Origin: [Candidatus Thermochlorobacteriaceae] bacterium GBChlB
Lineage (GTDB): Bacteria > Bacteroidota > Chlorobiia > Chlorobiales > Thermochlorobacteraceae
Assembly: GCA_000724175.1 (NCBI GenBank)
Contig: JPGV01000044.1
Coordinates: forward strand, 1-44,714
Reading direction: 5' to 3'
Length of the DNA: 44,714 nucleotides
Within the stretch, counting starts at the first letter, position 1. Each line of letters opens with the position of its first letter. Shown one piece after another: positions 1-44,714 of this stretch. The translations under genes and the position numbers were made by a program. The notes beneath the pieces were generated by a model. The model saw nothing but the letters and a program-made list of their open reading frames with translations. It did not search any database and was not told the origin of the DNA.

Positions 1-527
1 ATGTGGAGTTCGTCAAAAAACTCAAGAAGCTCGCCGAGAAAAACAAACTCACGCGCAAGTATCAACATGAGCGCAAAGCGGGCATTGTCTTCGACGCGGC
101 GGCCGTCGAGCGCATCTTGCCGCATCGCTACCCGTTTCTGCTTATCGACCGCATCATTGAGTTCAAGCTCGATGAGCGCATCGTCGCAGTCAAGAACGTA
201 ACGATGAACGAACCGTTTTTTCAGGGACACTTTCCGGGCAATCCGATTATGCCCGGCGTCTTGATTTTAGAAGCAATGGCGCAATCGGGTGGCATTATGC
301 TGCTCAACGGCAACGAAGGATTTCAAGACAAGGTCGTCTACTTTATGGGCATTGATAAAGCGCGATTCCGCAAGCCTGTTACGCCCGGCGATACGCTCGT
401 TATTGAATCGATAATGAAAAATCGCCGTAGAAATGTCTGCCAGTTTTCATCGCAAGCATTCGTCGGTGGCGAACTTGTCTGCGAAGCTGACCTAATGGCG
501 ACGATTGTAGACAGAAATAAATCATGA
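1..527 (+). CDS. fabZ: FabZ part (C-terminal end) of a probable LpxC-FabZ fusion, 5' truncated
   Basis: 3-hydroxyacyl-ACP dehydratase removes water from 3-hydroxyacyl-ACP in fatty acid elongation. The reading frame is open from base 3 to the TGA at 525-527 and runs off the left edge, so the N-terminus is missing. The hotdog-fold motifs are visible: PHRYPFLLIDR (about residues 40-50 of the visible part), GHFPGNPIMPG with the catalytic His (about 76), and LILEAMAQ with the catalytic Glu (about 90). About 30 charged residues precede the FabZ core and no good ATG lies ahead of them. This resembles the linker of the bifunctional LpxC-FabZ proteins of Bacteroidota and Chlorobiota, in which lipid A deacetylase is fused to FabZ. 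The fusion is inferred, because the LpxC part lies outside the window. The stop overlaps the dusB start by 4 bases (ATGA), so the two are translationally coupled. Confidence 0.93.
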   Translation, partial: VEFVKKLKKLAEKNKLTRKYQHERKAGIVFDAAAVERILPHRYPFLLIDRIIEFKLDERIVAVKNVTMNEPFFQGHFPGNPIMPGVLILEAMAQSGGIMLLNGNEGFQDKVVYFMGIDKARFRKPVTPGDTLVIESIMKNRRRNVCQFSSQAFVGGELVCEADLMATIVDRNKS

Positions 528-1576
528 AAATTGGAACGATTGACATAGAACAGCCAATTGTGCTAGCGCCGATGGAAGATGTAACCGACCCGTCGTTTCG
601 CCGACTATGCAAGCGCTTCGGCGCAGATGTGGTCTATACCGAGTTTGTCAGCTCGGAAGGTTTGGTGCGCGGCGCGGCAAAATCGATGCGAAAAATAAAA
701 GTCTTTGACGACGAGCGCCCCGTTGCAATTCAAATTTTCGGCAATCAAACGGAGGCGATGGTCGAAGCCGCGCTCATCGCGGAAGCCGCCAACCCCGATT
801 TCATCGACATCAACTATGGCTGCCCAGCAAAGCAAGTCGCAGGAAGAGGCGCAGGGTCGGGATTGCTCTGCACGCCGAACTTGATGGAAGACATCACGGC
901 CGCCGTCGTTAAAGCTGTCAAACTGCCCGTAACGGCAAAGACGCGCATCGGCTGGGACGACAAATCGATTTCCATTCTTGACACGGTCAAACGCTTGGAA
1001 AACTGCGGCATTCAAGCGCTCACGATTCACGGGCGCACGCGGGCGCAGATGTTTAAAGGCGTGGCGAACTGGGAGTGGATTGCGCGCGCCAAAGAAATTG
1101 CCTCGATTCCGATTATTGGCAACGGCGACATTTGGAACGCAACTGACGTGCCGAAACGCTTCATCGAAACAGGCGTCGACGGCGTAATGGTTGGTCGTGG
1201 CGCGATTGGCAATCCGTTCATTTTCCGAGAGGCAAAATATCTGATGCAGACGGGCGAAGCGCTGCCGCCGCCAACACATCGAGAAAAAATCGATGTGGCA
1301 ATGACACACTTGAAGATGTCAATCGAGTGGAAAGGCGAAAAATATGGCGTCTTGGAAATGCGTCGCCATTACTCGTCGTATCTGAAAGGGTTGCCAAATG
1401 TGAGCAAGGTGCGCGAGTTCGTTGTGCGCGAAAACGATTGGCGATTGATTATCGAGCGGCTTAATGAATTTGCCGACGAGTGCGACAAACACTGGACAGA
1501 TGGCACATTCGACCAATTCGCCGAAACGCTGAACGACCATTCCAAAAAGTGGCAGCCCGACTACGCCGCATATTGA
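524..1576 (+). CDS. dusB: tRNA-dihydrouridine synthase, DusB-like
   Basis: FMN-dependent enzyme that reduces uridine to dihydrouridine in tRNA. The 350-residue protein fits the family length. Visible motifs are LAPMEDVTDPSFRRLC (14-29) at the FMN barrel start, DFIDINYGCPAK with the catalytic Cys at about residue 100, TIHGRTRAQ (middle), and GDIWNATD plus GVDGVMVGRGAIGNP for flavin phosphate binding. A C-terminal helical tRNA-binding domain follows. The ATG overlaps the upstream fabZ stop (ATGA). Pairing of a dus gene with a lipid gene is a matter of local operon structure; no functional link is implied. The specificity (DusB rather than another Dus) rests on general resemblance. Confidence 0.93.
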   Translation: MKIGTIDIEQPIVLAPMEDVTDPSFRRLCKRFGADVVYTEFVSSEGLVRGAAKSMRKIKVFDDERPVAIQIFGNQTEAMVEAALIAEAANPDFIDINYGCPAKQVAGRGAGSGLLCTPNLMEDITAAVVKAVKLPVTAKTRIGWDDKSISILDTVKRLENCGIQALTIHGRTRAQMFKGVANWEWIARAKEIASIPIIGNGDIWNATDVPKRFIETGVDGVMVGRGAIGNPFIFREAKYLMQTGEALPPPTHREKIDVAMTHLKMSIEWKGEKYGVLEMRRHYSSYLKGLPNVSKVREFVVRENDWRLIIERLNEFADECDKHWTDGTFDQFAETLNDHSKKWQPDYAAY

Positions 1577-1640
1577 ACGATTGACCACTCAATCCGTCGA
1601 CTCTCTGACCGTGACGACCTAAGTGCCAACGTTTGGATTT

Positions 1641-3326
1641 TTACGAAGTGGTTGCGCCCTTGAGTTTGCTTTTGCGATACCCGTAGCCGAAGTAAATGGC
1701 CAAGCCAATTGCCAACCAAACCATGAAATTTATCCAGTTCTCCGACCCCAGTTCCGTCATCAAATACAAGTTGACCAAAATACCAAGTTGCGGAATGAGC
1801 GAGAGATTTGCGCGAATGCTTTGAACGGACAAGCCGAGCCAGACAAGCCAGAACAACGCTTGCTGCGGTTTCGCCGAAAAGCTATTCAAGTAATCCGCCT
1901 GTTGAAATGCCCAAACGCCTGTCAATACAAGCAATGCGGGCGTAATGACCTTTCCATTGATATAGGGAATCTTAAATTTCGAATTGGTTGCGTTGCCTTG
2001 TGGGTCGAGCATCAGAACGCCGCCGCAGACCAAAATGAACGCGAAGAACGTGCCGACGCTTGTCAGGTCAGTAACAAACTGCATATTGAGAAAGAGCGAC
2101 GGAATGCCGACGAAGAGTCCCGTAATGATGGTCGAGAACGCAGGTGTTTTAAAGCGCGGGTGAATATCGGAAAAAATTTTTGGCAGCAAGCCATCGCGGC
2201 TCATCGTCATCCAAATGCGCGGCTGTCCTAACTGATACACCAAGAGCGCGCTTGTAATCGCAACGACGGCGCTAATGGAAATCACGCCTGCAATGAAATT
2301 CATGCCAACCTTCTCGAACACATAGGCAAGTGGGTCGGCGACGGCAAGCTCTTTGTAAGGCACCATGCCGTTCAGCACCAGCGTGATAGAGACATACAGC
2401 ACCGTGCAAATGACCAGCGAATAAATCATAGCTTTCGGCAGGTCGCGCTGCGGGTCGGTGCATTCTTCGGCAGTTGTTGAAATCGAGTCGAACCCAATGA
2501 ATGCAAAAAAGACTGACGCCACGCCGCTCAACACGCCTGCGACGCCGTTGGGCGCAAACGGACTCCAATTTTCGGGCTTGACGAAAAACGCGCCTGCCAG
2601 AATCACAAATACAATCACGACAAGTTTGAAGACCACCAAAAAGTTGCTCGCGTTGCGCGACTCTTTGATGCCGATATAGACCAACGCCGTAATCACGCTC
2701 ACGATAAGAAACGCGGGCAAGTCCGCAATGACTTTCAGTCCAAAAATCGTTGGCGCCTCTCGATAAGCGTCGGCAGCAACGCGCGTGGCTTCGGGCAGGT
2801 CGGCGACGCTTTTGCCCGTTTCAATGGCGTCTTGAACGGTTTGATACGCCTTCGCTGACGACCCAAAATCCATCGTTAGGAAATTTGGAAGATGAATACC
2901 AAAGCCCGACAGCATAGAGGTAAAATACTCCGACCAAGAGATGGCGACGACCATGTTGCTGACAGCATATTCCAAAATGAGCGCCCAACCAATCACCCAC
3001 GCGAAGAGTTCGCCGAAAGAGACATAGGCGTAAGTATATGCGCTGCCGCTCACGGGAACAGTTGCTGCAAACTGCGCATAACAGAGCGCCGTGAAGACGC
3101 ACGCCACTGCCATAAATACAAACAGCAGTGAAATCGCTGTGCCGCCGTTGTAACTCGCGTTGCCGATGGTCGAGAAAATGCCGGCGCCGATAATGGCGGC
3201 AATACCAAACGAAGTGAGGTCGCGCACGCCTAAGGCTTTGACCAGCGTTGCTGACTCTTCGCTCTGCGCAAGGTCGCGTTGAATTTTCTCGACGGATTTT
3301 TTTCGAAAGAGGTTGTTGTTGGACAT
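1641..3326 (-). CDS. APC-family amino acid permease (cationic amino acid transporter-like)
   Basis: Inner-membrane amino acid transporter of 561 residues with roughly 12-14 hydrophobic segments. The family signature is clear near the N-terminus: LTSFGIAAIIGAGIFSTIG (about 37-55), the unwound TM1 region that binds substrate, followed by VPVSGSAYTYAY. The region IGFDSISTTAEECTDPQRDLP in the middle is typical of the CAT/YfnA-type branch. A hydrophilic loop of about 50 residues (roughly 150-200) sits between early membrane segments and is longer than in the compact members. The ATG at 3326 is preceded by no clear Shine-Dalgarno. It is convergent with dusB and divergent from the ABC-F gene. Substrate is not determinable. 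The C-terminal residues are Lys/Ser/Thr rich and cytosolic. Confidence 0.9.
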   Translation of the reverse strand: MSNNNLFRKKSVEKIQRDLAQSEESATLVKALGVRDLTSFGIAAIIGAGIFSTIGNASYNGGTAISLLFVFMAVACVFTALCYAQFAATVPVSGSAYTYAYVSFGELFAWVIGWALILEYAVSNMVVAISWSEYFTSMLSGFGIHLPNFLTMDFGSSAKAYQTVQDAIETGKSVADLPEATRVAADAYREAPTIFGLKVIADLPAFLIVSVITALVYIGIKESRNASNFLVVFKLVVIVFVILAGAFFVKPENWSPFAPNGVAGVLSGVASVFFAFIGFDSISTTAEECTDPQRDLPKAMIYSLVICTVLYVSITLVLNGMVPYKELAVADPLAYVFEKVGMNFIAGVISISAVVAITSALLVYQLGQPRIWMTMSRDGLLPKIFSDIHPRFKTPAFSTIITGLFVGIPSLFLNMQFVTDLTSVGTFFAFILVCGGVLMLDPQGNATNSKFKIPYINGKVITPALLVLTGVWAFQQADYLNSFSAKPQQALFWLVWLGLSVQSIRANLSLIPQLGILVNLYLMTELGSENWINFMVWLAIGLAIYFGYGYRKSKLKGATTS

Positions 3327-3469
3327 TGAGAAGAATAAGCGTTGATAGAATTTATGGCTGTAATATCGTCAAAGCGGCGCGATTTGAAAATGCAATTTTT
3401 GGAACGCGCAACCCAGCCCTGTGCGTATCTTTACTCATGATTGTTCAACATGCAAATTTTTGAGCAGCT

Positions 3470-5104
3470 ATGATAACGGTTTCAGGCGTAACCAAATCTT
3501 TCGGCGGACGCACGTTGTTCGAGAACGTCAATGTGCAATTCACGCCCGGCAAACGCTACGGCTTGACAGGACCCAACGGCGCGGGCAAATCAACGTTTAT
3601 GAAAATTCTACAGGGCGATGAAGAGACCACCACTGGCACAGTGAGCCGACCGAAAAAAGTCGGCATTCTTAAACAAGACCAATTTCGTTACGACAATTTT
3701 CGAATCATTGATACCGTCTTGATGGGCAATGCCACGCTCTGGGCAGCACTCGAGGAGCGCGAAAAACTCTATGCTGAGCCAACACTCACCGACGAGATGG
3801 GTTTGCGCTTAGGCGAATTAGAAGGCATCATCGCCGATGAAAACGGTTACGTCGCCGAACAGCACGCTGCCGAACTCTTAGAGGGCATCGGCATTCCCGA
3901 AGAAAAACATACCGACCTGATGAAGACGCTGCCGACCGATTTGAAGTTCCGCGTTCTCGTTGCGCAAGCGCTCTTCGGCGACCCAGAGGCGCTGTTGCTC
4001 GATGAGCCAACCAACTATTTGGACTTGCAGTCAATTCACTGGCTTGAAGAAACCTTGAAAGCCTACACGGGAACGCTCATTGTCATTTCGCACGACCGAC
4101 ATTTTCTCAACTCGGTTTGCACGCATATCGCCGATATTGATTACGAAACCGTGATTATCTACACGGGCAATTACGACGACATGGTGGCAGCGAAAATTCA
4201 AGGGCGCGAAAAAATCGAAGCGGAAAACCGCGAGAAGGCGAAGAAAATCGCGCAGCTGCAAGACTTCGTCGCACGCTTCGGCGCTGGCACGCGCAGCAGC
4301 CAAACACAATCGCGCCTCAAAGAAATCAAGCGCCTTGAGCCAACCGAACTGAAAAAATCGAACATCCAGCGACCATATATCCGATTCGACATCAAGCGTG
4401 CGTCGGGCAAAGAAGTGGCAACGCTCAAATCGCTATCGAAATCTTACAAACAAAACGACGGCTCGATGCTGCATGTGATTAAAGATTTCTCGATGCAAAT
4501 TATGCGCGACGAAAAAATTGCAGTCATCGGCAACAACGGCGTCGGCAAAACCACACTCTTGCGAATGATTGTGGGCGATTTGACGCCCGACGCAGGCGTC
4601 GTCGAGATGCGCTCCGAAGTCTCTTTCGGATACTTTCCGCAGGATTACAAAACAGGCATCAAGCCCGGAATGACGGCTTATGATTGGCTGGCAAGTTTCG
4701 CGAAAGATGAAGGCAAAGAAGTGCTGCGTGGCTTGCTCGGACGAATGCTGTTTAGTGGCGACTCGGCGTTGAAGCAAACCGACAATCTATCGGGCGGCGA
4801 ATCGGCACGGCTGATTATGTCCAAACTCATGCTGGAACAAAATAACTTTCTCATTCTCGATGAGCCGACAAACCACTTAGATTTGGAATCGGTCAGCGCG
4901 CTTGCACAGGCGTTGGAACTCTACAAAGGCACGGCGATTTTCGTCAGCCACGACCGCGACCTTGTCAGCCAAGTTGCCACGCGCATCATCGCGATCACCG
5001 ACGACGGCATCGCTGATTTTTCAGGAACATACGACGAATACCTCGACGCCTTGGAGAAGGGCAAACCCAGCGCGCTGCCGAAAAAACACGCTGCGTTGCT
5101 CTAA
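3470..5104 (+). CDS. ABC-F family ATPase, YbiT-like ribosome-associated factor
   Basis: Soluble protein of 544 residues with two ABC ATPase domains and no membrane segments, as in ABC-F translation factors that act at the ribosomal E site. Domain 1 has Walker A GPNGAGKST (34-42) and Walker B LLLDEPTNYLD with catalytic Glu about 179. Its signature is degenerate (TDLKFRVLVAQAL instead of LSGGQ), a trait shared with YbiT. The linker (about 240-300) is highly charged and would reach the peptidyl-tRNA. Domain 2 has Walker A GNNGVGKTT (354-362), signature LSGGESARL (about 440-448) and LILDEPTNHLD (Glu about 465). The gene ends directly against the convergent universal stress gene with no spacer. 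YbiT identity is by domain pattern and length; function is inferred. Confidence 0.92.
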   Translation: MITVSGVTKSFGGRTLFENVNVQFTPGKRYGLTGPNGAGKSTFMKILQGDEETTTGTVSRPKKVGILKQDQFRYDNFRIIDTVLMGNATLWAALEEREKLYAEPTLTDEMGLRLGELEGIIADENGYVAEQHAAELLEGIGIPEEKHTDLMKTLPTDLKFRVLVAQALFGDPEALLLDEPTNYLDLQSIHWLEETLKAYTGTLIVISHDRHFLNSVCTHIADIDYETVIIYTGNYDDMVAAKIQGREKIEAENREKAKKIAQLQDFVARFGAGTRSSQTQSRLKEIKRLEPTELKKSNIQRPYIRFDIKRASGKEVATLKSLSKSYKQNDGSMLHVIKDFSMQIMRDEKIAVIGNNGVGKTTLLRMIVGDLTPDAGVVEMRSEVSFGYFPQDYKTGIKPGMTAYDWLASFAKDEGKEVLRGLLGRMLFSGDSALKQTDNLSGGESARLIMSKLMLEQNNFLILDEPTNHLDLESVSALAQALELYKGTAIFVSHDRDLVSQVATRIIAITDDGIADFSGTYDEYLDALEKGKPSALPKKHAALL

Positions 5105-5968
5105 TCATTCCGGCTTACGCACTACCAGCACAGGACACTCGCTGCGGCTTGAAACTTCCACTGCGGTTGAGCCTAAAAAAAACTGTTTGAATCCGCCCAT
5201 GCCGTGCGCCGATAAAATGGTCAAATCGATGTTTTGCTCTTTGGCATATTTGACGATAGATAAGCCCGGCGTAACGCCCTTGACATCGTCGTTCAAAAAA
5301 ACCCGCTCAATGCCCTGAAGTACTGCCTGCCGTTTGAGCGCATCGAGTTCGCGCTTTGGGTCTTTTGCAGTGACATTGCTAATGTGCGCTTGTCGGTAAT
5401 GGACGAAATGCACGTCGGAGTTGTATTCTTTGGCAAACTTAAAGACAAAGGGCAGCGACAGTGCGGCGAGTTCTGAAAAATCGGTCGGAAACAAAATTCG
5501 AACAGGTCGGAATTTCTGTTCGGGCTTTGAAAATACCATAAGCGGACACGGCGCAGTGCGAATAATGCGATATGTAGTGCTGCCTAAAATAAATTGATTG
5601 GTGATGCCCATGCTGCGTGTCGACATCATAATCATGCCCACGTGAAACTTCTTTGCGTTTTGAACAATCGTATCGGCGGGCTTGCCGAACGTCGTAACCA
5701 TTTCCGACGGCATTCCGCGCAGTTTCGGGACAATTTGCAAGTTCAACCGATTGTGTGAGTCCTGCTCTAAGGTGCGGCGCAAGGTTTGCATATCTTTTTC
5801 GCTGCGACGATACGTGGCATATTCGGGCGCGGAATCATCAACGACATTAATCGCAATGATTTTTGAGCCGAACAGTTCGCCGACCCGAATGGCATGGTCA
5901 ACGACGCTTTGAGATTGAGGAGAGAAATCGACAGGGCAAAGAATTGTTCTGACGACGGGCTGAAGCAT
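5105..5968 (-). CDS. Universal stress protein with two UspA domains
   Basis: Tandem UspA protein of 287 residues, probably cytosolic. Domain 1 begins ILCPVDFSPQSQSVVDHA (about 9-26) and domain 2 begins RILFPTDFSELAALSLPF (about 157-174), each the first strand and helix of the Usp fold. Both domains end in a phosphate-loop-like stretch: GITNQFILGSTTYRI in domain 1 and GMGGFKQFFLGSTAVEV in domain 2, close to the G-x2-G-x9-G(S/T) ATP-binding motif. Domain 1 has a degenerate first Gly. Proteins of this class are induced by stress or stasis in many bacteria; the role here is not known. The stop abuts the convergent ABC-F stop (TAA at 5102-5104, then this stop at 5105-5107). Confidence 0.93.
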   Translation of the reverse strand: MLQPVVRTILCPVDFSPQSQSVVDHAIRVGELFGSKIIAINVVDDSAPEYATYRRSEKDMQTLRRTLEQDSHNRLNLQIVPKLRGMPSEMVTTFGKPADTIVQNAKKFHVGMIMMSTRSMGITNQFILGSTTYRIIRTAPCPLMVFSKPEQKFRPVRILFPTDFSELAALSLPFVFKFAKEYNSDVHFVHYRQAHISNVTAKDPKRELDALKRQAVLQGIERVFLNDDVKGVTPGLSIVKYAKEQNIDLTILSAHGMGGFKQFFLGSTAVEVSSRSECPVLVVRKPE

Positions 5969-6020
5969 GGACGGTGTAAAATTATGAAATTAAATTTCAG
6001 AGAAAAACAAGATACACATC

Positions 6021-7064
6021 TCAGGATAAGATTCGATGAATCACGGTGAGCGCGAGCAGATGTTCGTCCGTCTGCGTCGTAATGCCTTTGAGCGACAGGT
6101 CAGCGTCGTGCAATGCCAACATCGCCCGCTCAATGCGTTCCTGTGAAAACTTCTGTGCGTAGCTTTTGTAATCGCGCAAAAAATAACTCTGTCCGCCGAA
6201 CATGCCGAGTTCTTTCGCCGCATCGGCGTCGCTCATTCGCGCCAGCGCGTCGGTTTTCAGTTTCCAGAGTCGCATAAAAAAAACCGTTAGGGCGTTTATC
6301 ATCGGAACGGGGCTATCGCCTTTGAGCATCATCAAAGCAATGCCCGATGCTTGACGCACATTTCCCTCCGCCAGCGCTTTCTGAAGTTCAAACACCGTGT
6401 ATTCCCGCGATACACCGACGACTTCGGCGACATCGTTGTAAGTGAACGTCTTGTCATCACGTTCCCCAGCGTAGAGTATCAGTTTGTCGATTTCGTTTCC
6501 AAGTTCGCGTGCAGCTGTGCCGCCGTAGGTGACGAATAAATTGAGCGCATCAGGCGCGAACCGCCAGCCAAAGCGTTTGGCGTAGTCATCAACGAAGCCC
6601 GCAACATCTTTGAGCGCTTGAAATTCGTAGCGGACGGACTCGAGCAGCGCGTAAGGTTCTTTGGCGAGGTCTTTTTTGTCAATCTCGCCAGCGGTTAGAA
6701 TGAGCGTGGTCGTCTCCAACGGCTGTTGCAGGTAAGCCGCAAACGCGGCCAGTTGAGCCGCTTGCTTTTCCTTTGTGGATTCTTTTCGAACGCGGTCAAA
6801 TCCGCGCACCACGACAAGCCGGCGCTCCGCAAACATCGGATACGACGAGGCAAGCGAAGCAATGTCGCCAAGCGATGACTCTTGTCCATAAAGCAGTGAT
6901 GTGTTCATCTCGCGCGCCATCTCGTCGGAAAAGAGCGTCTGTTTTGCAAGTGCAATAAGCTCCTCAATGAAAAACTCTTCCTGCCCGTGAAAAAAATACA
7001 CAGGGTCAAAGCGTTTCTTTTTGAACGCCGCTTCTAATTCGCTAAACGATGCGCGTTTCGCCAT
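6021..7064 (-). CDS. holA: DNA polymerase III subunit delta
   Basis: Clamp-loader subunit that opens the beta sliding clamp during replication. The 347-residue protein matches the usual size. The N-terminal AAA+-like fold is marked by FDPVYFFHGQEEFFIEELI (about 18-36), the degenerate Walker region of delta, which binds no ATP. RRLVVVRGFDR lies about 80-90 and a C-terminal collar domain follows, with HDADLSLKGITTQTDEHLLALTVIHRIL near the end, a well-conserved delta C-terminus. It lies in a minus-strand group downstream of the NADP-binding reductase gene, with a gap of about 54 bases. Confidence 0.9.
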   Translation of the reverse strand: MAKRASFSELEAAFKKKRFDPVYFFHGQEEFFIEELIALAKQTLFSDEMAREMNTSLLYGQESSLGDIASLASSYPMFAERRLVVVRGFDRVRKESTKEKQAAQLAAFAAYLQQPLETTTLILTAGEIDKKDLAKEPYALLESVRYEFQALKDVAGFVDDYAKRFGWRFAPDALNLFVTYGGTAARELGNEIDKLILYAGERDDKTFTYNDVAEVVGVSREYTVFELQKALAEGNVRQASGIALMMLKGDSPVPMINALTVFFMRLWKLKTDALARMSDADAAKELGMFGGQSYFLRDYKSYAQKFSQERIERAMLALHDADLSLKGITTQTDEHLLALTVIHRILS

Positions 7065-7118
7065 GCTTGCAAGAAAATGCGGTTGAAGGTTTCAAAATCC
7101 CCAGACAGACCTGTGCAG

Positions 7119-7742
7119 TCATCGTGCAAGTAATTTAAACGCGATTTTTCCACCCATATTTTGTTTGAACGCCAAGTTGAGGAAGAGAAGCGTCATTGCT
7201 TCCAAGTGTCGGGCTTGTGTGAGGTCGCCGCAGTCAATCGGCTCAAAGCCGCTATCGGCGATGAGTTGATGAACAATTTTTTTTGCTGCCGCGTCATTGC
7301 CGCAGTAGAAGCCGGTCGCCTTCGTATTGTTGTAATCAGGTGCGGGAAGAACGCCAGAGCCAATGCTGTTGTAGGCTTTTACAACATGCGACTTCGGAAG
7401 CCACGACTGAACAAGTTCGCCAGCCGACGTCGTTGCTGGAATCAAGAGCGAGACATAGTCAGGCGCGAGGGCATTGGTGCAGTCAATCACAACTTTGCCT
7501 GCGAGCAGCGGCTCTAACGAGTCGAGCAGCGGCTTCGTTGCCTCCCAAGGCGTGCCAACGAAAATCACCTCACCGAATTTTGCAGCGTCTTCGTAAGACC
7601 CGCCGCGCATATTGACCCCGCTGGAAAGCTCGATTGCCTTTTCGGGTGAGCGCGTGCCGAAGAAAATCTCATGACCTTTTTTCGCCCAGAGCTTGCCAAG
7701 TGTGCCGCCCATGCGCCCCGCGCCGAGTATGCCGATGTTCAT
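7119..7742 (-). CDS. NADP-binding oxidoreductase of the F420-dependent NADP reductase type
   Basis: Small Rossmann-fold protein of 207 residues. The nucleotide-binding motif GILGAGRMGGTLG is at residues 4-16, and Arg31 in FFGTRSPEK is placed to bind the 2'-phosphate of NADP. Further signatures are VIDCTNAL (about 114-121), VVKAYNSIGSGVL and GFYCGNDAAAK. This is the family of NADPH-dependent F420 reductases and related membrane-reductase domains. F420 use is not expected in Chlorobiota, so the electron acceptor is open. The gene sits directly downstream of the aldo/keto reductase (about 33 bases apart, same strand), and the two may share a transcript controlled by the divergent HxlR regulator. 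Confidence 0.85.
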   Translation of the reverse strand: MNIGILGAGRMGGTLGKLWAKKGHEIFFGTRSPEKAIELSSGVNMRGGSYEDAAKFGEVIFVGTPWEATKPLLDSLEPLLAGKVVIDCTNALAPDYVSLLIPATTSAGELVQSWLPKSHVVKAYNSIGSGVLPAPDYNNTKATGFYCGNDAAAKKIVHQLIADSGFEPIDCGDLTQARHLEAMTLLFLNLAFKQNMGGKIAFKLLAR

Positions 7743-7775
7743 CCTGCCAAATGAGTTTTTGAAAGTTGAGTGAAA

Positions 7776-8798
7776 TTACAGTTGTCGTTTTGGAATCTCG
7801 TCGTAAATGCCCCCGTAAGCCGCTTGCTTGACCGCATTGGATACCAAAAAATCATGCGGAAATCCAAGTTCAATCGCGCTCGCCTCGTCAAGCTCGTGCA
7901 TCGCGTCGTCGGGCAGCGTGAGGTTCAAGATACCCAAATTGTCGTGAAGTTGCGCGGCAGTGCGTGCGCCAATAATCGGCACGATGGATTGCGCGCGCTG
8001 GCGTGTCCATTGAAAAGCAACTTGCGCGGGCGTTGCGCCGATTTTTTCAGCAAGGCGCATCACGACTTTCGCCAACTCGGTTGCTTTCTCGGAACGGCGC
8101 GCGCTCGTTGCAGGCACTCGACCGTTTTCGCCTTTGAGATACTTGCCTGTAAGCGCGCCGCCCGCAATGGCACCCCACGGCGTTACGGTCAGTTCCAATG
8201 CTTTTGCCATAGGCAGCAAATCGCGCTCTGGCGAGCGTTGTAGCAAACTGTATTCAATTTGAAGTGCGACGAACTGCGTCCAGCCGCGTAAGTCGGCGAG
8301 CATATTCGCTTGCGAAACAATCCATGCGGGCGTATCCGAAATGCCAATGTAATGCACAATGCCGCGAGAGACAAGGTCGTCCAAGCCACGCATAATTTCA
8401 TCGACGGGCGTGGTAGAGTCCCACATATGCAGCCAGAGCAAATCGATGTGGTCGGTGTTCAAGCGTTTCAAACTTTCGCGAACAGAGCGCATGAGGTTTT
8501 TGCGATGGTTGCCGCAGTAGTTCGGGTCGGCGGGCTTGTCGTAAAGCGTGTATTTGGTGGCAAGAACAAAGTGGTCGCGGTCGCTGGCGATGAACTCCGA
8601 AAGAAATTTTTCGCTCGTGCCTTCGGTGTATCGATTGGCAGTGTCCAAAAAATTTCCGCCCGCGTTGGCGTAGGCATCGAAGATTTTTTTGCTCTCGTCC
8701 TTATCGGCGCCCCAGCCCCATTCCGTGCCGAAGGTCATTGTGCCGAGACAAAGCTCCGAGACGCGCAGTCCCGACTTGCCCAAAAGCGTGTATTTCAT
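7776..8798 (-). CDS. Aldo/keto reductase
   Basis: NADPH-dependent reductase of aldehydes or ketones, 340 residues, TIM barrel, cytosolic. The catalytic tetrad is visible: Asp52 and Tyr57 in FLDTANRYTEG, Lys82 in LATKYTLYD and His124 in LLWLHMWD. The C-terminal cofactor segment IVPIIGARTAAQLHDNLG is present. The N-terminus LGKSGLRVSELCLGTMTFG is typical of the YajO/Tas-like branch. The gene is divergently transcribed from the HxlR regulator gene, with a 188-base shared control region, a common arrangement for redox- or aldehyde-sensing HxlR proteins and their targets. The substrate is unknown. Confidence 0.93.
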   Translation of the reverse strand: MKYTLLGKSGLRVSELCLGTMTFGTEWGWGADKDESKKIFDAYANAGGNFLDTANRYTEGTSEKFLSEFIASDRDHFVLATKYTLYDKPADPNYCGNHRKNLMRSVRESLKRLNTDHIDLLWLHMWDSTTPVDEIMRGLDDLVSRGIVHYIGISDTPAWIVSQANMLADLRGWTQFVALQIEYSLLQRSPERDLLPMAKALELTVTPWGAIAGGALTGKYLKGENGRVPATSARRSEKATELAKVVMRLAEKIGATPAQVAFQWTRQRAQSIVPIIGARTAAQLHDNLGILNLTLPDDAMHELDEASAIELGFPHDFLVSNAVKQAAYGGIYDEIPKRQL

Positions 8799-8948
8799 GG
8801 ATAACTTGTGTTTCGAGGTTTAGTATGTTCGCTGCGACTTGAGTAACACTCCCTTGTGCGCTGCAGCGTTTGATGACTGACATTGCACTACAAATAAGGC
8901 ATATTCTTGTGTAAATGTCAAGTAGATGCTATTTTGAGCCGTAGGCAC

Positions 8949-8974
8949 TTTTATGAAACTATTTTATGAAACTA
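8949..8974. repeat. Perfect tandem 13-base repeat in the HxlR/AKR control region
   Basis: The 13-mer TTTTATGAAACTA occurs twice in direct succession (8949-8961 and 8962-8974), immediately upstream of the HxlR start chosen here (8987). Each copy contains an ATG (8953 and 8966) in a different frame. It may be a duplicated operator half-site for autoregulation, or a replication-slippage duplication. The repeat is seen directly; the function is a guess. Confidence 0.6.
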
Positions 8975-8986
8975 AATAAATCAACT

Positions 8987-9328
8987 ATGAGCAACCGAGA
9001 GTTTTGTCCTGTAACAACGACGCTCTCCGTCATTGATGGGAAGTGGAAAGTGTTGATATTGTGGAACTTGAAAGGCAAGACGCGTCGCTTCGGCGAATTA
9101 AAACGGCTCATTGCGGGCGTAACACAAAAAATGCTCACCCAGCAACTGCGCGAGTTGGAGACCGATGGACTTATCAGCCGAAAAGTTTACGCCGAAGTTC
9201 CGCCGCGCGTCGAGTATTCCTTGACCAAATACGGTGAAAGCATGATGCCGATTTTAGAAGCGATGTGCAAATGGGGCGTTGAGCATCGACAAAAGGTAGA
9301 GCGCGCGACGCTCAAAAAAACGGCGTAG
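8987..9328 (+). CDS. HxlR-family winged-helix transcriptional regulator
   Basis: DNA-binding regulator of 113 residues from the ATG at 8987. An in-frame ATG at 8966 would add seven residues (MKLNKST) and lies inside a tandem repeat, so I chose the later one, which starts close to the conserved FCPVTTTLSVIDGKWK. Cys7 in FCP is the position of the redox-sensing Cys in several HxlR proteins (YodB, HypR). The winged helix covers about 15-95, with RFGELKRLIAGVTQKMLTQQLRELETDGLISR the recognition helix region. There is no clear Shine-Dalgarno for either start. It is divergent from the aldo/keto reductase, which is its likely target, and it ends directly against the convergent permease gene. Confidence 0.92.
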   Translation: MSNREFCPVTTTLSVIDGKWKVLILWNLKGKTRRFGELKRLIAGVTQKMLTQQLRELETDGLISRKVYAEVPPRVEYSLTKYGESMMPILEAMCKWGVEHRQKVERATLKKTA

Positions 9329-10195
9329 TTATTTTTCAAATGGGCGTCCTAAGTCGCGCGGCGGCGTGGATTTCCCGATGAAGCCGACAAGTGCCAAGAG
9401 CGTAACGATGTAAGGCAAGGCTTGAACCAATTGCGTGGGAATGGCACCGCTTTGTAAATTGAGTTGAACCGCCTCTGTGGCAGCAAAAAGCAAACTGGCG
9501 CCCGCCGCGCCAAACGGCGTCCACTTTCCGATAATCATTGCGGCCAGCGCAATGTATCCGCGTCCCGCCGACATATCCGCCGTGAAACTATGTTGCTGAA
9601 ACGCCAAGAACGCGCCCGCCAGTGCCGCCAGCGCGCCCGAAATTAAGACGCCCAAAAAACGAATAACATTCACATTCACGCCCAAAGAATCCGCCGCCTC
9701 AGCGTTATCGCCTGTTGCTCGCAAGCGCAGACCAAATGGCGTTTTATAGATGATAAGGTGCGAGAGAGGAAACGCGACAAGCGCAAAGAGAAAAATCGGG
9801 TCGAGCAACACAACAGGAACATCAATGCCTTCAATCCGTTCTGAATTAGATGCGCTGCCGAAAATCGCTTTCAGAAAAAACTTTGTCATGCCAATGGCAA
9901 GAATGTTGATGGCAATGCCGCTAACAATTTGATTTGCCTTCAGCGTAATGGTGATATAGCCATGCAGCGCAGCGACAATGATGCCCAGAGACAGCGCACA
10001 TAGCACGCCGACAACGGCGGAGCCAGTTTCATACTGACCAATGACCGCGCCAAACGCGCCGAATAAAATAAGTCCTTCAAGTGCGAGATTGATAACGCCA
10101 CTGCGCTCCGAATACGTTGCGCCAAGCGACGCGAGCAAATACGGCACGGCGATGCGCAGCGTTTGCAAAAAAAAGACAATCAAAAATTCAATCAT
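9329..10195 (-). CDS. ABC transporter permease, nucleoside/simple sugar type (BPD_transp_2, NupQ/YufQ-like)
   Basis: Inner-membrane permease of 288 residues from the ATG at 10195. An upstream in-frame start at 10285 would add a 30-residue Cys-rich, non-membrane extension that looks non-coding. About eight hydrophobic segments are present. YLLASLGATYSERSGVINLALEGLILFG (about 19-46) is the hallmark of the second permease of Bmp/Nup-type purine nucleoside importers. RATGDNAEAADSLGV (about 160-174) is the coupling-helix region. No ATPase, binding protein or partner permease is found next to it: the flanking genes are a convergent HxlR regulator and a divergent DHH protein. Its partners must be encoded elsewhere if it is functional. 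Confidence 0.88.
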   Translation of the reverse strand: MIEFLIVFFLQTLRIAVPYLLASLGATYSERSGVINLALEGLILFGAFGAVIGQYETGSAVVGVLCALSLGIIVAALHGYITITLKANQIVSGIAINILAIGMTKFFLKAIFGSASNSERIEGIDVPVVLLDPIFLFALVAFPLSHLIIYKTPFGLRLRATGDNAEAADSLGVNVNVIRFLGVLISGALAALAGAFLAFQQHSFTADMSAGRGYIALAAMIIGKWTPFGAAGASLLFAATEAVQLNLQSGAIPTQLVQALPYIVTLLALVGFIGKSTPPRDLGRPFEK

Positions 10196-10326
10196 TAAAT
10201 TAGAGGCGATGTGTTGTTTGACGCACAAAAGAACTTGACACTCTGCGATTGAAACTGTAAATTTTTGGCATTTAAGGCGTTGCAAAATTACGCTTTTGCA
10301 GGGTCAGTTTTACAACACATCTCAAT

Positions 10327-10332
10327 GAGAGG
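10327..10332 (+). promoter_or_regulatory. Ribosome binding site of the DHH gene
   Basis: GAGAGG lies 8 bases ahead of the ATG at 10341. It fits the 16S anti-Shine-Dalgarno and supports this start. Most genes in this window lack such a clear site. Confidence 0.7.
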
Positions 10333-10340
10333 AAAAAACC

Positions 10341-11258
10341 ATGCGACTCCTAACGCGCTCCGATTTTGACGGCTTAGTCTGCGCCGTATTGCTCAAAGAA
10401 GTCGAGCAAATTGACACAATTGAGTTTTGCCACCCCAAAGATATGCAGGACGGCAAAGTCAAAGTTACCAATCAAGACATCATCACCAACCTGCCGTATC
10501 ACCCTGACGCGGCGATGTGGTTCGACCACCACGCCAGCGAAGCCTCGCGCAACGAAGAAATCACCTTCAGAGGTCGCTACGAAGTCGCGCCGAGTGCCGC
10601 CCGCGTGATTTACGACTACTACAACATTCAAGGCAAGGCAGAAAAACTACAGCGATTCAAATCGCTCATCACCGAAGTCGATAAATCCGATTCGGCGCAT
10701 CTCTCGCCCGAAGATGTTACAAATCCGAAAGGCTGGGTGCTGCTTTCCTACTTGATGGACCCGCGCACGGGCTTGGGCAAGCAGCACGACTACCAAATCA
10801 GCAACCGCGACTTGATGCTCAAACTCGTCGAGTGGATGTCGACAAAAGCGCCCGAACAGGTATTGGAAATGCCCGACATTAAGGAGCGCGTCGTGCGATA
10901 TATGGAAGATGAACAACGCTTCAAAGCCGCTCTGGAAAAACATTCTCGACAAGACGGCAACGTGGTCGTAACAGATTTTCGCAATGTCGATACGCCTGTT
11001 GGCAATCGGTTTTTAATCTACACCTTGTTTCCGACGGCGAACATTTCGGTTCGCGTGATGGACGGCAAAAAAGGCGAGTTCGTGGCAGTCTCCGTTGGGC
11101 ATAGCATTTTCAACCGCACGTCGCGCACTGACGTCGGTGCATTGATGGCGCGCTACGGCGGCGGCGGACATCGAGGCGCAGGCACGTGCCAACTTCCGCT
11201 TGCCGATGCCGACGAGAAAATCCGCGACATTATCGCCTCGATTAAAAAAGACGGCTAA
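10341..11258 (+). CDS. DHH-family phosphoesterase (exopolyphosphatase-like)
   Basis: Metal-dependent phosphoesterase of 305 residues. The DHH domain shows RSDFDGLVCA (6-15, metal-binding Asp8 and Asp10), the name-giving WFDHHAS (60-66) and TEVDKSDSAHL (about 111-121, another metal Asp). The DHHA1-type C-terminus ends with YGGGGHRGAG (about 273-282), which binds substrate phosphate. Relatives include NrnA nanoRNases, RecJ and inorganic pyro- or exopolyphosphatases. This branch is often labelled exopolyphosphatase, but the substrate could equally be short RNA or a cyclic-dinucleotide product. It has a good ribosome binding site and is divergent from the orphan permease. Confidence 0.88.
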   Translation: MRLLTRSDFDGLVCAVLLKEVEQIDTIEFCHPKDMQDGKVKVTNQDIITNLPYHPDAAMWFDHHASEASRNEEITFRGRYEVAPSAARVIYDYYNIQGKAEKLQRFKSLITEVDKSDSAHLSPEDVTNPKGWVLLSYLMDPRTGLGKQHDYQISNRDLMLKLVEWMSTKAPEQVLEMPDIKERVVRYMEDEQRFKAALEKHSRQDGNVVVTDFRNVDTPVGNRFLIYTLFPTANISVRVMDGKKGEFVAVSVGHSIFNRTSRTDVGALMARYGGGGHRGAGTCQLPLADADEKIRDIIASIKKDG

Positions 11259-11284
11259 GTTTATTTGTTAGGTGAAAATTCAAA

Positions 11285-12043
11285 ATGATGATTCCCACGA
11301 CGGCACAACGCTTAGCGGCTCGCATGCCTAACGGCAACCGCCCAATAGTAATGCGCCAACGCTGGGAGTCCTTGCTCTTTTTGCACTGGCAAGTCCCGCC
11401 TAACCTCATCCAAAAAACGCTGCCCAACGGACTGTTCGTCGATACCTTCAACGGTGCGGCCTATCTCGGCATCGTTCCGTTTTTTATGCAACATGTACGT
11501 CCCGTTTGGTTTTTCTCCGTCCCATATCTGTCGTTCTTTCAGGAACTCAATGTGCGGACGTATGTGCATAGTGCGGACGGAACGCCGGGCGTCTGGTTTT
11601 ACTCGCTCGATTGCAACCAACCAGTTGCCGTTTGGATTGCGCGAACGTTTTTTCACTTGCCGTATTTTCAGGCGAGAATGTCCGCTCTGCGACCAAAAGC
11701 GACAAATGCCGTAACACAATACGCTTGCACGCGACAAGGCACAACCCAAACGGCGACATTTAGTTACGGCAGCGTTGGCGACTCGCGCGAATCGAACGTG
11801 GAATCGTTGGAGTTTTTCCTGTTGGAACGCTACTATCTGTATGCGCACGACGCCAAGAGAAATGCACTGCTCAGAGGGCAAGTGTCGCACACGCCGTATC
11901 GTTATCGAGCGTGCAAAGTCGAGGAACTGTCTGTCGTTCCGGCGGTGCTGGACGGGTTTAGCATCTCTGGACGCCCGATACATCAATGCGTGTCGGACGA
12001 TGTCGATGTCAAAATCTATGCGGTTGAAAAACTGTTTGCGTGA
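11285..12043 (+). CDS. DUF2071 (YqjF-like) family protein
   Basis: A 252-residue protein of the YqjF/DUF2071 family, whose function is unknown. Family features are LLFLHWQVPPNLIQKTLPNGLFVDTFNGAAYLGIVPF near the N-terminus, FQELNVRTYVHSADGTPGVWFYSLD in the middle, and the C-terminal FLLERYYLYAHDAKRNALLRGQVSHTPYRYRACKV. Related folds resemble acetoacetate decarboxylase-like domains. No membrane segment or signal peptide is seen. The start could be either of the two adjacent ATGs. It follows the DHH gene by 26 bases on the same strand and is probably co-transcribed. It is convergent with uvrD. Confidence 0.85.
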   Translation: MMIPTTAQRLAARMPNGNRPIVMRQRWESLLFLHWQVPPNLIQKTLPNGLFVDTFNGAAYLGIVPFFMQHVRPVWFFSVPYLSFFQELNVRTYVHSADGTPGVWFYSLDCNQPVAVWIARTFFHLPYFQARMSALRPKATNAVTQYACTRQGTTQTATFSYGSVGDSRESNVESLEFFLLERYYLYAHDAKRNALLRGQVSHTPYRYRACKVEELSVVPAVLDGFSISGRPIHQCVSDDVDVKIYAVEKLFA

Positions 12044-12104
12044 AAAAAGGCGCGACAGAATTTGCCCTTCGAACACCCTTACAGACGGCTCACTTACTAA
12101 CGGG

Positions 12105-14360
12105 TTAATTGTAAGGCGTGAGGTTCGCGTATTTGACGACGAGCGTTTTTTCGCCCGCCGTTTTGAAAAAGACGCGCACTTTAGCGTCGTCGCCCACGCC
12201 TTGCAGCGCAATCACTTTGCCGCTTCCGAAAATTTTGTGCTGAACTTTCATGCCAATGGAGAGCGCAGGCGAAGTCGGTAAGGTGCTGGGTTTCGGCGAT
12301 GCAGATTTTCTTTCTGGTCGTTTCCAATTGTCCGAAAACTCGCTGAAATCCTCGTAAGTCTCTTGGCTGTAGTCGTCGCGCACAATACGCTTCTTTTCTT
12401 TTTCGGCGGCGCGTAGGTCTCGTAGGAATTGTCCCGATTCCGTTTGCACGACGTCGCCGTCGAGTTCGTCAATAAAGCGTGATTTCAGCGTAGGTTGCAA
12501 GTTGCCGAATCGATATCGGCTCTTGGCGTAGGTAACGTGCAGTTTCTGCCGCGCCCGCGTAACCGCAACATAAAACAGCCGCCGCTCTTCTTCGAGGTCT
12601 TTCGCGTCGTCAGGGTTGAGCGGAAACAGTTTTTCCTCCAAACCGCTCACGAACACGACGGGAAACTCCAAGCCTTTTGCTGAATGAATGGTCATCAACG
12701 ACACCTTATTGTCGCTCTCGTCTTTATCTTCGGTTTCATTAACAAGCGAGACATTTTCGAGAAACGTTTTGAGCGAATCATCTCCCTCGTTTTGGTCGCT
12801 GAACGATTTAGCGAGTGAGAGAAACTCTTGAAGGTTGTCGTATCGCGCGTTTGCCTCCGATGTGTTTTCTTGTTTCAAGAGCTCCAAAAGGCGCGTTTTC
12901 TCATACAACTCCGCCACGACTTGATACGCCGAATACTTTTTCGCCGTTTCCTGCATCGATTCAATCAGCATTCGAAATTCGCCGAGCGGCGAGATGAGCC
13001 GAACTGGCACATCGGGATACATTGCCGCGCGTTTCATTACGTCATAAATCGAGACGCCTTCGCTCGCCGCAAGTTGGCGCAGTTTGTCAAGGCTTGTCTC
13101 GCCGATGCCCCGTGTTGGCACATTGATAATGCGCAGGAGCGATTCTTCGTCCTGTTCGTTCAATGCAAAGCGCAGATAGGCAACGACGTCTTTAATTTCC
13201 TTGCGCTTGTAGAACGAGATGTTGCCGAAGATTTTGTATGGAATGGCGTTGGCGCGGAGTGCGTCCTCGATCGCGCGCGATTGCGCGTTGGTGCGATAAA
13301 AAATCGCAAAGTCTCGATTTGAAAATCCTTTCGTGACTTTGAGATTGCGAATTGCAAAGGAAATTTTATCAGCTTCGCGCCGCTCGTCGTCGGCGACCAT
13401 CAGCGTAATCGGTTCGCCCGTCTCATTCTGCGTGAAAAGTTTTTTTTCTAACTGCTCTCGATTGCGTTTGATAATGGAGTTGGCCGCTTTGAGAATGACT
13501 TTTGTGCTGCGGTAATTTTCCTCGAGCCGCACCGTTACCGCATCGGGATAATCTTGCTGAAAGCCGAGAATGTTTGAAATGTCTGCGCCGCGCCACGAGT
13601 AAATGCTTTGTGCGTCATCGCCGACAACACAGATGTTTCGATGTTTTGCCGCCAGCATTTTCGAGACGAGATACTGCGCACGGTTCGTGTCTTGATATTC
13701 GTCAATCATCAGGTATGCAAAGCGCGACTGATAAAATTCCAAAATGTCGGGGCGCTGCAAAAAAAGTTCAATCGGTTTGATGAGCAGGTCGTCGAAATCA
13801 AGCGCGTTGTTTTTGCGCAACCGCTCGGCGTAGCGGCGATAGATATGCGCAATTTTTTCGTCGACGTAATCTCTGGCGGTTTGCTCGAACTCGGCAGGCA
13901 GAATGAACTTGTTTTTCGCCGCGCTGATTTTCGACTGCACCGTGTTCGGCGAGAGCGTTTGCGCGTTCAGACCGAGTTCGGTCATAATGTCTTTCATCAC
14001 GCGCTGCGAATCTTCCGCATCGTAGATGGAAAAATTCGATGTAAATCCTAACGCAGAAATATGCTGTCGAAGCAGCCGCGCGAAGTTGGCGTGAAATGTG
14101 CCAATCCAAAGCCCATCTGTCGAGCCATTGCCTAAAAGGGTCTCGATGCGCTCGCGCATTTCGGCGGCGGCACGATTGGTAAAGGTGAGCGCGAGAATTT
14201 GGTGTGGCGATGCGCCAACACTGTGAATTAAATACGCCGTTCTGTAAGTAATGACGCGGGTTTTGCCGCTTCCTGCGCCAGCGATAATCATCACCGGCCC
14301 CTTGGCAGATTCGACGGCGACGCGCTGTGCCTCGTTAAGTTCGTTCAGTAAATCGTTCAA
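12105..14360 (-). CDS. pcrA: Superfamily 1 DNA helicase, UvrD/PcrA
   Basis: 3'-5' DNA helicase of 751 residues acting in nucleotide excision repair, replication restart and clearing of stalled RNA polymerase. Helicase motifs run in order: Q-motif LNELNEAQRVAV (5-16), Walker A IAGAGSGKT (26-34), LTFTNRAAAEMRERI, DDLL, motif II LMIDEYQDTN (about 217-226), motif III VGDDAQSIYSWRGAD, VRLEENYRS (IV), LMTIHSAKGLEFPVVFVSGLEE (V) and EEERRLFYVAVTRAR (VI). The last 50 residues (GMKVQHKIFGSGKVIALQG and following) form the Tudor-like tail of PcrA that binds RNA polymerase. Whether it is UvrD or PcrA is a naming choice; the tail favours PcrA. Confidence 0.95.
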   Translation of the reverse strand: MNDLLNELNEAQRVAVESAKGPVMIIAGAGSGKTRVITYRTAYLIHSVGASPHQILALTFTNRAAAEMRERIETLLGNGSTDGLWIGTFHANFARLLRQHISALGFTSNFSIYDAEDSQRVMKDIMTELGLNAQTLSPNTVQSKISAAKNKFILPAEFEQTARDYVDEKIAHIYRRYAERLRKNNALDFDDLLIKPIELFLQRPDILEFYQSRFAYLMIDEYQDTNRAQYLVSKMLAAKHRNICVVGDDAQSIYSWRGADISNILGFQQDYPDAVTVRLEENYRSTKVILKAANSIIKRNREQLEKKLFTQNETGEPITLMVADDERREADKISFAIRNLKVTKGFSNRDFAIFYRTNAQSRAIEDALRANAIPYKIFGNISFYKRKEIKDVVAYLRFALNEQDEESLLRIINVPTRGIGETSLDKLRQLAASEGVSIYDVMKRAAMYPDVPVRLISPLGEFRMLIESMQETAKKYSAYQVVAELYEKTRLLELLKQENTSEANARYDNLQEFLSLAKSFSDQNEGDDSLKTFLENVSLVNETEDKDESDNKVSLMTIHSAKGLEFPVVFVSGLEEKLFPLNPDDAKDLEEERRLFYVAVTRARQKLHVTYAKSRYRFGNLQPTLKSRFIDELDGDVVQTESGQFLRDLRAAEKEKKRIVRDDYSQETYEDFSEFSDNWKRPERKSASPKPSTLPTSPALSIGMKVQHKIFGSGKVIALQGVGDDAKVRVFFKTAGEKTLVVKYANLTPYN

Positions 14361-14368
14361 CGGTGAAA

Positions 14369-14390
14369 CAGTTTGGTTTCAGTTTGGTTT
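14369..14390. repeat. Tandem 11-base repeat just upstream of uvrD/pcrA
   Basis: CAGTTTGGTTT occurs twice in perfect tandem (14369-14379 and 14380-14390), 9-30 bases ahead of the helicase start on the minus strand. A short hairpin follows at 14392-14408 (CGTTGC/GCAACG with a 5-base loop). It may be slippage or an operator; nothing decides. Confidence 0.5.
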
Positions 14391-14451
14391 ACGTTGCTGG
14401 GCGCAACGCGGGTAAAGAAACAGAATGTCGCGCCAACTGCAAAACGCTTTT

Positions 14452-15285
14452 TTACTCGTAGATTTTTCCGATGTAGAACGCAACGCCGAGTTTAAGTGTG
14501 TTGACCAACAGTGGCGACTCGCTTTCAAACGGAAAGAACTGGCGGTCGCGTCGAAGCGCATAGAGCGTAAAGTTAATCGCGCTTTTGAGAACAGTATGCG
14601 CAATCGGCAAAAGGCTTGGCGCACCGCCGAACACGGCATCGATAAAATATCCCGCGCCGATTTGCATGCCCATCTGTAACGCCTGAGCGCCTAAAAATTG
14701 TAGAAACACAACTCTCGGAAAGACCAGCGTTTGCTCATAGCTGAAATCAACTGCAAATGACGACGCAAGCTGTATGTTCAGTCCAGCTGCGCTCGATACG
14801 CCAAACCGTAATCCATTAAATCGCTCCAATTTGCTTTGTTCATCGGGGCTTGCCAACAGTCGACCAAATGAAGGAACAGTGAGCAGCCATGCACTTGTCA
14901 GCGTTGGCGTAACGGCGGCTTGTTCCAATTTGTAACCAACGCCGTCTTTGATGCCAAGTCCGATTTTAATTAAGCTAAGTGTGGTTGTTTGGGTTGTCGT
15001 GTCGGGCGGTCTCGAAATTGCGCCTGTATAACTTGCAATCGCGTGCGGATACGCAACATCCACCAGCAACGACGAATGCCGCGAGTCCAAAAACCGTTTC
15101 GCGCCCAGCGTTGCCTCCAAAGAAAAATTCGTTCCAGCAACGGCGGACGACGACCTCGCCGACGGCGCCGCAAAGCCATAAGACGCTTCCAGCGTAAATC
15201 GACGAAGCGGCGTTTCAATCAGCGAATAGGATTGTGCCGCAGCAGGTCCGGCGACAACCAACATCAACAACACACAAACTCTCAT
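14452..15285 (-). CDS. Exported outer-membrane-type protein, unknown function
   Basis: A 277-residue protein from the ATG at 15285. The longer frame from 15381 adds 32 residues that lack coding character. It starts with a signal peptide, MRVCVLLMLVVAGPAAA with cleavage before QS. The mature part is rich in alternating hydrophobic/polar strands (RFTLEASYGFAAP, TNFSLEATLGAKRF, SLLVDVAYPHAI, GLNIQLASSFAVDFSYEQTLVF) and ends with LKLGVAFYIGKIYE, so it is likely a small beta-barrel or a periplasmic beta protein. The C-terminus ends in Glu and not the usual Phe. I do not recognise a named family. It is flanked on the same strand by the ArsA ATPase gene upstream and uvrD downstream. Confidence 0.7.
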   Translation of the reverse strand: MRVCVLLMLVVAGPAAAQSYSLIETPLRRFTLEASYGFAAPSARSSSAVAGTNFSLEATLGAKRFLDSRHSSLLVDVAYPHAIASYTGAISRPPDTTTQTTTLSLIKIGLGIKDGVGYKLEQAAVTPTLTSAWLLTVPSFGRLLASPDEQSKLERFNGLRFGVSSAAGLNIQLASSFAVDFSYEQTLVFPRVVFLQFLGAQALQMGMQIGAGYFIDAVFGGAPSLLPIAHTVLKSAINFTLYALRRDRQFFPFESESPLLVNTLKLGVAFYIGKIYE

Positions 15286-15396
15286 AGAATTTTTCTTGAA
15301 AAGAAAAGCAACCTCTGGCACTTTGCCAAAGGGCGTTCTTCGAAAAGCGGACTTGGCTTGATGCAACAAGGGCGGCAGCACGCCAAAACAAGGGGA

Positions 15397-16590
15397 CTAA
15401 TCTTTCGCGTTGTTCGGCAAGACGAACTTAATTTCAAGGCAGCCGTCGGGCAGCATTTGCGCTTCTTGCGGGTTGAGTCCAGCGAGCGAATCGGGCAGAA
15501 CAATGTCGCGGTAGCGAGTGCCGACGCGCAGCGTGAGCGTTGCTCCCAACCGCGAGAGTTCAAGTTTGTCGCTGGGCGCAAACGGCAACTTCACACGCAG
15601 AATCGAGGCGCCTTCTTCCTGTCGAACCGAAATGGGCTTTTCATCGTAGAGCAGTTTCGCTGGGTCGGTGTCGCCGTAAATTTTTTCCGCCAGCAATCGC
15701 AATCGCTCCATGCCTGTAACCTCGCTCTTAAAGAGCGGCGCTCTGAAAATCGGCATCGGCGAAAAATCGTTCTCAATTGCATCGAGATATTTTTTCTGCG
15801 ACTCATGCCATTCGGCGTAGTAGCCTTCTTTGGCTTCATCAGGAATAACGCGATTGACAATGGCGGCGTCGACATGCATTCCATACAAGTTCAGATATGT
15901 CATAGCGCGTTGCGATTCAGCGATGACCATTTTTTCGGGATTCATCACCAACCGCGCCGAGGTAACAGCTTTTTTGTCCATAATTTCGCGAATGTCTTTG
16001 AGTCGGTCGAGCGACCTATCCCACATCGTCGCCACGTTTTCAGGCGCGACGATTTTATCAAGTCCCGGTGTTACCTTCGAGATAGGTCGAAGCACAGGCG
16101 CCATGATGAACTTTTCAATGACACGCGTTACTTTCAAGAGCCATGCAAGCACTTCGGGCAGTGAGAGCAGGCGCAGGGTCTCGCCTGTTGGCGCCATGTC
16201 GACCACGACCACGTCGTAATCGCCCTTGCCGTGAAAGTCGCGCAGGCGCAATAAGCTGAAGAGTTCTGCCATGCCCGGAATTGAGGCAAGTTCGCCCGCG
16301 ATGGTTTGTTCTGCGCCAAGCGTCATCAAGAGACTTGCAATGAAATCCCGAATTGCGCCCCAGTTATCGTTCAGTTCTACGTAAGGGTCGACTTCAATCG
16401 CATCGAGCTTTGGCAAAACATGTTGCACTTTTCCCGAAAGCGGCACGCCGAGCGAATCGGCAAGACTATGTGCAGGGTCGGTTGACATGATGACCGTCTT
16501 ATAGCCAAGTTCCGCGCATCGAATCGCTGTGGCTGCCGCCGAACTGGTTTTTCCGACACCGCCTTTTCCTGTAAAAAAAATAATTCTCAT
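15397..16590 (-). CDS. ArsA/GET3-family ATPase with HSP20-like C-terminal domain
   Basis: A 397-residue ATPase from the ATG at 16590. The frame stays open to 16737, but the start with MRIIFFTGKGGVGKTS is the natural one. Deviant Walker A GKGGVGKTS is at 8-16 with the intermonomer Lys, STDPAHSLADSLGVPL (A-loop/switch I) at about 37-52, and VVVDMAPTGETLRLLSLPE (switch II) in the middle. The last 80 residues (LRVKLPFAPSDKLELSRLGATLTLRVG, then CLEIKFVL) match the alpha-crystallin-like ArsA_HSP20 domain. Such ATPases are multi-copy in Chlorobiota and are often annotated as anion-transporting. No arsenite-binding Cys cluster or arsB is seen here, so arsenic resistance is not supported. The leader contains a terminator hairpin and operator-like repeats. 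Confidence 0.9.
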   Translation of the reverse strand: MRIIFFTGKGGVGKTSSAAATAIRCAELGYKTVIMSTDPAHSLADSLGVPLSGKVQHVLPKLDAIEVDPYVELNDNWGAIRDFIASLLMTLGAEQTIAGELASIPGMAELFSLLRLRDFHGKGDYDVVVVDMAPTGETLRLLSLPEVLAWLLKVTRVIEKFIMAPVLRPISKVTPGLDKIVAPENVATMWDRSLDRLKDIREIMDKKAVTSARLVMNPEKMVIAESQRAMTYLNLYGMHVDAAIVNRVIPDEAKEGYYAEWHESQKKYLDAIENDFSPMPIFRAPLFKSEVTGMERLRLLAEKIYGDTDPAKLLYDEKPISVRQEEGASILRVKLPFAPSDKLELSRLGATLTLRVGTRYRDIVLPDSLAGLNPQEAQMLPDGCLEIKFVLPNNAKD

Positions 16591-16682
16591 TGTCGCTCGC
16601 TGTTCTAAACCGTTCATTTCCCATGAGATCAATGAAGTTACGGCTTTTCGCGGAAGTTTTTGAGTCAATGAGAAGTCATTGC

Positions 16683-16716
16683 AAAAAATAAAGGCATTCC
16701 GCGAGCGCGGAATGCC
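16683..16716 (-). terminator. Intrinsic terminator or attenuator hairpin, minus strand
   Basis: A perfect 10-bp stem GGCATTCCGC/GCGGAATGCC (16693-16702 with 16707-16716) has a 4-base loop. On the minus strand it is followed by a T-rich run (TTTATTTTTT). It lies about 103-126 bases before the ArsA ATG and has no annotated minus-strand gene immediately upstream. It could therefore end a small RNA or act as a transcription attenuator in the ArsA leader. Confidence 0.75.
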
Positions 16717-16745
16717 TCCCCTCATCACCCAAAACAAAACACAAA

Positions 16746-16781
16746 GATAACTATGATGTTATCCTAAACAGCATGTTATCC
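16746..16781. promoter_or_regulatory. Operator-like dyad and direct repeats upstream of the ArsA gene
   Basis: GATAAC-TATGAT-GTTATC (16746-16763) is a perfect 6+6+6 dyad. Its right half is part of ATGTTATCC (16756-16764), which recurs at 16773-16781, a spacing of 17 bases. Three half-sites in 36 bases suggest binding of a dimeric regulator. The repeats are seen; the regulatory role is inferred. Confidence 0.45.
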
Positions 16782-17063
16782 AAAATCGTGCCAAAACTGC
16801 TTTCCCTATAATTTTCTTATGTTTCAGTATTTAAAGGCAATAAATTGTCCTTTTTGCATCACCTTTTGTAATTACCGAATTACTTTTTGAATGGTAAAAA
16901 GTGTAATTTTGTGCAGCTCGTCACACCTCTTGCGCCGAAACACTCCTGTAACAAAGCAAGACAGGCAAGGGGAACAAGTTAGACGTGCACTCCGTCTTTA
17001 CAAAAACGCCTGACGCGCCCAACAAGTCAGGGCAAGATATGAGAAGACACACCGTTCTATTGT

Positions 17064-17330
17064 ATGGCAGCACCGTTGAAGATTACATTCAAAGTTTACC
17101 TTGAGGCGCAAGAGCGGTGGACGCCCGCTACCGAACTGCTCGGCAGAGCAGAATCGGTAGTCGACAGTTATTTGAGGCTCAACCATCTGACCTGTTGTAG
17201 TTTTCAGGGCGGATTTTTTATTGATATCGACGGCAAGCCGTGGTCGGACGAGAGCACCGTAGATGAATTTCATGAATTGGCAAAGCGTCTCGACCGTGGG
17301 CTGCCGCAGCTCGGCAAGACCGACGCCTAA
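17064..17330 (+). CDS. Hypothetical protein (88 residues)
   Basis: A small plus-strand frame with plausible protein composition. It is acidic and has the segment GGFFIDIDGKPWSDESTVDEFHELAKRLDRG, which reads like a strand-turn-helix of a folded domain. No motif, signal peptide or membrane segment is recognised. There is no Shine-Dalgarno ahead of the ATG. The antisense frame over the same bases (16998-17351) is less protein-like. The gene stands alone upstream of mnmA. It may be a genuine small gene or the remnant of a longer one, because a second open fragment follows in another frame (17342-17494). Confidence 0.45.
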   Translation: MAAPLKITFKVYLEAQERWTPATELLGRAESVVDSYLRLNHLTCCSFQGGFFIDIDGKPWSDESTVDEFHELAKRLDRGLPQLGKTDA

Positions 17331-17546
17331 CAACACACAAATGACCACCACACCCTGACTATGACGGATTCAACCGAATTGCCCGACGGCGCGAACTTTT
17401 ACTGTATGCTGACATATCGGGCGCGTCGTTTGCAGGCGAATGTTACGACGAACATCTGAGCTTGCGCCAAGAATTTTCTTGGTCGGCGACTTAAAACGAT
17501 TGAGCGGCGCGGCGCGTTAAACTCAGCGACAATTAAATGCAAACAT
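17331..17546. other. Intergenic stretch with a start-less open fragment
   Basis: In the plus strand an open segment without an ATG runs from about 17345 to a TAA at 17492-17494. It reads DYDGFNRIARRREL and later GASFAGECYDEHLSLRQEF, in a frame different from the 88-residue gene upstream. It may be the decayed end of a gene. Nothing else is visible before mnmA. Confidence 0.3.
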
Positions 17547-18665
17547 ATGTCCAAGAAAAAAGTAGTGGTTGGAATGTCGGGCGGCGTGGATTCGTCCGTG
17601 GCGGCATGTCTCTTGGCAGAGCAAGGTTACGACATTATCGGCATTACCATGAAGACATGGGATTACGACCTTGCTGGACTGGGCAAAAGTTCCAACAAAG
17701 AAACCGGCTGCTGCTCGCTCGAGTCCATCAACGACGCCAGAAGCGTGGCGGTCTCGCGCGGCTTTTTACATTACACCATTGATTTCCGCGACGACTTCGG
17801 CGACGCTGTGATTGACTACTTCAAAAGTGAGTATCTGCACGGCAGAACGCCGAACCCCTGCGTGATGTGCAACACGAAAGTCAAATGGGATTCGCTCTTG
17901 CAACGCGCCGAACTCTTGGGCGCAGACTACATCGCCACTGGGCATTATGCGCGCGTCCGTTACGAAGACGGTCGATACAAACTCTCCAAAGGGCGCGACC
18001 AAAACAAAGACCAAAGCTACGTGCTTTGGGGTATCTCGCAACGTGCGCTCGCGAAAACGCTGTTCCCGCTTTCAGAACTGACCAAGCCCGATGTGCGCGA
18101 CTTGGCTCGGAAATTCGGCTTGAAAGTAGCAGATAAAGGCGAGAGCTACGAAATCTGTTTCATTCCCGATAACGACTACGAGCGATTTCTCAAAGAAACC
18201 GTCCCGAACTTGGAACGCGACGTGCACGGCGGCAAAATTCTTGACCGACAGGGAAACGAGTTGGGCGAACATCGTGGCTATCCGTTTTACACGATTGGTC
18301 AACGCAAAGGTTTAGGCATTACAACGCCCGAACCCGTGTATGTTACGGAAATACATTACGAAACGAACACCATCGTGGTCGGGCGCGATGAAGACCTGAT
18401 GCATCGAGAACTGACTGCGAACCAAGTGAATTGGATTGCCATTGCGGACTTGCGCGAACCGCTGCAATGCACGGCGAAGATTCGCTACAAAGACACGCCG
18501 GCGCGCTGCACGGTCTTTCCGACGGAAAATCCCACCGTGGCGAAAATTCTCTTCGACGAACCCAAACGTGCCATTACGCCCGGTCAAGCTGTAGTTTTTT
18601 ATCACGGCGACGATGTTTTGGGTGGCGGATTTATTGAATCTGTTTCAAAAAAACCTTCGGCATAA
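17547..18665 (+). CDS. mnmA: tRNA-specific 2-thiouridylase MnmA
   Basis: ATP-dependent enzyme that thiolates U34 at C2 in tRNAs for Lys, Glu and Gln. The 372-residue length is typical. The PP-loop VVGMSGGVDSSVAACLL is at 7-23 (SGGVDSS at 11-17). The active-site Cys in NPCVMCNTKVKWD is Cys108, with Cys105 nearby, and the partner Cys204 is in ESYEICFIPDNDYERF. The C-terminal beta-barrel region PFYTIGQRKGLGI and the tail AITPGQAVVFYHGDDVLGGGFIE are present. The N-terminal insertion between 40 and 60 (KETGCCSLESINDA) is a family feature. The downstream response regulator is on the same strand, about 110 bases away. Confidence 0.97.
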   Translation: MSKKKVVVGMSGGVDSSVAACLLAEQGYDIIGITMKTWDYDLAGLGKSSNKETGCCSLESINDARSVAVSRGFLHYTIDFRDDFGDAVIDYFKSEYLHGRTPNPCVMCNTKVKWDSLLQRAELLGADYIATGHYARVRYEDGRYKLSKGRDQNKDQSYVLWGISQRALAKTLFPLSELTKPDVRDLARKFGLKVADKGESYEICFIPDNDYERFLKETVPNLERDVHGGKILDRQGNELGEHRGYPFYTIGQRKGLGITTPEPVYVTEIHYETNTIVVGRDEDLMHRELTANQVNWIAIADLREPLQCTAKIRYKDTPARCTVFPTENPTVAKILFDEPKRAITPGQAVVFYHGDDVLGGGFIESVSKKPSA

Positions 18666-18778
18666 TTTTTGAACAATCACGGTTGGTCGGCTGAACCGTC
18701 GTCTCAATGAACCGTTGGGAGAATTTGGCCGATTTTCTACAAAACAACTTTTTTCAACCTGTCCAAACAACACAATTT

Positions 18779-19762
18779 ATGTCGCACACGCTGCTCTTCG
18801 TCGATGATGAACCGCAAATTGTCCAATCACTCAGTTTGCTGTTTGATGATTACACCACACTAACGGCAAATAGCGGTATGGAAGCTCTGGAGATATTCAA
18901 GAAAGGCAACCCGATTGATGTGATTGTAAGCGACCAACGCATGCCCGGTATGCTCGGGATTGAGCTTTTAAAAGAAGTCAAGCGCATCAGTCCCACCACT
19001 GTCCGCATTTTGCTCACTGGGTATTCCGACCTTGAAGCCATCATTGAGTCGGTCAATACAGGCGAGATTTTCCGCTATGTCAATAAGCCATGGGCTGGCG
19101 CGAAATTGAAAGACACAGTGTCTCTGGCGTGCAAATATGCCGACCGCTTAAAGTCGACGCCCATGCCTGCACCCAAAGCAACTTCGACAAGTTCAAATTC
19201 TGCAGGACTTCTTAGCACATTAGGCGTGAATGTTCCAACGCCGACGGCGGGCGCGAAAACAGAGATACTCTTCGTCGACCCGAAGCCCGCCAACCTTGCC
19301 GCTTACAAAGAATTGCTCTCGACGAACTACACGGTGCATACTGCGGCCACTGCCGCCGACGCATTCGAGGTGTTGAAGCGCGCGCCCGTCTCGGTGCTTG
19401 TCTCCGAAGTGAATTTAGGCGATACGAGCGGCATTGAGTTTCTGGCGGTGGTCAGCAATGAGCGTCCCGATATTGTCTCCATTCTCGTCAGCGACAGCCG
19501 CGATGCGGGCATTGCCATTCGGCTCATCAATGAAGTGCAAGTCTTCCGCTATCTCATCAAGCCGTTTCAGCGTGAGCTGCTCAAAAGCGCGATTGAACTT
19601 GCCGTCTCCAAACATCAAGTTTTAGTTGACGCACCCGTCTTGAACTCGAAGGCGTATTCGGGGGTTACGCCGGCAGGCACGCTCTCGCAAGGCGACTCGA
19701 AATCGCTCGAGGAAGCGCTCTCCAAAGTGCGCGACTTGATAAAATCCAAAGCGACGTATTAA
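18779..19762 (+). CDS. Response regulator with two receiver domains, the second degenerate
   Basis: A 327-residue protein from the ATG at 18779 (MSHTLLFVDDEP). An in-frame ATG at 18707 would add 24 residues with no domain value. REC1 (about 3-122) is intact: acidic pair Asp9/Asp10, phospho-acceptor Asp52 in VIVSDQRMPG, Thr80 in LLTGYSD and Lys103 in VNKPW. The LTGYSDLEAI and RYVNKPW style is common in RpfG-like regulators. A Pro/Thr/Ser-rich linker (125-160) joins REC2 (about 161-280). REC2 has Glu210 (VLVSEVNLGD) at the Asp position and Asp-Pro (167-168) for the acidic pair, while Lys261 is kept. No output domain follows; the tail (280-327) is helical and Lys/Ser rich. It probably acts through protein contacts. 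Confidence 0.88.
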   Translation: MSHTLLFVDDEPQIVQSLSLLFDDYTTLTANSGMEALEIFKKGNPIDVIVSDQRMPGMLGIELLKEVKRISPTTVRILLTGYSDLEAIIESVNTGEIFRYVNKPWAGAKLKDTVSLACKYADRLKSTPMPAPKATSTSSNSAGLLSTLGVNVPTPTAGAKTEILFVDPKPANLAAYKELLSTNYTVHTAATAADAFEVLKRAPVSVLVSEVNLGDTSGIEFLAVVSNERPDIVSILVSDSRDAGIAIRLINEVQVFRYLIKPFQRELLKSAIELAVSKHQVLVDAPVLNSKAYSGVTPAGTLSQGDSKSLEEALSKVRDLIKSKATY

Positions 19763-20003
19763 TAGCCATCGCGGAAGCGTCGCTGAACGCTGTGTTCGCA
19801 GGCGCGAATTGGACGATGCCTTTTGAGAGAAAATGTTTGCCACAAATTTCGTCTGCACCGCCGTAATATCGTAACGACCAGACCACATGATGGCGTTGGT
19901 GGCACTGCTGTTACAGTCGCGCCGAACCAGCCCGACCATGCGCCAAATTTGAATGCAAGCAACGGCTCAAGGTCAAGCCCGTCAAAAGAATTTCAAAGGC
20001 ATT
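19763..20003. other. Intergenic stretch downstream of xseA, no gene seen
   Basis: 241 bases separate the convergent response regulator and xseA. No convincing frame, hairpin with T-run or repeat was found. In particular, no xseB-like short acidic helical protein is encoded here. Confidence 0.5.
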
Positions 20004-21203
20004 TCACCGCGCGGTCAGTTTGACGACGCCGTCAAAGAATTTCAGTTCGATGTCGTCGTTGCGCTGAATTTCATTGACGGAGCGGACGAGGCTGCCGTTC
20101 TTGAACGCCAACGCGAATCCGCGTTTCAAAATGCGCTCATGACCCAATGCGTCAAGCGTTTGGAGTGCCGCGCGAACCGCCGTTGCTCTGGCGTTGAATT
20201 TTTCCGTTAGCCCGCGCTCGATGCGCTCCATCGCATAGTCAAGCCGCTGAAGCGCCGTTTCAATGTCCCGTCTTGGCTGATTGAAGGCATAGCTGCCGAC
20301 GACGGCGTCTATCTCCAACGCCTTGCGCTCGACGTCCGCAAGCAGCAGAGCGCTAAGTTCACGAAGCGTTGTTTGGATGGAGTCGAGAAGTTGGTCGGAC
20401 GGCGGTGCGACGAGTTCCGCTGCCATCGAGGGCGTGCCAGCGCGGACATCGGCGACAAAGTCTGCAATGGTGAAATCGGTCTCGTGTCCGACCGCACTGA
20501 TGATGGGAATTTTTGAGCGATAAATCTCACGCGCCAATCGCTCGTCATTGAACGCCCATAAATCTTCCAACGAGCCGCCGCCGCGTGCAACGATAAGCAC
20601 ATCGGGCTTAGGTAATGAGGAGTGCGGCGTGAGCGCGTTAAAAAATTTTATCGCTTGTATGAGTTCTTCCGCCGCGCCCTCGCCCTGCACCCGCACAGGG
20701 TAAAGCACCACCGTCGCTGCAGCGTAGCGGCGTTGCAAGATGCTGCGAATGTCTTGAATGACCGCACCCGTCGGCGAGGTAATGACGCCAATTGTTTCGG
20801 GCAGTCGTGGCAAGGGCTGTTTATGATACTCCTCGAACAAGCCTTGCAAGCGGAGTTTTTCGACAAGCCGCGCAAATTCTTGTTGTAGAAATCCTTCGCC
20901 GACGGGCTTGGCGGAGTCGCAGATGAGTTGATACCTTCCCGACGGCGCATAGACCTCGACGTGACCTTTGACGAGGAGTTCCAGCCCGTCTTCCATTGCA
21001 AACGAAAGCCGCTGCGCCACACTGCGCCAAATGATAGCACTAAGTTGTGCTGACTCGTCTTTGAGCGTAAAATACAGATGCCCCGACGAATGGCGTTTGA
21101 AGTTGGAGACTTCGCCGCGCAAGTCGACGTTGTAAAATTCAGTCTCTAAGGCTTCTTTAATTTTCTCGGTAAGCTCGCTGACGGAATAGATGAAACGCTG
21201 CAT
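20004..21203 (-). CDS. xseA: Exodeoxyribonuclease VII large subunit
   Basis: Catalytic subunit of the single-strand DNA exonuclease involved in mismatch repair and removal of damaged ends. The 399-residue protein has the N-terminal OB-fold (VDLRGEVSNFKRHSSGHLYFTLKDE, about 27-51, and YQLICDSAKPVGEG). The catalytic region includes TSPTGAVIQDI (about 148-158), VARGGGSLEDLWAFNDE (about 205-221) and SAVGHETDFTIADFVADVRAGTPSMAAEL (about 235-263). A long helical stretch (270-375) follows, and the tail ends DGVVKLTAR. The small subunit XseB is not adjacent. It is divergent from the HU-SPOR gene. Confidence 0.95.
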   Translation of the reverse strand: MQRFIYSVSELTEKIKEALETEFYNVDLRGEVSNFKRHSSGHLYFTLKDESAQLSAIIWRSVAQRLSFAMEDGLELLVKGHVEVYAPSGRYQLICDSAKPVGEGFLQQEFARLVEKLRLQGLFEEYHKQPLPRLPETIGVITSPTGAVIQDIRSILQRRYAAATVVLYPVRVQGEGAAEELIQAIKFFNALTPHSSLPKPDVLIVARGGGSLEDLWAFNDERLAREIYRSKIPIISAVGHETDFTIADFVADVRAGTPSMAAELVAPPSDQLLDSIQTTLRELSALLLADVERKALEIDAVVGSYAFNQPRRDIETALQRLDYAMERIERGLTEKFNARATAVRAALQTLDALGHERILKRGFALAFKNGSLVRSVNEIQRNDDIELKFFDGVVKLTAR

Positions 21204-21271
21204 CTGTGCAAGAGATTTAGTATGTTTAAGAGTGAAGTTTAGTTCAAGTTATTTCATTCCAAAAAAGTGGT

Positions 21272-22726
21272 ATGAGCGTCAGTGCCGACATTATTTCAAA
21301 GTCGCTTGCGCCCGCCTTGGGTTTAGATGAGGCGACTGTGGAGGCGTGGGTTTCCACTGCGCTGCATCGCGCTGTTGAAGAACTGATGTTATCGGGCAGT
21401 GTTCAACTCGCCAGCATTGGCATCTTGAAAAAAACGCATGTGCCTTCTGAACCGCACGACTTCGGTGACGGCAAGTTTGGGCTGATGCCGCCGCGCGCGC
21501 GCGTCGAACTCCTATCCGTTGAGGGCGAAGGCGATGACGGCGGATTTATTTACGATGTTGCGCTGGGCGATCTAAAACTCGACGAAGACGCTGCGGAAAA
21601 ATTCGCCAAAGGGTTCGCGCGCGTCGTTGAGAAAGTGCTTGAAGCCAAAGGCTCGTTGGCATTGGGGCGGTTGGGCGCACTCATTCGTTCCAGCACTGGC
21701 GAACTGAGCTTTCAAGAATCCACGTGGCTGGGCGATTTTCTCAACAAGCCATATAAACATCTCGCGCCCGTGATGATTTCCGGCGATGATGATGTTTTAG
21801 AGAAAAAATCAAGCGTAAAGGAGATTGCCCCTGTGGCATTTAAGCCGTCAGAGTTCGGATTGGACAGTCCGCCTGTGCCGAAAAAGCCCAGCGTTCAGCC
21901 CGATGAGTTTTCATTTTCTGCGCCGAAAACTGCCGCCGAAAAAAAAGACGACATAAAGTTCGACCAAGACAGAAAGCGCGAACGCTTTCAGCCGCCCGTC
22001 CCATCGCTCGATGAGCCGAACCCCGACCCCGTTGAGAGCGCGCCGCAAAAAAGCAACTCCACCTATCAATTCAAAGTGCCAAAGCCGATTCAGGACGAAC
22101 CGCTGCCTAACTTAGATGCACTCGCTGTGGAGTCCGCGCCGAGCGACACCAAACGGCTGCTTACTATCGGAAGTAGCACGGCAATTGCAGTAGCCTTCGT
22201 CGTCGCAATGTTCTGGTGGCTCAATCAACTGAGTCGCTCGTCGTCCGACACTGTTGACACGCCGAAACCTGAGCGCGCCGCCGAAAAATCGGTCGAGAAA
22301 AAAGAATCGGCGAAATCAAAAACGGAATCGAGCAAAACCGATGCGCCAGCGCCTGAACCGACAAAGGTTGAGGCAAAGAAATCAGAGCCGCCGACATCGG
22401 AGACAAAAGTCGAACCGAAAAGCGAGCCGCCGAAACCCGTTGCAAATACAGGGCTTCCCGCCGACCTCTCGACGCCAGTGAATGAATCCAAAGGGGGCTG
22501 GGCGATTGTCGTTGCCTCGCGTCCAAGCGAAGCAGAGGCGAAAGCCGTCGCTGCGGACTTCGCTAAAAAAGGCTTTGCAACCAGTATCAAAGCGCGAGAG
22601 GTGAACGGCGAGACACGCTACCGCGTGCGCGTCGGGCAATTTGAAAAACAAGCCGATGCATTGAAAGCCATCAAACAAAATTCAACGCTTCTGCCGCAAG
22701 GCGCGTTCTTAGACAAAATTCAGTAA
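21272..22726 (+). CDS. HU-like DNA-binding / transmembrane / SPOR domain protein
   Basis: A 484-residue membrane-spanning protein. The N-terminal part contains two HU/CCDC81-type domains (about 3-80 and 90-175; LHRAVEELMLSGSVQLASIGIL and VLEAKGSLALGRLGALI are the paired HU-like cores). A charged, Pro-rich linker follows, then one membrane segment (about 296-318, LLTIGSSTAIAVAFVVAMFWW). Next is a periplasmic Lys/Glu/Pro/Ser-rich spacer (about 325-400) and a C-terminal SPOR domain (about 408-484, GGWAIVVASRPSEAEAKAVAADF and YRVRVGQFEKQADAL). SPOR domains bind glycan strands lacking stem peptides at division sites. The layout would put the HU part in the cytosol and the SPOR part in the periplasm, and could link nucleoid and septum. 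This is inference; the family is known in Bacteroidota. bchY begins 19 bases downstream. Confidence 0.88.
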   Translation: MSVSADIISKSLAPALGLDEATVEAWVSTALHRAVEELMLSGSVQLASIGILKKTHVPSEPHDFGDGKFGLMPPRARVELLSVEGEGDDGGFIYDVALGDLKLDEDAAEKFAKGFARVVEKVLEAKGSLALGRLGALIRSSTGELSFQESTWLGDFLNKPYKHLAPVMISGDDDVLEKKSSVKEIAPVAFKPSEFGLDSPPVPKKPSVQPDEFSFSAPKTAAEKKDDIKFDQDRKRERFQPPVPSLDEPNPDPVESAPQKSNSTYQFKVPKPIQDEPLPNLDALAVESAPSDTKRLLTIGSSTAIAVAFVVAMFWWLNQLSRSSSDTVDTPKPERAAEKSVEKKESAKSKTESSKTDAPAPEPTKVEAKKSEPPTSETKVEPKSEPPKPVANTGLPADLSTPVNESKGGWAIVVASRPSEAEAKAVAADFAKKGFATSIKAREVNGETRYRVRVGQFEKQADALKAIKQNSTLLPQGAFLDKIQ

Positions 22727-22745
22727 TCACATTTTGAACGGAGCT

Positions 22746-24044
22746 ATGAGCAGTATGATCAACGACGAAAAATTTTCAAGCCTCTTCAACATTTTAAGCG
22801 ACGCGCAAAAAGATTCGCCTGTCGAAGAAACCAATCTGCACCCGCAAACGATGTGTCCGGCGTTTGGCGGCTTGCGCGTCGTTACGCGCATCGACGGCGC
22901 GCAGGTCTGTATGGCGACGGACAAAGGCTGTATGTATGGACTGACATTTGTAACGCATTTTTACGCCGCTCGAAAATCCATCGTCTCGCCTGAACTGATG
23001 TCGACGCAGCTCTCAAGCGGCTCGATTGTCCCCGATATTCGCGCCACGATTGAGGAAATCGCCAAAGACGAAACCGTGCGGCTGATTCCCGTGGTAAGTT
23101 TATGCGTTGCCGAAACGGCTGGTCTTGCCGAAGAGTTACTCCCGAAAAAAGTTGGAAATGCGGAGGTCGTGTTGGTGCGATTGCCCGCGTATCTTATCAA
23201 ATCGCATCCCGAAGCCAAAGACATCGCGTTGGAATCGTTACTCAAACGCCTTGCAGATTTTTCAAAGAAACGCGAGAAATCGGTGTTGATTGTCGGCGAA
23301 ATTTTCCCGCTCGATGCCATGGCGATTGGCGCGGTGTTGCAAAAAATCGGCGTTGAATCCGTCATCACGTTGCCCTCTCAACATATTGATGATTTCCGCG
23401 AGGCAGGCAGCGCAAGTGCGGTTGCTGTGCTACACCCGTTCTATGAACTCACCGCTGAATTTTTCGAGAAAAATAAAACACCGATTATCGGTGGCAATCC
23501 CGTCGGCGCAAATTCAACTTACAAGTGGATTAAAGACATTGGCGCAGCATTGAAGTTGGACGAGGCATTGGTCGAGCGCGTTGCGCAGGAGGAAAAAGAA
23601 AAAATCAAAGCGGCAATTGCAGCGCGCAAATCGGGCGGCACGGTGATTATCGCAGGCTACGAAGGCAATGAATTTCCGCTGGTGCGGCTTTTGCTCGAGT
23701 CGGGCGTCGCCGTGCCGTACGCGTCTACCTCGATTGCGCATACCAAACTCGGCGACGACGACCACCGCTTACTCACAATGCTCGGCACAGACTTGCGCTA
23801 CCGCAAATACTTGGAAGAAGACCGCCGTGCGATTTTAGAACATAAGCCCGATTTAGTTGTCGGGACGACATCGCTCGACAGTTACGTCAAAGAACTTGGG
23901 ATTCCAGCGGTGTATTACACGAACATTGTGTCATCGCGCCCCATTTACTTCGCGCAAGGTGCGGCGACGATGCTCGACCTGATTCAGTCGCTCATCGCCA
24001 AGCGCCCTGCTTTCGAGAAAATGAAGACATTTTTTGACGCCTAA
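22746..24044 (+). CDS. bchY: Chlorophyllide a reductase subunit Y
   Basis: Subunit of the nitrogenase-like BchXYZ enzyme that reduces ring B of chlorophyllide a on the way to bacteriochlorophyll a. The start used is ATG 22746, preceded by GGAG at 22740-22743; a TTG at 22734 is in frame but unlikely. The 432-residue protein has NLHPQTMCPAFGGLRVVTRI (30-49), DKGCMYGLTFVTHFYAARKS (59-78) and VVSLCVAE (116-123). Cys37, Cys62 and Cys120 are placed as iron-sulfur ligands as in BchY/BchN relatives. AVLHPFYELTAEFF, GGNPVGANSTYKWIKDIG and GTTSLDSYVKELGIPAVYYTNIVSSRP follow, the last being typical of the BchY C-terminus. No bchX or bchZ lies in the window. It follows the HU-SPOR gene by 19 bases and is the best evidence that the organism is phototrophic. 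Confidence 0.92.
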   Translation: MSSMINDEKFSSLFNILSDAQKDSPVEETNLHPQTMCPAFGGLRVVTRIDGAQVCMATDKGCMYGLTFVTHFYAARKSIVSPELMSTQLSSGSIVPDIRATIEEIAKDETVRLIPVVSLCVAETAGLAEELLPKKVGNAEVVLVRLPAYLIKSHPEAKDIALESLLKRLADFSKKREKSVLIVGEIFPLDAMAIGAVLQKIGVESVITLPSQHIDDFREAGSASAVAVLHPFYELTAEFFEKNKTPIIGGNPVGANSTYKWIKDIGAALKLDEALVERVAQEEKEKIKAAIAARKSGGTVIIAGYEGNEFPLVRLLLESGVAVPYASTSIAHTKLGDDDHRLLTMLGTDLRYRKYLEEDRRAILEHKPDLVVGTTSLDSYVKELGIPAVYYTNIVSSRPIYFAQGAATMLDLIQSLIAKRPAFEKMKTFFDA

Positions 24045-24046
24045 TC

Positions 24047-24853
24047 TTATGCCGCTTTGACGCCTTTGCGCACATCGTAAATCATCATCATTGGCGTAAT
24101 GCTCACGTCGGTAAAGCCAGCGTCTCTCATCATTGTCGCTAAGTTGCCTGCAAGAAACGGCTCTGCATACGGTTCGAGGAACATACTGCTGCTAATCTGC
24201 CCGCCGAGCTTCGCCAGCCCGTCGCCCTGCGCGCCGTCAAAAACCAAAAAGACGCCGTTTGGTTTCAAGAGCCGCAAGGCTTCGCGCATTACGCTCAAGC
24301 CTGCATCGGGCGGCATTTCATGGAATAGCAGCGACGCAGTTACAGCATCAAACGAGGCATCTTCAAACGGCAGGTGTTCGGCGTTGCCGTGAATGAACGA
24401 AACATTGGAAAGGTGTTTGGCTTTCAATTTTGCAGCAGCGACCATATAGGGCGAAAGGTCTGCGCCGATGACATCTGCGTCGGGCAGACGTTCGGCAATA
24501 GCGCGCGTTGCGGTGCCAGTGCCGCAGCCTAAATCCAAGACGCGCTTGGCGTTGGCAGGAAAATAGGCGGCGAATTCTTTGCGCAGGAAAGATTCACTTG
24601 GCACAAGAATTTTCTCGGTAATCGGGTCGTAAGTAATCGCTGCGTCTTTATTGAGGTAACCGCCGTCGACGCTGTGAAAATCTTGTTTGTAATAATCGGG
24701 ATAGGAGACGGCGGGATTGGCAAGTCGGTCGCCTTCGGCTTTTAAATCAATGTTGTCGAAAATTCTTTCGGTCAGGAGCGGACGCATCCAAGTTTCATTG
24801 GATTGCAGAAAACTCACAATGCCTTGTTGAAGCGGGTTCAGCGCGATTTTCAT
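24047..24853 (-). CDS. Class I SAM-dependent methyltransferase
   Basis: A 268-residue protein from the ATG at 24853. The frame is open to 24988, but that extension lacks coding character. Motif I RVLDLGCGTGTATRAIAERLP (about 104-124) binds S-adenosylmethionine, followed by VIGADLSPYM (motif II), GNAEHLPFEDASFDAVTASLLFHEMP (motifs III-IV) and LRLLKPNGVFLVFDG, the pattern of Methyltransf_11/UbiE-like enzymes. An N-terminal helical region of about 90 residues precedes the Rossmann core. Small-molecule methylation is likely and the substrate is unknown. It is convergent with bchY with only 2 bases between the stops, so a role in pigment or quinone synthesis is only suggested by proximity. Confidence 0.88.
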   Translation of the reverse strand: MKIALNPLQQGIVSFLQSNETWMRPLLTERIFDNIDLKAEGDRLANPAVSYPDYYKQDFHSVDGGYLNKDAAITYDPITEKILVPSESFLRKEFAAYFPANAKRVLDLGCGTGTATRAIAERLPDADVIGADLSPYMVAAAKLKAKHLSNVSFIHGNAEHLPFEDASFDAVTASLLFHEMPPDAGLSVMREALRLLKPNGVFLVFDGAQGDGLAKLGGQISSSMFLEPYAEPFLAGNLATMMRDAGFTDVSITPMMMIYDVRKGVKAA

Positions 24854-25304
24854 ACTGCAAAGCGGGTTAGAATTGAGCAAAATTTTGTATCGCCTTTTTA
24901 ACCCAAACCTGCCGCGCTTCGTTTCACAGAAGGTGCTTTTTCGCCGTCCGTTTTCCACTAAGCGATTCGGCTCAGTTGGGCGAAGCACTCCGATGAAGCT
25001 CTTTGCTCTTTCAAGCGTCGCAAGCGCGCCTTGATAAGTTCGTCAAGATGACATAAAAGCGCAACCTCTCCGGCGCGCTGCCGAGATGCGGAAAGTGGTC
25101 TGCGTGCATTGAAGGCTGCCGTCGTTTGCTCCGCCCAAGCGTTTATCAACGAGAGACGCAAGACGAGCGCATCATATTTGAATTTAACGATGGCGAGATG
25201 AAACCGATTCTAACGCTCACAAGCAGCGTGTGGCTTAGCGGCGGCGTTGATTGCGCCATGGCGGTCGCACTAACGTTGCGGCTAACATGCCGAGATTAAA
25301 GGCG
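24854..25304. other. Intergenic region, no convincing gene
   Basis: About 450 bases. The minus strand has two weak open frames and the plus strand a 33-codon frame at 25198-25299 that reads MKPILTLTSSVWLSGG near its start. None has a recognised family or ribosome binding site. It may hold the remnants of a lost gene and the control region of the methyltransferase. No terminator for the opposing kinase gene was seen. Confidence 0.4.
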
Positions 25305-27452
25305 TCAGGCACTTGCGCGCTGAATATATCTTGAATCCGAGTCGCTTGTTTTTTTGGCGGCTAACTCGACAAAAAATGTCGTGCCTTGGTCTTTGCCTGC
25401 GCTCTCTGCCCACACCCGTCCGCCGTGCAGTTCTACCAATTGCTTGACAATTGACAATCCAAGTCCCGTTGAACTCTCGCCGCTTGTTGGTCGAGCCGAT
25501 AAGCGTTGAAATTTTCCGAACAGCTTTTTCTTGTCGTCGTCCGTTAAGCCTTGTCCCTCGTCGCGAATGGAAATCAGAATACAGGAGTCAGAAGACGGAA
25601 GTGTGTTTATTGCGTCTGTTCCCGGTCGTCTGATTCCTGTATTTCTCTTCATTTCCACATAAATGGTTTTTCCCGTCGGAGAGTATTTGATGGCGTTGCT
25701 GATGAGATTATCAAACACGTCGCGCATACGTTCTGCATCAATGTTGGCAAAGAGGTTCGGCTCAATGTCGCAAATGAACTGTTGATGTTTTTGCTCGGCT
25801 TGCGCGTGATTCTGCTCGACGACCAACTCGAGAAGTTGCGAGACCGAGGTGTCGCGTTTGTTGAGCTCGAATTTGCCTGATTCAATTGCAGCACTTTGAA
25901 GCAATCCTGAAATCAAATTCAGCATGCGTGTCGAGGCGCGTGTGATGGCGTTAGTCATCAACTCAACTTCCGGATTACCGCGATTTTTTTCTTCAATCAA
26001 CGCTGCGAATCCCATAATGCTTTGCAATGGGTTCTTTAAATCGTGCGCTGCAATCGAGAGCAGTTCCGACTTAAACGCGTTGGCAGTTTGCGCAGCGTTC
26101 CGCTCGGCTTGTGCAATAAGCCGTTCCTGTGCAAGTGCTTGATTGAGCGCCGTCAAGGCTTGATTTTTCCGCTGTTTCTGGCGATACCCGTTGGCGACGA
26201 GCAAAGCGATGAGTGAGACCAAAACGACGCCGCCGATAAGCGAATTTCGGACAAGGTCTTGATTCTCGGTTTCTTTTTTAAGCATCTCAATTTGGCGTTG
26301 CTGCTTCTCGCGCTCCAATTTCGATTGCAAGGAAGCAATGTTTTTCTGCATCTCAATTGAGATGAGGGAATCTTTCAACGCAATGAACTTTTGTTGATAC
26401 TGCCAAGCTGACTGGAAATCTTTCTTTGCACTATAAATGGCGGCCAGAATCCAACACGCATCTTTGATTTCACTACGCCCGCCGACCTCTTGCGCCAGCT
26501 CGAGGCCCTTCCGTCCGTAGCGCAGCGCATTGTCGTAATCCTGCATGGCAAAATAGACGCCGCCGATGTGAACAAGCGACTGTGCCACATACAGCCGCAC
26601 TCCCAGTGACTCCCGAATTTCCAATGCTCTGAAATGAAACTTCAACGCCTTATCATTTTCGCCGCGCAGGGCGTAAATCTCTCCCAAATTGTTGAGTGCC
26701 AAATCGGCATAGCGCTTATCGTTGATGATGTTGCTTAGTTCAAGTGCCTGTTCGGAATAGGTCAAGGCTTGGTCATAATCGCGCCGAAGTTTATAGCTAA
26801 TCGCGATGCCGACAAGTGCGGAACATTCACTGTCTTGTAAGCCAATGCTGCGGCTGAGCGTAAGGGATTTTAAGCCATACTCCAGACCGTCGTCGGGCAG
26901 GTGTTGAGAATTGTAGACATCGGCGATGTTATTGAGCGACCAACATAGTCCGCGCGTGTCGCCTATTTCTTCGCGCAGTCGCATGGCGGCAAAGTGATAT
27001 TCCAACGCACGGTCGAAGTTGCCTTGGTAGTTATTGATACTCCCTAAACTATGGTAACACCATGCAACCCCTGCTTTATCCCCAACGGCTTGGTATGCCG
27101 CAAGGCTTCTTTGCCGCATAGGCAAGGCATCAGCGTATCGACCTTGCCGCTCCGCCACATAGCTCAATGCGTTGAGTGCGTTGGCAATGCCGTGTGTATA
27201 TCCAGCGGCTTCGGAGAGCGTCAGTGATTCTTGGGCGAAGCGCACAACGCTGTCGTGGGATGTGCGCCAATAGAGTCGGGTGAGGGCGTAGAGCGCGTCG
27301 GCGCGTGACTCAACAGATGAGGCACTACGATAAACCTGTTTTAAGCTGTCGTATTTGGTCGTCAGCTCTGAGGGGTGCTCATGAGCATGGCTCTGAATAG
27401 ACAGCAGAGCTCCCCACAAACAAACCCAGATATAACAGGCTGACCAATGCAT
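25305..27452 (-). CDS. TPR sensor histidine kinase
   Basis: A 715-residue kinase from the ATG at 27452; a GTG at 27461 is an alternative. The order is: signal peptide or anchor (about 1-24), six to seven TPR repeats (about 40-370, e.g. GVAWCYHSLGSINNYQGNFDRALEYHFAAM), a coiled coil, one membrane segment (about 401-421, SLIGGVVLVSLIALLVANGY), HisKA with phospho-acceptor His470 in LLSIAAHDLKNPLQSIMGF, and HATPase_c with N-box VFDNLISNAIKYSP, G1 DEGQGL and G2 GESSTGLGLSIVKQL. The HATPase domain is interrupted at about residues 603-626 by an in-frame palindromic repeat. It is the last gene of the Bat operon strand, 62 bases from batE, and could sense periplasmic state through the TPR part. No partner regulator is adjacent. 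Confidence 0.92.
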   Translation of the reverse strand: MHWSACYIWVCLWGALLSIQSHAHEHPSELTTKYDSLKQVYRSASSVESRADALYALTRLYWRTSHDSVVRFAQESLTLSEAAGYTHGIANALNALSYVAERQGRYADALPMRQRSLAAYQAVGDKAGVAWCYHSLGSINNYQGNFDRALEYHFAAMRLREEIGDTRGLCWSLNNIADVYNSQHLPDDGLEYGLKSLTLSRSIGLQDSECSALVGIAISYKLRRDYDQALTYSEQALELSNIINDKRYADLALNNLGEIYALRGENDKALKFHFRALEIRESLGVRLYVAQSLVHIGGVYFAMQDYDNALRYGRKGLELAQEVGGRSEIKDACWILAAIYSAKKDFQSAWQYQQKFIALKDSLISIEMQKNIASLQSKLEREKQQRQIEMLKKETENQDLVRNSLIGGVVLVSLIALLVANGYRQKQRKNQALTALNQALAQERLIAQAERNAAQTANAFKSELLSIAAHDLKNPLQSIMGFAALIEEKNRGNPEVELMTNAITRASTRMLNLISGLLQSAAIESGKFELNKRDTSVSQLLELVVEQNHAQAEQKHQQFICDIEPNLFANIDAERMRDVFDNLISNAIKYSPTGKTIYVEMKRNTGIRRPGTDAINTLPSSDSCILISIRDEGQGLTDDDKKKLFGKFQRLSARPTSGESSTGLGLSIVKQLVELHGGRVWAESAGKDQGTTFFVELAAKKTSDSDSRYIQRASA
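25576..25646. repeat. Palindromic element inserted in frame inside the histidine kinase gene
   Basis: The left arm (25578-25592, AATACAGGAGTCAGA) is an inverted copy of the right arm (25629-25643, reverse complement AATACAGGAATCAGA; 14 of 15 match). The inner flanks GACGG and GACCGG extend the pairing. The element is about 71 bases and adds about 24 codons to the ATPase domain. The CAGGAGTCAGAAGAC type of sequence resembles short heptamer-like repeats scattered in several phototroph genomes. The pairing is seen directly; mobility is inferred. Confidence 0.75.
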
Positions 27453-27513
27453 CTTGTTCACTTACTCGAAAAATATTGCTCATACTGCTTTGACGACAGT
27501 TAGTTTCACAACG

Positions 27514-28314
27514 CTACGGTTGAATGATGCCGACCTGTGCGGCGCGCACCCAGCCTTTGTTGCCGTCGGGCAGTTTAATTTCAACCCAGTCGCCTTCGCT
27601 TCTTGCAAGTTGCACTTTTAAGCCCTCGTGGACAACGAAGAGCGTGGTGCTTTGGTCTCGCGGCTCGCTTTTGGCGCTCAGTGTGGGCGCAACCGTAACG
27701 CCTTCTGTCGTCAAACTCTCGCGGTATGCTTTTGCGATAAACATCGTTCCGAAAAAGGCAACAAATATCACGCACAGCGTTTGTGAGACGCGGAAAATGA
27801 TGTTATTCGGAAGAAAATTTTTTATGTGCAAAATCACAACGCCAACCAAGAGATACACGCTTGCCGCAAAAAGAAAGGCTAATGTGCCGATTGAAAAAGC
27901 GCCGAGAAATTTCGACGCAACAGCGTCTAAAAAAAACGGCGGCATCTGCGGAATTTTATCCTGAGTGCGAAGCCGCGCGATTTCTAAATTGTTCTGCACA
28001 TCATCATCCTCGCCTAAAAATCGTTTCGCTTTTTCGTAATAAAGAATTGCTCTGCCGATAGCGCCTGTTTTGTAGAACGCATTGCCGATATTGAAATACA
28101 GTTCGCCGCTCTGATAGCCAAGCGAATCGAGCAACAGATATTTTTGTAAGGCTGCGCCGTAGTTGGATTGCTCATACAGTTTGTTGGCGTCGGTAAATTC
28201 AGCCTCCGCATTGAAGTCCTGCGCAAAGACAGGCGGCACGACGAGTTCGCCTGCACAAACAGCCGCCGTCCATAGAAGCCCGAAAATACAGGCAAAGAGC
28301 GCGATACGGGTCAT
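27514..28314 (-). CDS. batE: BatE-like TPR and SH3 domain protein
   Basis: A 266-residue protein from the ATG at 28314, 2 bases past the batD stop; the longer frame to 28455 lies inside batD. An N-terminal signal sequence (MTRIALFACIFGLLWTAAVCAG) is followed by TPR repeats (about 40-100: ANKLYEQSNYGAALQKYLLLDSLG and GELYFNIGNAFYKTGAIGRAILYYEKAK). Two membrane segments come next (about 140-160, FSIGTLAFLFAASVYLLVGVV, and about 175-200), then a C-terminal bacterial SH3 domain ending DGNKGWVRAAQVGIIQP. This is the domain plan of BatE in Bacteroidota Bat (aerotolerance) operons. The exact role of BatE in the envelope complex is not established. It is tightly coupled to batD. Confidence 0.88.
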   Translation of the reverse strand: MTRIALFACIFGLLWTAAVCAGELVVPPVFAQDFNAEAEFTDANKLYEQSNYGAALQKYLLLDSLGYQSGELYFNIGNAFYKTGAIGRAILYYEKAKRFLGEDDDVQNNLEIARLRTQDKIPQMPPFFLDAVASKFLGAFSIGTLAFLFAASVYLLVGVVILHIKNFLPNNIIFRVSQTLCVIFVAFFGTMFIAKAYRESLTTEGVTVAPTLSAKSEPRDQSTTLFVVHEGLKVQLARSEGDWVEIKLPDGNKGWVRAAQVGIIQP

Positions 28315-28316
28315 AG

Positions 28317-30116
28317 TTACGCTGTGCCTCCGCGCCATTTTGAAAGCGCAGAAATCGCTTGCTCTGCGTCCGCGTAAATCGCGTTCAGGTCGTCTTGTGT
28401 CTCGGCGGCGGGCGCGTAGCGGTAGTAGTCCGACTTCTGCAAGACGCGCATACATTTTTCAATCACATCGTTTGGCACGGCTTTCGACTCGAGCAACTGT
28501 TTAATTTCGTCTTTCATCAAGGCGTGGTCGTCGGTGTTGAATTTATTGCCGATGAACTTCACAAGTGCGTTTTCCAATTCGGCGAAAAATTCTTTCTGCT
28601 TGTTTTCTTGCAAGAACAGGCTGGCGGCTTTGAGCCGTTTCTTGGCTTCGGGCGAGGCTTTGTAGAGCCGAGCAAATGCCACATCGCTTTGCAGGCGTTC
28701 ATCACGTTTTTGTTGCAACAAAACAAAAAGCAGTGCGGCAAGCGGCACAAGAAACGACGAGTAAAACCAGACAGATTTATAAATCGGCACAGTGTCTTTT
28801 TGCAGTGTAGCGGCATTGGTTTTGATAAAACGTATGTCTGTGCCAAACTTGGAGACCGCTTGCTTGTCGGGCAAATTCGCCGCCGCAAGTGCAGCAGCGT
28901 CCTGCTCGACTTCTACCTCAAATTGACCAGAGGAGAGCGTGATGTATTTCTTTTGGTCAGGGTCGAAGAACGAGAACTTAACGCTGTCGATTGTGAATCG
29001 TCCGCTTGCTCTGGGAATGGCGACAATCTCGACTGTGCGTGAGCCACTCACGACGCCAGCGTTTCGATTTACCGTCTCTTGCACTTTCGGCTCATACTTC
29101 TCGAACTCTTGCGGCAAATTGATATTGACATCGGGCAGCGTCTTGATATTGCCTTCGCCAGATATCTCGAACTTGAAGGTCATTGGTTGTCCTGTCTTGA
29201 CCTTGAACTTGTCGAGCGTAGCGTGGAACTTGTATTTGCCTACTGCGCCTGCGAAACTTTCGGGCTTCGGGTCGGGAAGCGGCATCACATCGAACTTAAT
29301 TGCCGGTGAATAAACCGGCACCTTTTCTTTTTTGCCCATTGAGCCAAGAAACGAATCCATATCCTCAAGGAGCGACAGCCCGCGATTGCGCTTAATTTGC
29401 GAGACAAGCACATCGCATGTGGCTAAATACGGCGAGACCTCGAGCTGTCCCGCTCGCGTTGGAAAGAGCTGCATTTTTTTAATCGTTGCCACGCGGTAGA
29501 GCGACCCATTGAGAAACTCCGTCGCCGTCGGTAAATTTTTTCCCAAATCGAAATTTTCCACCCAAAAGCCTTCGGGCTTGATGTCCTTTTCGGTTTCGTA
29601 AGTCGAGATGTCCAAGCGATAGTAAAGTTTGTAGGTAACGGTGGTGCCTTCGCCGACGTAGAGTTTCGTTTTGCTGACAACGGGTTTGATGAAAATCTCC
29701 GTCTTGGCAAGTTGCTTCAGGCTGCCTTGTTGCGCCGCCGCGTCGTCCTTGACAACTGTAATCTCAACGGCGTTGGTCGTGTAAGTTTTGTCGCCGATTT
29801 TAACGCTGGCAGGCGGAATGGTCAGCGTGCCTTCTTTTTTCGGAATCAAGGCGTAGCTGAGCGATTTGGATTGCGAGACTTGTCCGTTGATGATGCTGAA
29901 ACTCGTCGATTGCGAAATCCCCGTATTGGCAACATCAAACGCGCTCGACTTGCCTAACTGCACGTTGCCGAACTCGCCGTTGCCTTTGAGTTCAATGGTA
30001 TAATAAAACGGCTCATTTACCACAGCCGTCGGCGGAGCGGACGCCCGCACCGACAACTCTTGCCCAAAGGCAGGCAAGCCAAGCATAACGAACAAGACAA
30101 GGATACTTTTTTTCAT
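28317..30116 (-). CDS. batD: BatD family protein (oxygen tolerance)
   Basis: A 599-residue exported and membrane-anchored protein. It has a signal peptide MKKSILVLFVMLGLPAFG (cleavage before QE). Repeated immunoglobulin-like beta domains carry the BatD signature VNEPFYYTIELKGNGEFGNVQLGKSSAFDVANTGIS near the N-terminus and LPRASGRF-like IPRASGRFTIDSVKFSFFDP in the middle. A membrane segment (about 447-466, SSFLVPLAALLFVLL) follows, then a cytosolic helical tail ending KWRGGTA. BatD is thought to act with the von Willebrand factor proteins BatA/BatB in envelope maintenance. It lies between proC and batE on one transcript. The length matches the family. Confidence 0.92.
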   Translation of the reverse strand: MKKSILVLFVMLGLPAFGQELSVRASAPPTAVVNEPFYYTIELKGNGEFGNVQLGKSSAFDVANTGISQSTSFSIINGQVSQSKSLSYALIPKKEGTLTIPPASVKIGDKTYTTNAVEITVVKDDAAAQQGSLKQLAKTEIFIKPVVSKTKLYVGEGTTVTYKLYYRLDISTYETEKDIKPEGFWVENFDLGKNLPTATEFLNGSLYRVATIKKMQLFPTRAGQLEVSPYLATCDVLVSQIKRNRGLSLLEDMDSFLGSMGKKEKVPVYSPAIKFDVMPLPDPKPESFAGAVGKYKFHATLDKFKVKTGQPMTFKFEISGEGNIKTLPDVNINLPQEFEKYEPKVQETVNRNAGVVSGSRTVEIVAIPRASGRFTIDSVKFSFFDPDQKKYITLSSGQFEVEVEQDAAALAAANLPDKQAVSKFGTDIRFIKTNAATLQKDTVPIYKSVWFYSSFLVPLAALLFVLLQQKRDERLQSDVAFARLYKASPEAKKRLKAASLFLQENKQKEFFAELENALVKFIGNKFNTDDHALMKDEIKQLLESKAVPNDVIEKCMRVLQKSDYYRYAPAAETQDDLNAIYADAEQAISALSKWRGGTA

Positions 30117-30139
30117 AGACAGAGGTATGAAAAGTTGAC

Positions 30140-30955
30140 TTATTTTTTGACCAACTGACCCGCGCGTTCCGCCGCCTTCACGACAGCCTTAATGAGCGTA
30201 ACGCGCAAGCCACCTGCTTCAAGTTCCAAAAGCCCGTCGATGGTTGTGCCAGCAGGGGTCGTTACGCTGTCTTTTAAGAGCGCCGGGTGCTGTTTTGTTT
30301 CTAATGCCAATTTCGCCGCGCCCATGGTCGTTTGTGCAGCCAGAAGCGTGGAGACGTCGCGCGGAATACCGAGCTTCACGCCGGCTTCGGCAAGCGACTC
30401 AATCACAACATAAATGTATGCCGGACCGCTCGCCGACAGGGCGGTAACCCCGTCGAACAAACTTTCATCGAGCATCACCACTTCGCCAACAGCGCGGAAG
30501 ATTTCTTCAGCCATTGAGAGATGTTCCTTCGTTGCAAATTTGCCCTTGCAAATTGCCGTCATGCCTGCATTGATGCTCGCTGGCGTGTTCGGCATGGCCC
30601 GAACAACGGGAATTGGTTTTTCCAAACGCTCCTCAATGTAGCCCGTCGTAACCGCTGCTGCAACGCTCAACACAAGTTGACTGGGCTGAACTACAGCGCG
30701 AATATCGTGCGCCACGCGCTCCACGTTCTGTGGCTTGACGGCGAGTAAAATAACGTCGCTCTCTCTGGCAACGGCGACATTGTCGAGCGTTGCATCAATA
30801 CCGAGCTTCGATTTGACACGCGCAATGGAGTCGTCGCGTTTGACGCTACACAAAATGTTTGACGCCGATAAAACGCCGTGCGTCATCAAGCCTTGCGCAA
30901 TGGCTTCGCCCAATTTTCCCGCGCCGATAATTCCTAATTTTTTTCCTGAAAGCAT
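30140..30955 (-). CDS. proC: Pyrroline-5-carboxylate reductase
   Basis: NADPH-dependent last step of proline synthesis, cytosolic. The 271-residue protein has Rossmann motif LGIIGAGKLGEAIAQGL (7-23), LAVKPQNVE (about 71-79), RAMPNTPASINAGMTAI (about 118-134) and the C-terminal P5CR signature DSVTTPAGTTIDGLLELEAGGLR. It sits between batC and batD, with gaps of only 19-23 bases, so it should be transcribed with the Bat genes. No functional link between proline synthesis and the Bat proteins is known to me. Confidence 0.96.
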   Translation of the reverse strand: MLSGKKLGIIGAGKLGEAIAQGLMTHGVLSASNILCSVKRDDSIARVKSKLGIDATLDNVAVARESDVILLAVKPQNVERVAHDIRAVVQPSQLVLSVAAAVTTGYIEERLEKPIPVVRAMPNTPASINAGMTAICKGKFATKEHLSMAEEIFRAVGEVVMLDESLFDGVTALSASGPAYIYVVIESLAEAGVKLGIPRDVSTLLAAQTTMGAAKLALETKQHPALLKDSVTTPAGTTIDGLLELEAGGLRVTLIKAVVKAAERAGQLVKK

Positions 30956-30974
30956 TTGAAGGTTGCAAACTGTG

Positions 30975-31775
30975 TTACCAATCTTTTTCGGGTTTGGCTC
31001 TGCCCAGTGTTTTCTTGACCTGATATTTTTTCAGCATATCCTTTTCATTTTCTTTCAGCGCGTTGAGTATTCGCTCTGCTTCTGCCCGTGAGAAATTGGC
31101 TTTTTCGGGCTTGGCAGGCTTTTGCTCTTCTTTGCTTGGGTCATTCTGTTGCTCTTGTTGGTCTTGCTTTTGTTGGTCTGGTTGATTTTGCTTGTCGTCT
31201 CGTTTATCGTTTTTCTCGTCGTTGGGTTTGTCTTGGTCGTTTTTCTTATCGTCGTTTTTCTGGTCGTTCTTATTTTGGTTTTTTTTCTGTTGCTGTTTTT
31301 GTTCCAGTTCGCGCAGCATCGCACGGGCAAACTCGTAATTGTGTTTGGCGTCCGCATCTTTCGGGTTCAACGCCAAGGCGTGTTTGTAGTTCGCAAGCGC
31401 CTCTCGAAGCGCGTCGGGACGCTGTTCGGGCGTTCCCGCTTTAGCTTTTTTGAACATCGAGTTGGCGATGTTGTAATAAGCGTCGGCGCGGAGCGACTTA
31501 TCGAGCGATTCATTTTTCGCGACGCTTTCATATTGCTTCATCGCGTCGTCGAATTGTTTTTCTTTGTAAAGCGCGTTGCCCGTGTTGAATACCGCTTCTT
31601 TTTTCTCTTCAAATGTCTCAGCGCCTGTGATGACTTTCTCGTATTTTTTTTTCGCTTCGCCGTAGTCGCCACGATTATATGCGTCATTGCCTTGCCGCAG
31701 GTCGAGAAAGTGCTGCCCTTTCGTCGTCGTGCAAGCCATCAGCCAAAGTGCCGTTGCAAGAAAAACACGCGCCAT
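30975..31775 (-). CDS. batC: BatC-like TPR protein with Lys/Asn/Asp/Gln-rich tail, probable lipoprotein
   Basis: A 266-residue protein. The N-terminus MARVFLATALWLMAC has a lipobox-like LMAC with Cys15, so it may be a lipoprotein. Three to four TPR units follow (about 25-145: GNDAYNRGDYGEAKKKYEKVI, FNTGNALYKEKQFDDAMKQYESVA and ALANYKHALALNPKDADAKHNYEFA). Then comes an extreme low-complexity stretch (about 150-220) of Lys, Asn, Asp and Gln, and a helical tail ending LGRAKPEKDW. This is the BatC layout. The antisense strand of the low-complexity part looks like a hydrophobic membrane protein, but this is an artefact of the Lys/Asn codons. Confidence 0.88.
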   Translation of the reverse strand: MARVFLATALWLMACTTTKGQHFLDLRQGNDAYNRGDYGEAKKKYEKVITGAETFEEKKEAVFNTGNALYKEKQFDDAMKQYESVAKNESLDKSLRADAYYNIANSMFKKAKAGTPEQRPDALREALANYKHALALNPKDADAKHNYEFARAMLRELEQKQQQKKNQNKNDQKNDDKKNDQDKPNDEKNDKRDDKQNQPDQQKQDQQEQQNDPSKEEQKPAKPEKANFSRAEAERILNALKENEKDMLKKYQVKKTLGRAKPEKDW

Positions 31776-31803
31776 ATCTTAACAGTTGATTGAAGGGTTT
31801 ATG

Positions 31804-32838
31804 TTAAGGATTCAATTTTCGCCAATCGCCAACGAGGGTTTCAAGCATAAGCAAGAAGAGCCCGATGCTCAAGAAAATTTGAAATTTGTCGTCGTAATCT
31901 AAAAACTCTCTGGAAGCGAGTTCCGTTTTTTGCAGCCGTTCCAGTTCGGAGACAATGCCGTCCAAATTTGTCGTTTGTGCATCTAAGTGGTAGTAACTTC
32001 CGCCTGTTTTATCGGCGATTCGACGTAAATCGGTCTCGACGAACTTTGTGGTAACAATGCCGTTCTTATCGCGCTTGAAATCGATGCGCATGCCTCGCTC
32101 ATTGAAGACAGGAATCGGCGTGGGTTGCTCTGTGCCGATGCCAATCGTAAAGACGCGGATTTTTTGGGCAATGGCTTCATCGACAGCGGCGTCAATGCCT
32201 TTCTCGAAATCTTCGCCGTCGCTTAGGAGCAGCACAACACGGTTGCGCGTGATATTTCTATCGCTGGCGGCGGCGGCTCCCTCAATGCCGCGAAACGCTG
32301 AGGCAGATTCTTCAATCGCCGCCCGAAAATTAGTGCCTTGTGTTTGAATGGCGTCGGTCGAGACAGCATCGAGAAAGAGCTTCAATGCACTTTTATCGAG
32401 CGTCATTGGGCATTGCAGAAAGGCATCGCCCGCAAATGCCACCAGCCCGATGCGGTCTTGTCCAAGTTTATCAATGAGCTTGCTGATTTCATATTTCGCT
32501 TTGCTCAATCGACTGGGCTTGATGTCCTCGGCAAGCATGCTGTTCGAGACATCGAGCGCAATGACAATATCAATGCCTTTTTTCTTAACCTCTTTGAGCC
32601 GCGTGCCGAGTTGCGGTGCGGCGAATCCGACCAGCAGCATCGCCGTGCCAAGCACAATCAAAATCATCTTCCAAACAAGCCGCGCACGGCTCTGCGAGGC
32701 GGCAAGTACAGTGATGAGCCGTTTTTCCCCGAGTAACTCCAACGCGCGAAATCGCGCCACAAGCGCAAGTATCAACAGAAACAACAATGGAACGACCGCA
32801 ACCACATAAGGCAGATGTTCAGGATGACCAAAGCGCAT
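31804..32838 (-). CDS. batB: BatB-like von Willebrand factor A protein
   Basis: A 344-residue inner-membrane protein. Two N-terminal membrane segments (about 10-30, YVVAVVPLLFLLILALVAR, and about 55-76, WKMILIVLGTAMLLVGFAAP) flank a cytosolic stretch. The VWA domain (about 88-300) has a complete MIDAS site DVSNS (Asp96, Ser98, Ser100), a TQGTNF Thr and LLSDGEDFEKG. The last membrane segment is about 318-336 (FLSIGLFLLMLETLVGDW). It is the first gene of the minus-strand Bat operon and is divergent from the metalloprotease gene. BatA, MoxR and DUF58 partners, normally upstream, are not adjacent. A BatA assignment cannot be fully excluded. Confidence 0.88.
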   Translation of the reverse strand: MRFGHPEHLPYVVAVVPLLFLLILALVARFRALELLGEKRLITVLAASQSRARLVWKMILIVLGTAMLLVGFAAPQLGTRLKEVKKKGIDIVIALDVSNSMLAEDIKPSRLSKAKYEISKLIDKLGQDRIGLVAFAGDAFLQCPMTLDKSALKLFLDAVSTDAIQTQGTNFRAAIEESASAFRGIEGAAAASDRNITRNRVVLLLSDGEDFEKGIDAAVDEAIAQKIRVFTIGIGTEQPTPIPVFNERGMRIDFKRDKNGIVTTKFVETDLRRIADKTGGSYYHLDAQTTNLDGIVSELERLQKTELASREFLDYDDKFQIFLSIGLFLLMLETLVGDWRKLNP

Positions 32839-33013
32839 AATGAGTTCATCTTAAAGTGAAGTATCAAATATACATTGCTGCGGCGGTTTTCTCGTTAAAG
32901 CACCTTGCTCGACGCCGACTAGAATGACCGCCAAACTATGAAGAACGAATACTATTTCATACTTTGAGTAGTAACAACAAACGCTGTTTCAGTCAACTAA
33001 TCAGTGGAAGCTA

Positions 33014-35506
33014 ATGAAGACCACATCTGCTGCTCTGGGATTTTTCCTAACAGTTTTATTTGCGTGGAATTTGAATGCACAAACGCCGCCCCCGCCTCCG
33101 TTGGGAACGCCTCAATCTGAACCGCCGCGCCCATCGGGAACATCGCCTGCCTCCGGTAGTAAAATCAAGCCTTACGCGGAAGTCGTGAAAGGCGCAAGAA
33201 CCTTGAAGGGCATCTTCGATGTGCATCGCATTGAGGACAAAGTCTATTATGAAATTCCGCAGAAAGAATTGGGCAAAGAGTTTCTCATCGTTGCGCAAGT
33301 CTCTAAAACGCAAGCCAGTTACGGATACGGCGGCACGGAACTCGCCGACCGCGTCGTGAAATGGGAGCGCAAAAACATGATGGTGCTTCTGCGCGATGTC
33401 TATTACGGACTGCGCTCGACCGACGGCAACGTGGCGCAATCGGTGGTCAACTCGAACATCAACGCAATTTTGATGAGCTTCGACATTGCCGCGTTTGGCA
33501 AAGATTCGTCTATTGTCATTGATGTAACGCCAATGTTTACCTCGGATATGCCGGAATTTTCGCCGCGCCAACAAAGCGTCGCCTTTGCGCCAAGCTACGA
33601 CGCACAATCGCTTGACCCGAAGCGCACGTTTATCGAGAGCGTCAAGGCGTTTCCGACCAACATTGAAACCAGAGCCGTGCTGACCTATCGCTCCAACCCA
33701 ATCGATTTAAGCCGAGTCCTGTCCTCGCCAGTGCCGCAACCAATTCGCCCAAAAGCCGATTTCGCCTTAGGCTCTATTACGGTAGAAGTTCATTTCAGCA
33801 TGGTGCGCTTGCCCGACGTGCCAATGAAACCGCGCGAGTATGATTCGCGCGTCGGGTTCTTTACGGAACGCTTCGTCGATTACAACAACGCCAACGACGG
33901 CATTAAGCCAAAACAATACATCTCGCGCTTCCGCTTAGAGAAAAAAGACCCGTCGGCGGAGGTGAGCGAACCGATTAAACCAATTGTCTTTTACATCGCG
34001 CCCGAAGTGCCGGCCAAATGGCGTCCTTACATCAAGCGCGGGGCCGAGTCGTGGCAAAAAGCCTTTGAGAAAGCCGGATTCAAAAACGCCATTCTCGCCA
34101 AAGATGCGCCGGACGATAACCCAAATTGGGACCCCGAAGACGCACGATACAACTCAATTCGTTGGCTGCCGTCTGCTATTCAAAACGCCTACGGTCCGTC
34201 TATCCGAGACCCACGAAGCGGCGAAGTGTTGGACGCCGACATTAAGTTCTTCCACAACGTCAGCAAGCTGTTTCAGAATTGGTATTTCTTGCAAGCGGGC
34301 GCGGTCGATGAACGCGCCGACAAAATGCCTGTGCCGGACGACCTCTCTGGCGAACTCATTGAATATGTCGCCGCGCACGAGGTCGGACACTGCTTGGGCT
34401 TTCCGCACAACTTCAAAGCCTCATCGAGCTATACGGTCAAACAACTCCGCGACGCCCAGTTCACAGCGCAATATGGCACTGAAGCCTCGATTATGGACTA
34501 CGGTCGGTTCAACTACGTGGCGCAGCCCGAAGACAAACCGCGTCCGCGCTTGATTCCGATTATCGGACCATATGACGACTTCGCCGTCGAGTGGGGTTAC
34601 AAGCAATTCGACAATCTCACGCCCGACCAAGAGAAAGCCAAGCTCAATGAGATTGCCATGCGTCAAATTAAAAATCCGATGCTGCGCTTCGGCAGGCAGG
34701 GCGACCCTTATGACCCGACGGCTCAAAACGAAGACATTGGCTCAGACCCAATTGAAGCCACAACACTCGGCTTGAAAAATCTCGCTCGCGTCTCGAAAAA
34801 AATGCTCACCGCCTTCGCACGCCCAAACGAAGACTATGACAACCTCAAAGAAATTACGGTCGAGTTTTTCACCCAACGTTCGTTTGAAATTGGACACGTG
34901 GCAAGCCTCATCGGCGGTATGGTGGAGACAAATTACTTTTACGGACAAGGCGACAAAAACTTTGAGCCAACGCCGCGCGCCAAGCAAAAAGAAGCCATGG
35001 CATTTCTACAACAAAACGTCTTTCAACTGCCGAAGGATTTGATGCCACAAGAGATTATCGACCGCATTGGCTCGGTCGGCTATGGGGACCTGATTTTGCA
35101 ACATCAAGCGCGGATATTGCGCCAAGTGTTGAACCCTGCGCGAACAAAAGCAATGGTCGATTACGAGATGACGGGAAGAGGCAACTACGCGCTGGTCGAG
35201 ATGGTCGGCGATTTATCCGACGGCATTTTCAGTGATGTCAAATCGGGCAAGGTCTCGCAAATGCGTCGCAACTTGCAGCGTGAATGGGTCAGCCAACTTA
35301 TTGCAAAAGTGAAGTCTGCGCCGCGCCCGCCGCTTCCGGGATTCGTCTTGGTGTTTCAAGAAAGTTCAGAAATGAAAGCGGTCGCTCGCGGACAACTGGA
35401 AAAGATACTCAAGCTTGTTCAATCGGCGCGCGGCGCGGACGACGCAACGCGCACACACCTGAGCGACTTGCGCCTCACCATCAAAAACGCACTCGATGAG
35501 AAATGA
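33014..35506 (+). CDS. Exported zinc metalloprotease, DUF5117/DUF4953 family
   Basis: An 830-residue protein with signal peptide MKTTSAALGFFLTVLFAWNLNA (cleavage before QT), followed by a Pro-rich stretch. DUF5118/DUF5117-like beta regions lie at about 50-300 (AEVVKGARTLKGIFDVHRIEDKVYYEI). The catalytic zinc site HEVGHCLGFPH is at 455-465, with Glu456, and a Met-turn SIMDYGRFNY follows about 35 residues later. This matches the metzincin-like DUF4953 proteases of Bacteroidota. FYIAPEVPAKWRPYIKRGAESWQKAFEKAGF (about 325) is a family hallmark. It should act in the periplasm or outside the cell. The physiological substrate is unknown. It is divergent from the Bat operon. Confidence 0.92.
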   Translation: MKTTSAALGFFLTVLFAWNLNAQTPPPPPLGTPQSEPPRPSGTSPASGSKIKPYAEVVKGARTLKGIFDVHRIEDKVYYEIPQKELGKEFLIVAQVSKTQASYGYGGTELADRVVKWERKNMMVLLRDVYYGLRSTDGNVAQSVVNSNINAILMSFDIAAFGKDSSIVIDVTPMFTSDMPEFSPRQQSVAFAPSYDAQSLDPKRTFIESVKAFPTNIETRAVLTYRSNPIDLSRVLSSPVPQPIRPKADFALGSITVEVHFSMVRLPDVPMKPREYDSRVGFFTERFVDYNNANDGIKPKQYISRFRLEKKDPSAEVSEPIKPIVFYIAPEVPAKWRPYIKRGAESWQKAFEKAGFKNAILAKDAPDDNPNWDPEDARYNSIRWLPSAIQNAYGPSIRDPRSGEVLDADIKFFHNVSKLFQNWYFLQAGAVDERADKMPVPDDLSGELIEYVAAHEVGHCLGFPHNFKASSSYTVKQLRDAQFTAQYGTEASIMDYGRFNYVAQPEDKPRPRLIPIIGPYDDFAVEWGYKQFDNLTPDQEKAKLNEIAMRQIKNPMLRFGRQGDPYDPTAQNEDIGSDPIEATTLGLKNLARVSKKMLTAFARPNEDYDNLKEITVEFFTQRSFEIGHVASLIGGMVETNYFYGQGDKNFEPTPRAKQKEAMAFLQQNVFQLPKDLMPQEIIDRIGSVGYGDLILQHQARILRQVLNPARTKAMVDYEMTGRGNYALVEMVGDLSDGIFSDVKSGKVSQMRRNLQREWVSQLIAKVKSAPRPPLPGFVLVFQESSEMKAVARGQLEKILKLVQSARGADDATRTHLSDLRLTIKNALDEK

Positions 35507-35599
35507 CTGCACCCTGACCAACCCGTGATGACAACAGCAAAGAGCCTGTCGCCGTTGGGTTTTGGCAATCGCTCTATATCAGAAAGATTCGTTGAAAAG

Positions 35600-35608
35600 T
35601 GTTATACT
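35600..35608 (+). promoter_or_regulatory. Candidate extended -10 promoter for the small basic protein and ppa
   Basis: TG-T-TATACT at 35600-35608 fits an extended -10 element. No good -35 hexamer lies 16-18 bases upstream. The predicted transcript would start about 35615, leaving a leader of about 36 bases before the ATG at 35651. Confidence 0.35.
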
Positions 35609-35650
35609 TGCAGTTCGTTAACTCGCAAACGTTTAATTCATAAAACACGT

Positions 35651-35770
35651 ATGAACAAGAGAACCAAGCAAGCCGCCAAAAAACATCGCAAAGCGATTGC
35701 GCGTGCGAAAGCCAAGAAAAAAGCCTCGCTTGCAAAAGCCAAGAAGCCAGTTGCTTCAAAAAACGCTTAA
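35651..35770 (+). CDS. Small Lys/Ala-rich basic protein (39 residues)
   Basis: MNKRTKQAAKKHRKAIARAK followed by more Lys/Ala repeats, giving about 60 percent Lys, Arg and Ala. A longer frame from 35525 exists, but its extra 42 residues look non-coding, and a plausible promoter sits inside it. The protein resembles the tiny basic tails of ribosomal or nucleic-acid-binding proteins and similar short proteins in Bacteroidota/Chlorobiota, but I cannot name it. The stop lies 13 bases before ppa, and the two are likely one transcript. Confidence 0.65.
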   Translation: MNKRTKQAAKKHRKAIARAKAKKKASLAKAKKPVASKNA

Positions 35771-35783
35771 CCTCGATTCTGAT

Positions 35784-36389
35784 ATGATTGACTACAAGAG
35801 CCTGCCCGTCGGCAAACAAGCACCGAAAGAAGTCAATGCCGTCATTGAAGTGCCGAAAGGACAACGCAACAAATACGAGTTCGACCCCGACTTAGGCGTC
35901 TTTAAGCTCGACCGCGTGTTGTATTCGTCCGTGCATTATCCGGCTGCCTATGGGTTTGTGCCAAGCACGCTTGCCGAAGACGGCGACCCTGTCGATATTC
36001 TCGTCCTGACGCACGGCGAAATTTTCACTGGCTGCCTAATCGAGGTGCGCCCTGTGGGTTTGCTCAAAATGCGCGACGACAAAGGCTTGGACGACAAAAT
36101 TCTCTCTGTGCCGATTAACGACCCGATTTACAACAATGTGCGCCGACTTGCCGATGTGCCGCCGCATTTGCCCAACGAAATCGAGCATTTTTTTAACATC
36201 TATAAGCAACTCGAGGGCAAACACGTCGAGAGTTTCGGATGGCACGACTTTTTCGTCGCCGAGCGCGCAATCACGCAAGCCGTTGACCGATTCAAAGAAG
36301 AGCAAGCAAAGAAAAATGGTCATGCGGGCGTTACTGCCAAGCCGAAGCAAGTGAAGATTACCAAACCGAAATTGGTCAAGCGAGGATAA
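35784..36389 (+). CDS. ppa: Inorganic pyrophosphatase, family I
   Basis: Soluble enzyme that hydrolyses pyrophosphate and drives biosynthesis. The start ATG 35784 gives 201 residues. Earlier in-frame GTG/ATG codons fall in the upstream small gene. The active site is visible: EVPKGQRNKYEFD (22-34, Lys30), SSVHYPAAYGFVPST (48-62) and the signature EDGDPVDILVL (65-75, Asp66, Asp68, Asp71). NDPIYNNVRRLADVP follows. A Lys-rich tail of about 25 residues (GHAGVTAKPKQVKITKPKLVKRG) extends beyond the usual C-terminus. Confidence 0.95.
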   Translation: MIDYKSLPVGKQAPKEVNAVIEVPKGQRNKYEFDPDLGVFKLDRVLYSSVHYPAAYGFVPSTLAEDGDPVDILVLTHGEIFTGCLIEVRPVGLLKMRDDKGLDDKILSVPINDPIYNNVRRLADVPPHLPNEIEHFFNIYKQLEGKHVESFGWHDFFVAERAITQAVDRFKEEQAKKNGHAGVTAKPKQVKITKPKLVKRG

Positions 36390-36420
36390 GACTTAACGGA
36401 GCCGCAAAGGATGTGAAACG

Positions 36421-36876
36421 ATGAACATTCGGGAATTCAACGAACTCTCGCCAGAAGAGCAAGCAGAGATTCGCGGGAAAGCCAGAGCATTTACGTTTTT
36501 CGCTGCGATTGCAATGATGCTTTTAGGGTTCAGTGCGGCTTACGAGAGCGTGGTAATCCTGACGCGCGAAAAAGCAATGCTCGTCGACCGATTCGGCACA
36601 GATGCCGAGCGCGTCTTTAATTCATCGCTCCTCACGCTGCCCTTGGGCGGCTTTGAAATGTTTTGCGCATGGGCCGCAATGCGACTGCGCTATGTCGGCT
36701 GGCGGTTTGGCTTTTTTGCTACGGTTGTGTTACTGCTCAACAGCATCGTCAGCAGCATTGTCTTTAATGGCACACCGATTACATTTAGCACGATTTTAAC
36801 TGCAGTCCTGTCATCGCTCATTTTCATCTTGCTCTACAAAGGCAAAGACGCCTTCTCATCGTCCGACGCATCGTGA
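36421..36876 (+). CDS. Small integral membrane protein, unknown function
   Basis: A 151-residue protein with a short cytosolic N-terminus (MNIREFNELSPEEQAEIRGK) and four hydrophobic segments (about 26-46, 70-88, 98-117 and 121-140). AAGG-like AAGATG (AAAGGATG) stands ahead of the ATG with suitable spacing. No motif was recognised. It sits between ppa and a ferredoxin gene on the same strand. Confidence 0.75.
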   Translation: MNIREFNELSPEEQAEIRGKARAFTFFAAIAMMLLGFSAAYESVVILTREKAMLVDRFGTDAERVFNSSLLTLPLGGFEMFCAWAAMRLRYVGWRFGFFATVVLLLNSIVSSIVFNGTPITFSTILTAVLSSLIFILLYKGKDAFSSSDAS

Positions 36877-36905
36877 ATTTTCCTTGAATCTAACAAACTG
36901 AGGAT

Positions 36906-37232
36906 ATGTCGAGATACGTGGTTTATGTTTGCACAAATACGCGCTCCGAGACCAACCCGAAACCGTCGTGCGGGCGACGCGGCGCAGACGCGCTGTTCCA
37001 AGCAATGAAAGACGGCCTTGAAAAAAGCGGTCTGGACACTGTCGAGCTTGATACATCAAGCTGCTTGGGCGCGTGCGAGAACGGCTGTTCCATTTTAGTG
37101 CATAGCGATACAACTTGGTATGGCGGCGTTACCGAAGCCGACGTGCCGGAAATTATTGAGCAACATTTCAAAAATAATCGTCCCGTCGAGCGGCTTTTTA
37201 TCAAACGCCTGATGCGCCGCTTGGCGAGTTAA
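36906..37232 (+). CDS. Thioredoxin-like [2Fe-2S] ferredoxin
   Basis: A 108-residue protein of the Aquifex/Shethna-type ferredoxins, which carry one [2Fe-2S] cluster on a thioredoxin fold. The Cys pattern fits: Cys9 in YVVYVCTNTR, Cys22 in KPSCGRRGA, Cys53 in SSCLGACENG and Cys57. Cys61 is an additional one. It has the family motif GVTEADVPEIIEQHF. The ATG is only 1 base past AGGA, a short spacing but with no better start. It probably serves as a redox partner. The redox partner protein is not identified. Confidence 0.9.
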   Translation: MSRYVVYVCTNTRSETNPKPSCGRRGADALFQAMKDGLEKSGLDTVELDTSSCLGACENGCSILVHSDTTWYGGVTEADVPEIIEQHFKNNRPVERLFIKRLMRRLAS

Positions 37233-37360
37233 AATGAATGAACTACTGCAAATGAACGGTAACCAACGGTCAAGCGTCAGCGGCTGTGGCGGGGTCAGGA
37301 ATATGAACGCGACGAAGAACGGCTTAAATTATCACCTGTTAATGATTCCTAAACTCAAAA

Positions 37361-37366
37361 AAGGAG
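37361..37366 (+). promoter_or_regulatory. Strong ribosome binding site of the peroxiredoxin gene
   Basis: AAGGAG lies 9 bases before the ATG at 37376. It is one of the best sites in the window, suggesting high translation of this peroxiredoxin. Confidence 0.8.
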
Positions 37367-37375
37367 AAAACCAGT

Positions 37376-37834
37376 ATGTTGAAAATTGGAGATGTCGCAC
37401 CAGAGTTTGAATTGGACAGCACAGACGGCACAAAAGTCAAGCTTTCGGATTTCAGGGGCAAGAAAAATGTCCTGCTCTCGTTCTATCCGCTGGATTTTAC
37501 GCCCGTTTGCACGGCGCAAAATTGCAGTTACAGCCAAGACCTCAGCGGCTTTGAACAATACGACACAGTCGTGCTGCCAATTAGCGCGGACTCAAAATTC
37601 GCGCATGCCGCGTTCCGCGAAAAATATGCAATGACGCATCACCTACTGAGCGACTTGCACCGCAGCGCAATTAAGTCCTACGATGTGCTCTTCGAGCCGC
37701 TCAATGTCAGCAAACGCGCCTACTTTTTAATCGGCAAAGACGGCTTGCTCAAATGGATGCACATTGAAAACGAACTCAAAGACAGCCGCACCAACGAGGA
37801 ACTGCTCAACGCCGTGAAATCGCATGTGAATTAA
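37376..37834 (+). CDS. Peroxiredoxin (AhpC/TSA family)
   Basis: Thiol peroxidase of 152 residues, cytosolic. The peroxidatic Cys45 sits in [14 protein letters not shown], with Cys50 five residues further. That Cys could be a resolving Cys, which would make it an atypical 2-Cys or AhpE/PrxQ-like protein. [34 protein letters not shown] is the usual N-terminus. The C-terminal part [19 protein letters not shown] is regular. The gene is preceded by a strong ribosome binding site and about 143 bases of apparently non-coding sequence. Confidence 0.92.
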
Positions 37835-37973
37835 CCGCAACAATTCTGTTTAAGAGAAAAACTGCGTTGAACAGGGCGGCTTTTTGGTCGTCGGTTTTTT
37901 TCTTGCACGCCGAAGCATTATATTCGCGGTCTATTTTTGAAACAATTTCCGAAATTTCAGACGCATTAGAACG

Positions 37974-38198
37974 ATGTCGAAAGTCTGTATTCTCACGGGC
38001 AAGAGTCATCAGTATGGCAATACGGTTTCGCACGCTAACAACCATCGCCGCACCCGCTTTGAGCCGAACCTTCAATACAAGCGCATTTGGCTCGAAGAGG
38101 AAAAAAAATGGGTGCGTGTTCGCCTCTCGACCAAAGCCTTGAAGCAACTGACAAAAAACGGCACAGCGGAACTCTCCAAACTCCTGAAAAAAGCCTAA
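37974..38198 (+). CDS. rpmB: 50S ribosomal protein L28
   Basis: A 74-residue ribosomal protein. [39 protein letters not shown] follows the L28 consensus (GxxVSHxxN, RxxPNLQ). Cys5 is the only Cys, so a zinc-binding version is not likely. It is not next to rpmG here. The leader has a T-rich tract and no ribosome binding site of note. Confidence 0.96.
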
Positions 38199-38247
38199 GC
38201 GCGTTTGGAACGCCGCCGCGTATTGCTGGCATACTCTGTTAGTGTTG

Positions 38248-38703
38248 ATGAAGCAGGTAACGATTTACACCGACGGCGCATGTAGCGGCAATCCGGGCGA
38301 AGGCGGTTGGGGCGCGGTTCTCATCTTCGGCGAAAAACGCGCCGAGCTCTCTGGCTACGAGGCTTCCACAACGAACAATCGCATGGAAGTATACGCCGCC
38401 ATTCAAGCGCTGGAACAATTAAAAGAGCCGTGCGAGGTTGACCTTTACAGCGATTCGTCGTATCTCGTCAATGCGTTTGAGCAAGGCTGGCTTGCGTCGT
38501 GGAAGCAAAATCGCTGGCGCACCGCCGCCAAAAAGCCCGTCCAAAATCAAGACCTTTGGGAACGACTCGACGCGCTGACAACCAAACACCGTGTCCGATT
38601 TCATAAGGTTAAAGGACACAGCGACGATGAGCTAAACAATCGTTGCGACTTTCTCGCCACGAATGCGATTCGAGAACAACGCGAACTGTCGCGCGGCACA
38701 TAA
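38248..38703 (+). CDS. rnhA: Ribonuclease HI
   Basis: Degrades the RNA strand of RNA-DNA hybrids. The chosen ATG 38248 (MKQVTIYTDGACSGNPG) gives 151 residues; the preceding GTG and TTG are unlikely starts. The catalytic residues are all present: Asp9 in YTDGACSGNPG, Glu47 in TTNNRMEVYAAI, Asp69 in LYSDSSYLV and Asp134 in NNRCDFLA. His124 is in KVKGHSDDELN, and TTK before HRVRFHKV is usual. It is followed at 67 bases by a membrane protein gene. Confidence 0.96.
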   Translation: MKQVTIYTDGACSGNPGEGGWGAVLIFGEKRAELSGYEASTTNNRMEVYAAIQALEQLKEPCEVDLYSDSSYLVNAFEQGWLASWKQNRWRTAAKKPVQNQDLWERLDALTTKHRVRFHKVKGHSDDELNNRCDFLATNAIREQRELSRGT

Positions 38704-38770
38704 CGTCGGAACCCAAGCGTTCCTGTCCTGTACTTTGTAATCGAACTTTGCAGTATGTTGTTGTAACGCT

Positions 38771-39835
38771 ATGTCGGAAGAAACACGCACGCCGCCTGAA
38801 AACTTGCCTGTTGGGAGCGACCCGATGGGAGGGCTGTTTCCGCAAACGCCTGCGAGCCGTATTGGCGCGTTTGTGTTTGTCGGTATTGTCGTCTTGTTTT
38901 TTGGTTGGATTGCCCTGCGCATCAATCTGCCGCAAGAGCGTCCAGCTGCCGAGCCGCTGCCCGCCGCCATGCGCGCTCGACTCGTTGGACTGCCGCTCAA
39001 CGCCAACGTGCTGGTGTATCTCGGCATGAAAGAAATTCGTGCATCTGACTTTTGGACAACGTTTGTTCCCGATTCAGTCAAGTCGCAGCCGATTTTCGCT
39101 GACACCACTTCGCTGGGACGCTTTGCCAAAGCCACTCGATATAATTTCGTTCTCGACACCGATACGGCATTTTACGCCGAAGTCAATCGCGTTGGTCTTG
39201 AAAACCGCTCGCTTGGTGTGCTTATTGGTCGCTTTGATGAGCAGCGCGTGAAAGCGTTTCTTGCATCATCAACAGACAGCCTTCGCTCGGGCGACAGAAT
39301 GGCATATCAGATTGAACCAAGGCTTTGGATGTCGATGGTCTCACCGACGGAAATGGTGATGACAAGCCATGCAGACGTGGCGTCGACGTATCTTCAGCCC
39401 CAAACAGACTTTTTTACGGCGGATTCTGTAATGCAACCACTGATTGACCGAGCGCAGTTTAAATCGCAGTTTTGGGTGGCATTAGGGTCGGCGCGGTGGG
39501 CGTTTGGCGCGCTGCAAGGTCTGACGACGTCGACCCAAAATTTGAGCAGCACAGGCAATATCCGCCGCATTGAGCAACTGGCGCTGTCTGCAAAACTCAC
39601 CGACGGTGTCGAGGGACAAACCGAATGGATTTACGAAAATCGCACCTCGGCATTTTTCGCTGGCGGCTTAATTGGTATCGCGCTTTGGGTGTCAAGAAAT
39701 TTTAGCGGCAGACAAACGGAGGCACAAAAAAAATTGTTGGGCGCGATTGAACTAACCCAAAATTTGGAATCGCTGATGTTCCGAGCGTCAATTTCCAAAT
39801 CGCTTTTAGATGAGCTTCGTCAAACTAAACCTTAA
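38771..39835 (+). CDS. Membrane-anchored protein of unknown function
   Basis: A 354-residue protein with a short cytosolic N-terminus, one membrane segment (about 31-51, [20 protein letters not shown]), a large extracytoplasmic domain, and a second weak hydrophobic segment near the C-terminus (about 297-312, [14 protein letters not shown]). The middle contains [34 protein letters not shown] and a run of [37 protein letters not shown], which looks like alpha/beta folded sequence similar to DUF-type envelope proteins. I cannot assign a family. It stands between rnhA and a peroxiredoxin gene. Confidence 0.75.
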
Positions 39836-39861
39836 ACCTAACCCTGAAATTTAACTTTGGT

Positions 39862-40380
39862 ATGAAAAACGCTTTTCTTTACAGTCTTCTCTCTTTACTC
39901 ATTGGCATTGGTGCGTCGGGCTGCGGCAGTTCCGAACCGACCTTGAACATCGGCGATGTCGCGCCAGACTTCTCGCTGCAAAGCGACGACGGACGGACGA
40001 TTAAACTCTCTGACTACCGCGAAAAAACGGTCGTGCTGTTCTTCTACCCAAAAGACGAGACGCCCGGCTGCACCAAAGAAGCCTGTGGATTTCGCGATAG
40101 CTTTTCGGCGTTCAAAGACGCAGGCATTGAGGTCTTCGGCGTGAGCGTCGATGGCGTTGAGTCGCATCAAAAATTCCGTGAAAAAGAAAAATTGAACTTT
40201 ACGCTGCTGTCCGACGATAAAAAGGAAGTCTCCAAAAAATACGGTGTCTTGGGCGGTATGGGACTTTCGCAGCGTGTTACCTTCATCATCGGAAAAAACG
40301 GCGTCATAAAGAAAATCTTCCGCGATGTCAAGCCCGAATCGCACGCTCAAGAAGTGCTGGTCATTGCCAAAGCGATTTAA
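39862..40380 (+). CDS. bcp: Peroxiredoxin, BCP/PrxQ type, probable lipoprotein
   Basis: A 172-residue thioredoxin-fold peroxidase. The N-terminus [21 protein letters not shown] ends in a lipobox-like ASGC (Cys21), so it should be exported and lipid-anchored in the envelope. The peroxidatic Cys stands in [19 protein letters not shown], with a second Cys 5 residues later, the BCP/PrxQ pattern. [25 protein letters not shown] and [20 protein letters not shown] are typical of the family. This would protect the periplasm from peroxides. The lipoprotein nature is inferred from the motif. Confidence 0.9.
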
Positions 40381-40401
40381 CGCTTCCTGCCGGGCGCGCC
40401 A

Positions 40402-41361
40402 ATGAAAAAAATCATCATCTCAAGTGAACGCCTTGAACTGATTGAGTCGCCACCATTGGAGCTTCACGACGACGAGGTCGAAATCGAGGTCAAGGCTGCT
40501 GGAGTCAATTTCGCTGACATCAAAATTCGGCGCGGCTACGTCGCGCAGCCCGATATTCCACAGCCCGGCTTGGGCAACGAAGTTGCTGGCATTGTTACTC
40601 GGACAGGGCGCGATGCGCATCGTTTCAGCATCGGCGAAAAAGTGTTTGGCATTTCGCACGACGGCGGTGGCTACGCCGAGCGTGTCGTGATGCGCGAGTT
40701 CAATGTGTTTCGCCTGCCCGTGCATATGACCTTTGAAGAGGGGGCAGGGTTTCCCGTCGCATTCCAAACCGCTTATCATTTGCTTCGCACCGCCGCACAA
40801 GTGAAAGCCGGCGATACCGTATTAATTTACGCCGCTGGCGGTGCGACGGGAACGGCGCTTGTTCAATTAGCTAAGCTCTTTGGCTGCTATATCATTGCGC
40901 AATCCAGTTCACCCGAAAAGTTACAGCGCGTGTTGAAACTTGGCGCGGACGCTACCACAACCGCCTCAACTGCGACAATGCGTGACGCGCTTGCACATCT
41001 TGCGCCGAAAGGCGTCGATGCCATCTTTGACGGAAATGCGGGCGCGGACTTTGCAAAAAATATCGACCTGCTTGCAATGCGCGGAAAACTCGTCTTGTTC
41101 GGCAACAGCGCGGGAATGCCGCCGCCGCTCGACCCGTATCCGCTCGTTTATCGCTCGGCGCATATCGTTGGATTCTCAATGCGGTCGATTACCGCCGAAC
41201 CCGACCTCTATGCGCGAACCTTTGATGACCTCTTGGCGTGGCACAAGGCCGGAAAATGGCGCGTTGAAATCGGGCATCGGTTTGCGCTTAATGAGGCAAT
41301 GAAAGCGCATGACCTTATTGAGTCGCGTCAAAGCTACGGCAAGGTGATTTTAATTCCCTGA
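40402..41361 (+). CDS. NADPH:quinone reductase-like MDR oxidoreductase
   Basis: A 319-residue zinc-free medium-chain dehydrogenase/reductase. AAGVNFADIKIRRGYV (about 33-48), LGNEVAGIVTRTG and FEEGAGFPVAFQTAYHLL lead to the NADPH motif LIYAAGGATGTALVQLAKLFG (about 141-161). PLVYRSAHIVGFSMR and a helical tail follow. The zinc-ligand Cys/His of alcohol dehydrogenases are absent, as in zeta-crystallin quinone oxidoreductases. The electron acceptor could be a quinone or another alkene/ketone. It is the last gene before a strong terminator. Confidence 0.92.
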   Translation: MKKIIISSERLELIESPPLELHDDEVEIEVKAAGVNFADIKIRRGYVAQPDIPQPGLGNEVAGIVTRTGRDAHRFSIGEKVFGISHDGGGYAERVVMREFNVFRLPVHMTFEEGAGFPVAFQTAYHLLRTAAQVKAGDTVLIYAAGGATGTALVQLAKLFGCYIIAQSSSPEKLQRVLKLGADATTTASTATMRDALAHLAPKGVDAIFDGNAGADFAKNIDLLAMRGKLVLFGNSAGMPPPLDPYPLVYRSAHIVGFSMRSITAEPDLYARTFDDLLAWHKAGKWRVEIGHRFALNEAMKAHDLIESRQSYGKVILIP

Positions 41362-41391
41362 AATGCACGCCGCGCACTTCCATAAAAATCA

Positions 41392-41420
41392 TAAAGCCTC
41401 GATTGTGCATCGAGGCTTTA
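41392..41420 (+). terminator. Intrinsic terminator after the quinone reductase gene
   Basis: A perfect 12-bp stem TAAAGCCTCGAT/ATCGAGGCTTTA has a 5-base loop and is followed by TCTTTTTG. It starts 31 bases past the stop. The minus strand also has a T-rich run beyond the hairpin, so it may work in both directions. Confidence 0.85.
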
Positions 41421-41427
41421 TCTTTTT

Positions 41428-41455
41428 GAGAAGTGTCTGAGAGACACAATTTCTC
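41428..41455. repeat. Second, interrupted hairpin in the intergenic region
   Basis: GAGAA-GTGTCT-GAG-AGACAC-AAT-TTCTC (41428-41455) forms a nested stem: GTGTCT with AGACAC, then GAGAA with TTCTC across a 3-base bulge. It directly follows the terminator. No T-run follows. The role is unknown. Confidence 0.45.
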
Positions 41456-41611
41456 GACGTTGTCGTCGTGCTTTCCGTCCTTCACTTCTCGTTGTCATAG
41501 TAGCCTTGCGCGATTCGGCAAGACTGAAATGTGCTTGAAAGCGCGTCAAGTTAAAAAATCATTTTAAAAAACAAACATCTTTCCAACTTTTTTTTGTGTG
41601 CAAAATCGGCT

Positions 41612-42358
41612 CTATCGGCTGCGACGTTTAGCCGAGAGAAGCGCCCGAACTGTTGCCAAATCCTCGGGCGTATCAACGGCGCGCGACTCATGTTTCGTGA
41701 TGACACATTTCATTCGGTAGCCGTATTCCAAAAGCCGCAGTTGCTCTAAGCTTTCGGCTTTCTCCAACATCGTCGGGCGCAGCGATGCAAACTCCAACAA
41801 AGTGTTGCGACGATAAACATACAGCCCGATGTGTTTGTAAAAGGTTGTCTTTGCATCGGTGTTGCGCTGAAACGGAATCGGGCTGCGCGAGAAGTAAAGC
41901 GCAAAGCGTTCTCGGTCGAGCGCAACTTTGACGACGTTGGGGTTTTTCAACATCTCGTCGATGCCCGTCGTGATTGGCTTCACGAGCGTCGAGCAGTTAG
42001 CACGTTTGTCGTTCAGAAGCGGCTCAATGGCTTGGTCAATCATGGCAGGGCGAATAAGTGGCTCGTCGCCTTGCAGATTGACGAAGACATCGCCGCGTAA
42101 CTGTTTTGCTGCAAACGCCACGCGGTCGGAGCCGCTTTTAAGCGAGGCGGGCGTCAGCATCGTTTTGCAGTCAAAGGGCGCGAGTGCGTCCATGATTTTT
42201 TTATCGTCGGCGGCAACGATAACATCGGTTGCAAGTTGGGATTTTTTTGCCTGCTGGTAGGTGCGGGCAACGAGCGGAAGTCCGTCAAGGTCGGCGAGCA
42301 TTTTTTCAGGCAAGCGCGTCGAGTGTAATCGGGCGGGAATGACAATGATGATTCTCAT
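41612..42358 (-). CDS. kdsB: 3-deoxy-manno-octulosonate cytidylyltransferase
   Basis: Activates Kdo to CMP-Kdo for lipid A core synthesis. The 248-residue protein has PARLHSTRLPEKMLADLDGLPLV (8-30), DKKIMDAL, the metal-binding NLQGDEPLI (94-102, Asp98), and YFSRSPIPF with HIGLYVYRRNTLLEF. The usual KdsB tail (LEQLRLLEYGYRM and DTPEDLATV) is intact. The ATG overlaps the upstream dtd stop (ATGA), so the two are coupled. With FabZ/LpxC this confirms a lipopolysaccharide-bearing cell. Confidence 0.95.
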   Translation of the reverse strand: MRIIIVIPARLHSTRLPEKMLADLDGLPLVARTYQQAKKSQLATDVIVAADDKKIMDALAPFDCKTMLTPASLKSGSDRVAFAAKQLRGDVFVNLQGDEPLIRPAMIDQAIEPLLNDKRANCSTLVKPITTGIDEMLKNPNVVKVALDRERFALYFSRSPIPFQRNTDAKTTFYKHIGLYVYRRNTLLEFASLRPTMLEKAESLEQLRLLEYGYRMKCVITKHESRAVDTPEDLATVRALLSAKRRSR

Positions 42359-42807
42359 TTGAGCGCATTTGGCGATTCAAGCATCAGCGTAATCGGGCCA
42401 TCGTTGATGAGTTCGACTTGCATTTGCGCGGCGAAGCGTCCCGTTTGAATGTTGAGCGATGACTGCCGAAGTTTTTCAACGAATTGGTTGTAGAGCGGCT
42501 CGGCGATTTCGGGTTGAGCCGCATCAGTGAAACTTGGTCGATTGCCTTTTCGAGCATCGCCGTAAAGCGTGAATTGCGAGACTGCCAAAATGCCCCCTTG
42601 CACATCTAAAACAGAACGGTTCATTTTTCCAGCGCCGTCCTCGAAGACACGTAGGTTAAGAACTTTACTCGACATCCACTCGAGGTCAGAGACGCCATCG
42701 TTTGGCGCAATGCCCACGAAGAGAAGCAGCCCTTGCTCGATGTTTCCGATAATCGCACCGTCGACTTCCACAGAGGCATGGCGAACTCGTTGAACTAAAA
42801 CGCGCAT
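42355..42807 (-). CDS. dtd: D-aminoacyl-tRNA deacylase
   Basis: A 150-residue enzyme that removes D-amino acids wrongly attached to tRNA. MRVLVQRVRHASVEVDG is the N-terminus; SQFTLYGDARKGNRPSF (77-93) carries the active-site motif, and NDGPITLMLES (about 135-145) holds the Gly-Pro motif that grips the substrate. The length is normal. It overlaps kdsB by 4 bases. Confidence 0.95.
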   Translation of the reverse strand: MRVLVQRVRHASVEVDGAIIGNIEQGLLLFVGIAPNDGVSDLEWMSSKVLNLRVFEDGAGKMNRSVLDVQGGILAVSQFTLYGDARKGNRPSFTDAAQPEIAEPLYNQFVEKLRQSSLNIQTGRFAAQMQVELINDGPITLMLESPNALK

Positions 42808-42909
42808 TTGTTACTCATGCAGGCTTGATGTGCATGTCAATGGATGTTTGGTCGCATCGTTGCTTATTGAAGCAACGATGGTTGTGTCGCAGAGCAGCTA
42901 TGTGCTTGT

Positions 42910-43197
42910 CTATTCAATAGTAAAGCCGCCGTTATTACAGAAGGCGATGAACTGTTGCAAGTGAAGTTTCTCGGAGGCCGATTGTTTGGGAAGCGCACGG
43001 CGCAGCGCGTCGGCAAGGCTGGCAGCGTCGCGTTGAGAAATTGAACTGCCACCCGATGAAAAGTAAATTCGTTCCCACGGCGCGTCAGGCGCATCGAGCG
43101 GTGTCCACCCGTAGTCTTTGGCGAGCAGCAGCGTTTCTTCCCACTGATGATTTGAAAAGTAAAATCGCCCCGATGCGCTGACAAGGTCTATCGCCAT
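42910..43197 (-). CDS. Hypothetical protein (95 residues)
   Basis: A small protein: MAIDLVSASGRFYFSNHQWE at the start, LLLAKDYGWTP in the middle, then SSGGSSISQRDAASLADALRRALP and FIAFCNNGGFTIE at the end. It reads like a folded alpha/beta domain. GGAGG is present upstream (about 12 bases before the ATG), which supports the gene. No family recognised. It lies between dtd and the MORN protein, all on the minus strand, with gaps of 102 and 33 bases. Confidence 0.75.
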   Translation of the reverse strand: MAIDLVSASGRFYFSNHQWEETLLLAKDYGWTPLDAPDAPWERIYFSSGGSSISQRDAASLADALRRALPKQSASEKLHLQQFIAFCNNGGFTIE

Positions 43198-43230
43198 ACA
43201 CCCGCATCCTCCGCTTCCTAACGATCAAAT

Positions 43231-44055
43231 TTACTTCTTATTTTCACGACGGATAATTTCGCGCTCGTCGAGTTCCTCAATGAGCTTCCCTTGTGCGTCG
43301 TAAAATTTTTTGCCGACCTTGCGGTTATTCTTCCAAAGGGTGATTTCAACGAGCGTGCCTTTTTCGGAGTAAACTTTTTCTTCGCCGTTGAGTTTGCCAT
43401 CTTTGAAGAGTTTCCAAGTTGCCATTTTGCCGTCAGGATAATAGCTCTTGAACTCGCCGTCAATGGCGCCATCGGTATAATGGCATTCCGATTCCAACCC
43501 GCCATTTTCAAAATAGACTTTGCGCACGCCGTGCAGTTGTCCGTCGGTGTTGCTGGGTGTTTCTTCCTTGATTCTGCCGTTTGGATAATAGGTAAAGACT
43601 TTGAGCGGCGAGGCAAGCGTGTCTGCGTTGTAAATGGCTTCGGTTTGAAGTTTGCCGTTTTCGTAGAACTCGCGCGTCAATCCTTGACGCAGCCCATTGG
43701 CAAAACGTGTCTCGGCCCTGAGTTGCCCGTTCTCAAAATACTCGCGGCGCACACTGTCGAGTTTGCCATTGCGATAGTATTCTTCAGCTTGAAGCATGCC
43801 GCGCTCAACATTCGGGTCTTTCGCTTGGAAATAGACACGCATCATGCTGTTCGATTCGTCGCCTATCAGCTCGGCGCGAATTTGCTTCTGATTCGGATAA
43901 AAAAGTCGCTTAATGAGTGTTTGCGGAATGGCATTGGAGACGGTGTTTGTGGGAGCCGATTTAGCTGCGTCGTTCTTCGTCAGCCCTTGCCCAAAAACAC
44001 ACACGGGTGAACACAATATCATGACGATGGCAAGTCGCTGCATCTTCGGTATCAT
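43231..44055 (-). CDS. YwqK-like protein with MORN-2 repeats, exported
   Basis: A 274-residue protein. MIPKMQRLAIVMILCSPVCVFG is a signal peptide (an ATG at 44043 is an alternative start). The mature part consists of about seven repeats of the MORN-2 type with the core YxNGKL or YENGQL, for example YYRNGKLDSVRREYFENGQL and YYPNGRIKEETPSNTDGQLHG, and KVYSEKGTLVEITLWKNNRK. Such proteins are named antitoxins in databases without strong proof. A role in the envelope is more plausible here because of the signal peptide. It lies next to gatC. Confidence 0.88.
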   Translation of the reverse strand: MIPKMQRLAIVMILCSPVCVFGQGLTKNDAAKSAPTNTVSNAIPQTLIKRLFYPNQKQIRAELIGDESNSMMRVYFQAKDPNVERGMLQAEEYYRNGKLDSVRREYFENGQLRAETRFANGLRQGLTREFYENGKLQTEAIYNADTLASPLKVFTYYPNGRIKEETPSNTDGQLHGVRKVYFENGGLESECHYTDGAIDGEFKSYYPDGKMATWKLFKDGKLNGEEKVYSEKGTLVEITLWKNNRKVGKKFYDAQGKLIEELDEREIIRRENKK

Positions 44056-44063
44056 TTTAGGGT

Positions 44064-44354
44064 TTATGATGAAATCACTTTTGGCACTTTGAAAAACCGG
44101 TCTTGACTGTCGGGCGCATTTGAAAGTGCCTCGTCGTTTGAAATAGATGGACGAATCACATCGTCGCGCAAGACATTCACGCGCTCATTCATATTGTCGA
44201 GCGGTTCAATCGTGCTGGTATCCAACTCGTTGAGTTTATTGATATATGTCAGAATACTGTTAAGCTCCGCCGTCAGTCGCTCTTTTTCTGCGTCAGGGAA
44301 CGACAGGCGCGCCAGCGTTGCAATATATTCCACGTCTTTTATTGAGACCGACAT
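44064..44354 (-). CDS. gatC: Aspartyl/glutamyl-tRNA amidotransferase subunit C
   Basis: Small subunit of the GatCAB complex that converts Asp/Glu on tRNA to Asn/Gln. The start at 44354 (MSVSIKDVEYIATLARLSFP) gives 96 residues; the TTG at 44366 is unlikely. VEYIATLARLSFPDAEKERL, IEPLDNMNERVNVLRDD and the C-terminal PDSQDRFFKVPKVI are the family hallmarks. gatA and gatB are not adjacent. The YwqK-like gene starts 8 bases downstream. Confidence 0.95.
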   Translation of the reverse strand: MSVSIKDVEYIATLARLSFPDAEKERLTAELNSILTYINKLNELDTSTIEPLDNMNERVNVLRDDVIRPSISNDEALSNAPDSQDRFFKVPKVISS

Positions 44355-44366
44355 AAATATCACCAA

Positions 44367-44599
44367 AAAGTGTAATCGCTAAATTTACGATAAAACTTTC
44401 AGATTGCGATACACGAAACGTTTCTAACCAGCGTTCATATCGCTGGTCGTATATCCCACTTGTGTTTTAATTTCACGACATCGAATGGTCGTCATCCCGA
44501 GCGGTAGCGAGGAATCCAGCGTGGATGCTTCACTTCGTTCAGCGTGACAGGGTTGGGCTACGGCGAGCACCGTGCTGGGTCAATCCGCAATGTCTGTGG
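44367..44599. other. Intergenic region with a REP-like palindrome
   Basis: The stretch before gatC on the minus strand contains the repeat at 44491-44550 and no gene. The part 44367-44490 shows no clear motif. Confidence 0.5.
44491..44550. repeat. REP-like imperfect palindrome
   Basis: Left arm GTCATCCCGAGCGG and on to GAGGAATCC (44491-44517) pairs imperfectly with the right arm, whose reverse complement reads GTCACGCTGAACGAAGTG and on to CATCC. The pattern GTCATCC-GAGC-GAGGAATC / GTCACGCTGAACGAAGTGAAG is known from many repetitive extragenic palindromes in bacteria. It is probably one copy of a genome-wide family. Confidence 0.7.
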
Positions 44600-44714
44600 C
44601 TAATTTATGCTCGAGCCATACGACAGGTAGAGCATTGTGATAGTCTCGGTGAGTGGCCTTTCATTCTCGCTAAGGCCTCCTTCATTTTTTTCATCCAACA
44701 CGACTTCGCCGTTC
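44600..44714 (-). CDS. C-terminal end of an unidentified protein, truncated by the window edge
   Basis: The minus strand is open from base 44713 to the TAG at 44600-44602 and encodes 37 residues, NGEVVLDEKNEGGLSENERP and on to LYLSYGSSIN. Composition and codon use look like the end of a real gene, but no start lies inside the window, and no family can be named. It lies upstream of gatC on the same strand, with the REP-like repeat between. Confidence 0.35.
   Translation of the reverse strand, partial: NGEVVLDEKNEGGLSENERPLTETITMLYLSYGSSIN

Follow-up and report, generated by a model that had tools for sequence, protein, structure and literature searches.

The question raised by this locus is how a palindrome came to lie in frame inside a histidine kinase gene, and whether it is a dispersed, Rickettsia-like repeat, as a preliminary description had it, or an inherited part of the protein. 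The window, meaning the whole stretch of 44,714 nucleotides that was analyzed, belongs to a host genome of 3.05 Mb in 51 contigs. Near the kinase it carries bchY (chlorophyllide a reductase subunit Y) at 22734-24044, which reached 540 bits against TIGR02015 (cut-off 425), and the genome is thus that of a phototroph. No clear gene was seen in the roughly 450 bases (24858-25304) that separate the kinase from a methyltransferase gene, and one minus-strand frame, when translated, gave several stops. The kinase gene and its two domains are as follows:

25305..27461, minus strand: sensor histidine kinase (718 aa) with TPR repeats, HisKA and HATPase_c; from the open reading frame and domain searches.
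25875..26072, minus strand: HisKA domain, residues 464-529; coordinates computed from residue numbers.
25359..25739, minus strand: HATPase_c domain, residues 575-701; coordinates computed from residue numbers.

Both domains scored above their curated cut-offs and the H-, N- and G-box motifs are present; on these sequence features, the product is classed as a HisKA/HATPase_c histidine kinase, and the kinase core is intact on either side of the palindrome, as had been stated. Its best named relatives are Candidatus Thermochlorobacter and other Thermochlorobacteriaceae.

The palindrome itself is real and lies in frame within the HATPase domain, with arms of 19 nt that are complementary at 17 of 19 positions and 28 nt apart, whereas arms of 15 bases (14 of 15 matching) had been reported before:

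25625..25643, minus strand: palindrome arm, 5' in the coding strand, AATACAGGAATCAGACGAC; inverted-repeat search.
25578..25596, minus strand: palindrome arm, 3' in the coding strand, GTCTTCTGACTCCTGTATT; the plus strand shows degenerate TCAGAAG-like heptamers; inverted-repeat search.

The predicted fold of this strand reached -25.3 kcal/mol (z -5.1), better than all 200 of 200 shuffles. Taken singly within the window, however, the palindrome is only moderately unusual. The window holds one other inverted repeat of equal score (41385-41427), and when the whole window was shuffled by dinucleotides, 1 of 20 shuffles also attained it. The second repeat, with 19-nt arms (89% complementary), a 5-nt spacer and a T-rich end, is terminator-like. 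These frequencies would suit a quasi-palindrome that arose by chance in an ordinary variable loop, with the heptamer-like and the inverted character having no common origin, but further results make such a coincidence unlikely. Within the loop, the inverted repeats of the window gene and of its sister kinase L014 (C20:222455-223243) were each better than 100 of 100 shuffles, the two being homologous and not independent. Among 75 distinct HATPases, this pair had loop palindrome scores of 14 and 15, while the next best was 10. Finally, a strict triple-heptamer pattern matched the genome three times, each match falling in one of these two loops; control matches there numbered zero, and 12 relatives had no match.

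The heptamer-like character of the arms, noted from the start, was seen again as degenerate units of the TCAGAAG type. Such units occur in the two kinase loops and at one ftsW end, and background matches with three mismatches are similar in number. At the latter place (G000:C6:15443-15476; L096, L217), an ftsW-like gene directly ahead of murG has about five TCAGAAG-like heptamers at its 3' end; they encode the tail RSEKTEVRS, to which the ftsW tails of relatives are unrelated. This array was considered as a second palindrome copy and rejected, since it is an array of a single orientation at a gene end and the tails of relatives do not resemble it. The distribution hints that heptamer arrays may grow locally, although the numbers are too small for proof. 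A search of the literature for these heptamer strings returned nothing.

One alternative is an RPE- or MITE-like mobile palindromic element that was inserted in frame into kinase genes and of which few copies survive. The in-frame inverted repeat, as in Rickettsia-type palindromic elements, the heptamer-like arms and the additional array at the ftsW-like gene would all agree with this, and so would a loop that is closer to that of L014 than its flanks are, because an independent insertion would give the same picture. However, the copies in the host genome are not distributed in this way. BLASTN with a 101-bp query returned three other strong places (C20:222663, C20:28621 and C6:41362) and nothing comparable beyond. 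All three are sister kinases, in which the same codons are affected and about 220 bp can be aligned together with the flanks at 87, 84 and 80% identity. Besides the sister kinases, searches with the arms gave the array at the end of the ftsW-like gene and a small number of background matches, and neither these searches nor BLASTN found a full-length copy outside the kinase family in the host genome. Hence, several copies in unrelated genes or spacers, as expected of a Rickettsia-type element, were not seen; the search for in-frame copies within different genes, from which the idea of a dispersed repeat could have gained, yielded none of full length, and the mobile-repeat reading fails on this point. 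Among 40 relatives, all outside the genus of the host bacterium, BLASTN with the 76-bp element gave best matches of only 15-26 bp, and those examined lay in unrelated, non-palindromic sequence. As palindrome-free loops also reach a similar length, we regard a mobile element as quite unlikely, and membership of the palindrome in an RPE-like family is not supported by the sequence comparisons.

What the palindrome shares with its relatives is a position in the protein, namely a beta-hairpin of the HATPase domain:

25575..25658, minus strand: hypervariable beta-hairpin loop with its edges, residues 602-629, VEMKRNTGIRRPGTDAINTLPSSDSCIL; low-confidence and disordered in the structure model.

The AlphaFold model of the kinase core had a mean pLDDT of 89 and a pTM of 0.81, and its top structural matches were histidine kinase cores. 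The loop lies between strands 145-153 and 173-179 of the model, where pLDDT drops to 52. The extra in-frame residues were correctly placed at first sight, in a tolerant hairpin loop that joins the strand preceding the G1 box to the one after it. The distance from N-box to GxG in the 75 distinct HATPases was most commonly 37 residues and at most 70, compared to 54 in the window gene. Loops ranged from 6 to about 33 residues across 46 sister kinases of five genomes, a range that describes the relatives, none of the same genus, as well. The net gain is thus 17 residues over the commonest form instead of the approximately 24 first proposed, and long loops are ordinary in the family. They occur at the same site in most paralogues of the host genome and in many of those in relatives, and it is common for a loop about as long to hold no palindrome.

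The loop also evolves differently from its surroundings. A comparison of the window gene with L014 gave 4, 5 and 3 differences at the first, second and third codon positions of the loop, as opposed to 0, 0 and 12 in one flank and 3, 2 and 25 in the other, indicating a loop without codon constraint between strongly constrained flanks. Three sisters have the palindrome, clear or weak, in the same register; among them, none of 24 base pairs had changed on both sides, and 10 departed solely via unpaired cells. The consensus of these three contains a perfect core of 14 bp, longer than in any single one of them. In two sisters whose loops are homologous, most of the pairing is gone (11 and 13 of 28 positions). 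This pattern fits an old inverted repeat that is now eroding rather than a selected structure. The palindrome would have no selected role, and the loop would be functionally neutral. A selected nucleic-acid structure controlling the kinase gene, be it an mRNA hairpin for translation pausing or a DNA cruciform, would be in line with the strong predicted fold and the missing codon constraint, but is very unlikely in view of the uncompensated breaks between paralogues, the lost pairing in the two sisters and an Rfam search of the window that gave no match.

The relationship among the sister kinases is not uniform along the gene. For the four closest, identity was 52-59% in the HisKA half and 82-94% in the HATPase half, a contrast which suggests that HATPase segments may have been exchanged between paralogues. 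Within the HATPase domain of the window gene, a second discontinuity surrounds the loop, involving L014 and a further sister, L012 (C6:40854-41603):

25584..25656, minus strand: mosaic segment, L014-like at 24 of 24 informative sites, with L012-like flanks on both sides; most of the palindrome lies inside; outer limits 25561-25658.

The flanks are 92-94% identical to L012 and 82-84% to L014, whereas the loop is approximately 50% identical to the loop of L012 and 83% to that of L014. Informative sites favored L012 over L014 by 0 to 24 in the loop and by 61 to 12 in the flanks (12 of 73 L014-like; Fisher p = 4e-14), and none of 20000 permutations matched the run of L014-like sites in these 73 bases. 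The number of such sites in the loop is small because the loop evolves fast, and, since most sisters agree in the bases that follow, the segment does not quite reach the outer end of one arm, missing it by a few bases. Divergence from L012 was 0.44 in the loop and 0.10 at third positions of the flanks (p = 2e-7), while the corresponding values against L014 were 0.14 and 0.40 (p = 2e-4). When loop and flanks were compared in all ten pairs of five sisters, of which L021 has diverged further and is aligned less securely in the loop, eight pairs were concordant and two discordant. Both discordant pairs contain the window gene, which points to it as the recombinant.

A segment whose closest paralogue differs from that of its flanks, with sharp borders, is the picture of a gene-conversion recombinant. 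Flank similarity alone would be compatible with gene conversion, unequal crossing over or domain duplication; we infer that gene conversion, and not another form of recombination, made the mosaic. The mosaic could have arisen by transfer of the loop or by replacement of the sequence on both sides of it. In a relative, the neighboring sister kinases L199 and L203 (G002:C8:6440-7270 and 4340-5190) share 95% identity in HATP-C, 60% in HATP-N and 52% in HisKA, and the step from 60% before the loop to 95% after it implies that the loop can also lie close to the end of a conversion tract. An assembly error is an unlikely cause of the mosaic: a mis-join should leave identical sequence, but the window loop has 12 differences from that of L014 over 84 bases, and the flanks are not identical to L012 either.

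Taken together, the palindrome is probably part of a variable sister-kinase loop with an ancestral, decaying inverted repeat, and the window gene a likely gene-conversion recombinant of its sisters. The starting point would be a long, disordered beta-hairpin loop of the HATPase domain in an expanded sister-kinase family of a phototrophic Thermochlorobacteriaceae-like bacterium. One ancestral version of this loop may have held an imperfect inverted repeat of TCAGAAG-like heptamers, which would then decay separately in every sister gene, while the sisters trade HATPase segments via gene conversion; the window gene would thereby join an L012-like HATPase domain to an L014-like loop. The computed evidence for this account comprises the shared position, the variation in loop length, the lack of codon constraint in the loop and the discordant similarity of loop and flanks. 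A gene-internal palindrome resembling a mobile insert could hence be inherited instead, as a decaying part of a variable loop that recombination between paralogues has spread. Far more speculatively, the palindromic loop might act as an exchangeable cassette, with the inverted repeat promoting short recombination events by which sisters swap surface loops, so that the core is homogenized and the contact surface diversified. We give this idea a low probability; if true, a bacterium with dozens of related kinases could homogenize the catalytic core and yet keep distinct surface loops.

Rickettsia palindromic elements (RPEs) occur in many unrelated genes. As in the window, a palindrome is there read in frame as extra residues at a tolerant site of the protein, but copies of the window palindrome are confined to one homologous position of one kinase family. 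PMC5896051 refers to Ogata et al. (2000 and 2002) for protein-coding palindromes. QMITE2 of Coxiella, an intragenic MITE (PMC5896051), is likewise an inverted-repeat DNA able to add in-frame residues, and in contrast to such elements no dispersed copies of the window palindrome were found. The arms, read as tandem seven-base units, recall the cyanobacterial STRR (short tandemly repeated repetitive) sequences and the TAACTGA repeats of Beggiatoaceae (PMC4679880); however, the window has three or four degenerate units per place at very few places, and these are TCAGAAG-like and not TAACTGA. A further parallel is gene conversion, or concerted evolution, of paralogues, which passages of PMC6053082 and PMC4632066 treat as a general process in prokaryotes; to this known process the window gene adds a modest new example. 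As is usual for it, one segment is homogenized while the remainder of the gene has diverged, but the unit exchanged or spared in the window is a short hypervariable loop with a palindrome.
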